Assembly (NCBI RefSeq): GCF_017498525.1
Contig: NZ_CP071796.1
Location: 3,348,001 to 3,412,000, forward strand
Direction: 5' to 3'
DNA from: Ottowia testudinis
GTDB lineage: Bacteria; Pseudomonadota; Gammaproteobacteria; Burkholderiales; Burkholderiaceae_C
DNA: 64,000 nucleotides
The stretch's first letter is position 1. Every line of letters starts with the position of its first letter. The position numbers and the translations under genes were made by a program. Below the pieces are notes generated by a model that worked only from the letters and a program-made list of their open reading frames with translations, was not told the DNA's origin and ran no database searches. This document shows, one piece after another, positions 1 to 64,000 of the stretch.

Positions 1-3000
1 TGATGACCTTGCCCACGGCGAAGCCCTTGTCGGCCGGGAACAGCGTCTCAAGCTGGGCACGGGTGGCCTCGGCCTCCGACATGGTCTCTGCGCGGCTGAC
101 GTTGGCCACTTTGCCATCGGAACCCGTCACCACCACCACGTACTGGCCGAACCGCGCCAGCGGGAAGTACACGCCCTTGATGCGGCCGAAGAACTCGTTG
201 TCCATGCGCTTCAGCATCTCCGCCTTGCGCTCGTTGCTCAGTTCGCTGCGCTGGATGCGCTCCGTGATGGCCGAGCGCACGTCCTGCATGTGGCGGCTGT
301 AGGTGTCGCGGGCGTTGGCGTAGACCTCGCGCGCCTCGGGAGTCAATGCTTCATAGCGCCGCCGCAGGGCGCCGTACTGGACGCGGTTGTCTCCCTCGAC
401 AAAGTCCTTCGCCGGATCCATTTGCGCCAGCGTGGCGTCGTGCATCAGGTCGGCCAGCGCGCGCTCATCCTTCAGCTTCGCCCATTCCTGTGCCAGTTGG
501 TCTGCACCGGCGCCGACGTCGTTCTTGTCGGCATCCATGCGGGCCATCAGGTCGTTGTAGGCTTTCAGCTCGGGCAGCATGTCGCTGTACACGTCGACCA
601 ACTGGCGCCGGCCCAGAAACTGCAAGCCTAGCGGGCGCAGGTCCGTCGCCTTGTGCCTGGCCATCCGCTTGACGTCGGTCACGGTGACCGAGGACAGCAC
701 ATCGCCCATGCGCTGGGCCTGCCGCGGTTCGTCTTGTGGGGCCCGGCTGAACATGGTGTCCGTGTTGGCCGCGTCCGCTGCCGTGCTGGCGGTACCGGGC
801 ACCGCTCCACGCTCGACCCACGCGCGTGCCGGCAGGATGAAATTGCGGATCAACTCATCATCGGTCAGCCGCAGACTGCTGAAGCCCGGCACATGCTGTC
901 GCAGCCAGGAGCGGATGACAGCGATGGCGCGCCGCACGAAGCCGATGTGCGGCGTCCTCTGCGCCATCTCGGCCAACACTTCTTCGGCGGCTGCCCGGCG
1001 ATCAAGCTTGTTCACACCGCGCAGGCCGTATTCCTTGATCTTGGCGTCCACCTCCGCACGGCGCATGGTCGCGATCTGGTTGAGGATAGGCGTCAGTTCC
1101 TTGCCGAACAAGCCACGCAGACCATGGTGCCCCAGCGCTTCGTGGAACAGCACCCGCGCAGCGTCGTTTGGCGTGCGCAGCTTCGAGGCCATGAGGTAGA
1201 CCTTGCCCTGGTGATAGAAGCCTTCAGGCGCGCCGCGCGCACCTCCGCTGCGCTGCTTAAGGTCGGCGCGGCGGGCTGAAACCGGGATCACCGGATCGTT
1301 CATGTCGAATGCGACGATGACCTCCGGGCCGTTGGCCCATGCGTTTCGCACTGCGTCAACCGTGCCTTGTACGACGCTCACGGCTTGCGCGCGAGCAGCG
1401 TCGGAGAGGGTGGTTCGATCATCATGGTCCGGCGTGGCATTGGCCGGCGGCGGCGCGCTGGCCACATCCTTGCCGTTGAAGCTCACGATCACGTCGTCGC
1501 TCGCCACATCCTGCGTGCTCTCGGGCGTGAAGGCGCGGCGCTGTTCATCGGTCAGCTTCTCTCTCGCCTGGGTGTTGCGCGCCTCCACCTCGCCGGCCTG
1601 GCGCCGGTACTGATCGCGCTGCGCCGTCAAGTCGCCCTGGAACTGGCTCACCGCGCCACCGCTGGCAAAGCCCTCCACGGTCTGAATGCCATGCTGCACC
1701 TCATGCAGCAGGATTGACTGGAACTGCGCAGGGCTGACCGCGCCGCCCATCAGGATGCGGCCCGTGCGCGGATTGAAGCTGGCACCGCGGCCCACCTTCA
1801 TGCCGACCGGCATCTCCGCCAAGCTGGGGTAAGCGGCGAACAGCGCCGGGTGATCCAGCAGGTCGCCCAGGCTTACAGCCTGGTCGCCGCGCGCGAAGGT
1901 GCGGAATTCCTCCGGCGTCAGCTTCAGGCTGGCGTCGTGGTCGCTGATCTCGAAGCGCCAGCGTCCATCGGCGCCGGTGTGCCAGCCGGTGTCCTGACGC
2001 ACGGCTTCAGCGTCTTCGCCGGCGGTGATGCGCTCCTGCGCGGTGGTCAGGGCATGCTGGTCAGCGGTGGCAGCCTGCGGGCCGGCGAAGCTGTAGCGCG
2101 GCGCGTTCGGTCCAGATGCGGACTCGATCCGCTTGACCACCTGTTCGCGGGTGAGTACACTGGCGCTGCTGATGGAATCACGGTGCAAGGCAATTGTGGC
2201 CGGAGCCGCCGCAGCCGAGGCCCTCGTCTTTACGAGGGCTTCTTTGTTTCTGGCGTAGATGCGCCCTTTCGCGTTCAGCACATCGCGCGCCATGCGCTGC
2301 TGCCCGGTCATGTCAGGGTGGTCGTGCAGCGGCGTGACGGTGTGGATTCGGCCATCCTGGCCCACGCTCACCCCTACCGCGATTGGCTCACCCCGAGCCG
2401 TCTGCGACTCCACGAACACGCGCAACCCGCCATCGCGGTGCGGGATGATGAACAAGGGATCAGCCAGCAACGCCGGCAAGTTCTGGAAGACCTCGGCCGG
2501 CACGTCCGCATGCTTGTCCCGGATGGCCCGAAGGTAGGTGCGAGGCAACACCAGCGAGTGAGACTTGGCGCCCATCGCTCGCATCACGGCCGGCGTGGCC
2601 ATGCTCGGATCCTTGGCTTGCGCATTGGCGGCCGCACTGCGCAATCGTTCTTGCCAGCGTTCGACCTCTTGCCCGGCGGCGGCCGCAATGTCAGTGGTCG
2701 ATCCGGTGGGTTTGCCGCGACTGAACATCAGCCCTTGCCCGCTCAGCGCATCGTCTCCGTTCTGCCCTAGCTGGAAATTCTCTGTCGACGCCTGCTGGCG
2801 CGCAGCAACCTCTTTCTCGTTCAGCGCCTTGGCTGCCTCAGCGCGGGCGCGCGCCGGTTCAGCAGCGCGTTCACGGGCGTCCTTGTCCTTGGCGGCCTGC
2901 TGATTGACTGCCTGCTGTTTCGTCGGCGCCGTTAGGTCGAACGCGCCCGCCAGTTGCGCGTCGTGCGCATCGATGGCCGCCACCAGCTCGGCCAGACCCT

Positions 3001-6000
3001 GGTGCTGGCGGTGATCAATGCCCAGATCGCTGGCGACCTTGGCCGTCTGCAGGAAGTTGCTGCGCCACTTCGCTGGGCGTTCCGGCTGGGCTAGCCCTTG
3101 GGCAGCGGCGCGTTGTCCTGCTGTCCCACGGCCGACTGCGCCATCCGCTGCGCCGCTGCCATTTCTTCGGCGTTCGGCTTCTCGCCGCGCAACACCTTCT
3201 CCAGCAGGCTCAGGCCCGCCGGGCTGCGCAGTGTCGTTGCGGGTTTGGGATTGCTGCTCACGTCCGAGTCCTTCAAAGAGTTGCTGCCGGCTCAAGGTCG
3301 GGGTCTGCCCGAACATGCCCGCCTGCTGACGATTGTCGCGGGCGATCTGCATTTGCTCAAGCGCCAGTTGCGCCCAATCGCGCAAGCCTTCGGCCATGCG
3401 CTTGCTGCTGCGGATGTTCTCGGCCATGAAGCGGGCTACGACGAACGCTTCGGGGTGCATGTCCAGATTGGCGTTCTGCATCACCTCGGACAGCCTCAGC
3501 CCGCGCCGCGTGGCGTTCACCGCCATGCCCGCCGCATCGGCCACGGCGCGGCGGATGTCGAATTCACCGGCGCCCACCAACTGCGCCATCGGCCCGGCCG
3601 CATCAGCCAGGGCGGCCATCACGGCGCGCGCTTCAGGATCTGTGGCCTGGGCATGCAGCCGCACCAGGTCATCGCTGCCATAGGCCTGCTTGAAGGTGGC
3701 GGCCATCAGCCGGTCAACGGCCTGGCGTGTCGGCGTGCCATCGGGGTTGAGCATGTTGCCGCGCTCGGCTTCGGGCATGGCGGTCACAAAGCCGCGCACG
3801 CTGGATGCCGTGGGCACTCCGGCGTCATCGAATTGCAGCGCCGCCAGATCGACGCGCTGGGCATCGTTGGCCGCTTCTTCCACGGGCGACAGGCGCGCCG
3901 TGCCGCTGGTGTTGCTGCGGTCGCCGATGTCGGGTTTCACGTCCTGCTCGGCCATCACGCGCACCAGCACGGGCTCGCGCATGTTGGCCAGCGCCTGCGG
4001 GTCGATGCCAAGCACCTGCGCGTCAACGGCCAGTTCGGTGCGGTAATCGGTGGCGGTGCCGCGGCGGTAGGCTTCGGCGATGCCTGCGGCGCGGCCGTTG
4101 CCTGCTACGGCGCGCAGCTTGCCCTGCTGGCCAGCGGCGTATTCACGCACTGGCGTGCCATCGGCATGGTTGGAGGTCAGCACGTCGGCGGCTTCGACCA
4201 CGGCGTATTGCGTCTGCACGCGGTCGCCCCGGCCATCGGCCACGGTTTCGGTGCGGCCCAGCATGGCAGAGGCCGGTACGTCGCCAAACGCTACCGGAGC
4301 GCCGCTGTCCATGGTGCGCGAGGGACCGGTGCGCAGGTAGTCTGGCTTCGCAGCGATGGCATTCATCTGGCTGATGCTGGCGGCGGTGCTGCGGTCGCGG
4401 TTTTGCAGCACGAGGCCGGGACGGTGCGCTTCAGGTTCAGCACCACGGTCATTCGCTACGGATTCAATAGCTGACACCGCTTGACTGGTAGGCGCCGTGG
4501 GCTGATTTTGCTCAGTGGCTTGTGTGGCTTGCTCGGCCGCGCGCTGAGCCTCGTTGATGCGATCGGCCTGCGTCTGCACGCGCACGCCGTCCTGGCCGGC
4601 AACCATCAGGCCGGTGGGCGCGGTGTCGTAGCCCAGGGTGGCATTGGCCTGCGTCTGCGGCATGGCCGACTGCTGCCCGGGCGCCAATCGCGCGGTCGGC
4701 TGCACGTCGTAGCCGCGCCCGCTGGGGTGCGGCACCACCGACAGCGCAATGCCCGAGTCAGCGGCGCGGGTACGCAGCATGTGCACCTCATTCAGCCGCA
4801 GCGGCACGCCGGGCGTGAGGTCAGCATCCATGGCCAACTGGGTGATGCGTTGGCCAATGGTATCGGGCGCGTCAGGCTTCGCAGTGAAGTCCAGGCCGTC
4901 TTGCGTCACGGCCCCTACGTCAGCCGACGGATCAACGCGCGCTGGCGGCGGCACGCCCGCCCGGGGGTCGAACGAACGCACTACCACACCGGCAGGCATG
5001 TCGTCCACGCCAGGCTCGGGCACCGGTGCGGCGGCAGCAAGTTCACGCGCCTCAAATTCGCGCATGGCGCGCATGACCGGCGGCAAGTCGGCCTGATCAA
5101 GGTCGGCCATCACCATGCGGGCGGCGCGCTGCTGCTCGGGCGATAGTCGGTCAGCGACGGCCTCAAGGCCTGTGCGTGCATCAGGCGCGGCCGGTGCAGC
5201 CGGTGGCGGCGCGGGAGCCAGTTCCAGATCGCCCGCCATGGCTGATGCCTTGGAGATTGGGCCATCAGCCGGATTGATCTCCGGCACTGCTGCTGGGCCA
5301 GCCTCGTTCATCATGGGCGCCTGCTGCGCGATGCTCTCCGGCACTGGGGTGCTATCGGTCTGCCGCTGCCGTGGCCGCTGCCGCATGGACGCACCCGTCA
5401 CCCCACCCAGCATGCCGCCCGCCACGCCCTCAGCGACAGCTTGCCCCGCAACGCCCTCCCACGTCGGCACGTCAAAGCCTGCGCGCTGCTGCGCCACGTT
5501 GGACGAGTAGCGCTCTTGGCCACCCTGAATGGCCTCCGGAACACCCTCCGCCGCCGCACCACTGGCGGCGCGGCGCAGCAGCCCACCCGCAGCCGCTTTA
5601 CCGGCCATCGCGCGGCTGACCAAGTGCTCCACGCCCGTGGTGCCCGTGACCGCGCCAATGCCGGCACCCAGCGCAATGTTGTCGGCGTTCGGTCCGGTGT
5701 ACGCCTGCGCTGCCTCGGCTGCCTGGCGCGCCGCTTCTGGCGTAGCGCCCTGCTCCAGATTCTGCTTCTGCACCGCATCGTAGATGCTGCCCTTGACAGA
5801 ACCGGCACCTTGCGCGGTGCCCAGGCCGATGCCCATCAACGTGCGCGCGCCGGCGCGGCGACCGACCGGGGTGAGCATTGAGCCCACCACCGGCACCACC
5901 GAGCCGGCCGCTTCGGCCAGCGTGCTTACGGGCGCCTCGGCAATGCCGCCCAGGTGGGCCATGGCTTCTTGCCAGCCCGAGCCGCTCTTTTCAGCATCCT

Positions 6001-6283
6001 GGATGATCTGCGCCCGTGCGGCTTTCTCGGCCTGCCGCTGCGGACTCAGCCAGCCCTGCACCGAATCCTGCGCGACACTGAGCCGGCTCGATACCGCGTT
6101 GCCCGCACCGCCAGCATCGGCAATCGCTTTGGTTGCGCCCACCGCGCCGCCAGTGAAGGCGGTGCCGATGTCGGCCAACTTCCGCACCATGCCGGCGGGT
6201 TTGACCACCTCGTACTGCGACCAGTCCACCGCATCCGGCGACGGATTGACCGGCGTGTAGTCGCTCCAGTTGACTTCTGACAT
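1..6283 (-). CDS. Giant phage polyvalent protein with PLxRFG domain (partial, C-terminus beyond window)
   Basis: An uninterrupted minus-strand frame starts at the ATG at 6281-6283 and runs off the left edge, giving at least 2,094 residues. It is too long to be closed inside the window. Visible blocks are a DdrB-like ParB segment (about residues 660-760, containing SNHADGTPVREY), a MuF/PBECR-like segment (about 1237-1330), a HEVQH metal-site motif at about 1527, a HEALGH motif at about 1714 and PLARFG at about 2041. Such multi-domain proteins are known from short-tailed phages, where they are thought to be packaged in the virion and injected with DNA. It is the last visible gene of the leftward structural unit, starting just after the 577-residue protein. 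The family call is firm, but the roles of the single domains are inferred. Confidence 0.85.
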   Translation of the reverse strand, partial: MSEVNWSDYTPVNPSPDAVDWSQYEVVKPAGMVRKLADIGTAFTGGAVGATKAIADAGGAGNAVSSRLSVAQDSVQGWLSPQRQAEKAARAQIIQDAEKSGSGWQEAMAHLGGIAEAPVSTLAEAAGSVVPVVGSMLTPVGRRAGARTLMGIGLGTAQGAGSVKGSIYDAVQKQNLEQGATPEAARQAAEAAQAYTGPNADNIALGAGIGAVTGTTGVEHLVSRAMAGKAAAGGLLRRAASGAAAEGVPEAIQGGQERYSSNVAQQRAGFDVPTWEGVAGQAVAEGVAGGMLGGVTGASMRQRPRQRQTDSTPVPESIAQQAPMMNEAGPAAVPEINPADGPISKASAMAGDLELAPAPPPAAPAAPDARTGLEAVADRLSPEQQRAARMVMADLDQADLPPVMRAMREFEARELAAAAPVPEPGVDDMPAGVVVRSFDPRAGVPPPARVDPSADVGAVTQDGLDFTAKPDAPDTIGQRITQLAMDADLTPGVPLRLNEVHMLRTRAADSGIALSVVPHPSGRGYDVQPTARLAPGQQSAMPQTQANATLGYDTAPTGLMVAGQDGVRVQTQADRINEAQRAAEQATQATEQNQPTAPTSQAVSAIESVANDRGAEPEAHRPGLVLQNRDRSTAASISQMNAIAAKPDYLRTGPSRTMDSGAPVAFGDVPASAMLGRTETVADGRGDRVQTQYAVVEAADVLTSNHADGTPVREYAAGQQGKLRAVAGNGRAAGIAEAYRRGTATDYRTELAVDAQVLGIDPQALANMREPVLVRVMAEQDVKPDIGDRSNTSGTARLSPVEEAANDAQRVDLAALQFDDAGVPTASSVRGFVTAMPEAERGNMLNPDGTPTRQAVDRLMAATFKQAYGSDDLVRLHAQATDPEARAVMAALADAAGPMAQLVGAGEFDIRRAVADAAGMAVNATRRGLRLSEVMQNANLDMHPEAFVVARFMAENIRSSKRMAEGLRDWAQLALEQMQIARDNRQQAGMFGQTPTLSRQQLFEGLGREQQSQTRNDTAQPGGPEPAGEGVARREAERRRNGSGAADGAVGRGTAGQRAAAQGLAQPERPAKWRSNFLQTAKVASDLGIDHRQHQGLAELVAAIDAHDAQLAGAFDLTAPTKQQAVNQQAAKDKDARERAAEPARARAEAAKALNEKEVAARQQASTENFQLGQNGDDALSGQGLMFSRGKPTGSTTDIAAAAGQEVERWQERLRSAAANAQAKDPSMATPAVMRAMGAKSHSLVLPRTYLRAIRDKHADVPAEVFQNLPALLADPLFIIPHRDGGLRVFVESQTARGEPIAVGVSVGQDGRIHTVTPLHDHPDMTGQQRMARDVLNAKGRIYARNKEALVKTRASAAAAPATIALHRDSISSASVLTREQVVKRIESASGPNAPRYSFAGPQAATADQHALTTAQERITAGEDAEAVRQDTGWHTGADGRWRFEISDHDASLKLTPEEFRTFARGDQAVSLGDLLDHPALFAAYPSLAEMPVGMKVGRGASFNPRTGRILMGGAVSPAQFQSILLHEVQHGIQTVEGFASGGAVSQFQGDLTAQRDQYRRQAGEVEARNTQAREKLTDEQRRAFTPESTQDVASDDVIVSFNGKDVASAPPPANATPDHDDRTTLSDAARAQAVSVVQGTVDAVRNAWANGPEVIVAFDMNDPVIPVSARRADLKQRSGGARGAPEGFYHQGKVYLMASKLRTPNDAARVLFHEALGHHGLRGLFGKELTPILNQIATMRRAEVDAKIKEYGLRGVNKLDRRAAAEEVLAEMAQRTPHIGFVRRAIAVIRSWLRQHVPGFSSLRLTDDELIRNFILPARAWVERGAVPGTASTAADAANTDTMFSRAPQDEPRQAQRMGDVLSSVTVTDVKRMARHKATDLRPLGLQFLGRRQLVDVYSDMLPELKAYNDLMARMDADKNDVGAGADQLAQEWAKLKDERALADLMHDATLAQMDPAKDFVEGDNRVQYGALRRRYEALTPEAREVYANARDTYSRHMQDVRSAITERIQRSELSNERKAEMLKRMDNEFFGRIKGVYFPLARFGQYVVVVTGSDGKVANVSRAETMSEAEATRAQLETLFPADKGFAVGKVI

Positions 6284-6286
6284 AGG

Positions 6287-8020
6287 TCAGCCTCCCACCG
6301 GAACTGGCTTACCGTTCTTCACCAAGTAATGGCGCCCATCCTTGCCGAATACCAGCGCTCCTTCTGCTGGGGCGGGCGTCTGTGGCGCCGCTCCCGCCAT
6401 CCGTCGCATCTCGCCCGTGCGCTCGTTCACAGCGCCCAGTACTGAATCTGTCTTGTTGCCTTGCGCATCCATGCCGCCCTGTAGCGCCACTGCCTTCCAG
6501 GTGTCGCCATCGGGCTTGCCCATGAGCGCCAGCAGGCGCTGCCTTGCGCCGCGCTGTTCGTCCTCGGTCTTGGCGGACTCAAGCGCCAACTGCGCGTTCT
6601 CCAGGCGCTGCGCTGACCGGTTCTGAAACCCGGCCTGCGTCTGCTCCAGTCCGAACCTGTCGCGCTCCAGACTGGAGCGCGCCACGTCAGCGAGCGAGCG
6701 CGTGCGGTTGTCCTGCGTGTTGCGCGCGGTGGCGCCCTGCTGACGCATCGCCTCTTGGTCCAGACCCGGCTGCGCGCCGCGAGCGGCCTGATCGGCTGTC
6801 TGAAGCGATGCAAACTTCGTCTGCGCCGCAGACGGCCCACCCTTGTTGCGCCAGTTGTCCCAGCTGCCTTGCAGTGCGCCGGCCGACACCTGCGCATTGC
6901 GCAGATCATTTCGCGCCTGCCAGTCGTTGCCGCTGTGCACGACTGTTGGTGCCCCTGCGGCCGGTGGCCCGGCCAAGTTAGCCACCGCGCTCTTGTAGAT
7001 GTCCGCCACGCGCTGCGCACTCTCGGCACCCGAGCTGATCCCGCCGGTGTAGCTTCCTCGGTTCACCCCGCCCGCTATGGCGGCATCGGGGCCGATGTTC
7101 GTGCCGCTGTAGGTGTTCGTGGCCTTGTCGAAGGTGATCGTGTTCGAGCCTGCCGGTCGCCCCATGCTGTCGCGCGCAGCAGGGTCCATTGCCACCGATG
7201 GGGGACTCTGCGGGCTAGTCTGCGCGCCAGCTGCCAATCTCTGTTCGGCCGGGTTGATGACGCTTGCAGCAATAGACGGTGCTGAGGGAGTCGTCACTGC
7301 GGGCTCCACCTCCTTCAACACTTCGGTGGCAGCCGCACCGCCAACGGCCATGTTCGCGCCCGCGTTCATCAGGCGTGATGTCGCGTTCAGTCCCGTGCTG
7401 ATGGCGCCGCCCGTCTTGGCAATCACTGGTACCGCTCCGGCCCCGGGCAGCGCCATCATGGCGTTGCTCACGTTGCGGCCAATCTCAGTGTTGCTCCAGC
7501 TGTTCTGCGAACCATCTGCTGCAGGCGCTTGTGGATTACCGTGGGTTGGAATCTGGCTGATCAGGTTTTCGCGCGACGGTGACACGGGCGCTGCTTCCGC
7601 TGCCGGCGGGTTGCCTTGCTCAGCCAACTGACGGTCTCGCCACACATAGGCGGCCGGATAGGGCGCTGAATCGATCGGTTTCTGCACACCGGGGTCAGCC
7701 GCTGCGGCAGCTGCGTCGCCGAAGCTGTTTGCGCGCTTGCGATCGTCGTCGCCAAGCATGCCGCCGTCAGCAAAATGCCCGCGCCGCGAGCGTTTACCGC
7801 TCGGCTCGTGCGTGTCGTCGACCAGATCGCGCAGCTTGCGCACGCCGACCTTCTTCACCGTGTCGGCAGGCAATACGAATTCGCCCTTGGAAAGGCGCGC
7901 AGGAATGGAGTCGGATGTTCCAGTGCCAGGACCGCGCACCAGTCCGCCATCCCGAATACGCTGCGTCGGTGGCTTGATGGACAGCAGGCGACGGATAGTG
8001 GCGGATTGAGCTTTCGGCAT
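6287..8020 (-). CDS. Phage structural protein, probable internal/ejection protein
   Basis: 577 residues from the ATG at 8018-8020, chosen because a GAGAGG Shine-Dalgarno sequence lies just upstream; a TTG 15 bases earlier is the alternative. Near the N-terminus is GPGTGTSDSIPARLSKGEFV, a motif seen in phage virion proteins. The middle is rich in Ala, Gly, Pro and Thr, and a Gln/Arg/Glu-rich, probably coiled-coil stretch lies at about residues 430-530. It ends three bases before the giant polyvalent gene. By position between the adaptor-like gene and the giant protein it resembles the internal or ejection proteins of short-tailed phages; that role is inferred. Confidence 0.6.
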   Translation of the reverse strand: MPKAQSATIRRLLSIKPPTQRIRDGGLVRGPGTGTSDSIPARLSKGEFVLPADTVKKVGVRKLRDLVDDTHEPSGKRSRRGHFADGGMLGDDDRKRANSFGDAAAAAADPGVQKPIDSAPYPAAYVWRDRQLAEQGNPPAAEAAPVSPSRENLISQIPTHGNPQAPAADGSQNSWSNTEIGRNVSNAMMALPGAGAVPVIAKTGGAISTGLNATSRLMNAGANMAVGGAAATEVLKEVEPAVTTPSAPSIAASVINPAEQRLAAGAQTSPQSPPSVAMDPAARDSMGRPAGSNTITFDKATNTYSGTNIGPDAAIAGGVNRGSYTGGISSGAESAQRVADIYKSAVANLAGPPAAGAPTVVHSGNDWQARNDLRNAQVSAGALQGSWDNWRNKGGPSAAQTKFASLQTADQAARGAQPGLDQEAMRQQGATARNTQDNRTRSLADVARSSLERDRFGLEQTQAGFQNRSAQRLENAQLALESAKTEDEQRGARQRLLALMGKPDGDTWKAVALQGGMDAQGNKTDSVLGAVNERTGEMRRMAGAAPQTPAPAEGALVFGKDGRHYLVKNGKPVPVGG

Positions 8021-8102
8021 GGCAGGACCTCTCAAATTGACTTCAAGCCAGTCTCTCCATGCATCGGAAACTGGGACTCAGTGTTCTTGGTAGGCGGGCG
8101 CC

Positions 8103-8774
8103 TCACCAGTTAGATCGAACGATGGGCGGCGCCAGGTCGCGGTGCTTGCGCTGCACGTTCGCATCCGGCCTTTCGCCGAACGCTTGCTCGAACAGCGTCA
8201 GCGATTGAGCAGCCTTGGTGGGGTTGAAGGTTTCGGCGTCCTGCTTGAGGTAGGCCCGGTGCAGCATCCAGTCCAGCAGGCGCGGGTGATAGCGCTCATG
8301 GATTCCGGGCTTGTCTGATCCCCGGTCGGCGTTGAGCGGAGTCAACGCGCCCCGGTACACCGTCAGGCTCAGGCTTTCAGCCTGCATCGGCGTCGGCACC
8401 AGGCGCACGCGCGCCGGTAAGGCGCCGCTGGCTTGCTCGAAGATGAAGCAGCGCGGCGCACCGGATCGAACTTCCCAACCCGGTTGCTGATCATCCAGCG
8501 CTTCCACGCTGGTTTCCGTGAGCGGGTGGCCGCGCAGTGCAAGGCGCTTGACCTCGAACACGCTGGCGTGCAGATCGTAGGTGGACTGGCCGGGCACCAG
8601 ACCGATCGCGCAGACGGCGGGCGTGCTGCGATCCTCGATCAGCCTGGCGCGCTCACATGCTTCCTGCACAGCCTCATTCAGGTAGGAGACGATTTCCTCT
8701 GCCGACCACAGGAAAGGCTTCGCGACATCCAACGTGCCTGCGCGGAAAGCGGAGATGAAATCGTCAACCGTCAC
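8103..8774 (-). CDS. Phage adaptor-like (head-tail connector) protein
   Basis: 223 residues from a GTG start at 8772-8774, six bases after the preceding stop. The sequence has the pattern of phage adaptor proteins (DUF6682-like): an N-terminal helical stretch (WSAEEIVSYLNEAVQEACER), a beta-rich centre and a C-terminal helix with HPRLLDWMLHRAYLKQDAE. In related phages the gene follows the capsid genes and the product is thought to sit under the portal. The family call is from memory of the pattern; the position in the head module supports it. Confidence 0.6.
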   Translation of the reverse strand: MTVDDFISAFRAGTLDVAKPFLWSAEEIVSYLNEAVQEACERARLIEDRSTPAVCAIGLVPGQSTYDLHASVFEVKRLALRGHPLTETSVEALDDQQPGWEVRSGAPRCFIFEQASGALPARVRLVPTPMQAESLSLTVYRGALTPLNADRGSDKPGIHERYHPRLLDWMLHRAYLKQDAETFNPTKAAQSLTLFEQAFGERPDANVQRKHRDLAPPIVRSNW

Positions 8775-8780
8775 GTCCGA

Positions 8781-9131
8781 TTACTCCGGCGTGGTCAACT
8801 CGGCGAAGGCGGCGTCGGCCTCCTCACGCGTCACAGAAAAACCCGCCTTGGATTTCAAGCGCATCAGGTTGGGCTTGCCATCACCGGTGAAGTCCTCCTT
8901 GTCGGCGCCAGCGATCATGGCGGCCAGCGTCTCGCGCAGCACCAATTGACGATTCACGATTTGTGTTTGTGCTTCGGGCGTGCCGCCGCCGGCCAGCACA
9001 GCGCCGCGATGGATCGCCTCGCGCTGAAATGCTTCGGGCACTTCGACTCCCTCGTCAGAGGGAATCACCATCGTGTGGCCGCTCGTCAATGAGATATGCA
9101 GCGGCTCGGATGTGGGAGAGCGGAATTTCAT
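8781..9131 (-). CDS. Small phage head protein of unknown function
   Basis: 116 residues from the ATG at 9129-9131, preferred over an upstream start because AAGGAC lies at the right spacing. The N-terminus is MKFRSPTSEPLHISLTSGHT, followed by a segment with many acidic residues. No catalytic motif is seen. It lies between the 131-residue head protein and the adaptor-like gene, so it is probably a virion or head-completion component. The exact role is not recognised. Confidence 0.6.
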   Translation of the reverse strand: MKFRSPTSEPLHISLTSGHTMVIPSDEGVEVPEAFQREAIHRGAVLAGGGTPEAQTQIVNRQLVLRETLAAMIAGADKEDFTGDGKPNLMRLKSKAGFSVTREEADAAFAELTTPE

Positions 9132-9209
9132 GATCTTGTCCTTTTCAATCGTCTGGCGGTGGAACACCGCCGGTGGCGCGGGCTACAGATACCCGCGCCA
9201 GAGAGGCAA

Positions 9210-9605
9210 TCAGTCCTGGGTGAAGGCCGATCGGCCAATCACGTAGTACTGAAGCGTGACCCGCGCAGACCCTGCCGTGGGGGCTGTGCCGGCTTGAGCC
9301 ACGAGCGCTTTGAGGGACTCAGCCAAGGCGTGCGTGAAGCCAGTCACCGTCAGCGCGGTGCGCGCGGCCGTCTTGAGGTCAACAGCGTTCGCGTAGCGGT
9401 TCGCCGACGCAGCATCACCCAGCGTCAGGGTGGCGGTCGTGACGTTGTTCCAAGGCGTGGTCACCACGATGTCGCCGCCGACCACCACGGCATTGCCGGG
9501 CAAGTCGATGGCGTTCTCGGCGGTGCCGATCACTGGATCGTTGTGGTTGATCGTCAGGTGCGCCACGATCAGCTCCTGGCGGCTGGCGTTCTGCTTGATG
9601 GCCAT
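9210..9605 (-). CDS. Small phage head protein, possible decoration protein
   Basis: 131 residues starting MAIKQNASRQELIVAHLTIN. It is beta-rich with many Thr, Val and Ala and has no cysteine or recognisable enzyme motif. It is the first gene after the major capsid gene, a usual place for capsid decoration or stabilising proteins, but the fold was not identified from sequence. A 71-base gap separates it from the capsid stop codon. Confidence 0.6.
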   Translation of the reverse strand: MAIKQNASRQELIVAHLTINHNDPVIGTAENAIDLPGNAVVVGGDIVVTTPWNNVTTATLTLGDAASANRYANAVDLKTAARTALTVTGFTHALAESLKALVAQAGTAPTAGSARVTLQYYVIGRSAFTQD

Positions 9606-9676
9606 GGTTGGCTCCTATGAACAGGGGAATCGATGGAAGGACGTGGAGGGACGCACGCGCCCCTCCCGTGGCCGCA

Positions 9677-10777
9677 TTACTGCAGGTAGTGGTCGATGGA
9701 GACCACGCCGAAGTCTTCGGTCGAGCGGTCGTAGATCGAATAGAACTTGGGCTTGAGCAGGCCAAGAATCTTGTCGATGTTCAGGCCCACCTGGCTGTCG
9801 TACTGGAAGAGCTTCTCTACCCAGTCGCCAGGGCCCAGGTCCGCCATGCCCAGCGCCTGCGCGCCGCACAGCAAGGTGCGCGTGCCGTTCACGTTGCCGC
9901 CGGCGCCCCACTTCGAGCCTGCTGCAGCGCCCAGCGTGCTGTAGACGAGACTGTGCTCGTGGATCACCGCGCCATCGACCGTCACGGTCGCACCGGTGAA
10001 CCAGGGCGAGTCCATGCCTAGCTTGGCTGCAACGGCCACCACCGCGCGCTGGTAGTCCGGGTCCTTCTTCAAGGCACCCAGCGTGCCCGGCTGCACGAAC
10101 ATGGCGTAGTACGGCTTGCCGCCGGCCATCAGCGGCTTGATGCGGTGCGTCTTGGCGTAGGTGATCGCGTCAACGATCATTCCGTACTTTGGCACGTAGG
10201 CGTTCGTGATGCTGCCGGTACTGGACAGCTGCAGCGAAGAGCCGTCCCACATCAGCGAGCGCTTCGCCGACGGTGCGGTCACATCGCCAGAGAACGCGAG
10301 GTTCGGAAACGGCGAGCCTGCACGCACGGAGCCATCGTTGTTGAAGCCGTAGCTGATGCCCGAGAGCGTCAGGAAGGCCAGCTGGTCGACGCGGTTGGCG
10401 AGCCAGTAGGCCAGCTTGTCGCGGCCCTGTTCGCGGAAGTTGATCACCGTCTTCTGGTCGGCCAGCTTGCCCTTGTTCTTCACGCCGTGGCTGATCTGGT
10501 CGATGGTGATGATTTGCGAGTGGGAGTCCATCGCCTCCTCGTTGCCTTCGCGCTCGTTGTCACCGATGACGCCATCGCCCACCAGGTCGGCGACCAGGTG
10601 AAAGATGCATTGCTCGCCCTTCTCGGTCTTGGTCAGTTCCTTGACCACCTGAATGACGCTGTTCTCGCCCTTGCCCATGAAGTTCTTGACGAACATCTGG
10701 TCGCGGGCGGCGCTCCATGTCTCGCGCGCCCAGTTCACTTTCTGGATGGGCGTCAGTGCTGCAAAGTTGGTTTCCAT
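9677..10777 (-). CDS. Major capsid protein, N4-gp56 family
   Basis: 366 residues. It matches the N4-gp56 capsid family pattern: ALTPIQKVNWARETWSAARD at the N-terminus, FMGKGENSVIQVVKELTKT, VADLVGDGVIGDNEREGNEE, then ADQKTVINFREQGRDKLAYW followed by LANRVDQLAFLTLSG. These proteins have the HK97-like fold and build the icosahedral shell. The gene follows the scaffold gene after a 168-base gap, which is unusually long for this tightly packed unit. The start codon and its weak GAGAAA ribosome site lie inside an inverted repeat described separately. Confidence 0.92.
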   Translation of the reverse strand: METNFAALTPIQKVNWARETWSAARDQMFVKNFMGKGENSVIQVVKELTKTEKGEQCIFHLVADLVGDGVIGDNEREGNEEAMDSHSQIITIDQISHGVKNKGKLADQKTVINFREQGRDKLAYWLANRVDQLAFLTLSGISYGFNNDGSVRAGSPFPNLAFSGDVTAPSAKRSLMWDGSSLQLSSTGSITNAYVPKYGMIVDAITYAKTHRIKPLMAGGKPYYAMFVQPGTLGALKKDPDYQRAVVAVAAKLGMDSPWFTGATVTVDGAVIHEHSLVYSTLGAAAGSKWGAGGNVNGTRTLLCGAQALGMADLGPGDWVEKLFQYDSQVGLNIDKILGLLKPKFYSIYDRSTEDFGVVSIDHYLQ

Positions 10778-10840
10778 GTTGTTTCTCGCAAAGAAAGGTT
10801 TGGTGTCGGGACATGACGCCGCCCACTGCGAGAAACATGG
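10774..10840 (-). promoter_or_regulatory. Inverted repeat covering the capsid ribosome-binding site and start codon
   Basis: In the minus-strand transcript the segment 10840-10827 reads CCATGTTTCTCGCA and the segment 10790-10774 reads TGCGAGAAACAACATGG. The arms pair over 11 uninterrupted bases and, with a three-base bulge, over 14. The loop is 36 bases. The second arm contains both the GAGAAA ribosome-binding sequence and the AUG of the major capsid gene, so folding would hide the initiation site. This could be a translational control hairpin; no function has been tested. Confidence 0.55.
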
Positions 10841-10905
10841 CTTCGGCGGCCAAGAGCGCCGGACTCTTTTACGCCCTGTCCTGGGCGGCGCCTGCTTGAA
10901 TCACG

Positions 10906-10934
10906 GCCGGCAGAGTGGGCGATTCCCTGCCGGC
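10906..10934 (-). other. GC-rich hairpin between scaffold and capsid genes
   Basis: A perfect 8-bp inverted repeat (GCCGGCAG / CTGCCGGC, 13-base loop) starts 12 bases after the scaffold stop codon on the minus strand. No T-run follows it, so it is not a standard intrinsic terminator. It may stabilise mRNA ends or partly attenuate transcription between scaffold and capsid. Confidence 0.35.
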
Positions 10935-10945
10935 TTGCGCCTCGA

Positions 10946-11887
10946 TCAGTCGCCGCGAAGGCGCTTTCGTTCGGCCTCGGGGAGCTTCATGTACTCCTCA
11001 TCCGATAGCGCAGAAGCGTCGATCTGCGCGGGATTGGAGCGATTTCCAATGCCTGCCTGCATGGCTGCCGGCTGCATCTGTGAATCCGTGGCACCGCGTC
11101 GATTCGCGCGCTCTACCCGAATATCACCAGAAGTGCCATCCCCTTGTCCAACCCTAGAGGGGGTGCCGACCGGGGCGAAGCGCGGAGCGATCGCGCGCAC
11201 AGCTTCATCAAGCGCCTTGTCGCGCGAGGTGCCGCGGCTCATCTTGAGCATCACGGAGGCCTCGATCAAGTCCATGGCCTCGGCGCCTTCGGGTTGCTCC
11301 AGCCAAGGGAACTCGGCCATGAGTTGCTCAACAGTGGCCTCCACTTTGGCCTGCACGCGCTCGTGAGCGGTCACCGTGCTGAACCGGTTGAAGGCAGCCT
11401 CCTCGATGGCGGCATTGATCCGAACCCGCAGTGCGGCCGCAGCCTTCATGTCGCCGTCCATGATCAGTTCGCCATACCGCTCCTCAGCGGCCTGCAGATC
11501 GAGCGCCTCGGCCTGCTGCACGGGAGGTGAACCGGGTGCACTCCCATTGCCAGCCGCCAGCTGGGCGCGCAGCGCCTCAACCTCCTGCTCAAGGGCTTTG
11601 CGCCGCTCATTGACCTCGTTGAACCGAGCGCGCGGGATACCTGCCCCATGGTTCCGCTCTCCGCCTTCATCAGGTTCAGGCGCGGCCGCGTCGGACGGCG
11701 GAGCTGGCGCGGCAGGCGCGTCATCGGCGGCGCTCTCGGTGTCGTCGCCGCGCAGCTTGCGGCGCTCCTCGATGGGCAGGCTGGCATAGCTGTCGTCATC
11801 CACCACGGCGGCGTCAGTGCCGCTGGTGTCGGGCCCTTCGTCGCCGGCAGGCGCGAGGTAACGATGGTGCTGTAGGGATGGATTCAT
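10946..11887 (-). CDS. Phage scaffolding protein
   Basis: 313 residues from the ATG at 11885-11887, with GAGGAA upstream. The protein is charged, Ala/Pro/Asp-rich at the N-terminus and has a predicted coiled coil (about residues 88-115, RARFNEVNERRKALEQEVEA), as in phage scaffolds. A short motif, Y-x-x-L-P-x-x-E-R-x-x-L-R-G-D, occurs twice: near the N-terminus (residues 34-48) and as the last 15 residues. The gene lies directly between portal and capsid, the standard scaffold position. Scaffolds guide shell assembly and are then removed. Confidence 0.8.
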   Translation of the reverse strand: MNPSLQHHRYLAPAGDEGPDTSGTDAAVVDDDSYASLPIEERRKLRGDDTESAADDAPAAPAPPSDAAAPEPDEGGERNHGAGIPRARFNEVNERRKALEQEVEALRAQLAAGNGSAPGSPPVQQAEALDLQAAEERYGELIMDGDMKAAAALRVRINAAIEEAAFNRFSTVTAHERVQAKVEATVEQLMAEFPWLEQPEGAEAMDLIEASVMLKMSRGTSRDKALDEAVRAIAPRFAPVGTPSRVGQGDGTSGDIRVERANRRGATDSQMQPAAMQAGIGNRSNPAQIDASALSDEEYMKLPEAERKRLRGD

Positions 11888-11896
11888 GTCGGTTCC

Positions 11897-14023
11897 TCAG
11901 TGATCACTGTCGTTGGGAAATTCGGTCAGCCGGACACCATCAGCGGCCCGCGTCTCGAGGCCGTCCTCCTGGCCTTGGGCCGGGCTGGCGGGCGTCAGTG
12001 GATCGGTGTTGCGGGGCAGCTCGACATGCGGCAGCTGGCCGGCGGGCTGCGGCACGATGGGCGCCGCGTCGTGATCCACGTAGTTCGCCGAGCGCAGCAG
12101 GCTGTCGGCAAGGCTCGCCGTGGCTGGGGTCTGGGCAATCACCTGGGCGGTCTGCACCGCGCTGTATTGCGTCTTCACCGCCACGTCGGTTGCGTCTGCT
12201 TCGAGCTTTCTCGCCTGCGCCTCAAGCACCCGGGCCCGCGCTTGCAGACTCGGGTCTGGCGGCGGTTGGTTGGTGCCCATCGACTCCAGGACATCCTGCT
12301 TGTCGGCCAGGTTGCTGTAGCGCACAAGGACAGTCGGCGGGAGCGGCACGCCAGCCTTCATCATCTCCAACGCCTGCTGGAACTGGCTGTTCTGGAACGT
12401 GACCTGCATCGGCTGCTCGGAGATCACGACGTCGTAGGTGCCCACCGTCACGTCGTTGTAGTACTGGCCCGTGGCCTGGTCGAACTTGTTGATCTCCAGC
12501 AGCTCCTCACTCGGCTTGCCGGTCATCGGATCGGTCTCGGTGATCCGGAAGATGCGGTAGCTGTCGTAGTAGCGCTGGATCAGCTTGAGAATGCGCCTGG
12601 CGAGCAGTTGGCGGGTGTAAGCCAAGTTGTCCAGGGGAATGGCCAGCTGCTGCTGGCTGGCGAACTGCTTGGACTAGATGGCGATGCCGGCCTCGTTCTG
12701 CCCACCGATGCCGCGCATGGCGTCCGGCACCGTCACGTCCCTCAGCGCCTTGTCGGCGCGGTCGATGATCCGGTCGATGCCGGTGGGCACCTGGTTGGGC
12801 TGGATCTTCTGCGGGGGCGTAGAACCCTTTTTGTATTCGACCACCAGGCCAGTTCGTGCGCCGTCTGCCTGCAGGTCCTCCAGCGACATGTTGGTCAGGG
12901 AGTTCTCCTCGACCACCCATCCGCTGTTGGCCGCCGTGTTCACGATGTGGATGTACTGGCTCAGCGCCTTGTTGAGCGCCTCCTGGGGCCCGATGGCGTC
13001 GTCGACCATGCCAACGGTCTTGCCGCGGCGGAAGTAGGCGAAGTACGGCACCACCGTGTAGTGCTCGTACGGGCTGTAGCTGTCGTGCAGCGTGGCGGTG
13101 AGCGTGGTCACCGTCCACTTGACCCGCCGGCGCATCCGCCTGGCACGCAGCGCGCCATTGGCCAGCGCATCGGCAATCGAGTCCTGCGCCATGGTGGCCT
13201 CGACTTGGACGTCACCCGACGCCGGCCAGACGATGCAAGGCGTCAGCTCATAGACGTAGCGTTGCCGATCCAGCACGCGGAATCGCTCCAGGCCATCTTC
13301 CTTCTTGGCGTGGGCGTCCACGAACCCCATGTGATCGCGACTCGCGAACTTGCTGCGCGGCACCTCGTCATCCATGTCGCCGAAGTCGACGCCGGCGTCG
13401 TTGGTCTCGGCGGCCTTCTTGCGCGCGCTCGGGCCGTAGAGCTGGCCGATCTCGTCAAGCGTCAGCCACTTGGTGATGATCACGTCGCCCCATTGGTCGG
13501 GGTCGTAGGCCTTGGAATCCGGGTCAGGCACCACGTCCAGCGGATCGAGATGGTTCACCTCGATCTCGCCCTGGATGTTGGTATCGAAGCTCATGCGGAC
13601 TTCGAAGTAGCCGCGCTGCTGGATCAGCCCGTCGCTGAAAACCTGCGTCTCGTGCCAATGCAGATTGCAAAGGTCGGAAACCTGCATGGCCACCTTCGAG
13701 AGGATCGTTGCCGTTGCCAGGTCAGCGTCCCCGCCGCGCGGCTTGAACGCGATGTCAACCCGGTTGTGCACCTGGTAGCCGATGGCGGAATTGACCGACG
13801 GCTTGATTTGGTTGAACTCGTAGGACGGCCTGCGTTCGCTCGCCAACTTTGCGAGATCGTCAGCGCCCCACTGCCGGCCACCGCCCAGATACATGTCCTC
13901 GCAGCGTGCGGCGTGCGGCAGGTAGTCCAGGTGGCCGCGAGCCTTGCCGTATTCGTAGCGCGCCCAGTTCTCGCGCGCGGCATCGTCGCCTGGGACAGTG
14001 ATGGGAGTGATGCTCATGATCAT
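11897..14023 (-). pseudogene. Phage portal protein gene interrupted by an in-frame TAG
   Basis: The frame from the ATG at 14021-14023 encodes the front of a portal protein of about 700 residues, then meets TAG at 12674-12676 (codon 450). The same frame continues without shift: NEAGIAI-stop-SKQFASQQQLAIPL, then the C-terminal portal half, ending at 11897 (708 residues if read through). A single C-to-T change from CAG (Gln) would create this stop. The start overlaps the terL stop (ATGA). The portal is the ring through which DNA enters the head, so truncation at 449 residues should block assembly unless the amber codon is suppressed. A sequencing error is also possible. Confidence 0.85.
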
Positions 14024-15591
14024 TCGGCCATGTGGGAGCGACGGGAAATGACGGTGCGCTGGCTCAAGCGTTCACGCCAGCCAGGCTCGCGTGGCTTCGC
14101 CTTTGGCATCGGCAGATCGGCGACGAACGTCATGGCCACCGAGTCGCCCTTGTCGGGGCTGCGGCCCAGCACGGCGCGGATATCGTCCTTGCTGCTGATC
14201 TGAATGGCGGCGTCGCGCCCCATCGTCACCACCTTGTACCGAGGCGCAGTCAGGTCGCCCAGCAGTTCAGAGTCGGGGGGCAGCGCGATCGGATCCGCAG
14301 CCGTCGGGCTCAAGGCTTCGCGCATACGCCAGTACATCTCGGCGCGCTTATTGCGGAACCGGAGCTGGCCAGCGGCATCCATCAGCGAGCTGCCTTCCGA
14401 GCCCACCACGGGATGCACGTTCAAGCCCAGGCCGGTGAGAAAGTCCAGCGCACTGGAGCCAATGCCAATGCTGTCCACCGCCACTACAGCGCCATCGCGC
14501 AGCAGCGGCGCCACGAAGGCGGCCGCCGAAGGTCCATCCTTGATGACTGCGCCGGGCGCCGTCACCAGCCTGTCGAACCAGTTGCCGTGCCGGCGTGCTG
14601 CCGATGATTTATCTTGCCCACCCCGCGACGGGTCAAAGCCGAGCACGGTCATGACGCCTTTGGGCTCCCGCTCCGTCCAGCGTGCCTGCGCCGCCTTCAC
14701 CCACTCGGTAGGGATCAGTTGCCACACCGGATCGGAGGTTCCCGCGTTGAAATCTCCGCGCAGCATCTGCGAGCGCAGCGGCTCGGGCAGGGCCTGCAGC
14801 GTGGCCTTGTAGCCGGTGCTGGTCAGAAACAGGTTGTCGTCGACACGGGAAGGGATGAATGTGCGACTCTTCGGCTGCACCATCTCATCGCCCACCAGCA
14901 CGGGCTCAGCGCCAGGCACTTCCTGATCCTCACCCTTCGCATTCACGATGTACCAGCGCAGCTCGCCCGGCTTGGCCGGGTTAGGGTGCTGAGGATCCAG
15001 CCACGGTGCCCAGAACCGCTTCACCCATTCCCCTTCGGCGCTTGTCGGCGGATTGCCGGCGGCGACGACGCGCTGGCGCACATGAGGGTTGTCCGTGCGC
15101 ATCCAGCCGATCAGCGTGCGGAACTGCAGCTCCGTGAAGTGCGTGATCTCGTCGAAGCCCTTGAAGTCGTGCGGACGTCCCTGGTACTTCACCCAGTCTT
15201 CCGGCCGCTGCACGCTGCCCAGCTCGAGCACCCGCTTTCCCGGCAGCCGCCACAGGTGGTCCTGGCCGTTGTAGCCATCGCGCGTGCCGAGAATCTCGGT
15301 CATGCGCTCTTCCAAGCCGATTAACTGCACCGCCTCGCGGCGGAACACGATGCTCCGCTCCTGCTGCGTCAAAGCCAGGCCCAGCAGCAAATCGGTCTTG
15401 CCACCACCGGCGCTGCCGCCATAGAACACGATGTCGGCCGGCGAATTGAGGGCCAGCGTCTGCGGCCCGGGCTGCGGCACCCAGATGCTCGGGTCAAGTT
15501 CCATCAGCAGCGCGTCTATCGCTGCGGTCTGAGCAGGCGGCAGGCTATGCATGCGCTGCAGCAACTCGGCGGCGGATGGCGCCTGCATCAT
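14020..15591 (-). CDS. terL: Terminase large subunit
   Basis: 523 residues from the ATG at 15589-15591, with AAGGAAGAG just upstream; this ATG overlaps the terS stop. An upstream extension of 66 residues is open but reads as an out-of-frame copy of terS and is rejected. Walker A is GGSAGGGKT (residues 58-66) and a Walker B-like FKGFDE lies at about 143-148. The nuclease half has GFDPSRGG (first catalytic Asp about residue 320) and AVDSIGIGSSALDFL. It is the motor that pumps and cuts DNA during packaging. Confidence 0.92.
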   Translation of the reverse strand: MMQAPSAAELLQRMHSLPPAQTAAIDALLMELDPSIWVPQPGPQTLALNSPADIVFYGGSAGGGKTDLLLGLALTQQERSIVFRREAVQLIGLEERMTEILGTRDGYNGQDHLWRLPGKRVLELGSVQRPEDWVKYQGRPHDFKGFDEITHFTELQFRTLIGWMRTDNPHVRQRVVAAGNPPTSAEGEWVKRFWAPWLDPQHPNPAKPGELRWYIVNAKGEDQEVPGAEPVLVGDEMVQPKSRTFIPSRVDDNLFLTSTGYKATLQALPEPLRSQMLRGDFNAGTSDPVWQLIPTEWVKAAQARWTEREPKGVMTVLGFDPSRGGQDKSSAARRHGNWFDRLVTAPGAVIKDGPSAAAFVAPLLRDGAVVAVDSIGIGSSALDFLTGLGLNVHPVVGSEGSSLMDAAGQLRFRNKRAEMYWRMREALSPTAADPIALPPDSELLGDLTAPRYKVVTMGRDAAIQISSKDDIRAVLGRSPDKGDSVAMTFVADLPMPKAKPREPGWRERLSQRTVISRRSHMAE

Positions 15592-16412
15592 GGCTCTTCC
15601 TTCGCCACCAGGCTGGCCAGCGCAGCAACCAGTTCCGGGTTCGCCTGCAGCGCGCGCGACATGCGCACCGCGCGCTCCGTCATCGTGAAGCCGCGGATCA
15701 CCAGCGGGTTCTCCGCCGTGCCCACGTCGGCCTTGTTCCAGCCCTGGGCCTTCATGATCGAGTCCAGCGCGGCGCGCTTGTCGGCCCACTTGACCTTGCG
15801 CACCGCCAGCGGCGCAGCGTCCTGGCCACCCGCTATTTCCACAGTCTCGAAAGCCGCGATGGCTGCTGCAGCGTCATCGTCCAGCTCGTGCGGCCGCTTC
15901 AGCGCACCGTCTTCGTTGTAGGCCCGGCGCATGTCGAAGAACGCGATCCGGGCGTATTCGGCCAGGACGCGCTCACGGGTGATGGCCAGCTTTTCTGACA
16001 GCCGGTCACGTTCGGCCTGGATCGCCTCTCTCACTTCAGGCTTTTTTAAAGCCTCGCAGCCCGCCGTGCTGGCCGAACCCTTCGTACCGCCCCAACCAGC
16101 CTTCATCGCGGCCCTAGTGGCGTTTGGTTCCTCAAGAAAGGCTTCCACGAACTTGCGCTTGCGTGGTTCCAACTTGGCCAGCTTCCTGGTCACCCGCTTC
16201 GGCTGCTCCGGGCGCTTCCACGCGTCCCGCTGGGCTCTCTTCACGATGGCACTGTGAGCGACGCCATGCTCCTTGCCGATGTCCCGCAGCGCGATCAGCG
16301 TCGTCGTGTACGCACGCTCAATTGCCACCCAGTCGACAGAACGGGGCGGCGTGGACTGGTTCTTCGTGGGGTGACCAGTGGAATCGGAAGGCTTGGTGAC
16401 CACGGCCTTCAT
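15588..16412 (-). CDS. terS: Terminase small subunit
   Basis: 274 residues. Residues 85-115 carry the Terminase_2 signature (RKRKFVEAFLEEPNATRAAM, then KAGWGGTKGSASTAGCEALKKPEVREAI). An N-terminal HTH-like stretch (LRDIGKEHGVAHSAIVKRAQ) probably binds the pac or cos site. The stop overlaps the terL start (ATGATG), as expected for co-translated subunits. It is longer than many family members because of the extra N-terminal HTH region. Confidence 0.85.
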   Translation of the reverse strand: MKAVVTKPSDSTGHPTKNQSTPPRSVDWVAIERAYTTTLIALRDIGKEHGVAHSAIVKRAQRDAWKRPEQPKRVTRKLAKLEPRKRKFVEAFLEEPNATRAAMKAGWGGTKGSASTAGCEALKKPEVREAIQAERDRLSEKLAITRERVLAEYARIAFFDMRRAYNEDGALKRPHELDDDAAAAIAAFETVEIAGGQDAAPLAVRKVKWADKRAALDSIMKAQGWNKADVGTAENPLVIRGFTMTERAVRMSRALQANPELVAALASLVAKEEP

Positions 16413-16442
16413 GGTTCCGTGGCTTGGTCACTTTGACAAACC

Positions 16443-17537
16443 CTAGTGGGGGGCTGGCTCAGTGTTGGCGCTAGCTTGCAGCTTCTGCTTCTCAGCAAGG
16501 TAGGCGGCGTGGGCCTCTTCAGCAGTGTCGAACATGCCCAGATGGAGCGTCTTTCCCTTGAAGAAAAGTCTCGCGACAAAGCGGTTGCCCCTCCTCTCCG
16601 TCCCTACGAGCGGGTTCATAGCCACATTCTCGAGATTGCTGAACGCGTTGTTCATTTTGTTGCCATCGCGGTGTCTGATCCGGCCCGCAGGCCACTCGCC
16701 GGTCTTATGTAGCCAGGCTAGGTGGTGCCCTAAGAAGTGCTTGCCCCGCAGCCCGACGACGAGGTGCGACTTCTTGGAACCGGCCGCACTCACATGGCCG
16801 GCGGGGCTGCCCGCCCTGCCAAGCGGCGAGGTGTTCTTGCGCCACGTCAGTATCCCTGTGGTTGGGTCATAGTCCAGCACCAGCCTGATCTGCTCAGCAG
16901 TGGGCCGCTCGCCCTTTTTAAATACCCAACCCTTCCACGAATCGTCTCCTTCGGGTTCAGGGTCGCAGTCCGGATCAGCATCGCCGCCAGCCCCACGCGC
17001 GAACGGGGCAGAATCTGACGCAGCCCCTAGCCTGCGAAGCGAGGAAGCCTTCCTCCCTTTCAAGCTGGTGGCTGCGGTTCGTTGTGACTCCCTGCCCTTG
17101 GACATGATCGCCGAGAACATGCTGTGCAGATCCTGGCTCGTCTGCAGATTGCTGAAATGCAGCGCATCGCCCACCAGGAGGCTGGCCAGCATGCGGCGCT
17201 CTTCGGGGTACAGGTCCAGGCATAGATCGCCGATTTCCAGCTTTGCCAGCCCGCCCTGAACCAGGGTCACTGTCACCGGCCGAGCTGGCGGGTGCTGCTC
17301 GACGAGCTCGAACACACCTGGTAGCGGGCGCCGTAGATAGCCGGCATCAACCCATTCGCGCAGTCGGTCGTCGACCGTCGTCAGGGTGCAGCCGGAGGTG
17401 GAGGCGATCGCTTGACGTGTCGCGATCAATCCCTGAGCCTGCAGCTCCACGATGGCATTCCAGACCGGGCGACCGCCCGGTGTAAGCCATGGCGTACGCG
17501 CATGGTTCGCTCGGCTCTCGGCGGTTCGTGCGGCCAT
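16443..17537 (-). CDS. Winged-HTH / HNH endonuclease / AP2-domain fusion protein
   Basis: 364 residues. The N-terminal part (about 20-80) looks like a winged helix (ATRQAIASTSGCTLTTVDDR, LREWVDAGYLRRPL). A Gly/Asp/Pro-rich linker follows at about 170-200. The C-terminal part is an HNH_3-type nuclease (ILTWRKN, then HFLGHHLAWLHKTGEW, IRHRDGNKMNNAFSNLENV) followed by an AP2-like DNA-binding segment (FVARLFFKGKTLHLGMFDTA, EEAHAAYLAEKQ). HNH-AP2 proteins are usually free-standing homing endonucleases of phages; here the unit is joined to an early phage protein next to terS. The start overlaps the stop of the 62-residue gene (TAATG). Confidence 0.7.
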   Translation of the reverse strand: MAARTAESRANHARTPWLTPGGRPVWNAIVELQAQGLIATRQAIASTSGCTLTTVDDRLREWVDAGYLRRPLPGVFELVEQHPPARPVTVTLVQGGLAKLEIGDLCLDLYPEERRMLASLLVGDALHFSNLQTSQDLHSMFSAIMSKGRESQRTAATSLKGRKASSLRRLGAASDSAPFARGAGGDADPDCDPEPEGDDSWKGWVFKKGERPTAEQIRLVLDYDPTTGILTWRKNTSPLGRAGSPAGHVSAAGSKKSHLVVGLRGKHFLGHHLAWLHKTGEWPAGRIRHRDGNKMNNAFSNLENVAMNPLVGTERRGNRFVARLFFKGKTLHLGMFDTAEEAHAAYLAEKQKLQASANTEPAPH

Positions 17538-17725
17538 TACGGGTAGCTCTCCTCAAAGTGCTGGATCAATCCGGCGCGGAGGTGCGGCGGGACAGCCAGA
17601 CACTCCTGGCGCATCTGCCGACGCGCAGCAAGGCTGTCGCCCCAGTGGTCGCAGGCGCGCTTGGCGGCGGCCAGGAGGTCTTGGATGGAAGGGTGCTCCT
17701 CGATGGCTTCAGGCAACGCTGACAT
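17537..17725 (-). CDS. Small phage protein between helicase and HNH genes
   Basis: 62 residues, starting MSALPEAIEEHPSIQDLLAA. The start at 17723-17725 has CAGGAGCC at good spacing, lies 17 bases inside the helicase 3' end, and the stop overlaps the next start (TAATG). The sequence is helical, with a basic centre and one CxxHW-like stretch (ACDHWGD). No family is recognised; translational coupling on both sides supports a real gene. Confidence 0.65.
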   Translation of the reverse strand: MSALPEAIEEHPSIQDLLAAAKRACDHWGDSLAARRQMRQECLAVPPHLRAGLIQHFEESYP

Positions 17726-19499
17726 GCTCGGGCTCCTGGCTGAACGTAACAAAGGACAGTGGGAATCTGCGGTGCTGCGTCCGGTACTGCATCGATGGCC
17801 GGTCGTACCAGAGCTTGAGCACGTAGTTCTGAACGTCGCCGTTGCGCTGCTTTTGAAGCTCCAGCCTGGCATCTGGTGAGCCGTCGTCCACTTGCGAGGC
17901 GTCCTTCTGCGCGCGCCACACGCTGAACACGTTGTCGGCACCGTCGGTGATCTTGCCGCTGCCTGCCACGTCCAGCTTGCCAGGCGCTTGGGACTCGTCC
18001 CTGGCCTTGCGTGGATGTGCCACCAGGTGCACATGGACGTCCAGACCGCGGGCGAACGCGCACAGCTTGCGCACTGCCTCCTTCTGCGCCGTCATGCTGC
18101 CCGGGCCGTCTTCAGGCACGTCGATCATCATCAGGCTGTCGATCACGAAGTGCGAGCAGCCGTAGCGCCGGTGGGCGTAGGTGAACACCTCCAGCAGCCG
18201 AGCCAGCTTGGCGGGCCCCATCAGGTCGAACAGCCAGTAGCGCTCACGCATCCACTCGCCCGCCGCGCGGATGTAGGCTTGCGTCGGCCGGCCAGTGCCC
18301 GTGGCTTGCCTGATGCTGCGCTCCAGCAGCGACGCTGGTTTCATCTCTCCGCTGAACACGACGAACGACTCTCCCTGAGCGATCAGGCCGAGCTGCACCT
18401 GCGACAGCAGCAGGCTCTTGCCGTGCCCGTTGATGCCGGTCCAAACCGACAGCTCACCGCGCCGGAATTCAAACCAGGGCTCCTCCTTGTCCAGCCATAA
18501 GGTCGGCGCGCGCGGCGCGTCGGCATCGGGATAGAAGCGGGCGATCACCTGGGGGATGTAGTCGGCCGCCGACCGCAGCTCTTCCGGATCGAGCGGCCGC
18601 GCCTGCTGGATCAGGGTGTCGAAGTCGACGTGCTCCGCGCCCTTCATCAAAAACTCGTTCGCGTCCTTGACGCCGTTCTCGAACCGCACCCGCCGGCAGC
18701 GCTCGGGCCCCAGGCGCTGGATGATCTCGCGGGCTCCCTTCTCGCCCGCCTCGTCGCAGTCGAAGAACACCAGGATTTCGCTGAATCGCTCCAGCCGGTT
18801 CCAGTCGTTCTCGATCCAAGCGTGGTTGCCTGCGCCGGCGTTGACCGACAGCGCGGGTATGCCCACCTGGTGCAGGCTCATGGCGTCGATCTCGCCCTCG
18901 GTGATGGCCACCGTGCGGACGTTCGGGGCGATCAGGTGCCAGCCGAACAGGCACGGTTCCGCTCCGCCTTCCTGCCGCATGTCGCGCTTCTCGGCCACGT
19001 TGCGGTACTTCGCGTTGATCAGCTCGCCCTCCCGCAGGTACGGCAGCACGGCGTAGGTCTTGCCATCCCGCACCTGCTCGGCCACCTTGAACGCAGCGAT
19101 GGTTTCCTCCGTCAGGCCGCGGCTCTTCAGCCACTCCAGCGCGCCAGCCTTGGGGGTCTGACACGCCGGCTTGGCTGGGCGGGTGTAGGTCTTGGCCGGG
19201 CGCTCCGGCATCGCATCGCGGATGCCCAGCCGCTGCTTGGCGGCAGCCATCGCCTCCACCAGGGTCAGGCCATGCACCGCCATCCACAGGTCGAGCAGGT
19301 CGCCGCCTTCTTGCTTGGCGAAGTCGGACCAGACACCAGCCTTCGCGCCCGCCAGGCATACCGACAGGCTGGTGCCGGGCTCGCCGCCGGTGCTGCCAGC
19401 CTTCCACTCCTTGCCCATCTTGCGGCCCTTGGGCAGCAGGAAGGCGGCGATGTTGGCGGCATCCCGCGCCAGCGCGGCGCTGAGTTCCTTGGCGTTCAA
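17709..19499 (-). CDS. TOPRIM primase / DnaB-type helicase (T7 gp4-like)
   Basis: 596 residues. The TOPRIM core has AITEGEIDAM (about 198-207) and FFDCDEAGEKGA (about 245-256), whose Glu and Asp pair bind metal. The helicase half has Walker A TGINGHGKS (about 354-362), Walker B HFVIDSLMMI (about 446-455) and HLVAHPRK, as in T7 gp4 and Twinkle. The Cys4 zinc finger of T7 gp4 is not visible, so primase activity may be weak or differ. It should unwind and prime DNA at the phage origin. Its start overlaps the HTH replication gene stop, which places both in one replication module. Confidence 0.88.
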   Translation of the reverse strand: MNAKELSAALARDAANIAAFLLPKGRKMGKEWKAGSTGGEPGTSLSVCLAGAKAGVWSDFAKQEGGDLLDLWMAVHGLTLVEAMAAAKQRLGIRDAMPERPAKTYTRPAKPACQTPKAGALEWLKSRGLTEETIAAFKVAEQVRDGKTYAVLPYLREGELINAKYRNVAEKRDMRQEGGAEPCLFGWHLIAPNVRTVAITEGEIDAMSLHQVGIPALSVNAGAGNHAWIENDWNRLERFSEILVFFDCDEAGEKGAREIIQRLGPERCRRVRFENGVKDANEFLMKGAEHVDFDTLIQQARPLDPEELRSAADYIPQVIARFYPDADAPRAPTLWLDKEEPWFEFRRGELSVWTGINGHGKSLLLSQVQLGLIAQGESFVVFSGEMKPASLLERSIRQATGTGRPTQAYIRAAGEWMRERYWLFDLMGPAKLARLLEVFTYAHRRYGCSHFVIDSLMMIDVPEDGPGSMTAQKEAVRKLCAFARGLDVHVHLVAHPRKARDESQAPGKLDVAGSGKITDGADNVFSVWRAQKDASQVDDGSPDARLELQKQRNGDVQNYVLKLWYDRPSMQYRTQHRRFPLSFVTFSQEPEHVSVA

Positions 19500-20491
19500 A
19501 CCAGTTCCTCCTGCTGCTGCTGCGGCAGGCGCTTGCCGTCACGGAACTGGTGGGCGTTGTGCGCAAAGCAGCGGGCGTTCTCCGCCTCGTGCACGTTCGG
19601 GAAGCCCGCGGGCGTCCACCAGTCGGTCGACGGCTGCCTGGCTGCGGACAGCGATGGGCCAAGCCCGCGACGACGCGCGTACCAGTCCGCCCTGAAGCCC
19701 TGCCACCCCGCTTCGCAGCACTCGGTCACCGCCTCGGCTGCGGTCAACCCCGCCTTGCCAGCCTCTCGCAGCAGACCCGCCACCGCAGTCGGCGTCAACG
19801 GCCCCGCCTTCTTCGCCTTGCGAACCGCCAGGTAGTCGGCGAGCAGCTCGGCCGGCACGTCCGGAATTTCGGTCACCGCAGGTTTTGAGCGCGCGCGCTC
19901 TTCTCTATTCAATTCTTTGTTCCTTCTTTGTTCCTTCTTTATTCCGTGTCCCGTTTTTGGTACTGTTTCCAGGGAAAAACGGGACTGTTCATAGGGAAAA
20001 ACGGTACTGTTTGCAGGGAAATCCGGTACTGTTCCGTTTTCGGTACTGTTCCGTTTTTGGGACACTTCAACAGTCCCAATTTCGGCACTGTTTGTGCCCT
20101 CAATCGAGGCTGACTGGGCCGTCCTCTGCATGCCTTCGACATCGTTGCGAAGGTCGGAATCGGAGCTGATGACGGCACTCGGAAGGCCGGATTTCGTGGG
20201 GTCGCCTTGTCGCAGTCGATAGGCGGTGATCTGCTTCGTTGCGCCGCGCTTTGGCTCGCCGGAGTCTTCGATGTAGCCCATCGCAAGCAGCCGCTGCAAC
20301 GCCGCCATGACTGTCTTCCTGTCCATGGCTGTAGCCTTGGAGAGGGCGGTGATGGACGGCCAACTCACCCATGAACCAAGGCCGTCGGACTCGCTGGCAT
20401 TCACGAAGTCGGCCATGGTCACCAGCACGAATTTCGCGGAGGAATTCTTAATCGGCTGGTCCATTGCCCAGCGCACTGCTTTGAAACTCAT
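19496..20491 (-). CDS. HTH replication-initiator-like protein with internal origin repeats
   Basis: 331 residues from the ATG at 20489-20491, overlapping the upstream TGA; an extension of 16 residues is possible but lacks support. The N-terminus (MSFKAVRWAMDQPIKNSSAK) and WPSITALSKATAMDRKTVMA are typical of phage helix-turn-helix replication proteins. The centre (about 130-200) is a low-complexity linker encoded by iteron-like repeats. The C-terminal part (about 215-300) is a helical domain that may recruit the helicase. It lies directly upstream of the primase-helicase, as lambda O lies before P. The initiator role is inferred. Confidence 0.7.
   Translation of the reverse strand: MSFKAVRWAMDQPIKNSSAKFVLVTMADFVNASESDGLGSWVSWPSITALSKATAMDRKTVMAALQRLLAMGYIEDSGEPKRGATKQITAYRLRQGDPTKSGLPSAVISSDSDLRNDVEGMQRTAQSASIEGTNSAEIGTVEVSQKRNSTENGTVPDFPANSTVFPYEQSRFSLETVPKTGHGIKKEQRRNKELNREERARSKPAVTEIPDVPAELLADYLAVRKAKKAGPLTPTAVAGLLREAGKAGLTAAEAVTECCEAGWQGFRADWYARRRGLGPSLSAARQPSTDWWTPAGFPNVHEAENARCFAHNAHQFRDGKRLPQQQQEELV
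19897..20093. repeat. Iteron array and AT-rich tract: probable phage replication origin
   Basis: The unit GGTACTGTT occurs at 19960, 19982 (GGGACTGTT), 20004 and 20026, exactly 22 bases apart, then at 20043, 20085 (GGCACTGTT) and inverted at 20070-20078. The first three units share the extension to AGGGAAA. Next to it, 19897-19950 is AT-rich with the repeated tract TTTGTTCCTTC. Direct repeats phased at two helix turns beside an AT-rich tract, inside the putative initiator gene, is the layout of the lambda origin within gene O. Origin function is inferred. Confidence 0.65.
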
Positions 20492-21132
20492 GCCTCCACC
20501 GCACTTTCCACTCGGCCCAGCGATGCGCTCTGGGCCCACTCTGCGACCCAGAAAATCTCACGCGGCAGCAGCCGAACCGGCTCCCCGGTGATGAAGGGGT
20601 TGTCCGGACTCAAGTAGCCGTCCCATGCGCCCTGCACCCGCGGGTCGCGCAGCAGCAGGGCCAGCGGCACCTCGCCGTAGTCCTGGCCGGGTTCGACGTC
20701 GATTCGCCAGAACGACACCACCCGGCTGCCTGGCCTGCCCCGAAGTGAGGCAGCCAGCAGTACGCCGCTGTCCAGCTCGATGGTGTAGGGCCCGCCAGGC
20801 GGCGCGTCCTCCAGCCACTGCTCGAACAGATCGCCGCTGTCTGCGGCCAACCGCTCGAGGGCCGGAACATGGATTCGGTACACCGGCGCCGTGCCGGGCG
20901 CGCCGCCGTGGGCGTTATCGATCACGCTGACGATGCCGTCACGGCGCAGCGCGTGTACATGTTCTCGGGCACTGTTCTTGGACAAGCACGCCGCTTCAGC
21001 GAGCGATCGCATGCTGACCATCACGTCGCCGCCTGCCTCGTCATGGGCCCGCGCCAACGCGAGCGCTACGCGATGCCGGCCCTCGGGCGACAGCCGCGCC
21101 CGGCCCACCAGCTCGACCAGGGTTCTGCTCAC
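20488..21132 (-). CDS. Phage HTH DNA-binding protein
   Basis: 214 residues. A helix-turn-helix is visible at about residues 38-75 (VSMRSLAEAACLSKNSAREH, VHALRRDGIVSVID). The C-terminal part has beta-rich stretches (PYTIELDSGVLLAASLRG) and no enzyme motif. The start is four bases inside the upstream gene and the stop overlaps the next start, so it is translationally coupled in the replication module. It may control early genes or act with the initiator; specific function unknown. Confidence 0.65.
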   Translation of the reverse strand: MSRTLVELVGRARLSPEGRHRVALALARAHDEAGGDVMVSMRSLAEAACLSKNSAREHVHALRRDGIVSVIDNAHGGAPGTAPVYRIHVPALERLAADSGDLFEQWLEDAPPGGPYTIELDSGVLLAASLRGRPGSRVVSFWRIDVEPGQDYGEVPLALLLRDPRVQGAWDGYLSPDNPFITGEPVRLLPREIFWVAEWAQSASLGRVESAVEA

Positions 21133-21425
21133 GACGAGGCCTCCTTGGCACGCATGACCACCTCATGCGCCAGCTGCGCAGCCTCCGCTTCTTCGTAGCG
21201 CCTTCGACCTTCCTCGGCAACCTGAAGAGCGGCTTGGAGCTTCTCAATCACGCGAGGCACCTCGTCGACCCCGAAGTCCAGGAAATCCATCTTGTCGCGG
21301 CCGCCGGTTTGGCTGACCAGGGCCACCGCCCCTGCGCTGTTCGGGTAGACGGCCGCCCACAGGCCCAGGCGCTCAACGATCATGTACCCGCCGGCGCGGA
21401 GCTGATCCCAAGTCGGTGCACTCAT
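21129..21425 (-). CDS. Small phage protein, unknown function
   Basis: 98 residues from the ATG at 21423-21425, with AGAGGAGGG upstream; the longer frame from 21461 is not supported. It begins MSAPTWDQLRAGGYMIVERL and has a C-terminal helix rich in Glu and Ala (QVAEEGRRRYEEAEAAQLAH). It overlaps both neighbours by four bases. No family recognised. Confidence 0.65.
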   Translation of the reverse strand: MSAPTWDQLRAGGYMIVERLGLWAAVYPNSAGAVALVSQTGGRDKMDFLDFGVDEVPRVIEKLQAALQVAEEGRRRYEEAEAAQLAHEVVMRAKEASS

Positions 21426-21604
21426 TCGCCGCCCTCCTCTCCATCGAAGGCGCGAAGCCACTCGGCACGCTCCAGCTCTTCGCGGATGCGCGCAGCCTCA
21501 GCTTCGGCGGCAGCCAGTTGTCGGCGCAGCTCTGGGATCGTTGGCTGGGTGGTTGTTGATGCAGGGGTGCCCGCCCCGCTCCGGCTTACGATGGAAGCTC
21601 TCAC
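21422..21604 (-). CDS. Short coiled-coil phage protein (start uncertain)
   Basis: A frame ending at 21422 encodes a coiled coil (PELRRQLAAAEAEAARIREE, LERAEWLRAF) and overlaps the next start (ATGA). No ATG with a good ribosome site is present; GTG at 21602-21604 is a possible start, giving about 60 residues. A longer frame reaches 21721 but would run antisense to the KTSC gene. Real gene likely, start unsure. Confidence 0.45.
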   Translation of the reverse strand: MRASIVSRSGAGTPASTTTQPTIPELRRQLAAAEAEAARIREELERAEWLRAFDGEEGGE

Positions 21605-21632
21605 ACCACCATCAGCGGAAGGAGCGGGCAAA

Positions 21633-21878
21633 ATGGTTGAGTCCAAACACTTCCCCGGTTCGGGGATGCTGGTCAAGGGTTCATACGACCCAGACACACG
21701 GTTGCTGCGCTTGTGGTTCACGAGCGCTCCCGATAAGGTGTACGACTATCCGAGCGTGCCCGCACATATCTGGTTCGGGTTGAAATCTGCGGGGTCTGCG
21801 GGCACTTACTACAACGAGGAGATTCGTCATCAGTACGGCGAGCAGAGCCAACCAGTTGTTCGATCGCGTCGTCGATAG
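21633..21878 (+). CDS. KTSC-domain protein
   Basis: 81 residues with an AAGGAGCGGG ribosome site. The sequence (SGMLVKGSYDPDTRLLRLWF, VYDYPSVPAHIWFGLKSAGS, AGTYYNEEIRHQYG) fits the KTSC domain, a short domain common in phages and named for its link to lysyl-tRNA synthetase; its biochemical role is unclear. It points rightwards inside the leftward early unit, so it looks like an independently expressed insertion. Its 3' two thirds overlap, antisense, the end of the minus-strand frame 21718-22026. Confidence 0.75.
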   Translation: MVESKHFPGSGMLVKGSYDPDTRLLRLWFTSAPDKVYDYPSVPAHIWFGLKSAGSAGTYYNEEIRHQYGEQSQPVVRSRRR

Positions 21879-22026
21879 CGCCAACCACGCGCGAGAAATC
21901 CATCCTCCAACTCGTCTCTGGGGACAAAGGCAAATCCGGCCGGTCGGTCATCGTGCAGCCACCGATGGACAAGAAGTCACGCTTGGCCATTTCCAGCGTG
22001 TCAATCACAGACAGACGCTTAGCCAT
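21718..22026 (-). CDS. Small phage protein whose 3' part is antisense to the KTSC gene
   Basis: 102 residues starting MAKRLSVIDTLEMAKRDFLS, with GGGAGCGGG upstream and an 8-base overlap with the small membrane protein gene. The first 60 residues look natural (SWRMDFSRVVGAIDDAIEQL). The rest is Arg/Ser/Thr-rich and antisense to the KTSC gene. The C-terminus may have been replaced when the KTSC gene arrived, or only the N-terminal half may be functional. Confidence 0.4.
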   Translation of the reverse strand: MAKRLSVIDTLEMAKRDFLSIGGCTMTDRPDLPLSPETSWRMDFSRVVGAIDDAIEQLVGSARRTDDESPRCSKCPQTPQISTRTRYVRARSDSRTPYRERS

Positions 22027-22204
22027 GGCCCGCTCCCGTCGCCAGCAAATAGCCGGTCCACGCCGCCAGCGCAACGCCCTCCAGCAGGTCAATGGCCAGC
22101 GAGCCGCGCGTGCGGGCTGGTGTCACGTTCAAGCCCAGCCACAGCGTGCGCATCACGATGCCGAACACCAGCAGGCCCAGCATGGTCCAGAGGTACATCC
22201 GCAT
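22019..22204 (-). CDS. Small phage membrane protein
   Basis: 61 residues with a strong AAGGAGG ribosome site. Two hydrophobic segments are seen (about 3-22, MYLWTMLGLLVFGIVMRTLW, and about 39-57, LLEGVALAAWTGYLLATGA), so it should span the inner membrane twice. It lies in the early region away from any endolysin, so a holin role is unlikely on position; function unknown. Confidence 0.65.
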   Translation of the reverse strand: MRMYLWTMLGLLVFGIVMRTLWLGLNVTPARTRGSLAIDLLEGVALAAWTGYLLATGAGHG

Positions 22205-22274
22205 CTAAAAAACCTCCTTCACAGCCCGTAACCCGTGGCAAGATGTATCTCTCAACGACCCAAGGAGCAGCGTC

Positions 22275-22430
22275 ATGGTCACAGCCAAAAAGCCTGTCAA
22301 TGAGCAAACATCCAAGCGCGTTGCCACCGACGCGAGCAAGCTGCTGCGCGATCCCAAATCGTCAGCCGCCGTCAAGCGCGTGGCAGGTTCTGCGCTCACG
22401 CAGACCGCCAACAAGCCGAAGAAAAAATAG
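22275..22430 (+). CDS. Small conserved basic protein (phage accessory gene)
   Basis: 51 residues, MVTAKKPVNEQTSKRVATDA then SKLLRDPKSSAAVKRVAGSA and LTQTANKPKKK. A strong CCAAGGAGCAG ribosome site precedes it. The pattern NExTSKRVAxxASKxLxDPKSS...AGSALTQ is one I recognise from many small proteins of phages and mobile elements, without a known function. Like the KTSC gene it runs against the leftward unit. Confidence 0.7.
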   Translation: MVTAKKPVNEQTSKRVATDASKLLRDPKSSAAVKRVAGSALTQTANKPKKK

Positions 22431-22436
22431 TCCCGC

Positions 22437-22649
22437 CTATTCATCGGCGAGCCTCGTGATCGCCGCGTCCAGCAGCATCCCCGCCGTCTGCGTGCGGCTT
22501 GATGTCTTGCTGCCGGCGAGTTGGTAGGTGCCACCGGGCCGCTCTTCAATGGCCGTCACCGCCACCACTTCGCCAGTCTCGCACCGGGCCAGTAGTTCGC
22601 GCGCATAGCGCAGCGCATCGCTGGACTTGGACAGGGCGACCAGCTTCAC
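22437..22649 (-). CDS. Small phage protein, unknown function
   Basis: 70 residues, MKLVALSKSSDALRYARELL. The centre (GEVVAVTAIEERPGGTYQLA) is beta-like and the ends are helical. Its start overlaps the stop of the 92-residue gene by four bases. Similar short proteins occur in the early regions of other prophages, but no function is known to me. Confidence 0.6.
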   Translation of the reverse strand: MKLVALSKSSDALRYARELLARCETGEVVAVTAIEERPGGTYQLAGSKTSSRTQTAGMLLDAAITRLADE

Positions 22650-22924
22650 GCCGCCACCTCCTGCCGCTGCTCAAAGGCTGCGTTCAGCTCGCGCAGCGCG
22701 GCCAGATAGACCTGCGCCACCTTGACGCCGAAGTCCTCGTGGCTCTTTGAGCGGAAGAGCTGAACGTGCTCCTTTGACCAGTCGCATGCGGCTTGGCGGG
22801 CGAGGTCACGCAGGTCGCGCGTCAGGTCGACTGCGCTGTGCTTGGCTCCGGCGATGAGGGATGCCAGGGGGATGGCGGGCGCGGGCTGGCCTGCATCGAC
22901 CGTGGGGTGATCGGCGCGGCTCAT
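22646..22924 (-). CDS. Small phage protein, unknown function
   Basis: 92 residues. The C-terminal half is a long amphipathic helix (VKVAQVYLAALRELNAAFEQ). It overlaps the AlpA-like gene and the following gene by four bases each, so it is translationally coupled within the early unit. No domain recognised. Confidence 0.6.
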   Translation of the reverse strand: MSRADHPTVDAGQPAPAIPLASLIAGAKHSAVDLTRDLRDLARQAACDWSKEHVQLFRSKSHEDFGVKVAQVYLAALRELNAAFEQRQEVAA

Positions 22925-23178
22925 GCTGCGTCCCGTTGAGCCTGGCGGGCGCGCAGCCAGGCTTGGACTTCGGCTGCGATCCAGCGGGTGCAGCGCAGGC
23001 CATCGCGCACGGGAAGCGGGAAGTCGCCGGCCGCCATCTTGCGGCGGATGCTCGACTCGGACAGGCCGGTGACGGCGATGACCGTGCTGATCTTCAGCAG
23101 AGCCTCGGGGATTTTGAGGCTATCAACGGTCTGGCTTGGGCCGCGACCGCGTTGTGTCTGATGGGTTGCAGCGTGCAC
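22921..23178 (-). CDS. AlpA-family transcriptional regulator
   Basis: 85 residues from a GTG at 23176-23178 that has CAGGAGG at ideal spacing; a longer frame to 23280 would overlap the preceding gene. LLKISTVIAVTGLSESSIRR, KMAAGDFPLPVRDGLRCTRW and IAAEVQAWLRAR are the classic AlpA/MerR-like HTH pattern. These small regulators act on integration or early genes of prophages. It is the first gene of the tightly coupled leftward early unit. Confidence 0.8.
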   Translation of the reverse strand: MHAATHQTQRGRGPSQTVDSLKIPEALLKISTVIAVTGLSESSIRRKMAAGDFPLPVRDGLRCTRWIAAEVQAWLRARQAQRDAA

Positions 23179-23230
23179 TGGGTGCCTCCTGAACGAACTG
23201 GAGGCATGGTGCTTGCCTAATCCGACCCCG

Positions 23231-24172
23231 TCATTCCCCGTCTGCGGGCAGGCAGGCCGGCTTACCGGCAGACGGGGCATTGTGAAGCCACACTTCCCGC
23301 ATTGTCTTTTCCGTTACCTTCACCTGTTTCTCGTTCATCAGTCTCCGGGTGTAGTGACGTGAAAACTCAGATTTGTTTCCCTGATAGTCTTCTGCGTGAG
23401 CAGCCCACTCTTCTCTGATCCAGTCGCGAGCATCGTTTGTTTTTTTGTGCCGACGCTGGGCCAGCTTGGTGTTCAAGTCTGACAACGCTAACCTCTGCAG
23501 CTTGCCGAAATCAAGTGTGGCCGGCTCGCTGGGGCGAACGAATCTCCTCATGCGTTCGACGCGGATGATCTTCTCGCCATCGTTTTTGCTGCCGTCGATA
23601 TAGGCCAAAGCACACTCGTCGAGTTGCGCCAATACGGCTATTGCAGCAACTCGTCGCATGAAGTCAGATAAATCTTCGTCGGGCACCTGTGTGCGGGTTG
23701 CTTCTAATAGTTCTAAGAACATCTCAACCTTGGAGATCAACGCTAAATCCGGCCAGACGGCGTCTGCACTCTCCAGAGGAATGTCGACGCAAATGCGTCC
23801 GGCCCCGAGCATTGCCTTGAAGTCCGGATAGAACGTGAGGTCGAGAAAGTTCTCTGCCTGTTCCCTTACTCCGGGTAGAGCTTCTTCCAACTCTTCAATG
23901 GTCAGATCGCGGCCACCAGAGTCTTCTCCCACCTGGTACAACGTACGCAGCGCATTGACAGCTTCATCCCCGGCATCCCACGCGGATCGCCCGAGAATCC
24001 GTTCGGAGCGCCGCCCCTTCGCAACTATGCGTCGCTCCCCCTTGGGTTCGTCCGAAGGGCCAAAACTTGCAACGAGATCGTAGAAAAGCAGTTTGTGCCG
24101 ACTGCCCTCTACCCAGCCTTCATGCTGGTCAGCAATTGCCGAGGGCGAAGAATTTTTCTTCGAATTGTCCAT
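23231..24172 (-). CDS. Phage protein of unknown function
   Basis: 313 residues from the ATG at 24170-24172 (MDNSKKNSSPSAIADQHEGW); upstream extension to 24220 lacks support. The sequence is hydrophilic, helical and rich in Asp and Glu, with a basic C-terminal third (TKLAQRRHKKTNDARDWIRE, RRLMNEKQVKVTEKTMREVW) that could bind nucleic acid. Its bases look less GC-rich than those of its neighbours. It lies between the AlpA-like gene and the Arc-like repressor gene, in the regulatory section of the prophage. I do not recognise the family. Confidence 0.6.
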   Translation of the reverse strand: MDNSKKNSSPSAIADQHEGWVEGSRHKLLFYDLVASFGPSDEPKGERRIVAKGRRSERILGRSAWDAGDEAVNALRTLYQVGEDSGGRDLTIEELEEALPGVREQAENFLDLTFYPDFKAMLGAGRICVDIPLESADAVWPDLALISKVEMFLELLEATRTQVPDEDLSDFMRRVAAIAVLAQLDECALAYIDGSKNDGEKIIRVERMRRFVRPSEPATLDFGKLQRLALSDLNTKLAQRRHKKTNDARDWIREEWAAHAEDYQGNKSEFSRHYTRRLMNEKQVKVTEKTMREVWLHNAPSAGKPACLPADGE

Positions 24173-24192
24173 TGCGTATGCAAGCCCCTCTA

Positions 24193-24375
24193 ATGTCGGT
24201 CGACCCAGCCCTTCAGCCAAACGGGAGCCAGGAACTCAGCCCGAACGAGCGAATTGGGTATTTCGTCGAGTGGCCGGATCCATACACGTACTTGGTTAAT
24301 CGCTATTTACGCGATCCTGTCCGCTTCGTGGTGGAAGCCGCTGCCGACCTGGTTGCGTCGGTCTTGAAGCGCTGA
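24193..24375 (+). CDS. Possible small ORF in the gap before the Arc-like gene
   Basis: 60 codons, MSVDPALQPNGSQELSPNER followed by IGYFVEWPDPYTYLVNRYLR. The amino-acid mix looks protein-like, but no ribosome site is visible and the last third is antisense to the Arc-like gene. The rest of this 130-base gap (24173-24302) shows nothing else I can name. Confidence 0.25.
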   Translation: MSVDPALQPNGSQELSPNERIGYFVEWPDPYTYLVNRYLRDPVRFVVEAAADLVASVLKR

Positions 24376-24734
24376 ATCGCCAATTCGCACCGAGCAATCT
24401 CAGCGTCGACCTGACTTAATCGCTGAGCCATTTCGGCCAACCCAGTGATCTGATGCCCGGTGATCTTGGCCAAATCCATGCGTAGCTGGAAGACACCACG
24501 CTCGGCCTCCAGGACGCTGCGTTCGACGACGGCTCGCAACAAGTCATCGGCGATGGTGCTCTTGGCTTTTGCCGCCCCAGCAAGCTCCTCGTCTTCAAAG
24601 ACGGATGCCTGCAGGCGGCCAATGATCTCGGCGTTGAGACTCTTTGACGTGCTGTCAGCGGCGGAAACCAACACTTGATGCAAGTCCCTCGGAATGCGCA
24701 ACGTGATCCGGGTGTAGCGGTCTTCATCTTCCAT
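24303..24734 (-). CDS. Arc-type ribbon-helix-helix repressor with C-terminal extension
   Basis: 143 residues from the ATG at 24732-24734. RYTRITLRIPRDLHQVLVSA and STSKSLNAEIIGRLQAS are the Arc/MetJ ribbon-helix-helix pattern (P22 Arc, Mnt). The remaining two thirds is helical (DLLRAVVERSVLEAERGVFQ, AEMAQRLSQVDAEIARCELA) and may form an oligomerising coiled coil. It is divergent from another ribbon-helix-helix gene across an operator-rich gap. No CI-type repressor is seen, so this protein is a candidate lysogeny regulator. Confidence 0.75.
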   Translation of the reverse strand: MEDEDRYTRITLRIPRDLHQVLVSAADSTSKSLNAEIIGRLQASVFEDEELAGAAKAKSTIADDLLRAVVERSVLEAERGVFQLRMDLAKITGHQITGLAEMAQRLSQVDAEIARCELAIQRFKTDATRSAAASTTKRTGSRK

Positions 24735-24840
24735 GCTCCAAATTTTCCACCAAAACGGTGTCAGACCACTTGACACTGAAACGGTGTCTGATGCATGATT
24801 GTGCCACCGACACCAAAACAGTGTCAACCAAGGCAGGCAC
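24735..24840. promoter_or_regulatory. Divergent promoter/operator region (probable prophage switch)
   Basis: Plus-strand promoter: TTGACA at 24770-24775, 18-base spacer, CATGAT at 24794-24799. Minus-strand promoter: TTGACA at 24822-24827, 18-base spacer, CACAAT at 24798-24803. The two -10 boxes overlap, so the promoters should compete. Each -35 region carries GACAC-N7-GTGTC (24772-24788 and 24809-24825). A third GTGTC half-site with the same AAAACG flank lies at 24752-24762 near the Arc-like start. These are likely binding sites for one or both flanking ribbon-helix-helix proteins. Confidence 0.65.
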
Positions 24841-25017
24841 ATGACTGAACTTGAAAAGAATTGGGTGCGCATGACGCTTCGGCTGCCGGACGTGTTGCGG
24901 GATAGAGCCAAAGCGAAGGCTGACGCCCAGCACATCAGCCTGAATAGCTTCATCGTGCAGGCCGTTGCGCGCCGCGTTTCCGCTCCGGCGTCACAGCAGC
25001 CGAAAGGCCAGCCATGA
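24841..25017 (+). CDS. Small ribbon-helix-helix regulator
   Basis: 58 residues from the ATG at 24841, preceded by AAGGCAGG. WVRMTLRLPDVLRDRAKAKA and ISLNSFIVQAVARRV match the Arc-size ribbon-helix-helix fold. It is the first gene of the rightward unit and overlaps the next gene (ATGA). With the Arc-like gene on the other side of the shared operators it resembles the Arc/Mnt immunity region of P22; which protein maintains lysogeny cannot be told from sequence. Confidence 0.75.
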   Translation: MTELEKNWVRMTLRLPDVLRDRAKAKADAQHISLNSFIVQAVARRVSAPASQQPKGQP

Positions 25018-25358
25018 GCACGTCTGCGCTCATGGCCAAGGTCGACATGCCGACGCCGCCCCCCGGCGGTACGGCCGTGCCCGCCTGCTTCAATTCCCTG
25101 ATCACCGACGTGGCCAGCGCCAGCGCCGAGCCGCCGCGCACCGAGCTGGAGCAGCGCATCCTGTCCATGGCACGCGCCGTCCAGCACAAGCCGTTCCGCC
25201 GCTGGCCCGCATGGAGCACTGGCGAGCGCCTGATGGTCGCCCTGGTGCTCGACGACACCGCGGCCCTGAGTAACTTCGGCTTTCGCGTGCTTGAGGCTGT
25301 CGACCGCGTAGAGCTGACGCCAAACCAGCTGATGCGCATCGCGCGGGAGGTCTGCTGA
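25014..25358 (+). CDS. Phage protein of unknown function
   Basis: 114 residues, MSTSALMAKVDMPTPPPGGT. A helical C-terminal half (LEQRILSMARAVQHKPFRRW, ERLMVALVLDDTAALSNFGF) follows a Pro/Gly-rich start. It overlaps the genes on both sides (ATGA and TGATG), so it belongs to the operon led by the ribbon-helix-helix gene. No family recognised. Confidence 0.6.
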   Translation: MSTSALMAKVDMPTPPPGGTAVPACFNSLITDVASASAEPPRTELEQRILSMARAVQHKPFRRWPAWSTGERLMVALVLDDTAALSNFGFRVLEAVDRVELTPNQLMRIAREVC

Positions 25359-25531
25359 TGTTCAGCACCCTCCTCCGCCTGGCCGCCCTGCGTCGCAGCG
25401 CCGGCGGCAGCCACCTCGCCTCTTTGCGGTGGGCCGCTGGCCTGGTCTGGCGCAACGAACAAACCGCGCGCCGCCGGCGCCACCTTGATCGCCGCGCCGA
25501 AGTTGAGCGTGCCGCCCGTCAGCGTCTGTGA
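25358..25531 (+). CDS. Small basic phage protein
   Basis: 57 residues, MFSTLLRLAALRRSAGGSHL then ASLRWAAGLVWRNEQTARRR. It is very Arg-rich. Its start overlaps the preceding stop (TGATG), which is the main support. After it, 25532-25682 holds no gene I can support, only a short TAGCTGA stretch like the host dispersed repeat. Confidence 0.5.
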   Translation: MFSTLLRLAALRRSAGGSHLASLRWAAGLVWRNEQTARRRRHLDRRAEVERAARQRL

Positions 25532-25682
25532 CCTGACGCAGCAGCCCATCACTACAAAATAAATAGCTGACAGACCAATGACTACGTGGACAAGAGGCGT
25601 TTTTGACGCTCAAAATCAATCAGCTGGTGCCGGTGCAGCCTTGCGGCCCGCCATGATCGAGCGCTTGGCCTTGGACATCGCA

Positions 25683-25985
25683 TCACACCCGGCCCAGTTC
25701 CTGGCGGATGGTCTTGCGCACCACATCGGCCAGCGTTTGCCCTTGCGCGAATTGAGCAAGGGCTTCATTCATCAGCGTTTGGTAGCTGCCGCCCGTCAAC
25801 TCGGCGCGCGCCTTGAAAGCGGCCAGCGTGGCGTTGTCCACCCGCATGGTGATGCGCGACTTGCCCACCCGCGCACCGTGCTCGGCCTGCAAGCGCGCCA
25901 GCGCCGGCACCTTCGCCACGGGCAAGGCATCGGTGAAATCGAGATCGGCCAAGCGGGCGTAGTCAGGATCAGAATTGTTGGGCAT
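25683..25985 (-). CDS. brnA: BrnA-family antitoxin
   Basis: 100 residues. The C-terminal half has the BrnA pattern (KSRITMRVDNATLAAFKARA followed by ELTGGSYQTLMNEALAQFA), a ribbon-helix-helix that binds DNA and blocks the BrnT toxin. It overlaps the brnT 3' end by 17 bases, in the usual toxin-first order. The pair lies on the strand opposite to the flanking phage genes, as expected for cargo. Confidence 0.85.
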   Translation of the reverse strand: MPNNSDPDYARLADLDFTDALPVAKVPALARLQAEHGARVGKSRITMRVDNATLAAFKARAELTGGSYQTLMNEALAQFAQGQTLADVVRKTIRQELGRV

Positions 25986-26244
25986 AGCGCCTCCTTTGCG
26001 GTTGGTTGGCCTTCCAGGCCGAAATCAGGCGCGGGGTATCTCCGCGCAGCGTCCACACAACGACCAGCAGGCGCGCCTGCGCTCCCATGCCCAGCGTCAC
26101 GAAGCGCTGCTCGCCTTCGGCGTCCACGTCTTCACGGGTCAGCGCGTAGGGATCGAGCAGCACTTCCTTCGCCTCTTCAAAACCCACGCCATCGTGCCGC
26201 TGACGGTTGCTGGCATCTTTTTCCGGGTCGTACTCCACGTGCAT
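25969..26244 (-). CDS. brnT: BrnT-family toxin
   Basis: 91 residues from the ATG at 26242-26244. VEYDPEKDASNRQRHDGVGF, then EEAKEVLLDPYALTREDVDA and RFVTLGMGAQARLLVVVWTL are diagnostic of BrnT, a RelE-fold ribonuclease that stops translation. The longer frame from 26328 is rejected because it crosses the promoter. No Shine-Dalgarno sequence precedes the ATG, and the predicted transcription start is at or next to it, so the mRNA may be leaderless. Confidence 0.85.
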   Translation of the reverse strand: MHVEYDPEKDASNRQRHDGVGFEEAKEVLLDPYALTREDVDAEGEQRFVTLGMGAQARLLVVVWTLRGDTPRLISAWKANQPQRRRYAQQF

Positions 26245-26280
26245 ATGCACGATCGTATGCACACAAAGCCGGCTTGTCAA
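26239..26280 (-). promoter_or_regulatory. brnTA promoter with palindromic operator over the brnT start
   Basis: Minus strand: TTGACA at 26280-26275, exactly 17 bases, TACGAT at 26257-26252. A perfect 12-base palindrome, GTGCATATGCAC (26239-26250), covers the brnT ATG, and a second GTGCATA half-site overlaps the -10 element. This is a likely site for BrnA autorepression, placed where it would cover the transcription start. Confidence 0.6.
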
Positions 26281-26392
26281 ACCAATTCCTTGACAGCGCC
26301 CCTCAACCAGATCACTGCTTATGACCACCTTTCAACCCGCCCAAGTGCCGCGGCAAGCGCCTCAACTTTCATCCACCACCACAGGAGCTGAT

Positions 26393-26884
26393 ATGCCCAA
26401 TCCCACCCCCATCCTCACCGCCATTGATGCCCAGCACGTCAGCGTGCTCGACCTCTCCAAGGTGCCCACCGATACCCTGCTGCCCATCGTGCAGCGCGCC
26501 ATCGCCGTGGCTTACCAGTGGGGCAATGGCGACATCGATCCCGAATCGGCCGACACGCAGGAACTGCTTGATGGCCTGTCCACTGCCGTGAATGGGCTGG
26601 ACAGTTTGTATAAGCCCGTCGTTCCTGCAGCGGCCTACACCGTGGGCGGCAGCATGCTGGGCCACGGCACCTATCCCGTGTTGCGCAATGGCAAGGTCGA
26701 GCACGTCCGGCGCGACAAGCTCACCGAAACGGAGCTGGTCGCCGTTGAGCGCTGGCTCCAGCACCACGCCGACAGCACCGCACAGCATGCTGCCGAAATC
26801 ACCCGCCGCCGCCAGGAGCTTCTCGAGGACGCTGAAGCAAACCGTGGCTACGTGCCCGCGCCAGCGCCGGACTGGAGGCTGTGA
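26393..26884 (+). CDS. Phage protein of unknown function
   Basis: 163 residues from the ATG at 26393, which has ACAGGAG at good spacing; the frame opens earlier at 26321 without a ribosome site. MPNPTPILTAIDAQHVSVLD, VPTDTLLPIVQRAIAVAYQW. The C-terminal part is a helix with HHADSTAQHAAEITRRRQEL. It overlaps the next gene. I recognise no family. Confidence 0.6.
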   Translation: MPNPTPILTAIDAQHVSVLDLSKVPTDTLLPIVQRAIAVAYQWGNGDIDPESADTQELLDGLSTAVNGLDSLYKPVVPAAAYTVGGSMLGHGTYPVLRNGKVEHVRRDKLTETELVAVERWLQHHADSTAQHAAEITRRRQELLEDAEANRGYVPAPAPDWRL

Positions 26885-26886
26885 CC

Positions 26887-27549
26887 ATGCGCCGCGACAC
26901 CACCAATGCCGTGAGGCAGCCCAGCAAGAGCGAGATGCTGTTGCAGCTCGCCTTGGCTGCCTACCGGCCCAATCCTGCCGATGCCGAGGCTCAGGCAGCC
27001 CTGCGCAAAGGCTTTGAAGCCATCATCGAAGAACTGCGCCAGGTGGAAGGAGTCCCGGCCATCGCGATCGATGCGTTCTTCGAGGATGCCCAGGCCTGTG
27101 CTGGCATCGACGCCTTGATGATCCCCGCCGTGATGCTGGGCCAGGCACTCCCGGATGCCAACTTCCAAGCAGCCATTGTTCGCTCCGGCATGCTGGACGC
27201 GCCTCCGAAGCCGCCCAGCGTGCACCCGAAGTTCGTTGAAGCCGGCGAAGCGCTCATGGCGCTGAACGAGCACCACGGCGATGCAGTTCTTCACTCACCT
27301 AAGTACCAAAGCCTGTTCCATCAGATGCTCAAGTACGCCCCGCCGGAATTCATGCAGACCCTGCGCGAGGGCGCCAAGCAATTCGGCCTGCTGCCCGAGA
27401 CCAAGTTCGTCAACGATGTGGGCCAGCCCGTCTACACCTCAGCGCAGATCGCCGAGAAATTCGGCGTGCCGATCGAAGAGGTGGAGAAGTTCATCGATGA
27501 AAACGCGCCCGACATGCGAGAGGTCGGCAACGTGCATCAGGTGCAGTGA
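26887..27549 (+). CDS. Phage protein of unknown function with HTH-like C-terminus
   Basis: 220 residues from the ATG at 26887 (GGAGG eight bases upstream); a GTG at 26881 is the alternative. The C-terminal end reads TSAQIAEKFGVPIEEVEKFI, a pattern like a helix-turn-helix or a small helical recognition motif. The rest is helical without catalytic motifs. It is coupled to the 163-residue gene and sits between the two minus-strand cargo modules. Confidence 0.6.
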   Translation: MRRDTTNAVRQPSKSEMLLQLALAAYRPNPADAEAQAALRKGFEAIIEELRQVEGVPAIAIDAFFEDAQACAGIDALMIPAVMLGQALPDANFQAAIVRSGMLDAPPKPPSVHPKFVEAGEALMALNEHHGDAVLHSPKYQSLFHQMLKYAPPEFMQTLREGAKQFGLLPETKFVNDVGQPVYTSAQIAEKFGVPIEEVEKFIDENAPDMREVGNVHQVQ

Positions 27550-27611
27550 TGGAGCAGCACGACATGCGCATGGCGTCATGGTTCAGCGGCGGTGATAAAC
27601 CCGCGCTGCTG

Positions 27612-28190
27612 CTAACGAGGGAGAAAGTAACCCTTGATGCACACCGCGTCGCGCACGGCAATCTGGATGTGATTCTTGCTCCTGAACCCAGCGCCTGGGT
27701 AGGCTTCATCACCTTCATGGAAGCCCGAGCGCACGGTCTGGTAGGACGGCAGGCGTTGCTCTTCGCGAACGTTGTGAGCCTGCTCAATGACTGCCTTGTC
27801 CAGGTAGCGGAACAGTCGATCGCTGCTCTTGCCTTGATTCACCGGCATGTCGATGCCCAGCACCTTCATGTTGGTCGCAAGCACGTTGTGGGCGTCCCTC
27901 AACTCCTTGAGGGCTGGTTGGTCGAAAAGGTTGAGGCACAGACCAAGATCAATCACCGCGCCAATCACTGCGGGCTTCTTGTCCGAGATCTTTTTCCACT
28001 TCATGCGCTCAACAGCAAATGCATGGGCACGCTGTGGATCGTTTTCCCAAAAATAAATGCCGTCGCCAAGCCAGTCGTATGGGTTACGGCTGGCACCCAG
28101 GCTGGCTTTTGGGTCTGTCAAAACCTTGTGGACTGTCTCTTCATCTGTACCGTGGAATCCAAGCACCCAGCTCGGCAGCCGCTGATACAC
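27612..28190 (-). CDS. ADP-ribosyltransferase-like protein (putative toxin)
   Basis: 192 residues. GFHGT near the N-terminus (about 11-15) and YDWLGDGIYFWENDPQRAHA (about 38-57) resemble the nicotinamide-binding His and the aromatic/Gly strand of ADP-ribosyltransferase-like folds (DUF3990-type). The end (SKNHIQIAVRDAVCIKGYFL) fits the closing strand. The catalytic Glu of active enzymes is not clear; GFHEG near residue 155 is a candidate. It follows a small gene by three bases on the strand opposite to the phage genes. A toxin or phage-defence role is inferred. Confidence 0.55.
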   Translation of the reverse strand: MYQRLPSWVLGFHGTDEETVHKVLTDPKASLGASRNPYDWLGDGIYFWENDPQRAHAFAVERMKWKKISDKKPAVIGAVIDLGLCLNLFDQPALKELRDAHNVLATNMKVLGIDMPVNQGKSSDRLFRYLDKAVIEQAHNVREEQRLPSYQTVRSGFHEGDEAYPGAGFRSKNHIQIAVRDAVCIKGYFLPR

Positions 28191-28193
28191 GAC

Positions 28194-28445
28194 TCAACCA
28201 CCATAGTTTTTCGACAGCTTGCCACTTTTGTCCAGGATGCCCATTCGCACGTAGTAGGCGCGAAGTGCATCCTTGTCTTGCCGAAGTGCTGTCATCGACT
28301 GATTGACCGCTTCTCGCACCTGCGGATCGCTCAGCGTTTTGCTGACCAGTCTGCCGTTGACCAGCCACAGGCCGGACGAAAGCTTGCCCTTACGGCGCCT
28401 GATGGAAGGCGCCGTACCAAGATCGGCAAATTGTGCGTGGCCCAT
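28194..28445 (-). CDS. Small partner of the ADP-ribosyltransferase-like gene (putative antitoxin)
   Basis: 83 residues from the ATG at 28443-28445; an earlier ATG at 28481 with GGAAGTG upstream would add 12 residues and cannot be excluded. The C-terminal part (SDPQVREAVNQSMTALRQDK then DALRAYYVRMGILDKSGKLS) is helical. It precedes the transferase-like gene by three bases, the usual antitoxin-first layout. No DNA-binding motif is clear. Confidence 0.5.
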   Translation of the reverse strand: MGHAQFADLGTAPSIRRRKGKLSSGLWLVNGRLVSKTLSDPQVREAVNQSMTALRQDKDALRAYYVRMGILDKSGKLSKNYGG

Positions 28446-28589
28446 GGGGAAGTAGTGCAAAAAAGTGCTGTGAACACACATTGTGGCACTTCCGATGGGC
28501 GCGCGCATCGATGGCGCCGCAATTCACCGCTACGCCCAACGAAAAAATTGACCGGCAGGCTGCATAAGCAGCGCGCCACAAAAAGCGAA

Positions 28590-28615
28590 GCCCGACCAGC
28601 GCCAACCGGTCGGGC
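28590..28615. other. Hairpin between cargo module and 340-residue gene
   Basis: A perfect 8-bp stem, GCCCGACC (28590-28597) / GGTCGGGC (28608-28615), with a 10-base loop. On the minus strand it is followed by TTCGCTTTTTG, so it could terminate leftward transcription entering from the integrase side. On the plus strand it lies in the leader of the 340-residue gene. The rest of 28509-28689 shows no gene. Confidence 0.4.
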
Positions 28616-28689
28616 CTCTGTCGAAGAACGCCCTGCGTCAACGGGGCAAACCTCTTGATCCGCAACTTCCAGCGAAAGGAAATCAGACC

Positions 28690-29712
28690 ATGACCGACTT
28701 TACTGCAACCGCGCCTGAGCGTGCAACCACTGTCCCGCACGCTGACAACGCAACCCCTGCCGCCGCGCCTGCACCGGCCGCCCCAGAAGTCAGCCCCACG
28801 CTGATCGTGCTCAAGCTGCTGCCCAACGGTGCCAAGTTCAACGGCAACCGCATCACGCGCGCTCAAGAAGCGGGCTTCGACTGGTTGAAGGGCGACCGCG
28901 CCATTGGCCTGCGCTGCCCGGACACGGGCGAAGAGGTCGCCCGTCACGTCGCCCATGGCGGCCAGGAGGCCGTCGGCCAACTGAAAGAGATCAAGGTTCT
29001 TGTCGACCCCGAGCGTTGCCCATTGTGGATTGGTGCTGGAACCAAGCTGATCGAAAGCCTGGAGCGCTACGCCATCCTGATCAACGCGAGCATCTGCGAC
29101 GCCGCTGGAAGGGCGCTGTCGGAGGGTGAGCGCAACGAACTCGCCGAGCGGATCGACGCCACCATGCGTGCACGCTGGAAAGCCCTGAAGGCAGCTCGGA
29201 TGGTCACGCTGGCCAGCGGCGAACGCCGGGAGCTAAGCGATCTGTCGTTCGTACACACGGTGCGCCGGGAAGCAGGTTCGAAGAAACGATCGTGGCGCTA
29301 CGTTTGCTTCGACGCCGAGCCCATGCCCTGTCACAAAGGTCGCGCGCAAGGTTACAGGATGGCGCGCGAGATTATCGAATTTCACCGGACGCACAAGACC
29401 CTAGAACTGCCTGTGAAGCAGGTGATCCAGGCAGCTGGTTTGGCGTCAATCGATCACCCGCACGGTGACCTGGACAAAGACTCGATCGCAAACGTTGCCA
29501 GCGGCTTTTTAGCTGCGATCGAGACGCTGGTGCGCGTGGGCAGTCGCCACCTGAATATGGCTTGGCTGGAGCAGCGCATCGAGTACGAGGAAGCCGCACA
29601 TGTCGAATACGTCGCCGTGCTCGAAAAACAGAAGCGCGAGATGGTGGAGCGCCTGCGCAAAGGTCGTGAAGCCGCCAAGGCACGCCGCGCCAAGGAGGCA
29701 CGGAATGCATGA
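28690..29712 (+). CDS. Phage protein of unknown function
   Basis: 340 residues with AAAGGAAATC upstream. An Ala/Pro/Thr-rich N-terminus (about 1-35) is followed by LIVLKLLPNGAKFNGNRITR and a mixed alpha/beta region with paired Cys (CPDTGEE, CPLWIG). The last 50 residues are a strongly charged helix (AVLEKQKREMVERLRKGREA, AKARRAKEARN). It is the first gene of the block that ends with the integrase. No known family recognised; a DNA-associated role is possible from the basic C-terminus. Confidence 0.55.
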   Translation: MTDFTATAPERATTVPHADNATPAAAPAPAAPEVSPTLIVLKLLPNGAKFNGNRITRAQEAGFDWLKGDRAIGLRCPDTGEEVARHVAHGGQEAVGQLKEIKVLVDPERCPLWIGAGTKLIESLERYAILINASICDAAGRALSEGERNELAERIDATMRARWKALKAARMVTLASGERRELSDLSFVHTVRREAGSKKRSWRYVCFDAEPMPCHKGRAQGYRMAREIIEFHRTHKTLELPVKQVIQAAGLASIDHPHGDLDKDSIANVASGFLAAIETLVRVGSRHLNMAWLEQRIEYEEAAHVEYVAVLEKQKREMVERLRKGREAAKARRAKEARNA

Positions 29713-30112
29713 TGCGCCAACAAGCTGCCTTGAGCCCGGCCACGGTCGGGTGATCGACGCCCAGGCGTGGTACGAGGAGCACGAAGCACTCGCGTACCAA
29801 CTCCTGCACCTGGCCGTGAAGTCCGCGGTCCAGCCCAGCGCCGATGCCGGCCGCCAGGCTCAGGCCACCCATGCGGCGCTGCTCGACCACGCCCTGGAGA
29901 TCGCCGGGGTTCCGGCGCCTCGGGTGATGGCCAGGGACGGCGTGCACGTCATCCCCTACGAGCGGTTGGCAGAAGCGCGCGCCAAGGTGCGGATACTGGA
30001 GCAAGAGAACTCTGCGCTGCGCGCGCGACTCGCGCCGGCCGCACAGGCTGGGACCGCAGACGTCGCAGTGCGCAGGCTGCCTGCGGACGACACCGAAGGA
30101 GGAGACCCATGA
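29705..30112 (+). CDS. Phage protein with C-terminal coiled coil
   Basis: 135 residues from the ATG at 29705, with CAAGGAGG upstream and an 8-base overlap with the preceding gene. The middle is helical and Ala-rich and residues about 87-110 (RLAEARAKVRILEQENSALR) look like a leucine-zipper-like coiled coil. Function unknown; coupled on both sides. Confidence 0.6.
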   Translation: MHDAPTSCLEPGHGRVIDAQAWYEEHEALAYQLLHLAVKSAVQPSADAGRQAQATHAALLDHALEIAGVPAPRVMARDGVHVIPYERLAEARAKVRILEQENSALRARLAPAAQAGTADVAVRRLPADDTEGGDP

Positions 30113-30345
30113 GCGACCTCACGCTCTCCCCTGACGAGATCGCAGCCATCACGGGCTACCGGTCTTCAACGCGTCAGTTGAATCAGTTGCATGCACGCGG
30201 TTTCGTGCGCGCCTACATCGGCCCGCGTGGCGTGGTGCTGGAGCGCGCCCACTACGAAGCGGTGTGCCGGGGCGAGTACGACAAGCGACCCGAGCGCAAA
30301 GCCGCGAACCTGGACTTCCTGCGTGTGGGGCGAAGCGTCGCATGA
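30109..30345 (+). CDS. DUF4224-like protein
   Basis: 78 residues with GAAGGAGGAG before the ATG. LTLSPDEIAAITGYRSSTRQ and LNQLHARGFVRAYIGPRGVV match the DUF4224 family, small HTH-like proteins encoded next to phage integrases and possibly acting as excision factors. It overlaps the 135-residue gene and the integrase start by four bases each. Confidence 0.75.
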   Translation: MSDLTLSPDEIAAITGYRSSTRQLNQLHARGFVRAYIGPRGVVLERAHYEAVCRGEYDKRPERKAANLDFLRVGRSVA

Positions 30346-31433
30346 TCCGGCTGCGCGACAGGCCCGACGGCCTTCCGTTCCGCGTGTATGAGCGCCACGG
30401 CAAGCGCGTCTACAGCATCGGCTACAAGCTGCCGAACGGCCGGTGGGCCTGGCGCCTGAACTGCGACTCCGACGATGCCGCCGCGATCCGCGCGCTGCGC
30501 GCCGATGCGATCACCCGCGCCGCTCAGACCATGCGCCCCGAGCCGATCGGCAGCTTCGAGGCCTTGGTCAAGGGGTGGTTCCAATGGCAGGACGATCTCC
30601 CCATGTCGTCGGCAGACCGACGAGCCGAGTCGACGCTGCGCGAGAACCGCAACGAGGCGAAAAACCTGGTGCGCGCCTGGGGCACGTTCGAGCCGGTCGA
30701 CATCTCGAAGACGATGGGCTACGAGTATCTGGATGCCTGCGCCGCCACCCGGCCCGAGAAGGGCAACAAGGAGATGGCGCTGGCCAGCGTGATCCTCGAA
30801 TGGGGCGTCCGCAAGGGCTGGCTCAGCGAGAACCCATTGCGCGGCCTGCGCAAGAACCGGGTCAAGCGAACGCGCCGCTATGTCGAAGACGCCGATCTGG
30901 CACTGGCCGTCGAGGTCGGCCGGGCCGCGGGAGGCAGTCGACACATCGTCGCCCTTGCCCTCAAAACCGCATGGCTGTGCGTTCGCCGATCAGTGGAGGT
31001 CCGCTCCATCACGCGCGCCAGCATCACGGCAGACGGCATGGTGTGGGGAGACGGCAAGAACCACGACAAGCCGCCCGTGCTGATCGCCTGGTCGCCCGAG
31101 CTGCGCGCCACTATCGACGAAGCGTTGGCGATCAAGCGCAATCACGTCGCTGGCACGCTTTACCTGTTCGGCAACCTGCGCGGTCAGCCGTACACCAAGG
31201 GCGGCTGGAAGGCTGTTCTGGACGATCTGATGAAGGACTGCGAGGCAGAGGCAGAGAAGCGGAAGATCTGCTTCCAGCGGTTCAACCTGCAAGACTGCCG
31301 GCCGAAGGCGGTCAGCGACAAGCTGGAGCGCGGCGACACCGACACCAAGGATGCGGCTGGCCATACCACTGACAAGATGATCGGGCAGGTTTATGACCGC
31401 CGGAAAATGAAAAAGGCCACCCCAGCGGGGTAG
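30342..31433 (+). CDS. int: Phage tyrosine integrase
   Basis: 363 residues. The catalytic domain shows LCVRRSVEVRSIT (first Arg), FNLQDCRPKAVSDKL (second Arg) and AAGHTTDKMIGQVYDRRK (His and the Tyr nucleophile). At the place of the usual HxxR the sequence is QDCR, so the His is replaced by Gln. The N-terminal third has an arm-binding-like stretch (RVYSIGYKLPNGRWAWRLNC) and a core-binding helical region. It is the last prophage gene, 68 bases from tRNA-Asp, its likely target. Confidence 0.9.
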   Translation: MIRLRDRPDGLPFRVYERHGKRVYSIGYKLPNGRWAWRLNCDSDDAAAIRALRADAITRAAQTMRPEPIGSFEALVKGWFQWQDDLPMSSADRRAESTLRENRNEAKNLVRAWGTFEPVDISKTMGYEYLDACAATRPEKGNKEMALASVILEWGVRKGWLSENPLRGLRKNRVKRTRRYVEDADLALAVEVGRAAGGSRHIVALALKTAWLCVRRSVEVRSITRASITADGMVWGDGKNHDKPPVLIAWSPELRATIDEALAIKRNHVAGTLYLFGNLRGQPYTKGGWKAVLDDLMKDCEAEAEKRKICFQRFNLQDCRPKAVSDKLERGDTDTKDAAGHTTDKMIGQVYDRRKMKKATPAG

Positions 31434-31437
31434 CCTT
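31413..31437 (+). terminator. Intrinsic terminator at the integrase stop
   Basis: AAGGC-c-ACCCC / GGGGT-a-GCCTT forms a 10-pair stem with one mismatch and a 3-base loop, overlapping the int stop codon and followed by ATT. A second imperfect inverted repeat, TTGCTGCT (31448-31455) with AGCAGCAA (31481-31488), lies between it and the tRNA. Together they fill the gap and could stop transcription from either side. Confidence 0.6.
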
Positions 31438-31500
31438 ATTCCAAAGATTGCTGCTGAGATTCCAAAAATTCAAAATCTATAGCAGCAAACCTATACCTAA

Positions 31501-31577
31501 TGGCGGAGTGGACGGGACTCGAACCCGCGACCCCCGGCGTGACAGGCCGGTATTCTAACCGACTGAACTACCACTCC
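31501..31577 (-). tRNA. tRNA-Asp (GUC), prophage attachment site
   Basis: 77 bases with encoded CCA. Acceptor stem GGAGTGG/CCACTCC, anticodon loop CTGTCAC (GUC), T-loop GGTTCGAGTCC. Its 3' end faces the integrase, the usual geometry for a phage that integrates into a tRNA 3' end and restores it. The matching attL copy must lie left of the window. Confidence 0.95.
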
Positions 31578-31626
31578 GCGTCGGTAGCTGCGTTGCGGTT
31601 CTTGCGAACCCAAGTGCAGCCAAACT

Positions 31627-31702
31627 TGGCGACCCTACGGGGATTCGAACCCCGGTACTCACCGTGAAAGGGTGATGTCCTAGGCCTCTAGACGATAGGG
31701 TC
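31627..31702 (-). tRNA. tRNA-Glu (UUC)
   Basis: 76 bases with encoded CCA. Acceptor stem GACCCTA/TAGGGTC, anticodon loop CTTTCAC (UUC), T-arm GGGGTTCGAATCCCC. It is the middle gene of the Ala-Glu-Asp cluster. Confidence 0.95.
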
Positions 31703-31729
31703 AAAACCTAGAATCTTTTTCGACAACCT

Positions 31730-31805
<76 letters not shown>

Positions 31806-31840
31806 TCTCGGGTGTCGAGCCTTGAATTATATGCCGAAAT

Positions 31841-33247
31841 TCAAGCCGCTTGCAACCGTGTCACGACTTTTTCGCGACGGTGCAGCGCCAGCATCGCATC
31901 GACCGAGGGCGTCTGGGGCGTGCCCATGACCAGCACGCGCACCGGCATGGCCAGTTGCGGCATCTTCAGGCCGTGTTCCGACAACGTCTCCTTGATGACG
32001 CCGGCAATGGCGGGCGTGGTCCAGTCGATGGCGGCCAGCTTGCCGGCCAGCGTGGCGATGGCGGGCTTAACGGCCTCGGTCACATGCTTGGCCAAGTCTT
32101 CGGGCGAGGGCTGCACGTCGGCGTAATAGGCGCGCGCCCAGTCGGCCAGGGCCACGGTGGTGTCGCAGCGGTCCTTGAACAGGCCGCAGATGGCGGGCAG
32201 GCGCTCGTCGGGCGTGATCCCGCGCGCTTGCAGTTGCGCGGCGACCAGCGGCGCCAGCGCATCTTCGTCCATGGCCTTCAAATGCTGGGCGTTGACCCAG
32301 CGCAACTTGGCTTCGTCGAACTGCGCGGCGCTGCGGCCCAGGTGATCAAGGTCGAACCAGTCGAGGAACTGCACGCGGCTGAAGATTTCGTCGTCGCCAT
32401 GGCTCCAGCCCAGGCGCGCCAGGTAGTTGACCATGGCGTCGGGCAGAAAACCCTCGTCGCGGTATTGCGTGACGGGCTTGGCGCCGTTGCGCTTGCTCAT
32501 CTTTTCGCCCTGCTCGTTCAGCACGGTGGGCAGGTGGGCGAACACGGGCGGCTCGTGGCCCAGTGCGCGAAAGATGTTGATCTGGCGCGGCGTGTTGTTG
32601 ATGTGGTCGTCGCCACGTATCACGTGCGTGATGCGCATGTCGATGTCGTCCACCACGACGCAGAAGTTGTACGTGGGCGTGCCGTCCGGCCGCGCGATCA
32701 CCAGGTCGTCCAGCTCGTCGTTGCTGATCTCGATGCGGCCCTTGACCTTGTCGTCCCACGCCACCACGCCGCCCTGCGGGTTCTTGAAGCGCAGCACGGG
32801 CGGCACGCCTTCAGGCACGGGCGGCAGCGTTTTGCCGGCTTCAGGCCGCCAAGTGCCGTCGTAGCGCGGCTTCTGCTTGACGGCCATCTGGCGTTCGCGC
32901 AGAGCATCGAGTTCGGCCACGCTCATGTAGCAGGGGTAAACGTGACCGGCGGCCTGCAACTGCGCCAGAACTTCCTTGTAGCGCTCCATGCGCTGCATTT
33001 GATAGAACGGCCCTTCGTCGTGATCGAGCCCCAGCCAGGCCATGCCTTCAATGATCACGTCGACCGACGCCTGGGTGGAGCGCTCCAGGTCAGTGTCTTC
33101 GATGCGCAGGATGAAGTCGCCGCCCTGCGCGCGCGCGAAGGCCCATGGGTAGAGCGCCGAGCGGATGTTGCCAAGGTGGATGAAGCCGGTGGGCGATGGC
33201 GCAAAGCGCGTGCGCACACGTGGAGTGGTAACGGTGTTTTCAGTCAT
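31841..33247 (-). CDS. gltX: Glutamyl-tRNA synthetase
   Basis: 468 residues, the usual length. Class I signatures: [19 protein letters not shown] with the HIGH-type HLGN (about residues 24-27) and KMSKR in [11 protein letters not shown] (about 243-247). It charges tRNA-Glu with glutamate in the cytoplasm. The tRNA-Glu gene lies directly downstream. AGAGG precedes the start. Confidence 0.96.
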
Positions 33248-33291
33248 TTTGGCCTCTGGCGCTTGTCTGACAAGCGCGAGCAGCTATCAAT

Positions 33292-34515
33292 TCAGTAGTT
33301 ATGGCAATCGTCCAGCCCGCGCGCCAGGTCATCACGGATGTCGTCCGCGTGCTCCAGGCCCACGGCCAGGCGGATCAGGCCCTGCACCACACCGGCGGCC
33401 TGGCGCTGGTCTTCGGACAGGCGGCCGTGCGAGGTGCTGGCGGGGTGGCAGATGAGCGTTTTCACGTCGCCCAGGTTGGTGGCGATGCTGCACACGCGGG
33501 TCGAGTCGATGACGTGAAAAGCCCGCGCACGGGCTTGGCTTGGCGAACCGGCCTTGACGCTGAAGGCGATCACCGCGCCACCCACGCCGCCTTGCTGCGC
33601 CATGGCCAGTGCGTGCTGCGGGTGCGAGGGCAGGCCGGGGTAGAACACGCGATCGACGGCAGCGTGCGCTTCCAGCCAGCGGGCGATGTGCAGCGCGTTG
33701 TCGCTTTGCGAGCGCACGCGCACGGCCAGCGTCTCCATGCCCTTGTGCACCACCCAGGCGTTGAAGGGCGCCAGCACCATGCCGGCGGTGCGGATCAGCG
33801 GGGCGAATACCTCGTCGATCAGCTTCTTCGAGCCGCACAGCGCGCCAGCCATCACGCGCCCTTGGCCGTCGAGAAACTTGGTGCCCGAGTGCACGACCAG
33901 GTCGGCGCCCAGCGCCAGGGGCTTTTGCAGCACGGGCGTGGCGAACACGTTGTCCACCGCCAGCAGCGCGCCCGCCGCGTGCGCCATTTTCGAGAGCGCG
34001 GCGATGTCGCACACCTCGGTCAACGGGTTGGTGGGCGTTTCGGCGAACAGCAGGCGCGTGTTCGGGCGCACGGCGGCTTGCCATTCGGCCACGTCGGTCT
34101 GAGACACAAAGGTGGTCTCAACCCCGAACTTGCCGAACTCGCCGCCCAGCAGCCTGATGGTGCTGCCGAACATGGAGCGCGAGCAGACCACATGGTCGCC
34201 GCTTTTCAGCAGGCCCAGCCCCATCAGCAGGATGGCCGACATGCCGGTGGCGGTGCCGATGGCGGCCTCGGCGCCTTCCAGCGCGGCCAGGCGGCGCTCG
34301 AAGGCGGTGACGGAGGGGTTGGCGGTGCGCGAATAGGTGTAGCCCAGGTCAGGCTGGGCAAAGCGCTGCGCAGACGTTTCAGCGTCGGGCTGCACGAAGC
34401 AGCTGGTGAGGTACAGCGCTTCGGAGTTTTCGCCGTATTGGCTGGGGTCGATGCCCACGCGCACCGCGAGTGTGTCGGGGTGCAGGCCGGGGGGCAATGA
34501 TTGGTCGGATGACAT
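33292..34515 (-). CDS. metZ: O-succinylhomoserine sulfhydrylase
   Basis: 407 residues. Cys/Met-metabolism PLP-enzyme family: YTYSRTANPSVTAFERRLAA near the N-terminus and the PLP-binding Lys in LVVHSGTKFLDGQGRVMAG. It makes homocysteine from O-succinylhomoserine and sulfide. The length, and the position after purF, as commonly seen in betaproteobacteria, favour metZ over metB or metC, though family members are hard to separate by eye. Confidence 0.9.
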   Translation of the reverse strand: MSSDQSLPPGLHPDTLAVRVGIDPSQYGENSEALYLTSCFVQPDAETSAQRFAQPDLGYTYSRTANPSVTAFERRLAALEGAEAAIGTATGMSAILLMGLGLLKSGDHVVCSRSMFGSTIRLLGGEFGKFGVETTFVSQTDVAEWQAAVRPNTRLLFAETPTNPLTEVCDIAALSKMAHAAGALLAVDNVFATPVLQKPLALGADLVVHSGTKFLDGQGRVMAGALCGSKKLIDEVFAPLIRTAGMVLAPFNAWVVHKGMETLAVRVRSQSDNALHIARWLEAHAAVDRVFYPGLPSHPQHALAMAQQGGVGGAVIAFSVKAGSPSQARARAFHVIDSTRVCSIATNLGDVKTLICHPASTSHGRLSEDQRQAAGVVQGLIRLAVGLEHADDIRDDLARGLDDCHNY

Positions 34516-34583
34516 CGGATACTCTATTTTTTATAGCGGAAAGTCATTGATTTACCACGACTCTCGGCCTGTTTTAGCCAGAA

Positions 34584-36089
34584 TCAGGCCACGCCGGCAT
34601 TGGGCAGCGTCAGGCGCGAGCCTGCTTGCTCGTCTTCGCCCGGTTTCACGCGCTGCTGGTTCAGGCGCGCGATGTCGCCCTCGGTGATGTCGCCGGTCAC
34701 GTACACGCCGTCGAAGCACGAGGCGTCAAACCCGGCCACTGCGGGGTTCAGCGCGCCCACGGCACGCTTCATCGCGTCCACATCCTGGTAGATCAGTGCA
34801 TCGGCGCCGATGATCTGGCGCACCTCTTCCACCGTGCGGCCATGCGCCACCAGCTCTTCCTTGGTCGGCATGTCGATGCCATAGACGTTGGGGTAGCGCA
34901 CCGGCGGCGCGGCGCTGGCCATGTAGACCTTGCGCGCGCCGGCTTCGCGCGCCATTTGCACGATTTCTTTCGAGGTGGTGCCGCGCACGATGGAATCATC
35001 GACCAGCAGCACATTGCGGCCGGCGAATTCGCTGGCAATCGCATTCAGCTTTTGCCGCACCGAGCGCTTGCGCACCGACTGGCCGGGCATGATGAAGGTG
35101 CGGCCCACGTAGCGGTTCTTGACGAAGCCCTCGCGATACGGCTTGCCCAGCAGGCGCGCCAGCTCGGTGGCGCTGGGCCGGCTGGATTCGGGGATCGGGA
35201 TCACCACGTCGATCTGATCCGGCGGCACCGTGGACACCACGCGCTTGGCCAGCGTCTCGCCCAGGTTCAGCCGCGCCTGGTAGACCGAGATGCCGTCCAG
35301 CACCGAATCGGGCCGCGCCAGGTACACGTATTCGAAGATGCAGGGCGACAGCTGCGACTTGGGCGCGCACTGCCGTGCGTGCACCGCGCCATCCAGCGTG
35401 ATGTAGATCGCTTCGCCCGGCGCCACGTCGCGCTCGGGCGCGTGGCCGGTGCCTTCCAGCGCCACGGTTTCGCTGGCCAGCATCACCGCGCCGTCGGCCC
35501 CGCGGCCCATGCTGAGCGGGCGGATGCCATACGGGTCGCGAAACGCCACCATGCCGCGCCCCGCGATGTGGGCGATGACGGCGTACGAGCCGCGGATGCG
35601 CCGGTGCACATTGGCCACGGCGGCAAACACCTCGTCGGGGCCCAGCGCGCTGCCGCGCGTGGCCTGCTCCAGCTCGTGCGCCAGCACGTTGAGCAGCACC
35701 TCCGAATCGCTCTCGGTGTTGATGTGGCGGTGGTCGGTGGAGAACAGCTCCGCCTTCAGCGCGCGCGCGTTGGTCAGGTTGCCGTTGTGCACCAGCACGA
35801 TGCCGAACGGCGCGTTGACGTAGAAGGGCTGGGCTTCTTCCTCGCTCTCGGCATTGCCGGCCGTGGGGTAGCGCACCTGGCCCAGGCCGCTGTGGCCGGG
35901 CAGCGCGCGCATGTTGCGGGTGCGGAACACGTCGCGCACCATGCCCTTGGCCTTGTGCATGAAAAACTTGCAGTCTTGCTGCGTGACGATGCCGGCGGCA
36001 TCCTGCCCGCGGTGCTGCAGCAGCAGCAAGGCGTCGTAGATGAGCTGGTTGACGGGTGCGTTGCTGACAACGCCGACGATGCCGCACAT
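34584..36089 (-). CDS. purF: Amidophosphoribosyltransferase
   Basis: 501 residues. [10 protein letters not shown] places the catalytic Cys2 of the N-terminal glutaminase at the mature N-terminus. The PRPP site is [20 protein letters not shown]. It makes the first committed step of purine synthesis. It lies downstream of cvpA, the same association as E. coli cvpA-purF. Confidence 0.96.
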
Positions 36090-36172
36090 GGTGTTGGTTC
36101 CAGGCTCGGGAAAAGGGTTAACGGGTGAACACGCGATTGTCGGGCCGAAAACGGCTCATCGGCTCACCTCGG

Positions 36173-36721
36173 TCAAGAATGATGAGGGGATGCCACGGCC
36201 ATTGCCGCGGCGGGCCCGCCGGAGGGCGATACCGGCGGCGGCCTGCCGAACGCATCAGGCAACAAAGGCTGCAGGTGCGTCAGCGCCATTTCAAGCCAGG
36301 GCGCGCTCTGCGACTGGCGCCACCAGGGCTCCTCGCGCAGCGGGGTCAATTGCACCAGCGCGGCCAGCACCAGCAGCACCAGCAGCCCGCGCAGGATGCC
36401 GAACGCGGCACCGAACAGCCGGTCCACCGGCCGCACCCCGATGGCCTTGGCGGCGTGTCGCGCCAGCGCCGCCAGCATGCCGCACAAAAACGCGGTGGCG
36501 ACGAACACCAGCGCAAAGCCCGCCGCATAGCGCAGCGGCTCGGACGATTCGCCCATCGGCAGCCACGCGCCCACCACCGGTGCCGCCCAGCGCGCGGCCA
36601 GAAACGCGATCACCCAGCCGGCGAGCGACATCACCTCATACAGCAGGCCGCGCCAGGCGCCCAGCAGCAACGAGGCGAGCAGCACCATGAGGGCCAACCA
36701 GTCGATGGCGGAAAGGGTCAC
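36173..36721 (-). CDS. cvpA: CvpA family membrane protein
   Basis: 182 residues from a GTG start. Four hydrophobic segments (about 5-25, 28-48, 63-85, 103-123) with the CvpA signature IDWLALMVLLASLLLGAWRG and LLYEVMSLAGWVIAFLAARW. Inner-membrane protein needed for colicin V export in E. coli; general role unclear. The C-terminal Pro/Gly/Ala tail is low complexity. Confidence 0.92.
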   Translation of the reverse strand: MTLSAIDWLALMVLLASLLLGAWRGLLYEVMSLAGWVIAFLAARWAAPVVGAWLPMGESSEPLRYAAGFALVFVATAFLCGMLAALARHAAKAIGVRPVDRLFGAAFGILRGLLVLLVLAALVQLTPLREEPWWRQSQSAPWLEMALTHLQPLLPDAFGRPPPVSPSGGPAAAMAVASPHHS

Positions 36722-36811
36722 CTGATTCTTTCAATGGACGGCAGCCAGCGTCCGGCGGCTGACGCGGCGCGCATCCTGGCCACGCCGCGCGGTGGCAAAG
36801 CGCGCCTCACG

Positions 36812-37774
36812 TCACAAAGACAGCACCGCACCGCCCAGACCCGCTTTTTTCAGTGCGGCGGCCGCCTTGTCGGCGTCCTCGCGGCTGCTGAACGGGCCGG
36901 CGCGCACGCGGGTCCGCTTGCCGGCCGACGTCTGCACGGCTTGCGTATAGGTTTTGATGCCCGCGCGCTCGGCTTTTTGCCGCGCTTCGCGCACGGCGGC
37001 ATCGTCGGCAAAGGCGCCCACTTGCACGATGAAGCGGCTGGGTGGGGCGTCCGCTGCCGCCGGTTTGTCGGCGGATGGGGCGGGCCGGCCTTCCAGCAGT
37101 GCGCGGGCGCGGGCCGCCTCTTCGCGCTTGGCGCGCTGCTCGGCCTCGCGCTTGGCGCGCGCTTCTTGCTCGCGTTTGGCGCGGGCCGCTTCCTCGCGCT
37201 TGGCCTGGGTGTCGGACTGGGCCTGGGCGCGCTCGTCGTCGCGCCGCGCTTGCGCGGCGGCCCTGGCTTCTTCCTCGCGCTTGGCTTGCGCGGCCTTGGC
37301 GCGCGCTTCCTGCTCTGCCTGGGCGCGGGCAGCTTCTTCCGCCTTCACGCGCGCCTCGGCGTTGGCGTCGGCCCGCGCGTCGCGCGCCGGGGCAGCGGGT
37401 CTTTCGGCGGCCTGGCTGCGCGCCGGGGCGGCGGCCGATGCCACCGCGGAACGCGGCGCGCCCGTCACCACCTCTTCATCCTCGCCCAGGCTGGCGGCGG
37501 CGGACACCGCCTCGGGGGTTCCGAGCGGCGCCACCTTGTCCTTGTCGGGGATGGTGATGGGCGCGTTCACCGTCACCGGGCGCGGCTGCGTGTCGAAAAT
37601 CAGGGGAAAACCGACGATGGCCACCCCCACCAGCACCGCCGCGCCGATCAAACGGTGGCGCGCGCGGCGGCGCAAGCTGTCGATGGTCTCCTGGGGGCCG
37701 GCGGCGGCCGGCTTGTCGCGTCGGCCGGGCTCGGCTTGCGGCTGGCCGCGTTGGCGGAACTTGAAAAAAGCCAT
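36812..37774 (-). CDS. SPOR-domain cell-division protein (DedD/FtsN-like)
   Basis: 320 residues. A single membrane segment (about 43-60, LIGAAVLVGVAIVGFPLIF) follows a basic cytoplasmic start. A long Ala/Lys/Glu/Arg-rich helical stalk (about 125-235, repeated AKREEAARAK-type units) leads to a C-terminal SPOR domain (FIVQVGAFADDAAVREARQK, RTRVRAGPFSSREDADKAAA), which binds denuded septal peptidoglycan. Position between folC and cvpA is that of dedD; the stalk length is more FtsN-like. Confidence 0.88.
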   Translation of the reverse strand: MAFFKFRQRGQPQAEPGRRDKPAAAGPQETIDSLRRRARHRLIGAAVLVGVAIVGFPLIFDTQPRPVTVNAPITIPDKDKVAPLGTPEAVSAAASLGEDEEVVTGAPRSAVASAAAPARSQAAERPAAPARDARADANAEARVKAEEAARAQAEQEARAKAAQAKREEEARAAAQARRDDERAQAQSDTQAKREEAARAKREQEARAKREAEQRAKREEAARARALLEGRPAPSADKPAAADAPPSRFIVQVGAFADDAAVREARQKAERAGIKTYTQAVQTSAGKRTRVRAGPFSSREDADKAAAALKKAGLGGAVLSL

Positions 37775-37785
37775 GAAATCCTGGG

Positions 37786-39087
37786 TCAGCCGCGGGTGTC
37801 GTGCGCGGGGGCGCCGGCTTGCAGGCGCGGGGTGCCGTGCACCAGCACGCCGCCCACGGTGTAGAACGATCCGAAGACGACGATTCTATCTGCCGGGCCC
37901 GCCTGCGCAGCGGCGGCGTGCAGGGCATCCAGGGGCGCCGGGAACACGGCCGAGGCCGCGTCGCGGCGCTGGCTCACCGCCCGCCAGGCGGCCTGCAACG
38001 CCGCGCCGCTGGCCGCGCGCGGCGTGGGCAGATCGGTGAAATACCAGCGGTCGACCAGCGGATCCATGCGCTGCAGCATGGGCGCCAAGTCCTTGTCGGC
38101 CATGGCGCCGAAGACGGCGTGCGTGGTGGGGTAGAAGCCCATCGCGTCCAGGTTGAGCGCCAGCGCCGCCGCCGAATGCGGGTTGTGCGCCACGTCCAGT
38201 ACCAGCGCGGGCTGGCCGGGCACGACCTGAAAGCGCCCCGGCAGATCGACCAGCGCCAGCCCATTGCGCACGGCCTGCGCCGTCACCGGCAGTTGCTGGC
38301 GCATCGCCTCCAGCGCCGCCAGCACGCCCGAGGCGTTGATGAGCTGGTTGGCGCCGCGCAGCGCCGGGTAGGCCAGCCCCGCGTAGCGCCGCCCGCGGCC
38401 GGCCCAGGCCCATTGCTGCTTGTCGCCGGAATAGTTGAAATCGCGCCCCAGCAGCCACAGGTCGGCGCCGATCTCGGTGGCGCGGTCGATGATGCTTTGC
38501 GGCGGCACCGGGTCGCTGACGATGGCGGGACGGCCGGTGCGCAGGATGCCGGCTTTTTCGAAGCCGATCTTCTCGCGCGTATCGCCCAGCAGCTCGGCGT
38601 GGTCGATGTCGATGCTGGTGACGATGGCGCAGTCGGTGTCGATGATGTTGACGGCGTCCAGCCGCCCGCCCAGGCCCACCTCCAGGATCACGGCGTCCAG
38701 CCCGGCACGCGCCAGCGTGCTCAGGATGGCGAGCGTGGTGAACTCGAAATACGTCAAGGATATTTCGGCCCTGGCGCTTTCCACACGGGCGAAGGCAGCT
38801 ATCAAATCAGCAGCATTCGCGTTTTCGCCGCGAATCCGACAGCGCTCTTCAAACCGCACCAGGTGCGGCGAGGTGAACAGCCCGGTGCGAAAGCCCGCCT
38901 GGTGCAGGATCGCCTCCAGCATGGCGCAGGTGGAACCCTTGCCGTTGGTGCCGGCCACGGTGAACACGGGGCAGTCGAAGCGCAAAGCCATGCGCTGGGC
39001 CACGGCACGCACGCGGTCCAGGCCCATGTCGATGGTGGTGGGGTGCAATTGCTCGCAGTGCGCGAGCCAGTCGTCAAGCGTTTTCAT
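37786..39087 (-). CDS. folC: Folylpolyglutamate / dihydrofolate synthase
   Basis: 433 residues. Mur-ligase family P-loop VFTVAGTNGKGSTCAMLEAI (about 41-60), LTYFEFTTLAILS, LEVGLGGRLDAVN, and DVAHNPHSAAAL near the C-terminal domain. It adds glutamate to dihydropteroate and folates in the cytoplasm. First gene of the leftward folC-dedD-cvpA-purF-metZ-gltX series. Confidence 0.95.
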   Translation of the reverse strand: MKTLDDWLAHCEQLHPTTIDMGLDRVRAVAQRMALRFDCPVFTVAGTNGKGSTCAMLEAILHQAGFRTGLFTSPHLVRFEERCRIRGENANAADLIAAFARVESARAEISLTYFEFTTLAILSTLARAGLDAVILEVGLGGRLDAVNIIDTDCAIVTSIDIDHAELLGDTREKIGFEKAGILRTGRPAIVSDPVPPQSIIDRATEIGADLWLLGRDFNYSGDKQQWAWAGRGRRYAGLAYPALRGANQLINASGVLAALEAMRQQLPVTAQAVRNGLALVDLPGRFQVVPGQPALVLDVAHNPHSAAALALNLDAMGFYPTTHAVFGAMADKDLAPMLQRMDPLVDRWYFTDLPTPRAASGAALQAAWRAVSQRRDAASAVFPAPLDALHAAAAQAGPADRIVVFGSFYTVGGVLVHGTPRLQAGAPAHDTRG

Positions 39088-39129
39088 GCTGGCACGGATT
39101 GTCGTGCACCCATGGCATCATCCGCCGCC

Positions 39130-39486
39130 ATGGCGAGCATCACCCTGTACGGCATTCCCAATTGCGACACCGTGAAGAAAGCGCGCGCCTGGCTCACCGA
39201 GCGCGGCGTGGCCCACGGCTTTCACGACTTCAAGAAGCAAGGCGTACCGCCCGATCACTTGGGCCGCTGGCTGGCCGCCGCCGGCTGGGAGCATGTGCTG
39301 AACCGCCGCGGCACCACCTGGCGTCAGCTGGATGCGGCCGCGCAAGCCGCCGTCACCGACGCCGCCAGCGCCGCCGCGCTGCTGGTGGAGCAGCCCAGCG
39401 CCATCAAGCGCCCGGTGGTCGAATGGGCCGATGGCACGGTCACCGTCGGCTTTGCACCCGACGCCTGGCAGCAGCGCCTGGGCTGA
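39130..39486 (+). CDS. Spx/ArsC-like reductase family protein (YffB type)
   Basis: 118 residues from the ATG at 39130 (an ATG at 39112 adds six). ITLYGIPNCDTVKKARAWLT has a single active-site Cys, and RGTTWRQLD and PSAIKRPVVEW complete the ArsC/Spx/MgsR pattern. Thioredoxin-like fold; the second Cys of redox ArsC is absent, so arsenate reduction is unlikely and the role is unknown. Divergent from folC; 15 bases before cls. Confidence 0.85.
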   Translation: MASITLYGIPNCDTVKKARAWLTERGVAHGFHDFKKQGVPPDHLGRWLAAAGWEHVLNRRGTTWRQLDAAAQAAVTDAASAAALLVEQPSAIKRPVVEWADGTVTVGFAPDAWQQRLG

Positions 39487-39501
39487 CCGCCCTGCCCCGC
39501 C

Positions 39502-40962
39502 ATGGTCGCCTGGCTGCAGCAGTTCATCGTCGCCGGCCATCCGCTGACGTTCTGGATCGGCTGGGCGTGGACGATCTCCAGCATCGTCCTGACGACCTGG
39601 ATCATCTTGCAGCGCAAGTCGCCCGTGTCCACGCTGGCGTGGATCATGGTACTGAACCTGCTGCCGGTGGTGGGGCTGCTGGTGTATGCCTACTTTGGCC
39701 CGCAGCGCATCAAGCGCCAGCGGCTCAAGCGCTGGCACAAGCGCGCGGCGCTGATGTCGCGCGAAGACGTCGATGCCCTGCGCGCCGAGCGGCCCGACGT
39801 GCCGCCGTGGGCGCGCCAGCACGCACGCCTGATCGAGCAGGCCAGCGGCGTGCCGATGTCGAGCGCGCAAAGCGTGGAGGTGCTGGCCAGCGGCGGCGCC
39901 ACGCTGGATGCGCTGCTGCGCGAAATCGCCGCCGCGCGCGGCCACATCCACCTGGAGTACTACATCTTCGAGCCCGACGAAACGGGCACGCGCCTGCTGC
40001 ACGCTCTGGTGGCCCAGGCGCGCGCGGGCCTGAAGGTGCGCCTGCTGGTGGACGCCATCGGCTCGCCCAAGCTGCTGTCGCGCCGCCACCGCCAGCTGCT
40101 GAATGACTTCCGCGCCGCCGGGGGCGAGTTCGCCGTGTTCCACCCCGCGCGGCTCGACCGCCTGCGCCCGCTGGTCAACCTGCGCACGCACCGCAAGATC
40201 GTGGTGATCGACGGCCACACCGGCTTTGTCGGCGGCATCAACGTCACCGACGACGAGAACGAGCACATCCGCCCCGACAACGCCTACCGCGACACGCACC
40301 TGCTGATCCGCGGCGGCGCGGTGCGCTGGCTGCAATACGTGTTCCTGAAGGACTGGCAGTACGCCGAAGGCGCCGCGCCCGCGCCTGACGAGGATTTGCT
40401 GCCCGAGCAGGCGCCCGGCAGCCTGCCGGTGCAAATCGTCACCAGCGGCCCCGATTCCGACACCGAGGCCATTCACCGCGCCATGATCGACGCGCTGAAC
40501 ATGGCGCGCGAGCGCGTGTGGCTGGCCACGCCCTACTTCGTGCCCACCGAATCGGCGCTGACGGCGCTCACCAACGCCGCGCTGCGCGGCGTGCAGGTCA
40601 AGCTGATGGTGCCCGAGAAAAGCGATTCGCACGTGGTCACGGCCGCCGCGCGCTCGTACTTCAAGGAGCTGCAAGACGCCGGCGTGCTGGTGTTCGAATA
40701 CCACGGCCGCATGTTCCACGCCAAGACGCTGCTGGTGGACGAGCTGTACGGCATGGTCGGCAGCGCCAACTTCGACAACCGCAGCTTTCGCCTGAACTTC
40801 GAGGTGATGGCGGTGGTCATGGACCGCGGCTTCAACCAGCGCCTGGCCGAGATGTTCGAGGACGATTTGTCGCAGTGCAAGCGGGTGCCGCTGGACCGCC
40901 GTGCGCCGCCGTGGCAGCAGTTGTTTGAAGCCGTGGCGCGGCTAGCGTCGCCTTTGTTGTGA
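39502..40962 (+). CDS. cls: Cardiolipin synthase
   Basis: 486 residues. Two N-terminal membrane segments (about 13-33, 46-66) then two phospholipase-D HKD motifs: RTHRKIVVIDGHTGFVGGIN (about 230-249) and MFHAKTLLVDELYGMVGSAN (about 404-423). It joins two phosphatidylglycerols to cardiolipin at the inner membrane (ClsA type, by the two N-terminal membrane segments). Confidence 0.93.
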   Translation: MVAWLQQFIVAGHPLTFWIGWAWTISSIVLTTWIILQRKSPVSTLAWIMVLNLLPVVGLLVYAYFGPQRIKRQRLKRWHKRAALMSREDVDALRAERPDVPPWARQHARLIEQASGVPMSSAQSVEVLASGGATLDALLREIAAARGHIHLEYYIFEPDETGTRLLHALVAQARAGLKVRLLVDAIGSPKLLSRRHRQLLNDFRAAGGEFAVFHPARLDRLRPLVNLRTHRKIVVIDGHTGFVGGINVTDDENEHIRPDNAYRDTHLLIRGGAVRWLQYVFLKDWQYAEGAAPAPDEDLLPEQAPGSLPVQIVTSGPDSDTEAIHRAMIDALNMARERVWLATPYFVPTESALTALTNAALRGVQVKLMVPEKSDSHVVTAAARSYFKELQDAGVLVFEYHGRMFHAKTLLVDELYGMVGSANFDNRSFRLNFEVMAVVMDRGFNQRLAEMFEDDLSQCKRVPLDRRAPPWQQLFEAVARLASPLL

Positions 40963-40980
40963 GGGTGAGGCTTGAAAACC

Positions 40981-41210
40981 AACAGCCGAACAGCCATTGA
41001 ACGCGAAGGACGCAAAGGATTCGCAAAAGACGCAAAAAAGAAAAACTATATTTTTGATAGCTGCTTGCGCTTGATACGCAAGGGTTTCAAATGAAAATAA
41101 TCTGAAAGCCTTGAGGGGCAAGCGCAAGCAGCTATAAAAACAAGAGTTCGGTTTTATTTTGCGTTCTTCGCGAATCCTTTGCGTCCTTCGCGTATGGCTG
41201 TTCGGCTGTT
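40981..41210. repeat. Nested inverted-repeat element between cls and gabD
   Basis: Three nested inverted pairs fill this gap. Outer: AACAGCCGAACAGCCA (40981-40996) with its exact complement at 41195-41210. Middle: 35 bases at 41003-41037 against 41157-41191 with about four mismatches (GCGAAGGACGCAAAGGATTC core). Inner: ATAGCTGCTTGCGCTTG (41057-41073) with its exact complement at 41119-41135. The inner arm is the dispersed TAGCTGC repeat of this genome. No ORF is supported. Confidence 0.8.
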
Positions 41211-41239
41211 CCTAAAATGCCCCACCACCCAGAGACACC

Positions 41240-42703
41240 ATGAACACCAACACCAGCCCACTCGCGCAACTCAAAGACCCCACCCTGCTCAAGACCGACG
41301 CCCTCATCGACGGCCGATGGGTCAAGGGCAAGGCGCGGTTCGACGTCATCGACCCCGCCACCGGGGCAAAAATAGCCGACGTGGCCGACCTGGGCCCGCG
41401 CGAGACCAAGGCCGCCATCGCCGCCGCCAACACCGCCTGGCCGGCCTGGCGCGAGCTGACGGCCAGGCAGCGCCACGCCATCTTGATGAAGTGGTTCGAC
41501 CTGCTGATGGCCAACCAGGACGACCTGGGCCGCCTGATGACGGCCGAGCAAGGAAAGCCCTTGCCCGAGGCCAAGGGCGAGGTCGCCTACGGCGCCAGCT
41601 TCATCCAGTGGTTTGCCGAAGAAGCCAAGCGCGCCGGCGGCGAGACGCTGCCCACGTCCGACCCGACCAAGCGCCTGATGGTGCTGCGCCAGCCGATTGG
41701 CGTGTGCGCGGCCATCACGCCGTGGAACTTTCCGCTGGCCATGATCACGCGCAAGGTGGCGCCGGCGCTGGCGGCGGGCTGCCCGGTGATCATCAAGCCG
41801 GCCGAATTGACCCCGCTCACGGCGCTGGCCGCCGCCGAGCTGGCGGTGCGCGCGGGCGTGCCGGCGGGGGTGATCAACGTCATCACCACCACCGATTCCA
41901 GCGCCGTCGGCAAGGTGCTGTGCGAAAGCGACGTGGTGCGCCACCTGTCGTTCACCGGCAGCACCGAAGTCGGCCGCATCCTGATGGCGCAGTGCGCGCC
42001 CACCATCAAGAAGCTGGCGCTGGAGCTGGGCGGCAACGCGCCCTTCATCGTGTTCGACGACGCCGACATCGACGCCGCGGTGGACGGCGCCATCGCCAGC
42101 AAATACCGCAACGCCGGCCAGACCTGCGTGTGCGCCAACCGCCTGTACGCGCAAGACGGCATCTACGACAAGTTCGTCAAGAAACTGGCCGCCAAGGTGG
42201 CCAAGATGAAGGTCGGCAACGGTTTTGACGACGGCGTGACGATTGGCCCGCTGATCGAGGACGCGGCCGTGAAAAAGGTGGCCAAGCACGTCGCCGACGC
42301 GGTGAAGAAAGGCGGCAAGGTGCTGACGGGCGGCGAAAAGCTCAAGGGCCAGTTCTTCGCGCCCACCGTGATCGCGGGCGCCACGGCCGACATGCTGTGC
42401 GCCACCGAAGAGACCTTCGGCCCACTGGCGCCGGTGTTCCGCTTCAAGACCGAGCAAGAGGCGATTGACGCCGCCAACGCCACCATCTTCGGCCTGGCCA
42501 GCTACTTCTACGCCCGCGACATCGGCCGCATCACGCGCGTGGGCGAGGCGCTGGAATACGGCATCGTCGGCGTCAACACCGGCATCATCTCGGTCGAGCA
42601 GGCGCCGTTTGGCGGCGTCAAGCAATCGGGGCTGGGGCGCGAAGGCTCGCGCCACGGGCTGGACGAATACCTGGAGATGAAATACCTGTGCATCGGGATT
42701 TGA
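41240..42703 (+). CDS. gabD: Succinate-semialdehyde dehydrogenase (NADP-type)
   Basis: 487 residues. Aldehyde dehydrogenase family: AAITPWNFPLAMITRKVAPA, FTGSTEVGRIL (cofactor loop), LELGGNAPFIVF (general-base Glu) and NAGQTCVCANR (nucleophilic Cys). Start region KTDALIDGRWV is typical of GabD. It oxidises succinate semialdehyde to succinate. Substrate choice is from overall similarity, so a related semialdehyde dehydrogenase is possible. Confidence 0.88.
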   Translation: MNTNTSPLAQLKDPTLLKTDALIDGRWVKGKARFDVIDPATGAKIADVADLGPRETKAAIAAANTAWPAWRELTARQRHAILMKWFDLLMANQDDLGRLMTAEQGKPLPEAKGEVAYGASFIQWFAEEAKRAGGETLPTSDPTKRLMVLRQPIGVCAAITPWNFPLAMITRKVAPALAAGCPVIIKPAELTPLTALAAAELAVRAGVPAGVINVITTTDSSAVGKVLCESDVVRHLSFTGSTEVGRILMAQCAPTIKKLALELGGNAPFIVFDDADIDAAVDGAIASKYRNAGQTCVCANRLYAQDGIYDKFVKKLAAKVAKMKVGNGFDDGVTIGPLIEDAAVKKVAKHVADAVKKGGKVLTGGEKLKGQFFAPTVIAGATADMLCATEETFGPLAPVFRFKTEQEAIDAANATIFGLASYFYARDIGRITRVGEALEYGIVGVNTGIISVEQAPFGGVKQSGLGREGSRHGLDEYLEMKYLCIGI

Positions 42704-44238
42704 TCCTTCTGCGTGCAGCGCGGCCACGGCGGCGCTGGGCGCTTTGGTTGAGCGGCTGCCTGCTGGCCGCAGCCGCGCCTTGGGCGCAGGCCGAACCGCT
42801 GTGGCTGGATGATGCCGGCCGCCCGCGCCCCGCCGCACGCGAGGCGGTGCGGTGGCTCACCGACGCCGAGCAGCATGGCCTGCACCCGTCCGACTACGAC
42901 GCCAGCCGCCTGGCCAGCGCCGTAGCCGACGCGGAGCGCGCCGCGCCAGCGCCCGACGCCGCCGCGCAGCTCGACGAATCGCTGACGCGCCAGGTGCTGG
43001 CTTACCTGGGCGCATTGCGCCAGGGCCGCGTCGATCCGGCGCACATCCAGGCGCGCTACGACAGCGCCACGGCGCCGGCGCCCGATCTGGCCGCCGTGCT
43101 GCGCGATGCCGTGGCGCGCGGCCAGCTGCAAGACGCCCAGCGCGCCGCCCTGCCGCCCTGGCCGCAATACGCCGAATTGCAAAAGGCGCTGGTGCACTAC
43201 CGCAGCCTGGGCGAGCACCCCGCCTGGCGCGCGCCCCTGCCCGCGCTGCCCGGAGGCAAGCTGCCCGGCGGTCAGCGTTGGGCGGGCCTGACGGCGCTGG
43301 CCGAGCGCTTGCAGGCGCTGGGCGATCTGCCCGCCGGCAGCGACCATGTCGAACCCTACGACGCCGTTCTGCTGGAGGCGGTCAAGTCCTTTCAGCAGCG
43401 CCACGCCCTGCCCGCCGACGGCGTGCTGGGCAAGGCCACGCTGGATGCCCTGGCGGTGACGCCCGCCGCGCGCACGCAGCAGATCGCCCTGGCCATGGAG
43501 CGCCTGCGCCTGACGCCGTTGCCGGCGGCGGCGCGCTTTGTTACCGTCAACGTGCCCGAATTCATGCTGCGTGCCCACCAGCACGAGGCCGGCAGCGTGC
43601 GCGAAGACCTGCGCATGCGCGTGATCGTCGGCAAGGCGCTGGACACGCGCACGCCGCTGTTCGACGAAGACATGCTGTGGATCGAGTTCAGCCCGTACTG
43701 GAACATCCCGCCCTCCATCGCCCGCAAGGAGACGGTGCCCACGCTGCGCGCCAACCCCGGCTACCTGGCCGCGCAGGGCATGGAATTCGTCGGTGCCAGC
43801 GGTGTCAGCACCGCCGTCACGCCCGAAAACCTGGACGCCGTGCTGGCCGGCCAACTGCGCATCCGCCAGCGGCCGGGCCCGCGCAACGCGCTGGGCGACA
43901 TCAAGTTCATGCTGCCCAACAACCAGAACATCTATCTGCACCACACGCCCTCGCCCGGCCTGTTTGGCCGCACGCGGCGCGACTTCAGCCACGGCTGCGT
44001 GCGCATCGAGGAGCCGGTGGCGCTGGCGCAATGGGTGCTGCACGACCAGCCCGACTGGACCGAAGCGCGCATCCGCCAGTCGATGGGCCGCCCGCGCCCC
44101 GTCACCGCCAAGCTGATCGAGCCGGTGCCGGTGCTGATGCTCTACCAGACGGCCGTCGTGGCCGACGGCAAGCTGCACTTCGTGCCGGATCTGTACGGGC
44201 TGGACAAGCATCTGGCCCAAGCGCTGCGGCAACCGTGA
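42688..44238 (+). CDS. L,D-transpeptidase, YcbB type
   Basis: 516 residues, beginning 16 bases inside gabD. An N-terminal signal (WALWLSGCLLAAAAPWAQA) directs it to the periplasm. A peptidoglycan-binding segment (VKSFQQRHALPADGVLGKAT, about 232-251) precedes the YkuD catalytic domain with LHHTPSPGLFGRTRRDFSHG then CVRIEE; Cys in SHGCVR is the nucleophile. It makes 3-3 cross-links in peptidoglycan. Confidence 0.9.
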   Translation: MHRDLILLRAARPRRRWALWLSGCLLAAAAPWAQAEPLWLDDAGRPRPAAREAVRWLTDAEQHGLHPSDYDASRLASAVADAERAAPAPDAAAQLDESLTRQVLAYLGALRQGRVDPAHIQARYDSATAPAPDLAAVLRDAVARGQLQDAQRAALPPWPQYAELQKALVHYRSLGEHPAWRAPLPALPGGKLPGGQRWAGLTALAERLQALGDLPAGSDHVEPYDAVLLEAVKSFQQRHALPADGVLGKATLDALAVTPAARTQQIALAMERLRLTPLPAAARFVTVNVPEFMLRAHQHEAGSVREDLRMRVIVGKALDTRTPLFDEDMLWIEFSPYWNIPPSIARKETVPTLRANPGYLAAQGMEFVGASGVSTAVTPENLDAVLAGQLRIRQRPGPRNALGDIKFMLPNNQNIYLHHTPSPGLFGRTRRDFSHGCVRIEEPVALAQWVLHDQPDWTEARIRQSMGRPRPVTAKLIEPVPVLMLYQTAVVADGKLHFVPDLYGLDKHLAQALRQP

Positions 44239-44267
44239 GGTAGCGCCCACTGGACTGGCGAATGAAT

Positions 44268-44273
44268 TACAAT
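44268..44273 (+). promoter_or_regulatory. -10 element of the toxin-antitoxin promoter
   Basis: TACAAT, 30 bases before the antitoxin ATG, in a short AT-rich stretch (AATGAATTACAATTGCAT). No good -35 box at 17 bases is seen, so a regulator or an extended contact may help. Partial dyad symmetry around ATTACAATTG could be an antitoxin operator. Confidence 0.4.
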
Positions 44274-44303
44274 TGCATCGCAGTTTCTTTCACCAGAGTA
44301 AGC

Positions 44304-44576
44304 ATGCGAACCGCCACCCTTCCCGCCGTCCGTGTCACGCCCGAAACCCGTTCGTTGATCGAATCGGTGTTGCGCGAGGGCGAAACGCTGTCCACCTTCA
44401 TCGAGCAAGCCGCCGTCGGGCAGGCGCAGTGGCGGCAGGAAGACGATGCTTTTCACGCGCGCGGCCTGGCTGCGGCGGCTCGGCTGGATGCGGGCGGCCC
44501 GTCGTTCACGGCTGATCAGTCGCTGGCGCGTTTGCGCGCCCTGGCGCAGAAGGCGTTTGAAACCAAATCCGCCTGA
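44304..44576 (+). CDS. Antitoxin of the YlcI/YnfO (ParD-like) type
   Basis: 90 residues from the ATG at 44304. MRTATLPAVRVTPETRSLIE and SVLREGETLSTFIEQAAVGQ is a pattern I associate with YlcI/YnfO-family ribbon-helix-helix antitoxins. The C-terminal tail should bind the toxin encoded six bases downstream. Chromosomal, not part of the prophage. Confidence 0.8.
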   Translation: MRTATLPAVRVTPETRSLIESVLREGETLSTFIEQAAVGQAQWRQEDDAFHARGLAAAARLDAGGPSFTADQSLARLRALAQKAFETKSA

Positions 44577-44582
44577 ATCGCC

Positions 44583-44894
44583 GTGCGCAGCTACTGCGTG
44601 AGCGTGTCGCCCGAGGCGCAGGACGACCTGGAACGGCTGTTTGAATTCGCGCTGCACGCCAGCGACGAGGCGTTTGCGCGCCGCGCCATCGACACGATCG
44701 AGACCGCTTTTCAGCTGCTGCAAACCCTGCCCCACAGCTGTCGCAAGGCCGCGGGTGGGGCGCTGGGTTCGGCGCTGCGTGAACTGGTGATTCCCCTGGG
44801 CGGTACGGGCTACGTGGCCCTGTTTCGCATCCTGCCGCCCGATCAGGTGCAGGTGCTGGCCGTCAGGCACCAGCGCGAAAGTGACTATCACTGA
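44583..44894 (+). CDS. ParE/RelE-family toxin
   Basis: 103 residues from a GTG. VSVSPEAQDDLERLFEFALH, RRAIDTIETAFQLLQTLPHS and YVALFRILPPDQVQVLAVRH, then QRESDY, follow the ParE/RelE fold. ParE members poison gyrase, RelE members cut mRNA; the pairing with a ParD-like antitoxin favours ParE. Expressed with the upstream antitoxin. Confidence 0.85.
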   Translation: MRSYCVSVSPEAQDDLERLFEFALHASDEAFARRAIDTIETAFQLLQTLPHSCRKAAGGALGSALRELVIPLGGTGYVALFRILPPDQVQVLAVRHQRESDYH

Positions 44895-44964
44895 AGGCTG
44901 GTGCTTCACCCCCGATGGCGGCACAATCAGCCCCTGCCCCGAATCCCTGTAGTCCCAAAGCCCT

Positions 44965-45516
44965 ATGAAAAACCCCCATCGCCGCCTGTTTCTGGGCCGC
45001 AGCGCGCAGGTGGCCATGGCCGGCGCCTTGTTGCCCGGGGCCGCGCGTGCCTTGGCGCCCACCGCCGCCGCACGCCGCCTGTCGTTCAACCACCTGCACA
45101 CCAACGAGCGCACGGCGCTGGTCTATGCCGTCGGCGGCGACTTCGTGCCCACGGCGCTCGATCGCCTGAACCATTTTCTGCGCGACCACTACACGCAAGA
45201 GGTCGGCCAGATGGACCCCGAGCTGTACCACTTGCTGCACGCCGTGCGGCGCGAGCTGGCGACCGAGCTGCCGTTTCACGTCATCTCCGGCTACCGCAGC
45301 CCGCACACCAACGAAACCCTGCGCACCACGCGTGGCGGCGGCGTGGCCAAGCGCAGCCTGCACATGGACGGCAAAGCCATCGACGTGCGCCTGCCCGGCG
45401 TGGCGCTGACCGATCTGCGCGATGCCGCCATCGCGCTGAAGGCGGGCGGCGTGGGCTACTACGCGCAAGACGATTTCGTGCACATCGACACCGGCCGCGT
45501 GCGCAGTTGGGGTTGA
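44965..45516 (+). CDS. Tat-exported DUF882 / M15-like peptidase (YcbK type)
   Basis: 183 residues. A twin-arginine signal HRRLFLGRSAQVAMAGALLP is followed by SFNHLHTNERTALVYAVGGD and the metal-site motifs ISGYRSPHTNETLR, SLHMDGKAIDVRL and HIDTGRVRSWG. DUF882 proteins are M15-like zinc peptidases thought to act on peptidoglycan in the periplasm. A copy of the dispersed TAGCTGC repeat follows at 45548. Confidence 0.88.
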   Translation: MKNPHRRLFLGRSAQVAMAGALLPGAARALAPTAAARRLSFNHLHTNERTALVYAVGGDFVPTALDRLNHFLRDHYTQEVGQMDPELYHLLHAVRRELATELPFHVISGYRSPHTNETLRTTRGGGVAKRSLHMDGKAIDVRLPGVALTDLRDAAIALKAGGVGYYAQDDFVHIDTGRVRSWG

Positions 45517-45613
45517 TGCGGCGCGCGCGCAGCGCCCGATCACTTCTATTTTGATAGCTGCTTGCGCTGGATTGGCGCGGACAAACGCCGCTTTTCTCGT
45601 TGAAATCGCCGTT

Positions 45614-46939
45614 TCAGGCAGCTGACGGCACGCCCAGCCGCCGCAGCACGCCCCGCGCCGCGCGCACGCCGCTCGCCAGGCAGGCCGTGAGCAGGTAGCC
45701 GCCGGTCGGCGCCTCCCAATCCAGCATTTCGCCGGCGCAGAACACGCCGGGCGCGGTGCGCAGTTCCAGATCATGAGTCAGGGCCGACAGGCGCACGCCG
45801 CCAGCGGTGCTGATCGCCTCGGCCAGCGGGCGCGGCGCGCGCAGCGTGATGGGCAGCGTCTGCAACGCCTGCGCCAGCGCGGCCGCGTCCTTCAATTGTT
45901 CGGGCGTCAGCAGCTCGTGCAGCAGCGCGGTGTGCACTGGCGCCAGCCCCAGCCGGCTTTTGAGGTGTGACGACAGGCTGCGGCTGCCGCGCGGGTGCGA
46001 CACGGCCGTTTGCACGTCGGCCGGCGTGCGGCCGGGCAGCAGGTTGAGCGTGAACGTGGCTTGGCCGGTGCGGGCGATTTCATCGCGCAGCGCGGCGCTG
46101 GCGGCGTAGATCAGGCTGCCTTCGACGCCGGTGGCCGTCAGCACGAATTCGCCGCGCCGCTCGAAGCGCTGGCCCAGGCCGTCGGTGAAGGCGATGGCGA
46201 CGTTTTTCAGCGGCTGGCCGGCGAAGCGCTCGCTGAAAAACGGCGTCCAGCCTGCGCCCGCGCGGCCCGCCACGTCGAAGCCGCAGTTGGCGGGCGCCAG
46301 CGGCGCCACTTCGGCGCCCAGCTGCGTGAGCCACGGCACCCAGGCGCCGTCCGAGCCCAGGCGCGGCCAGCTGGCGCCGCCCAGCGCCAGCAGCACGGTG
46401 GGCGCGTGCACGCTGAGGTGTCCGGACGGGTTTTGAAAGCGCAATGGGCGGCGAGTCGTGGTGGAATCTGCGGCATCAGCTATTGAAACAGTAGCATCAG
46501 ACACATTTTCCCATCCCAGCCAGCGGTGCCGCATGTGAAAGCGCACCGGCGCCGCGCCGGGCGCGGACGGGTGCCGCAGGCGCTGCAGCCAGGCGCGCAG
46601 CAGGGGCGCGGCCTTCATCTCGGTGGGGAACACGCGGCCCGAGCTGCCGACGAAGGTGTCGATGCCGAGCGACGCCGCCCAGTCGCGCGTGGCCTGCGCG
46701 CCAAAGTCCTGCAGCCAGCCGCCAAAGGCGCCGGCCTGTGCGCCGTAGCGGGCGACGAAGGCGTCCAGCGGCTCGGAGTGCGTCAGGTTCAGGCCGCCCT
46801 TGCCCGCCAGCAGAAATTTGCGGCCGACCGAGGGCATGGCGTCGAACACGTCGACCGCGACGCCGACGCGAGACAACACCTCTGCGGCCATCAGGCCGGC
46901 GGGGCCGGCGCCGATGATGAGGGTTTGGGGGGAGTGCAT
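45614..46939 (-). CDS. FAD-dependent flavoprotein of the HI0933/YhiN family (TIGR03862 type)
   Basis: 441 residues. N-terminal FAD site TLIIGAGPAGLMAAEVLSRV, then GRKFLLAGKGGLNLTHSE, and a C-terminal AGEMLDWEAPTGGYLLTACL followed by ASGVRAARGV that closes the FAD site. Substrate unknown. Between about 155 and 170 a Ser/Ala/Asp/Thr-rich loop (VSDATVSIADAADSTTTRRP) is encoded by bases resembling the TAGCT repeat and looks like an in-frame insertion. Confidence 0.85.
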   Translation of the reverse strand: MHSPQTLIIGAGPAGLMAAEVLSRVGVAVDVFDAMPSVGRKFLLAGKGGLNLTHSEPLDAFVARYGAQAGAFGGWLQDFGAQATRDWAASLGIDTFVGSSGRVFPTEMKAAPLLRAWLQRLRHPSAPGAAPVRFHMRHRWLGWENVSDATVSIADAADSTTTRRPLRFQNPSGHLSVHAPTVLLALGGASWPRLGSDGAWVPWLTQLGAEVAPLAPANCGFDVAGRAGAGWTPFFSERFAGQPLKNVAIAFTDGLGQRFERRGEFVLTATGVEGSLIYAASAALRDEIARTGQATFTLNLLPGRTPADVQTAVSHPRGSRSLSSHLKSRLGLAPVHTALLHELLTPEQLKDAAALAQALQTLPITLRAPRPLAEAISTAGGVRLSALTHDLELRTAPGVFCAGEMLDWEAPTGGYLLTACLASGVRAARGVLRRLGVPSAA

Positions 46940-47884
46940 GGGTGGGTGGGTTGTGGGCGGGCAATCGTACTGTGGGTGGGGGGGTCAGCGGTATCGTTTT
47001 TGACGAGTGTCAGGGTGGGGTGTTGGTGGCGCGGCTGGCCGGGATGTGCGCCCGGCGGCGCAGTCCCTTTCTTTCGCTCCGCCAAAAGAAAGGAACCAAA
47101 GAAAAGGCGGCCCCGCTGGCCGTGTCCCTTCGCTTCGCTACGGGCAGCCTGCGATGCTCGGGTATGGGGCGGCGCTGCCGAACTCACTGCGCGCTTGCAG
47201 CGCTCCGTTCAGACAACGGCAGCGAGTCAGAGCACAAAGCGCGCATGCTGCGCTGCGCGCCCGCCCCACGCCCTGCGCTTCTCGGCACGGCCAGAGGGGT
47301 GGGAATACCAAGTCGGGCCATCGCTGCGCTCGGCCTTGCCTTCTCCCTCCCCCGCTGGGGGAGGGTTGGGGTGGGGGCTTGCCGGGTGACGGCGGCGAAC
47401 GCGTTTGGCCCCATCCCTGCCTTCCCCCAACGGGGGAAGGAGGCAATCCAAGGCCCGTCACTCCCGCGCAGGCGGGGATGACAGCCATAAAGGCCGAGCG
47501 AAGCGACGACCGTCCCTCCACTTTCAGGGGCCGAGCGCAGCGATGGCCCGTGCGGCTCCCCCACCCTTCTGGATGCGCCGAGGAGCGCAGCGGGCGGGGT
47601 GCGCGAATGCACCGCAGGATGCATTCGCTTCGTGCTCTGACTCGCTGCGGTTGTTTGAGCGAAGTGAACGCAGTGAACGAAGCGAGTTCCGCAGCGGCAC
47701 CCCGCCCGCGAGCACCGCAGGTTGCCCGCAGCGAAGCGAAGGGACGCAGCCAGCAGGGTCGCCTTTTCTTTGCCTACTTTCTTTTGGCGAAGCAAAAGAA
47801 AGTAGGTCGCCCGCCGGGGCGAATTCCCGGCCAGCAGCGCACCCAACCCCACAACTCACACCACCACCACCCGCCCATCCCCAC
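46940..47884. repeat. Repeat island: about 290-bp inverted arms with other dispersed repeats between
   Basis: No gene is supported in this 945-base stretch. Left arm 47049-47336 and right arm 47530-47821 are imperfect reverse complements; each carries CCAAAAGAAAG...CAAAGAAAAGGCG, CCCTTCGCTTCGCT and GCCATCGCTGCGCTCGGCC. The 193-base spacer holds CCCTCCCCCGCTGGGGGAGG, CTTCCCCCAACGGGGGAAGG and CGTCACTCCCGCGCAGGCGG, which look like known betaproteobacterial REP-type sequences. Long open frames here have biased composition and are repeat artefacts. Confidence 0.85.
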
Positions 47885-50800
47885 TCAAAAACGCCACCAC
47901 CACCCCGTGCCCCGGATGCCCCCCTCCACCGCCGCCCGGTAGCGCCCCATTTGCGCCACCCGCAGCGGATCGCGCTCCGGCCGCGCCGCACTCTTGTAGT
48001 CCAGCACCCACCACGCCTCGCCGCCGTGCGCCCCCGCGCGCCGGCGCACCAGGCGGTCGATGCGCAGGCGCTGGCCCTGGTGCGTCAGTTCGATTTCGTT
48101 GAACGCCTCCAGCACTTCATCACCCGCCCATGCCCAGGCCGCCTCGCCCGCCAAAATGCGGCGCGCCAGCAATTCGGCGCGCGCGGCCTGATCGGCATCG
48201 ACACCAAAGCGCCGCCGCGCCTGCGCCAGCCGCTCGGGCAGCCAGCCGCCCGGCGTGTCGGCAGCGTGCTCCAGCAGCCAGTGCATCGCCTCACCCAGGC
48301 GCGACGACTCGGTGGGTTGATCGTCGGGCACCGACGCGGTCACTACATTTTCGATAGCTGCCGGCGCAGGATCCACCAAGACTCGCGGCAGTTCCAGCAT
48401 ACAAAACACCGCTTCGGCGGCGGCCGGGGCTGTGGCGGGCTCGGCGGGTGCGGGCAAGGGCTCGGCCAGTGCCTCGATGCGCTGCCACCAGCTGCTGGCG
48501 GGCTGGCTGTAGGGCGTGACGCCCGAGAGCACGAGCCGCCCGCGCGCGCGGGTCATGGCCACGTACAGCGCGTTCAGTTCCTCGCGCGCCTGCGCGGCGG
48601 CCTCTTGCGCGGCCAGGCCGGCCACGCCGGGCGGCGGCGCGCTTTCGCTGGCCAGAAACACGAGCTGCATCGGCACCGGTTCGCCGCCGGGCCAGTCGAT
48701 CAGCACGGCGGGGCCGCCGCCGCGCGGGGCGGCGCTGGCGGCGTCGAGCAGCAGCACCTCGTCGGCCTCCAGCCCCTTGGCACCGTGCACCGTGAGCAGT
48801 TGCACCGCCTCGGGCGCGGCGTGGCGCGGTGCGGGCAGGCGCTGGCGGCGCAGCGCGCGCAGCCACTGGTACGCGGTCAAAAAGCGCCCGCCCTGCACGC
48901 GCAACGCGGCGGCCAGCAGCGCGCGCAGCTGCGCCACCACCTGCGCGCGTTCAGGCGCGGGCGCGGCAGCGGCAAAGCGTGCCAGCACGTCGCGGTGGCT
49001 GTAGATGGCTTGCAGCGCGTCGTGCGGCGGCAGGGTCAGCAGCCACTGGCGGTATTGCATCAAATCGGCCGCCAGCGCTTGTCCGTCCAGCGTGAGCAGC
49101 TCTGTTTTTGATAGTACATCGAGCCAGGCGGGAGGGGTACGGCGGGGCGGCGGTGGCGCATCGGGCGGGGGCAGCCCCTCACTCCGGCCCTCTCCCCAGA
49201 GGGGCGAGGGAGTGTGGGCACGCACGGCGAGGGCGATGTGCACCAGGTCGTCGTCACCCAAGCCAAACAGCGGGCTTTTCAGCGCCCGCGCCAGCGCCAG
49301 ATCGTGCCCCGGCGAGATGAGCGCATCGACCAGCGCCAGCACGTCTTGCACCGCCGGCTGCTCGCCCAGCAGCTGCTGCTCGGGCTGCTCGCAGGCGATG
49401 CCCAGCTGGCGCAGCTCGGCCTGCAGCTCGCCCAGCGGCTGGCGCTTGCGGGCCAGCACCATCAGGCGGCGCGGCGGCACGCCGGCGGCGATGCGGCTGG
49501 CGATCCAGCGCGCGGCCTGGCGGCATTCCAGCGTGCGCAGGCTGTCTTCGATCAGCACGCGCGGGGTGGTCAGGCTGTCGCGCCAGGCGGGCTCGTCGCC
49601 GCCGTCCGCGGTCGCGCGCTCGGGCCGCGGGATGAGCGGCAGCGCGCCGATGTGGCCGTGCGCGGCCGATTCGGTGCTGTGGGCGCGGTAGCCGCTGAAT
49701 TCGTCGGCGGCCTGCGCGGCCAGCATCACCGCGTTGACGGCGCCCAGCACCTCGGGCGCGTTGCGGTGCGTGTGGTCACAGGCCAGGCGGTCGCCGTCCA
49801 GCGCGTGCACGATGAAATCCTGCGCGGCGATGAACACTTGCGGGTCGGCGCGGCGAAAGCGGTAAATGCTTTGCTTGGGGTCGCCCACGATGAACACGCT
49901 GGGCGCGCCGGCGCCCCCGCCGGCCCCGGCATACGACGACAGCCACGCATGCAGCGCCTGCCATTGCAGCGGGTTGGTGTCTTGAAACTCGTCGATCAGC
50001 AGGTGGCGGGTGCGCGCGTCCAGCCGCTCTTGCACCCACCCGCTCAAGAACGGATCAGACAGCAGCGTGAGCGCGGCGCGTTCCACATCGTTCATGTCGA
50101 CCCAGCCGCGCTCGCGCTTCAGCTCGGCAAACGAATCGATGAGCGGGCGCGTCAGGCGCGCCAGGCGCTGGTGGTATTGGCGCGCGGCGTGCTGCGCTTC
50201 GGCGGCCAGCACGGTTTCGACTTCGTTTTGCGCGGCGCGCACGTCGCCCGAGGTGTTTTTGCTGAAGGCGCGCGGCTTGCCATCCTTGGTGAACAGGGCG
50301 GCGACCACGCCGTCCCAGTCGCCCGCGTCCAGCGCCGCCTGCAGTTCAGCGCCCTTGGCGGCGAAGGTGCGCGCCAGCGGCGCCAGCGCGCGGGCGGCGT
50401 CTTGCAGCAGTTCGCGGCCGGCAGCAAGTTGCAGCAGCCATTCGGTGGGCTGGGCCACGCCGGCCAGGCGCGGGTAGAGCGCGTCGAACGGCGCCACGGC
50501 TTCGTCGACGTGGCCGGCCGCGTCGGCCAGTTGAAATTCAACGCGCCGTGCCAGCGCGCCTTCGAGCGCGGCGTGGGCGCGATGGCGGCCGAGCGTGTCG
50601 ACCAGCGCGGCGTAGTCGGCGCTCAAGTCCGCATCGCCCGCCACGCGGCGCAGGTAGCGGCGCCACACCTCGGCCACCGCGTCGGCATCGTCTTCGAGAA
50701 GCTCGTAGCTGGACGGCAGACCCAGCTCCTGCAACACCGACAGCGGCGCGCTGCGCAGCAGCGCGGCGAACCAGCTGTGGAAGGTGCGGATCTGCACCGG

Positions 50801-51196
50801 CCGACCGTGGCCGAGCAGGGTTTGATATAAATTTTGTAGCTGCTCGCACTGGTTTGACGCGGACAAGGGGTCGATTCCCCTTGAAATCAACTCGCCGTGC
50901 AGACGTTCGGCCCACTGCGTGGTTGATTCACCAGGACGGGCACAGGCAAAGTCGGCCAGCCATTGCTGCAGGCGCTCGCGCATCTCGCCAGCGGCCTTCT
51001 TGGTGAAGGTGATGGCCAAGATCTCGTGCGGCGCCGCGCCGTCCAGCAGCGCGCGCAGGATGCGCGAGACCAGCATCCACGTCTTGCCCGCGCCCGCGCA
51101 GGCCTCCACCGCCACGCTGCGGCGCGGGTCGCAGGCGATGGCGTAAAAGGCGGCGCGGCTGCACGGGGCGCCGTTGTGTTCGTAGGCGGGGGTCAT
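47885..51196 (-). CDS. AddA-like helicase/nuclease (UvrD superfamily)
   Basis: 1,103 residues from the ATG at 51194-51196. Walker A EACAGAGKTWMLVSRIL, ITFTKKAAGEM, RHLLIDEFQDTNPLQW (Walker B), VGDPKQSIYRFRRAD and LLTVHGAKGLEADEVLLLDA are UvrD motifs. The C-terminus WWVLDYKSAARPERDPLRVA is a PD-(D/E)XK nuclease motif. It should resect double-strand breaks with the partner 234 bases upstream. A copy of the host TAGCTGC repeat lies in frame at 50831-50873 and another short one near 48345. Confidence 0.88.
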   Translation of the reverse strand: MTPAYEHNGAPCSRAAFYAIACDPRRSVAVEACAGAGKTWMLVSRILRALLDGAAPHEILAITFTKKAAGEMRERLQQWLADFACARPGESTTQWAERLHGELISRGIDPLSASNQCEQLQNLYQTLLGHGRPVQIRTFHSWFAALLRSAPLSVLQELGLPSSYELLEDDADAVAEVWRRYLRRVAGDADLSADYAALVDTLGRHRAHAALEGALARRVEFQLADAAGHVDEAVAPFDALYPRLAGVAQPTEWLLQLAAGRELLQDAARALAPLARTFAAKGAELQAALDAGDWDGVVAALFTKDGKPRAFSKNTSGDVRAAQNEVETVLAAEAQHAARQYHQRLARLTRPLIDSFAELKRERGWVDMNDVERAALTLLSDPFLSGWVQERLDARTRHLLIDEFQDTNPLQWQALHAWLSSYAGAGGGAGAPSVFIVGDPKQSIYRFRRADPQVFIAAQDFIVHALDGDRLACDHTHRNAPEVLGAVNAVMLAAQAADEFSGYRAHSTESAAHGHIGALPLIPRPERATADGGDEPAWRDSLTTPRVLIEDSLRTLECRQAARWIASRIAAGVPPRRLMVLARKRQPLGELQAELRQLGIACEQPEQQLLGEQPAVQDVLALVDALISPGHDLALARALKSPLFGLGDDDLVHIALAVRAHTPSPLWGEGRSEGLPPPDAPPPPRRTPPAWLDVLSKTELLTLDGQALAADLMQYRQWLLTLPPHDALQAIYSHRDVLARFAAAAPAPERAQVVAQLRALLAAALRVQGGRFLTAYQWLRALRRQRLPAPRHAAPEAVQLLTVHGAKGLEADEVLLLDAASAAPRGGGPAVLIDWPGGEPVPMQLVFLASESAPPPGVAGLAAQEAAAQAREELNALYVAMTRARGRLVLSGVTPYSQPASSWWQRIEALAEPLPAPAEPATAPAAAEAVFCMLELPRVLVDPAPAAIENVVTASVPDDQPTESSRLGEAMHWLLEHAADTPGGWLPERLAQARRRFGVDADQAARAELLARRILAGEAAWAWAGDEVLEAFNEIELTHQGQRLRIDRLVRRRAGAHGGEAWWVLDYKSAARPERDPLRVAQMGRYRAAVEGGIRGTGWWWRF

Positions 51197-51429
51197 GGGA
51201 TGCGGCCGCCGAAAACCAATACCTTTGAACGCAAAGGGCGCAGAGGTCTCGCAAAAATCGCAAAAAAGAAATTTGCACGACTCACGCAAGAAGGCATCTG
51301 GCAAGACGGCTGGCCTATGGCGAAGCTCTCAACTTCATCCTGATTTGCGTAAGTCCCATATGAATCGGTCTTTTCTGCGCCTTTTGCGCCATCTTTGCGT
51401 TCTTTGCGTTCAAGAAAAGCGCTCATCAC
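51197..51429. repeat. Inverted repeats between the AddA- and AddB-like genes
   Basis: TTTGAACGCAAAGGGCGCAG with TCGCAAAAATCGCAAAAAAG (51214-51262) faces a degenerate complement at about 51368-51418 (CTTTGCGTTCTTTGCGTTCA). The core is the same CGCAAAG element as the middle arms of the cls-gabD repeat. No ORF is supported in this 233-base gap. Confidence 0.65.
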
Positions 51430-53970
51430 TCACTCCGCATTCCAGAAATCCTTGCGACACAGCCCACGCGCATCGCACCAGTCGCACACGCTGCCCTCGC
51501 CCAGCGCCAGCAGCGGCTCGCCGGCGGCGATGCGGGCCACATCGTGCGCCATGCCTTCGTACAGCTGCGCGGCCAGCATCGGCAGCTCGGGCAGTTCGAG
51601 CAGGCTGGGCGCTTCGCGCTCGGCCAGGTTGAGGTAGGCGGCGCGCGGCGCGTCGGCGCCGGCCAGCAGGGCGTAGAAGGGCAGTTGCGTGTCTTCGTTG
51701 CCGGCCTTGATGCGCTCGCGCGTGCGGGTGAGCGGCTCGGTCTTGTAGTCGATGAGCAGCGGGGCGCCATCGGCCAGGTGGTCGATGCGGTCGATCTGGC
51801 CTTTCAGCCGCAGCGCGCCGCGCTCGGCATCGATGGCTTCTTCGGCCAGCGCAAAGGTGGCGCCGCTGGCTTCATGCGTGGCCAGCCAGGCCAGGTAGGC
51901 GTCGCGCAGGCGGGGCCAGGCGACGGCGAAGGGCATGAATTCGCCCGGCTCCAGGCTGGGGCCGAGCGCCTGGGTGGCGGCGTCAGCAGCGGCGTCGATC
52001 AAAGCCAGACGGTCGGCGCCGGGCGCGGCGCGCAGCGCTTCGTGAAAGCCCCGCAAGGTGTCGTGCAGCCAGTTGCCCCAGTCGCGCTTGTCGATGTCGA
52101 CGTCCAGCTCGCCCTCTTCGGCCAGGGCCAACTGGCGCAGCGCGAAGAAGCGGTAGGGGCAGGCGCGCAGCATCTCGTAGCCGCTGGCCGACAGGGGCTG
52201 CGTGGGCAGCGCGTCGCCGCGCGGCTGCGGGCGGGCGGTGGGCTCCATTTGAATGAAACGGGCCTCTCGCGCTTCTGTACCGGGCGCGGCCAGCTCCTGA
52301 AGTTGTAGCGATTGCACCAGCGGCGAGGGCAGCAAGGGCTCGCCGTTGTCGTCGGCGTGGCGCCACAGCACATCGGCGTGCGGCACGCGCAGCGCCAGCG
52401 CCCACGCGGCCGCTTGCGCGTCGCGCAGGTCGTCGCGCGTGGGCAGGCGCAGGGCCTGGCGCTGCGCGGCGCTCCAGGGGCCGGGCGGCTCGGGGGCGGC
52501 AGGCAGGCGTTGTTCGTCGGCGCCGGGCAGCACCAGCGCGGCAAAGGGGCGCCCCAACAGCTGCGCCAGGGGCAGCACCACGACCTGCGCCTGTGCCGGG
52601 TGGGGCGGGCGGAAGCTGGCGGCTTCCAGCGCCTCGCCCACCCACCGGGTGAATTCGGCCAGACCCATGCGGCGTTGCGCGGCGGGCCAGTCGCGCCAAT
52701 CGGCCAGGGCCTCGTCGCCCAGGCCCAGGGCGTCGGTGACGGCGTTGCCCGCCACGTCGGCCGCCAGCAGCGGCCACAGGCCGCAGCCTTGCAGCAGCGC
52801 GCGCAGGGCCGGCAGCCAGTCGGCCAGCGGGCGCGGGGCGTGCATCGGCGCGCGCAGCGATTCAATCTGCTGGGTGAGCGGCTGATCGGCCGTCATGGCC
52901 GCGGCCTGCGGCCAGCCGCGCACGGCGTGGCGGCGCAGGTGGCGCTCCAACCGGCGCTGTTGCTGCGCATCAAAGGCGGGGGCGAGCTTGAGCCAATCCA
53001 GCACGTCGTCGGTGGACGCGCGCGGCGCGCAGGCGTGCAGCGCGGCCATCAGCTGCGCGGCGGCGTGGGTGGTGGAGAGCTTCCAGCCGGTTTCGTCGCG
53101 CAGGGCTTCGCCGGCCCGCACGCCGCGCTCGGCCAGCAGCGCGCCGATGCGGCGCGTGAGCAGGCGGTCGCCGGCGATCAGGGCCACGGGCACACGTCCG
53201 GCCTCGATGTGGCGCAGCACGCAGGCGGCGGCGCGCTCGGCCTCGTCTTCGGCATCGGCGCAGGCGTGCAGCGCGATCTGGCCGGGCGCCGCGTCGGGCT
53301 GCACGTTGAGCAGCACGGCTTTTTCAAAATAGTGCTCGGCCAGCGTTTCGGCGAGCGGATCGGGCAGCAGGCCGGGCACGATCAGCAGCGCATCGAGCGC
53401 ATTGGCCACGCGCGGGGCAAACAGCACGTCGGTGGCGTAGTCCGAATTGCCGGCCCAGGCCACGGCGATGCGGCCCACGGCGGCTTCGAGCGCCAGCGGG
53501 CCATCGCCCACCGGCGGCAGGGCCGCGCGCGCCTGCTCGGCCCAATCGGGCCGCAGCGCGGGCGGCAGGCTGGCGGCGATCTGGCCGAGTTGCGTGACCT
53601 GCTCGACCAGCGGGCCGGCCAGCAGCGCGCGCTGCGCGGCCAGGCCGGCGGCTTCGAGCAGCGCGGCGGCGGTGAGCAGGTCGCGCCCATGGTCGAAGCT
53701 GATGTCGTGCGGGCCGGGGGTGAACCAGCCGGCGCGCGCGGCCCAGTTGCGCGTGGTCTCGAAGCGCGGCGCGAAGGCGTCCGGGAACCGCGCCGCCCAC
53801 AGCCGCGCGGCCAGCGGCATCAGCTGCGCGTAGGGCAGCAGCACCACGCTGCGCGCGGGGTGCGCGGCCAGCACGCGCAGCTCGGCGTCGATGCGCGCCA
53901 GCAAGCTCTGCCATGCATTCAATACGCCGTTTGTCTTGGCGGATGCATCGTTTTCAGCTATCGCCGTCAT
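51430..53970 (-). CDS. AddB-like nuclease (PD-(D/E)XK family)
   Basis: 846 residues. N-terminal part is an inactivated helicase-like region; [20 protein letters not shown] and [19 protein letters not shown] are typical of AddB-like proteins. The C-terminal nuclease has [31 protein letters not shown] plus [15 protein letters not shown] supply four Cys for an AddB-type iron-sulfur cluster. It should work with the AddA-like protein in recombination repair. First gene of the pair and divergent from trxA. Confidence 0.85.
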
Positions 53971-54072
53971 AGCATCGGGGGACGCCTGCGGCGGCAGTGG
54001 GGAAAAGGTGTTTCTGTCACAATGACCGGCACTTTATCTTCTCAGCGCCCGCTCATCGCCGGGCTTCACATC

Positions 54073-54405
54073 ATGGCCAATGAATTGATCAAGCATGTGA
54101 GCGACAGCTCTTTCGAAACCGATGTCCTGCAATCCGACAAGCCCGTGTTGGTCGACTTCTGGGCCGAATGGTGCGGCCCCTGCAAGGCCATCGGGCCCAC
54201 GCTGGACGAGCTGGCCACCACCTACGACGGCAAGCTGCAAATCGCCAAGATCAACGTCGACGACAATCGCGCCGTGCCCGCCAAGTTCGGCATCCGCGGC
54301 ATCCCGACGCTGATGGTGTTTAAGAACGGCCAGCTGTCGGCCACCAAGGTCGGCGCGCTGACCAAGGCGCAACTGGCGCAGTTCATCGATCAGCAACTGG
54401 CCTGA
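54073..54405 (+). CDS. trxA: Thioredoxin
   Basis: 110 residues. [20 protein letters not shown] carries the WCGPC active site (Cys34 and Cys37) and [13 protein letters not shown] the cis-Pro loop. Cytoplasmic disulfide reductase. It is followed by a perfect 18-base palindrome and then rho, the trxA-rho order of E. coli. Confidence 0.96.
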
Positions 54406-54417
54406 ACCCCCGACCCC

Positions 54418-54435
54418 ACCGGCCCATGGGCCGGT
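54418..54435 (+). terminator. Palindrome after trxA, possible terminator
   Basis: ACCGGCCCATGGGCCGGT is perfectly self-complementary and lies 12 bases after the trxA stop; GTTTTCGTTTG follows after eight bases. The T-run is not directly adjacent, so termination may be partial. The remaining leader up to rho (54436-54647, 212 bases) holds no gene; rho leaders are commonly autoregulated, but no element could be assigned. Confidence 0.5.
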
Positions 54436-54647
54436 TCTGGCCCGTTTTCGTTTGCTGTCATAATCTCTCTTCGGAAGCCGGTGCACAGAGTCAGCACCGG
54501 CCCGGCGCCCTGATTCACAAGGCGCGCCGCAGCGGGGCCCGCTTCACAGGCCTTGCCCAGCCTCCCCCCATTTCTCTTTGTTATTTCGCTGCTGATCGAT
54601 TGGCCGATCCCGGTTGCCGGATCGCAGCCCACCGCAAGACGAACGCC

Positions 54648-55913
54648 ATGCACCTGAACGAACTCAAAGCCCTGCACGTTTCCGAGCTGCTTAAGCAGGC
54701 CGAGACGCTGGAAATCGACAACGCGGGCCGCATGCGCAAGCAGGAGCTGATGTTCGCGCTGATCAAGAAGCGCGCCAAGGCCGGCGAGCAGGTGTTTGCC
54801 GACGGCGTGCTGGAGATCCTCCCCGACGGCTTCGGCTTTCTGCGCAGCCCCGACAGCAGCTACACCGCCAGCACCGACGACATCTACATCAGCCCCAGCC
54901 AGGTGCGCCGCTTCAACCTGCACACCGGCGACATGATCGAGGGCGAGGTGCGCATTCCCAAGGACGGCGAGCGCTACTTTGCGCTGACCAAGCTGGAGAT
55001 GGTCAACGGCGGCCCGGCCGAGCAGAACAAGCACAAGGTGATGTTCGAGAACCTGACGCCGCTGTTCCCACGCGAGCAGATGCGCCTGGAGCGCGATGCC
55101 TTCAAGGGCGAGGAGAACATCACCGGCCGCGTGATCGACGTCATCGCCCCCATCGGCAAGGGCCAGCGCGCGCTGATCGTGGCGCCGCCTAAGAGCGGCA
55201 AGACGGTGATGATGCAGACCATCGCCCACGCCATTGCCGCCAACTACCCCGAGGCGCACATGATGGTGCTGCTGGTGGACGAGCGGCCCGAAGAAGTCAC
55301 CGACATGCAGCGCTCGGTCAAGGGCGAGGTCATCGCCTCCACCTTCGACGAGCCCGCCGCGCGCCACGTGCACGTGGCCGAGATGGTGATCGAGCGCGCC
55401 AAGCGCCTGGTCGAGTTGAAGAAGGACGTGGTGATCTTGCTGGACTCCATCACCCGCCTGGCGCGCGCCTACAACAACGTCGTGCCGTCTTCGGGCAAGG
55501 TGCTGACGGGCGGCGTGGACGCCAACGCGCTGCACCGCCCCAAGCGCTTTCTGGGCGCGGCGCGCAACGTCGAGGAAGGCGGCAGCCTGACCATCATCGC
55601 CACCGCGCTGATCGACACCGGCAGCCGCATGGACGAGGTGATCTTCGAGGAATTCAAGGGCACCGGCAACAGCGAAATCCACCTGGACCGGCGCCTGTAC
55701 GAAAAGCGCGTGTTCCCCTCGATCCAGCTCAACCGCAGCGGCACCCGCCGCGAAGAGCTGCTGCTGGCGCCCGAGGTGCTGCAGAAGACCCGCATCCTGC
55801 GCCAGTTCATGTACAACATGGACGAGATCGAGGCGATGGAGATGGTGCTGAAAAGCATGAAGGCCACCAAGACCAACGTCGAGTTCTTCGACATGATGCG
55901 CAGGGGCGGTTGA
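54648..55913 (+). CDS. rho: Transcription termination factor Rho
   Basis: 421 residues from the ATG at 54648. [20 protein letters not shown] is the usual start; the RNA-binding cold-shock domain has [20 protein letters not shown]; Walker A is [10 protein letters not shown] (about 178-187), with [20 protein letters not shown] and [13 protein letters not shown] as ATPase motifs. Hexameric RNA helicase that ends transcription. Confidence 0.97.
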
Positions 55914-55926
55914 GCGGCGTTTTGGC

Positions 55927-55932
55927 TATAAT
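55927..55932 (+). promoter_or_regulatory. -10 box of the rpmE promoter
   Basis: A perfect TATAAT lies 14 bases after the rho stop and 73 bases before rpmE. The matching -35 region, inside the rho 3' end, is weak (no TTGACA at 16-18 bases). The leader between contains CGGAAAG and ends with a CAGGAAA ribosome site. Confidence 0.55.
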
Positions 55933-56005
55933 GCGTGGTTTCGCGGAAAGTACGCCAGAAGGGCTGGCGCGGCTGCCGTAACGAACACACCAGGAAATTT
56001 TCATC

Positions 56006-56257
56006 ATGCGTGAAGGTATTCACCCCAACTACCGCGAAGTGCTGTTCGTGGACCTGTCCAACGGCTTCAAGTTCGTAACGCGTTCGTGCGTCAACACCAA
56101 GGAAACCGAGACTTTCGAGGGCAAGGAATACCCTCTGTACAAGCTCGACACATCGAGCGAGTCGCACCCCTTCTACACCGGCACCCAGAAGTCGGTCGAC
56201 AACATGGGCGGCCGCGTGGAGAAGTTCCGCAACCGCTTCGGCAAGGTCGCCCGCTAA
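56006..56257 (+). CDS. rpmE: 50S ribosomal protein L31 type B
   Basis: 83 residues. [20 protein letters not shown] and [20 protein letters not shown], then [13 protein letters not shown], are the L31 type B pattern. The zinc-binding CxxC pairs of type A are missing (one Cys only), so this is the zinc-independent paralogue. It appears here with its own promoter and terminator, next to rho. Confidence 0.95.
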
Positions 56258-56360
56258 GCGGCGCATTCGCCTTCAGCCCCCGTACTGCCGCGCCTTCCCG
56301 GTTTTGGGGCACGCGCGGCGGCCCGGCCCAACCGGATCGGCAGGAGCGCTGAAATAAAGA

Positions 56361-56389
56361 AGCAGCACGATGGTGTGCTGCTTTTTTTT
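56361..56389 (+). terminator. Intrinsic terminator after rpmE
   Basis: AGCAGCAC (56361-56368) pairs perfectly with GTGCTGCT (56375-56382) across a six-base loop and runs into a T-tract. A strong, classical terminator. It separates rpmE from the glycosyltransferase gene. Confidence 0.9.
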
Positions 56390-56439
56390 CGTCTGCGTCC
56401 CTGCGGCAGAATCGGTGGCCACCGTCCCTGCCCGCAGCA

Positions 56440-58152
56440 TTGATCACCCAACCCAGCCCCGCCATCGTGACACAGGATGCGGCCCGGCGCCTGCCGCGCT
56501 GGGCGTTGCTGTTGCTGTGCATCGCGTATGTGATTCCGGGCTACGTGGGCCGCGAACCATGGAAAAACGCCGACATCACCAGCTTTGGCTACATGTTGGC
56601 GCTGCTGGACGCCGGCCACTGGCGTGAATGGCTGCAGCCTTCCATGATGGGCATGGTGCCCGACAGCGGCGCCCTGCTGCCCTATTGGTTGGGCGCGGCG
56701 GCCATGCTGCTGCTCGCGCCACTGGGCGTGGCACCCGACTTTGCCGCCCGCGTACCTTACATGCTCATGTTGGCGGGCACTTTGGCCGCCACCTGGTACG
56801 GCGTGTACCACTTGGCGCGCCACCCCAGCGCCCAGCCGGTGGCCTTTGCCTTTGGCGGCGAGGCCGAGCCGCTCGACTACGCGCGCGCGCTGGCCGACGG
56901 CAGCCTGCTGGCGCTGATCGCCACGTTGGGGCTGGCGCAGTTCTCGCACGAGACCACGCCAGCGCTGGCGCAGTTGTTCTTTGGCACGCTGGTGTTCTAT
57001 GGTCTGGCCGCGCTGCCGGCCCGTCCGCTGGGTTCATGGCTGGGGCTGCTGGCCGGCCTGCCTGGATTGACGCTGTCTGGCGCGCCGGCCACGGCCTTGA
57101 TCTACGCCGGCCTTGGCATGTTGGCTCTCGGGTGGCCCGGCACAGGCCATGTGGGCGGCAATGCGCGCTGGCGCGCACTGGCTCAGATGCTGGCCTTGGC
57201 AGCGCTGTGCGTGACACTGGCGCTGGCGCTGAACCTGTTTCGCTGGCAAATCGCGCCCTGGCGCAGCAGTTGGGCCGAATGGTCGTCGCTGGGCCGCTTG
57301 TTTCTGTGGTTCACCTGGCCCGTTTGGCCATTCGTGCTGTGGACTTTGTGGCGCTGGCGGCGGCAGTTGCTGTCGCTGCGCCAGCAGCGGCACCTGGGAC
57401 TTCCGCTGGCCATTGCCAGCGTGCCCGTGCTGACCACGCTGGCCACGCTGGCGGGCGATCGCGCCTTGCTGCTGGCCCTGCCCGCGCTGGCGGCTTTGGC
57501 GGCGCTCGCGTTGCCAACCTTCAGCCGCAGCGTGGGTGCGCTGATCGACTGGTTCACGGTGCTGTTCTTCACCGGCTGGGCGCTGGTCATCTGGGTGGTC
57601 TGGGTCGCCATGGAAACGGGCGTGCCGGCCAAGCCGGCGGCCAATGTGGCGCGGCTGGCGCCGGGTTTCGAACCCGCGTTCCAGTGGGCCGCTTTCCTGG
57701 CCGCGCTGCTCGGCACGCTGGCGTGGTTCGCGCTGGCCCGCTGGCGCACCGGACGCCATCGCACCGCCTTGTGGAAAAGCGTGGTGCTGCCAGCGGCGGG
57801 CACCGCGCTGTGCTGGCTGCTGCTGATGACACTGTGGCTGCCGGCACTGGATTTCGGCCGCAGCTATGCGCCGCAGATGCAACAGGTGCGCGCATTGATC
57901 GGCGATGCGCCTTGCGTCGAAGTCCACGGCCTGGGCGAAGCGCAGGTGGCGGCGGTGCGTTTTCATGGCGGCTGGTTGACGGTGCCGGCCCGCGGCCCGG
58001 TCGCTTGCCCTTGGCTGCTGGTCAATATGGGCACCCGGTCCAGCCTGCCCGCCACCGTCGCGCTGGACAGCTGGCGCGAGGTCGGTCAGGTGCGGCGCCC
58101 CACCGACCGCAACGAGACCTTGCACGTGCTGCGGCGCGTGGCTCGTCCGTGA
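56440..58152 (+). CDS. Multispanning glycosyltransferase-like membrane protein (ArnT/GT39-type)
   Basis: 570 residues from a TTG at 56440; GTG at 56467 is equally possible and neither has a clear ribosome site. REPWKNADITSFGYMLALLD followed by LPYWLGAAAMLLLAPLG is the GT39/ArnT first-loop pattern with its acidic residue. About ten to twelve hydrophobic segments fill residues 18-460, and a short periplasmic C-terminal domain follows. Such enzymes move sugars from polyprenyl carriers to lipid or protein; the substrate is unknown. Confidence 0.65.
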   Translation: MITQPSPAIVTQDAARRLPRWALLLLCIAYVIPGYVGREPWKNADITSFGYMLALLDAGHWREWLQPSMMGMVPDSGALLPYWLGAAAMLLLAPLGVAPDFAARVPYMLMLAGTLAATWYGVYHLARHPSAQPVAFAFGGEAEPLDYARALADGSLLALIATLGLAQFSHETTPALAQLFFGTLVFYGLAALPARPLGSWLGLLAGLPGLTLSGAPATALIYAGLGMLALGWPGTGHVGGNARWRALAQMLALAALCVTLALALNLFRWQIAPWRSSWAEWSSLGRLFLWFTWPVWPFVLWTLWRWRRQLLSLRQQRHLGLPLAIASVPVLTTLATLAGDRALLLALPALAALAALALPTFSRSVGALIDWFTVLFFTGWALVIWVVWVAMETGVPAKPAANVARLAPGFEPAFQWAAFLAALLGTLAWFALARWRTGRHRTALWKSVVLPAAGTALCWLLLMTLWLPALDFGRSYAPQMQQVRALIGDAPCVEVHGLGEAQVAAVRFHGGWLTVPARGPVACPWLLVNMGTRSSLPATVALDSWREVGQVRRPTDRNETLHVLRRVARP

Positions 58153-58261
58153 ACGCGCTGGTGACTGTGGAGGCGAATGCTGGCAGCCCACGGCTGGGCC
58201 ACGTGTGGCGCGCCCGCCGAGCCTGCGAATGCTGCCATGCCTGTCCACGGGACCATATTAA

Positions 58262-58305
58262 TACTATATTTTTTATAGCTACTCACGCTTGATAGGCAAG
58301 CGGCA
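58262..58305. repeat. Copy of the dispersed TAGCTGC repeat
   Basis: TTTTTATAGCTACTCACGCT followed by TGATAGGCAAGCGG is an imperfect palindrome of the type found at 33259-33290 (GCGCTTGTC-T-GACAAGCGC plus GAGCAGCTATCAA), 41057-41135 and 45548-45590. It lies in the 225-base convergent gap between the glycosyltransferase gene and phoR and could serve as a bidirectional terminator. Confidence 0.65.
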
Positions 58306-58377
58306 GCGCGTGTTTTGATGTGAAACAAAACCGCCGGCACATCGCTCGCTCACGCGCTGCAGCGCGTACCACCAACC

Positions 58378-59724
58378 TCACTCGATGTCTGGCTCGGGCG
58401 GCGCCATGGAGCGCACGCGCGCGGCTGGAAATGCAAGCGCGAAGGTCGAACCCTGGCCCAGTTGGCTGGTCACCTGCAGTTCCCCGCCATGGCGCTGCGC
58501 CACATGCTTGGTGATGGCCAGACCGAGCCCGGTACCGCCCGACTCGCGTGAACGGCTCCGATCGACGCGGTAGAAGCGCTCGCCCAGGCGCGGTAGGTGT
58601 TGTGGCGCGATGCCGGGGCCACTGTCGGTGACGCATAGGCGAGCCCCGCCATCCGGCAGGCGCTGCCAATGCACGTCGATGACGCCGCCGCCCGGGGTGT
58701 AGCGCACGGCGTTGTTCATCAGGTTGGACACCGCGCTGCGCAACTCGTTGGCGGCGCCCGTCAGCTCGAACGGAGGGGCTTCGGCCACCTCCAGTTGCTG
58801 CGGCCGCTCGTCGGCCGGGTGCAGCAGGTTGGACAAGCCACGCGCCTCGGCCTCGCACTGAGCCATCAGGGCGCGCAAGTCGACGACCTCGTTGAGTCCC
58901 GGCGGCGGGCTGCCTTCGAGCCGCGACAGCAGCAGCAGATCGTTGACCAGCGTCTGCATGCGCGCCGACTGCGCCGCCATCATGTCCAGATACCGCGCGC
59001 GCTCGTCCTCGGTCAACGGCAGGCTTTGCAAGGTTTCGACAAAACCCGCCAGCACCGTGAGTGGGGTGCGGATCTCGTGCGACACGTTGGCCACGAAGTC
59101 GCGCCGCATGGCGTCGGCCTGCGCCAGCGCGGTCACATCGCGAGACAGCATCAACTGATGGCCGTCGCCGTAGGCGTGCAGCTGCACCGACAGCTTGACC
59201 GGATGGCCCGGGCTGCTGCGGCGCCCAATCAGCTTGACGTCGCGCTCATGGTTCTTGCTGGCGTAATACGCGGTAAACGCGGGCTCACGCACGAGGTTGC
59301 CCACGTGCTGAAGCAAATCGCGCCGGGGGTCGATGCCGAAATGCTCGGCCGCGATGTCATTGCACCACTCAATGCGGCCATCCGGATCGAGCAGCAACAC
59401 GCCGTTGGGCGAAGCCTGGATGGCGGCCAGAAAATCGTTCAGCCGCTGGGTGCTGAGCTGCACCTGCTGCTGCCCGGCGCGCAACGCGCGCGCGGTGCGG
59501 TAAGCGGCCTCGCCCCACGAGCCACCCAGCACGGGCACGGATGCAGCGGCATCCGCGCTTGCGACCCAGGACAGAAAGCGCCGCGCGCGCCAAATATCCA
59601 CGCCCAGCGCCAAGGCGCCACCCAGCACCACGCCGCCAACGGCGCCCGGCCAACCCAGCCACCAGCCGCCCAGCAGGCCAAGGACCAGCTGAGACAAGGC
59701 GAACAAAAAGAGCCGAAGCGCCAA
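58378..59724 (-). CDS. phoR: Phosphate regulon sensor histidine kinase
   Basis: 448 residues from a TTG with GAGGGG upstream. Two N-terminal membrane segments (about 3-24, 26-45), a PAS domain (LLDPDGRIEWCNDIAAEHFG), the HisKA box DFVANVSHEIRTPLTVLAGF with the phosphorylated His, and an ATPase domain (NLMNNAVRYTPGGG, TDSGPGIAPQHLPRLGERFY, GTGLGLAITKHVAQRHGG). It phosphorylates PhoB in phosphate limitation. Last gene of the pst-pho series. Confidence 0.94.
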   Translation of the reverse strand: MALRLFLFALSQLVLGLLGGWWLGWPGAVGGVVLGGALALGVDIWRARRFLSWVASADAAASVPVLGGSWGEAAYRTARALRAGQQQVQLSTQRLNDFLAAIQASPNGVLLLDPDGRIEWCNDIAAEHFGIDPRRDLLQHVGNLVREPAFTAYYASKNHERDVKLIGRRSSPGHPVKLSVQLHAYGDGHQLMLSRDVTALAQADAMRRDFVANVSHEIRTPLTVLAGFVETLQSLPLTEDERARYLDMMAAQSARMQTLVNDLLLLSRLEGSPPPGLNEVVDLRALMAQCEAEARGLSNLLHPADERPQQLEVAEAPPFELTGAANELRSAVSNLMNNAVRYTPGGGVIDVHWQRLPDGGARLCVTDSGPGIAPQHLPRLGERFYRVDRSRSRESGGTGLGLAITKHVAQRHGGELQVTSQLGQGSTFALAFPAARVRSMAPPEPDIE

Positions 59725-59739
59725 CGGCCCCTCAGGGGT

Positions 59740-60474
59740 TCATGAGGACGTGGCCGCTGCCTGCGCGGCCTGCGGCAGCAGCGCCAGCGGCTGTGCCGTC
59801 AAGCGGTATCCGGCGCCACGCACGGTTTCGATCAGCACGCCGGCCGATCCCAGCGCCTCGCGCAGGCGCTTGACGTGCACATCCACCGTGCGCTCCTCGA
59901 TGAACACGTGGTCGCCCCACACCTTGTCGAGCAGTTGACCGCGGCTGTGAACACGCTCGGCGTTCTTCATGAAGTAGTGCAGCAGCTTGAATTCGGTGGG
60001 CCCCATCTTGAGCATCTGGCCATCGTAGGACACGCGGTGCGTCGATGCGTCCAACAACAAGGCGCCAATGGCGACCGAGCCGCCAGCCTGCTCGGGCGAG
60101 CGCCGGCGCAGGACGGCACGAATGCGCGCCAGCATCTCCTTGGTGGAAAACGGCTTGATGATGTAGTCGTCGGCACCGGCGTCCAGCCCGGCCACACGGT
60201 CCACCTCGTCGCCGCGCGCGGTCAGCATGAGGATCGGCACGCTCTTGGTGCGCGCGTCCTTGCGCCACTTCTTGGCCAGCGACAAACCGCTTTCGCCGGG
60301 CAGCATCCAATCCAGCAGAATCACATCGGGCAACACGGCGTCCAGCTCGCGCTGCGCCGTCTCGCTGTCCATGGCCCAGGTGGGCTGGAATCCGTTGTGC
60401 CGCAGATTGATGGCAATCAGCTCGGCAATGGGCGCCTCATCCTCGACGATGAGGACGCGGGGCAGGGTTCTCAT
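59740..60474 (-). CDS. phoB: Phosphate regulon response regulator
   Basis: 244 residues. Receiver domain with VLIVEDEAPIAELIAINLRH, phospho-acceptor Asp in VILLDWMLPGESG (about 55) and the conserved Lys in YIIKPFSTKEML. The winged-helix output domain has GPTEFKLLHYFMKNAERVHS and EERTVDVHVKRLREAL. The start overlaps the phoU stop (ATGA). Confidence 0.95.
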   Translation of the reverse strand: MRTLPRVLIVEDEAPIAELIAINLRHNGFQPTWAMDSETAQRELDAVLPDVILLDWMLPGESGLSLAKKWRKDARTKSVPILMLTARGDEVDRVAGLDAGADDYIIKPFSTKEMLARIRAVLRRRSPEQAGGSVAIGALLLDASTHRVSYDGQMLKMGPTEFKLLHYFMKNAERVHSRGQLLDKVWGDHVFIEERTVDVHVKRLREALGSAGVLIETVRGAGYRLTAQPLALLPQAAQAAATSS

Positions 60475-61172
60475 CGCGCAATCGACTCCAGGTTTTCCAG
60501 CGCCCCGTGGCGCACGTCGGCGCCCTTGACGATGTAGATGATGAATTCGGCGATGTTCTTGGCATGATCGCCAATGCGCTCGATGGCCTTGGCCAGCGTC
60601 AGCAGATCAAGCGCGGCAGAAATGGTGCGGGGGTCTTCCATCATGTAGGTGATGAGCTTGCGCACGAAGCCATCGAATTCCCGATCCACATGGTCGTCGT
60701 CACGAATGATCGACACCGCATCATCCGCGGACAGGCGCGCAAAGGCGTCGAGTGCCCGGCGCAACTGCTGCGCCGCCAGGTCGGCGGCATGGCGCAATTC
60801 ACCCGTCGGCAGCATGCGTGCCTTGCCAGAGTCGATGATGCGCTTGACCATGCGCGCGATCTTCGCCGCCTCATCGCCCACCCGTTCCAGATTGGCGGTG
60901 GTCTTGGAGATGGCCAGCAGCAGCCTCAGGTCGATGGCGGTGGGCTGGCGCCGCGCGATGATGTTGGACAGCTCGCGGTCGATCTCCAGCTCGAGGGTGT
61001 TCACCCGCTGCTCGTCCTTCTCCACCTGGTCGGCGACCTCGATGCTGAATTCGGACAGCGCGTAGATGGCTTGCCGGATCTGCATCTCCACCAGACCGCC
61101 CAGCTCCAGCACGTTGGATGACACGCGATTGAGCTCGGTGTCGAACTGGCTGGACAAATGCTTGTCATACAT
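60471..61172 (-). CDS. phoU: Phosphate-signalling protein PhoU
   Basis: 233 residues, two three-helix PhoU repeats. SSQFDTELNRVSSNVLELGG starts the first; EDPRTISAALDLLTLAKAIE then RIGDHAKNIAEFIIY belongs to the second, with metal-binding Glu/Asp residues. It links the Pst transporter to PhoR and keeps the regulon off when phosphate is plentiful. 15 bases after pstB. Confidence 0.95.
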   Translation of the reverse strand: MYDKHLSSQFDTELNRVSSNVLELGGLVEMQIRQAIYALSEFSIEVADQVEKDEQRVNTLELEIDRELSNIIARRQPTAIDLRLLLAISKTTANLERVGDEAAKIARMVKRIIDSGKARMLPTGELRHAADLAAQQLRRALDAFARLSADDAVSIIRDDDHVDREFDGFVRKLITYMMEDPRTISAALDLLTLAKAIERIGDHAKNIAEFIIYIVKGADVRHGALENLESIAR

Positions 61173-61187
61173 GAGGCTTGTCTCCTG

Positions 61188-62009
61188 TTAGCCGAAGCGG
61201 CCCGTGATGTAGTCCTCGGTTTCCTTGCGCTTGGGCTTGAAGAACAGCTCTTCGGTCGAACCGAACTCGATCAGCTCGCCCAGGTACATGTAGGCCGTGT
61301 AGTCGCTCACGCGCGCTGCCTGTTGCATGTTGTGCGTAACGATCGCAATGGTGTAGTCGCGCTTGAGTTCATGCACCAATTCCTCCACCTTGCCGGTGGA
61401 GATCGGATCCAGCGCCGAAGTCGGCTCGTCGAGCAGCAGCACCGAGGGCTTGACCGCCACGCTGCGCGCGATGCACAGGCGCTGCTGCTGGCCGCCGGAC
61501 AGCGACAGGCCGTTCTGTCCCAGCTTGTCCTTGACCTCGTTCCACAGCGCGGCTTTCGACAGCGCCCACTCCACGCGATCGTCCATGTCGGACTTGTTCA
61601 GGTTCTCGTACAAGCGCACGCCAAAGGCGATGTTTTCGTAGATCGTCATCGGAAACGGCGTGGGCTTCTGGAACACCATGCCGACCTGCGCGCGCAGCAG
61701 GTTGACGTCGACGCTGGGGTCGAGAATGTTCTTGCCGTACAGCAAAATTTCGCCCACCGCGCGCTGTCCAGGGTACAAGCTGTACATGCGGTTGAGTGTG
61801 CGCAGCAGCGTCGACTTGCCGCAGCCCGACGGGCCGATGAAAGCGGTCGCCTTGTGTTCGGGAATGCCAAGATTGACGCTTTTCAGGCCTTGAAAACCAT
61901 TGCCGTAAAAGAAGTCGAGGTTCTTGATCTCCAGCGCCAGGCGCTCCTGGTCGAACCTGACGCCGTTGCCGCGAATGCTGGCTTGCGGGACGTGGGTGGC
62001 AACTTCCAT
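61188..62009 (-). CDS. pstB: Phosphate ABC transporter ATP-binding protein
   Basis: 273 residues. Walker [19 protein letters not shown], signature [19 protein letters not shown] and Walker [16 protein letters not shown], followed by [20 protein letters not shown], specific to PstB. It powers high-affinity phosphate uptake with PstA and PstC. Confidence 0.96.
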
Positions 62010-62049
62010 GACGAATCCTTGTTGAATTTTTGTGATGGCGGCCGCGCGG

Positions 62050-62916
62050 TCAATGCCCGGCCGACTTTTCGCGGAAGAACACCCGCGCCACGATGTTGAT
62101 GGCCAGCACGGTCAGCGTGATCAGCAGCGCGCCACCCCAGGCCAGGCGAATCCAGTTGTCGTAGGGGCTCATGGCGAACTGGAAGATCACCACCGGCAGA
62201 TTGGCCATCGGCTGGCCCATGTTGGTGCTGAAGAACTGGTTGTTCAATGCGGTGAACAGCAATGGCGCCGTCTCGCCACTGACGCGCGCGATCGCCAACA
62301 GCAGGCCGGTGATGACGCCGCTCTTGGCCGCGCGCAAGGTGATCATCAGAGATACCTTCCAGCGCGGCGCACCCAGCGCGGCCGCTGCCTCGCGCAGGCT
62401 GCCCGGCACCAGGCGCAGCATGTTCTCGGTGGTGCGCACCACCACCGGAATGGCGATCAGCGACAGCGCCAGCGAACCCGCGAAACCCGAGAAGTGCCCC
62501 ATGGGCGCCACCAGGATGGCGTACACGAACAAGCCCAGAACGATGGAAGGCGCCGACAACATGATGTCGGTGACGAAGCGGGTGAGTTCGGCGGTCTTGC
62601 TCTCGTCGCCGTACTCGGCCAGATAGATGCCGGCCAGGATGCCGACCGGCGTGGACACCAGCACCGTCAGCCCGAGCATCATCAGGCTGCCGACGATGGC
62701 GTTGCGCAGACCGCCCCCGTCGGAGCCAGGCGCAGGCGTATCGCGCATGAACATGTTCAGATCCACGGCGGCCAGCCCCTTGCTGAACAGCACGAACAGG
62801 ATCCACAGCAGCACCACCAGGCCCAACGCCATGGCCGCCATCGACAGCGCCAAGCCGACGGCGTTGGCGGTGCGGCGCTTCTTGTACAGCGCACTTTCGA
62901 CTTGCAGGGTGTTCAT
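62050..62916 (-). CDS. pstA: Phosphate ABC transporter permease PstA
   Basis: 288 residues with six membrane segments and the coupling loop [20 protein letters not shown] and [20 protein letters not shown]. The start lies two bases from the pstC stop. Forms the inner-membrane channel with PstC. Confidence 0.95.
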
Positions 62917-62917
62917 G

Positions 62918-63931
62918 TCAGGTCCCCTTGGCGCGCTCGGCGCGGATGATCATGATCTTGGCCAGGGACAAGACGACGAAGGTGATGATGAACAGCAGGA
63001 AGCCCAGCGCGAACAGCGTCGTCAGGTGCAGATTGGCGGCCTCTCCGAATTCATTGGCCAGTACCGAGGCGATCGAAGTGCCGGGCGAGAACAGCGAAGT
63101 CGGCATGCGGTTGGCGTTGCCGATCACGAAGGTGACCGCCATGGTTTCGCCCAGTGCGCGGCCCAAGCCAAGCATGATGCCGCCGATGACCCCTTTGTGC
63201 GTGTACGGCAGCACGACCTTGCGCACCACTTCCCAGGTGGTGCAGCCCAAGCCGTAGGCCGATTCGCGCAGGATGGGCGGCACGATCTCGAACACATCGC
63301 GCATCACGGCGGCGATGTAAGGCAGGATCATGAAAGCCAGCACAATGCCCGCCGCCAGGATGCCCATGCCGTTGATGGCGCCGCCGAACAGCCAGCCCAC
63401 CAAGGGCATGCCACCCAGCACCTGTTGCAGCGGCGTTTGGATGAAGTCGGCAAAGATTGGCGCGAACACGAACAGCCCGAACATGCCGTAGATGATGGAA
63501 GGCACGGCAGCCAGCAGCTCGATGGCGGTGCCCAGCGGGCGGCGCAGCCAAGTCGGGCAGTTTTCGGTCAGGAACAACGCGATTCCAAATGCCAACGGCA
63601 CGGCGATGAGCAGCGCGATGCCGGCGCTCAGCAACGTGCCAACGATGGCAATGGCGGCGCCAAATTGCTCATTGACGACATCCCACTCCACCGTCCAGAG
63701 AAACTTCAGTCCGAAAGTCTTGAAGGTCGGCCAGGCGCTGACGAACAGCGACACCATGATGCCGATCAATGCCGCCAGCACCAGCAAGGAAAACGCCTGG
63801 GTGCCGCGATGAAACAAAACGTCCTGCCAGCGCTGGCGGCGCGCGATGGCCGCCATGCTGGACGCGACGACATTGACGGTTTTGTCTGGCGAATGCGGTA
63901 GCTTGTCGATGGACGTCATTCCCACGCTCAT
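62918..63931 (-). CDS. pstC: Phosphate ABC transporter permease PstC
   Basis: 337 residues from the ATG at 63929-63931 with GAGGA upstream. A 45-residue cytoplasmic N-terminus precedes six membrane segments; [20 protein letters not shown] and [20 protein letters not shown] are the conserved permease motifs. Nothing else is supported in 63932-64000; pstS is expected just beyond the edge, by the common gene order. Confidence 0.95.
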
Positions 63932-64000
63932 ACAGTCCTCATCGCGCTCATTATGGTTGTTGTGACCGGCGAATCGGCCCAGCCGCGCGTGTGCCGCGCG

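Follow-up and report, generated by a model that had tools for sequence, protein, structure and literature searches.

The closest described relative of the region analysed here is immI, the secondary immunity region of phage P22. In the P22 record the genes mnt and arc are transcribed divergently from an interval of ~90 bp that contains the Arc and Mnt operators; the two promoters overlap and ant follows arc. Two sources (PMC8022706; PMC11016777) describe Mnt as the repressor of arc and ant, and Arc as repressing mnt and moderating ant. AmrZ of Pseudomonas aeruginosa is a further Arc/Mnt-like ribbon-helix-helix (RHH) protein, in this case a host regulator with other operators and targets than the pair described below. 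In the OR region of the lambda CI/Cro system, three like operators common to two proteins are located between divergent promoters. A literature search made mostly outside subscription papers returned no description of a GACAC-operator class or of an Arc/Mnt switch lacking CI; the prophage modules with a divergent regulator and a small protein that are treated in PMC10432266 involve other proteins.

We analysed a 64 kb stretch of the Ottowia testudinis genome (the window), in which the segment 24735–24840 forms the entire gap separating two divergent RHH genes, Arc1 and Arc2. The region quite probably belongs to the same kind of repressor system as P22 immI (mnt/arc), with two RHH genes in divergent orientation. 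As in immI, a long and a short RHH gene (143 and 58 aa here) diverge from points ~90–110 bp apart and, at the sequence level, promoters face each other and overlap, operators lie between the genes and a TTGACA is present on the short-gene side; an antirepressor gene follows the short gene in many relatives, though not in the window. The region departs from immI in four respects: one operator sequence occurs three times where P22 has separate Arc and Mnt operators; the prophage of the window has no recognisable antirepressor, the gene that gives immI its function; immI is secondary to a CI/C2-type immunity, whereas this prophage yields no CI match with five models; and an AlpA gene lies beyond Arc1. 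The pair may work much as CI and Cro do in lambda, but both of its proteins are RHH rather than helix-turn-helix proteins.

Arc1 (24303–24734, minus strand) occupies the Mnt position and consists of an N-terminal RHH head (Pfam Arc, 4e-4; phrog_795, 8e-10; alignment) followed by a long helical C-terminal part, as indicated by alignment and model. The AlphaFold model of a single Arc1 chain (pLDDT 72.5, pTM 0.45) contains long helices and no strand, an outcome that may be expected when an obligate dimer is modelled as one chain. The label of phrog_795, the best PHROG match of Arc1, is the one carried by Mnt in the P22 record, and phrog_2685 is labelled likewise; the common label gives just a hint of kinship between Arc1 and Mnt. 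Arc2 (24841–25017, plus strand), in the Arc position, is an RHH protein according to Pfam (HicB, 4e-7; Arc, 8e-5). The DNA-reading residues, which we take to be Arc positions 9, 11 and 13 in the numbering of the Arc literature, are R-T-R in both proteins.

The first-pass annotation had described GACAC-N7-GTGTC operators and facing TTGACA promoters, with overlapping −10 boxes and with −35 boxes embedded in the dyads, between two RHH genes, and this description holds throughout. Pfam places both flanking genes among RHH families (Arc/HicB). Two exact dyads, O2 (24772–24788, plus strand, GACACTGAAACGGTGTC) and O3 (24809–24825, plus strand, GACACCAAAACAGTGTC), are found in the segment and no others in the 64 kb, which is beyond chance: 100 dinucleotide shuffles of the window contained a mean of 0.04 exact dyads per 64 kb and never reached two. 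A third dyad, O1 (24746–24762, plus strand, TCCACCAAAACGGTGTC), of degenerate form TCCAC-N7-GTGTC with two arm mismatches, was overlooked in the first reading; it lies 26 bp away from O2 and 11 bp from the Arc1 start codon, within the 5' leader of the left transcript. With 30 sites of at most two mismatches in the window against 29.6 expected, O1 by itself is at chance level, and it is counted as an operator because a degenerate O1-like site recurs at the same place in most loci with an R-T-R head. By the same count no further dyads stand out elsewhere in the window, so that any regulation of lytic genes would have to be exerted via the two operons.

A promoter scan identified two promoter-like sites in the segment, P_Arc2 (24770–24799, plus strand, TTGACA-18-CATGAT) and P_Arc1 (24798–24827, minus strand, TTGACA-18-CACAAT). 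Their −10 hexamers, each with just four of six consensus matches, overlap by 2 bp (24798–24799), and four bases of each −35 box also belong to a dyad half-site; four promoter-like sites are present in 22000–26400, compared with a shuffle mean of 0.7. When transcription starts are assumed ~7 bases past each −10 box, O2 overlaps the −35 box of the right promoter and about +4 to +20 of the left transcript, and O3 overlaps the −35 box of the left promoter and about +4 to +20 of the right transcript.

The correspondence between protein heads and operators was assessed in Arc1 relatives gathered by protein similarity, and thus not picked by operator, with the heads read by means of a profile of the RHH part. 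From 77 loci, 20 without a head or start readable by the profile (L090–L092, L095–L102, L104–L107, L150–L152, L155 and L159) and seven duplicates were removed, leaving 50 distinct regions. In 31 of the 35 R-T-R regions, some of which are near-copies, two or more GACAC dyads with up to two mismatches each are present, against none of the 15 regions with other heads (Fisher, 2e-9, uncorrected for kinship). The four R-T-R exceptions are L112 and L113, with diverged TCACC/GGTGG-like sites, L086, which is degenerate, and L154, which encodes a different-looking RHH protein. At least two GCCTT/GCCTC/GGCTT dyads are found in all five K-A-R regions and in one of two R-A-R regions (6/7), and in none of the 43 others. 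A scan of named genomes returned 24 loci, of which 14 were new; at least two GACAC dyads occur in 12/12 of the new R-T-R regions and in 0/2 of the new K-A-R regions, both of which have two or more GCCTY-type dyads. The Arc1 protein of an O. thiooxydans prophage that is syntenic with the one in the window is 49% identical to the Arc1 of the window, yet has a K-A-R head and GCCTT-type dyads, so that head and operator differ together between the two Ottowia sister prophages.

By these comparisons the operator half-site changes with the residues at Arc positions 9, 11 and 13. In PMC3325190 the K-V-R head of AmrZ contacts GGC half-sites, which parallels, as an independent fit, the GCC/GGC preference of the K-A-R relatives. 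Arc1 thus very likely binds the GACAC dyads directly. For Arc2 the evidence is suggestive, and its binding to the same dyads is likely but less secure, since its head is the more variable of the two. Reading by hand gave R at residue 9 of Arc2 for 24 of 30 R-T-R loci and for eight of 12 new ones, and K for three of five K-A-R/R-A-R loci, and heads such as T-T-R, P-V-R and H-S-R also occur; for these counts L121 and L125 were read from copies, L143 was excluded as unclear and no short RHH gene was found in L127, L140, L145 and L154. The family may offer a natural RHH protein-DNA code, in which R-T-R goes with GACAC and K-A-R with GCCTY.

Starting from the DNA, IMG/VR was scanned for pairs of these dyads spaced 8–32 bases apart, which yielded 64 stretches. 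Of these, 28, some being near-copies, have an RITLR-type RHH gene starting within 260 bp, and 28 of the remaining 36 look by eye like tandem arrays. A control with permuted half-sites gave six stretches, none with an RITLR-type RHH gene by eye. Of 27 loci examined closely, 24 have, by eye, a second and short RHH gene opposite the first; L014 has an apparent helix-turn-helix gene in that position, and no facing short RHH gene was found in L041 and L052. Three sites are usual, with an O1–O2 spacing of 27 bp in 18 of 29 three-site R-T-R regions and an O2–O3 spacing of 28 to 37 bp across all 29. TTGACA is present at the right promoter in 31/31 R-T-R loci with the operator pair, although its GACA lies in the dyad used to choose the loci and just the TT is added evidence. 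At the left promoter the complete hexamer occurs in 3/31 loci, the window among them, so that two consensus −35 boxes are a trait of the window more than of the class. The −10 boxes match at four or more of six positions in 15 (left) and 17 (right) of the 31 loci.

Among the relatives, 12 of 18 downstream genes have antirepressor-type domains over the cut-off (P22_AR_N, pRha, ANT, KilA-N, AntA or Bro-N), where one gene was taken from each of 18 of the 25 listed loci, partly for its antirepressor look; the other six comprise L031 (below the cut-off), L023 (T5orf172) and four without a domain. A search of viral_contigs with Arc1 alone returned four relatives, and with Arc2 alone none. Among phage records Arc1 as the query retrieved one and an N-terminal consensus 12, and in all four named phages examined among these 12 an antirepressor, Rha or KilA-N gene lies on the short-gene side. 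These phages (PS-1, vB_PkoS_Pkon1, TCUAN1 and phiAX1) have a layout like that of the window; the heads of PS-1 (R-Q-R), TCUAN1 (Q-K-R) and phiAX1 (Q-H-R) differ from R-T-R, and vB_PkoS_Pkon1 combines an R-T-R head with two dyads that each contain one mismatch. Hosts of the relatives include Comamonadaceae, Acetobacteraceae, Vibrio, Stutzerimonas and Oceanisphaera.

HTH_3 or Peptidase_S24 scores over the cut-off somewhere in 19 of 28 virus records, a count in which Peptidase_S24 was searched in 26, the records may be fragments, some are near-copies and some HTH_3 matches are perhaps Cro or other genes. Given the P22-like layout, the antirepressors beyond Arc2 in many members and the CI-type domains elsewhere in these 19 records, the class of relatives is immI-like, and the promoter region of the window joins a widespread class of such regions. 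The first-pass annotation had set an Arc-only layout apart from the usual CI/Cro arrangement; that contrast is not supported as drawn, given the example of P22 and the CI-type domains that often accompany the relatives, and a description of the region as a switch without precedent was downgraded, the mnt and arc-ant arrangement of immI being the precedent.

The segment is part of a 37.4-kb prophage flanked by a 48-bp repeat in tRNA-Asp, one copy of which is located at 31501–31548 (plus strand) and the other (attL) at window coordinate −5859. An integrase-like gene adjoins the attachment site (30264–31433, plus strand); it was recognised by eye and place and has no Pfam integrase match. On the Arc1 side the leftward unit, on the minus strand, continues with a 313-aa ORF with no matches to any family (23231–24172) and an AlpA-type gene with an inferred GTG start (22921–23127; Pfam Phage_AlpA, 5e-10; phrog_66, 5e-10, labelled excisionase and transcriptional regulator). 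Two small ORFs follow, one of 92 aa that overlaps AlpA (22646–22924) and a final one of 70 aa without a match among the fetched loci (22437–22649), and then a terminator-like hairpin with a T run (22432–22451, minus strand), a weak signal with six such sites against 4.4 expected; beyond it lie more small ORFs and the replication genes. A 51-aa ORF (22275–22430, plus strand) separates the AlpA unit from the replication operon, at the place where a relative has a cro/cI pair. On the Arc2 side Arc2 is followed rightward by two overlapping small ORFs of 114 aa (25014–25358, plus strand; overlapping Arc2 by 4 nt, no Pfam match, phrog_22116 of unknown function at 4e-4) and 57 aa (25358–25531, plus strand; similar frames in several relatives), a BrnT/BrnA pair, several unknowns and the integrase-like gene. 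The BrnT/BrnA toxin-antitoxin pair (25683–26328) lies on the opposite (minus) strand within this cluster, and a further minus-strand ORF (27612–28190) matches phrog_14664 (unknown function, 6e-34) and, weakly, PADLOC PD-T4-9_A. The left end of the prophage, beyond the window (L007), carries a HigB-type toxin gene with an adjoining ORF (L007 14491–15253) and a Fic-domain gene (L007 16052–16711; partial-length match to PADLOC SoFic, 2e-14), among others. The portal gene, one long ORF in two related prophages, is here two minus-strand ORFs (11897–12625 and 12674–14023) split by an in-frame stop at 12626–12674, which is either a real defect or a sequencing error.

No CI-type repressor had been visible in the first-pass annotation, which saw the prophage without its left part and allowed for a classical repressor there. 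The left end was fetched, and no CI is present among its scanned ORFs, so that five Pfam models (HTH_3, HTH_31, Peptidase_S24, Phage_CI_repr and YdaS) are now without a match across the whole 37.4-kb prophage, with the best 150 of 208 candidates scored in the HTH_31 search of this genome. The 121-aa ORF adjoining HigB has no Pfam match, and no antirepressor domain was found in the Pfam-scanned ORFs on the Arc2 side. The sister prophage of O. thiooxydans (genome G012, whose locus matches L168) was scanned over ~27.7–60 kb of its contig and likewise gave no match with these models when the best 150 of 170 (HTH_3) and of 246 (HTH_31) candidates were scored; Pfam was run on seven of its genes. The gene order is common to both prophages, Arc1 being followed by one ORF, then AlpA, then another small ORF, with 64% identity over 77 aa between the AlpA proteins and 47% over 74 aa between the 92-aa ORF and its counterpart. 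Among the fetched loci compared, AlpA stands beside the Arc pair only in the window and in O. thiooxydans (L002, L009 and L109), L045 having a weak AlpA-like match several kilobases from its pair, and Arc1 of this family occurs in two of the 29 Ottowia genomes, that of the window included. A related Paracidovorax konjaci phage (L077) has a cro and cI pair between the replication genes and arc1, where the Ottowia pair has other genes, and two further Arc pairs (G451 and G427) lie within 2–4 kb of a CI-type gene.

From these sites and genes, and from their conservation and covariation, we infer how the region might bind its proteins, fire and act in lysogeny. Arc1 and Arc2 would each insert a two-stranded β-ribbon into the GACAC/GTGTC half-sites. 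Protein on either O2 or O3 should hinder both promoters, as each of these sites covers the −35 box of one promoter and the beginning of the transcript from the other, and O1 would be an extra site within the Arc1 leader. The right promoter probably fires unless held off by Arc1, since its perfect −35 box is kept in relatives. By analogy with Mnt, Arc1 would silence this promoter, and with it the Arc2 operon, in the lysogen, and Arc2, once expressed, would lower both promoters. The Arc2 operon of many relatives carries an antirepressor as its payload, which would presumably act on a CI repressor encoded elsewhere. In the prophage of the window and its sister the pair probably acts on the early programme of the phage itself, given that no antirepressor or CI is recognisable and that AlpA follows Arc1. 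The polarity could also be reversed, and AlpA on the Arc1 side would suit a lytic left operon.

The reading of the region as an Arc-like switch is supported, and the two promoters, two RHH genes and common operators of the lysogeny switch proposed in the first pass all stand; that Arc-like proteins alone run it was deduced from an absence. The sister prophage of the same genus likewise has no CI match. It is possible, and we propose it tentatively, that lysis or lysogeny in both Ottowia prophages is decided by the RHH pair alone, with Arc1 and Arc2 standing in for CI and Cro and with AlpA relaying the decision to the excision and replication genes. The lack of any CI/Cro-type match to the five models in either prophage, the cro and cI pair of the P. 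konjaci phage at a place where both have other genes and the gene order common to the two point in this direction. However, absence in profile searches that scored the best 150 of 170, 208 and 246 candidates is not proof, the ORF beside HigB and several early genes belong to no family, the terminator-like hairpin at 22432 may divide AlpA from the replication genes and the arrangement is seen in only two prophages. An immI-type module of Ottowia might, on a similarly tentative footing, have lost its antirepressor and CI, gained the AlpA operon and become the only switch, bistable through two RHH proteins that compete for three like operators, with head and operators changing together between the sisters. 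If the pair is indeed the sole switch, a side-switch may have become the main switch in this prophage and one relative, and in any case two prophages are named in which CI-less phage immunity is directly testable.

A remnant immI that has lost its antirepressor and CI, its remaining role in a decaying prophage being the control of accessory genes alone, is a less likely account. The scanned Arc2-side genes without an antirepressor, the split portal gene and the example of phage L, which according to PMC8022706 retains just a poorly conserved mnt homologue, are consistent with such decay, but the RHH genes, promoter-like sites and operators are all preserved and the K-A-R sister keeps a matched head and operator, which argues for selection. 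A control region for a toxin-antitoxin or partition system rather than for immunity is highly improbable, for although HicB and CopG antitoxin profiles match and PHROG/Pfam labels mention HicB and partition, toxin-antitoxin control was downgraded because Pfam recognises no toxin in the gene that follows Arc2, antirepressors occupy that position in many relatives and the P22 record puts the partition label on Mnt too.

Some variation in the number and arrangement of the dyads was also observed. Many viral contigs (L011, L012, L020–L022, L024, L044, L050, L051, L069, L070 and others) contain head-to-tail arrays of GACAC-N7-GTGTC-like sites repeated every ~22–23 bp, with no Arc pair on a quick look. 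Four dyads instead of three precede Arc1 in L127 and L178. In L116 (the same region as L005) and L120 the O1–O2 spacing is 37 bp instead of 27 bp, about one helical turn more.
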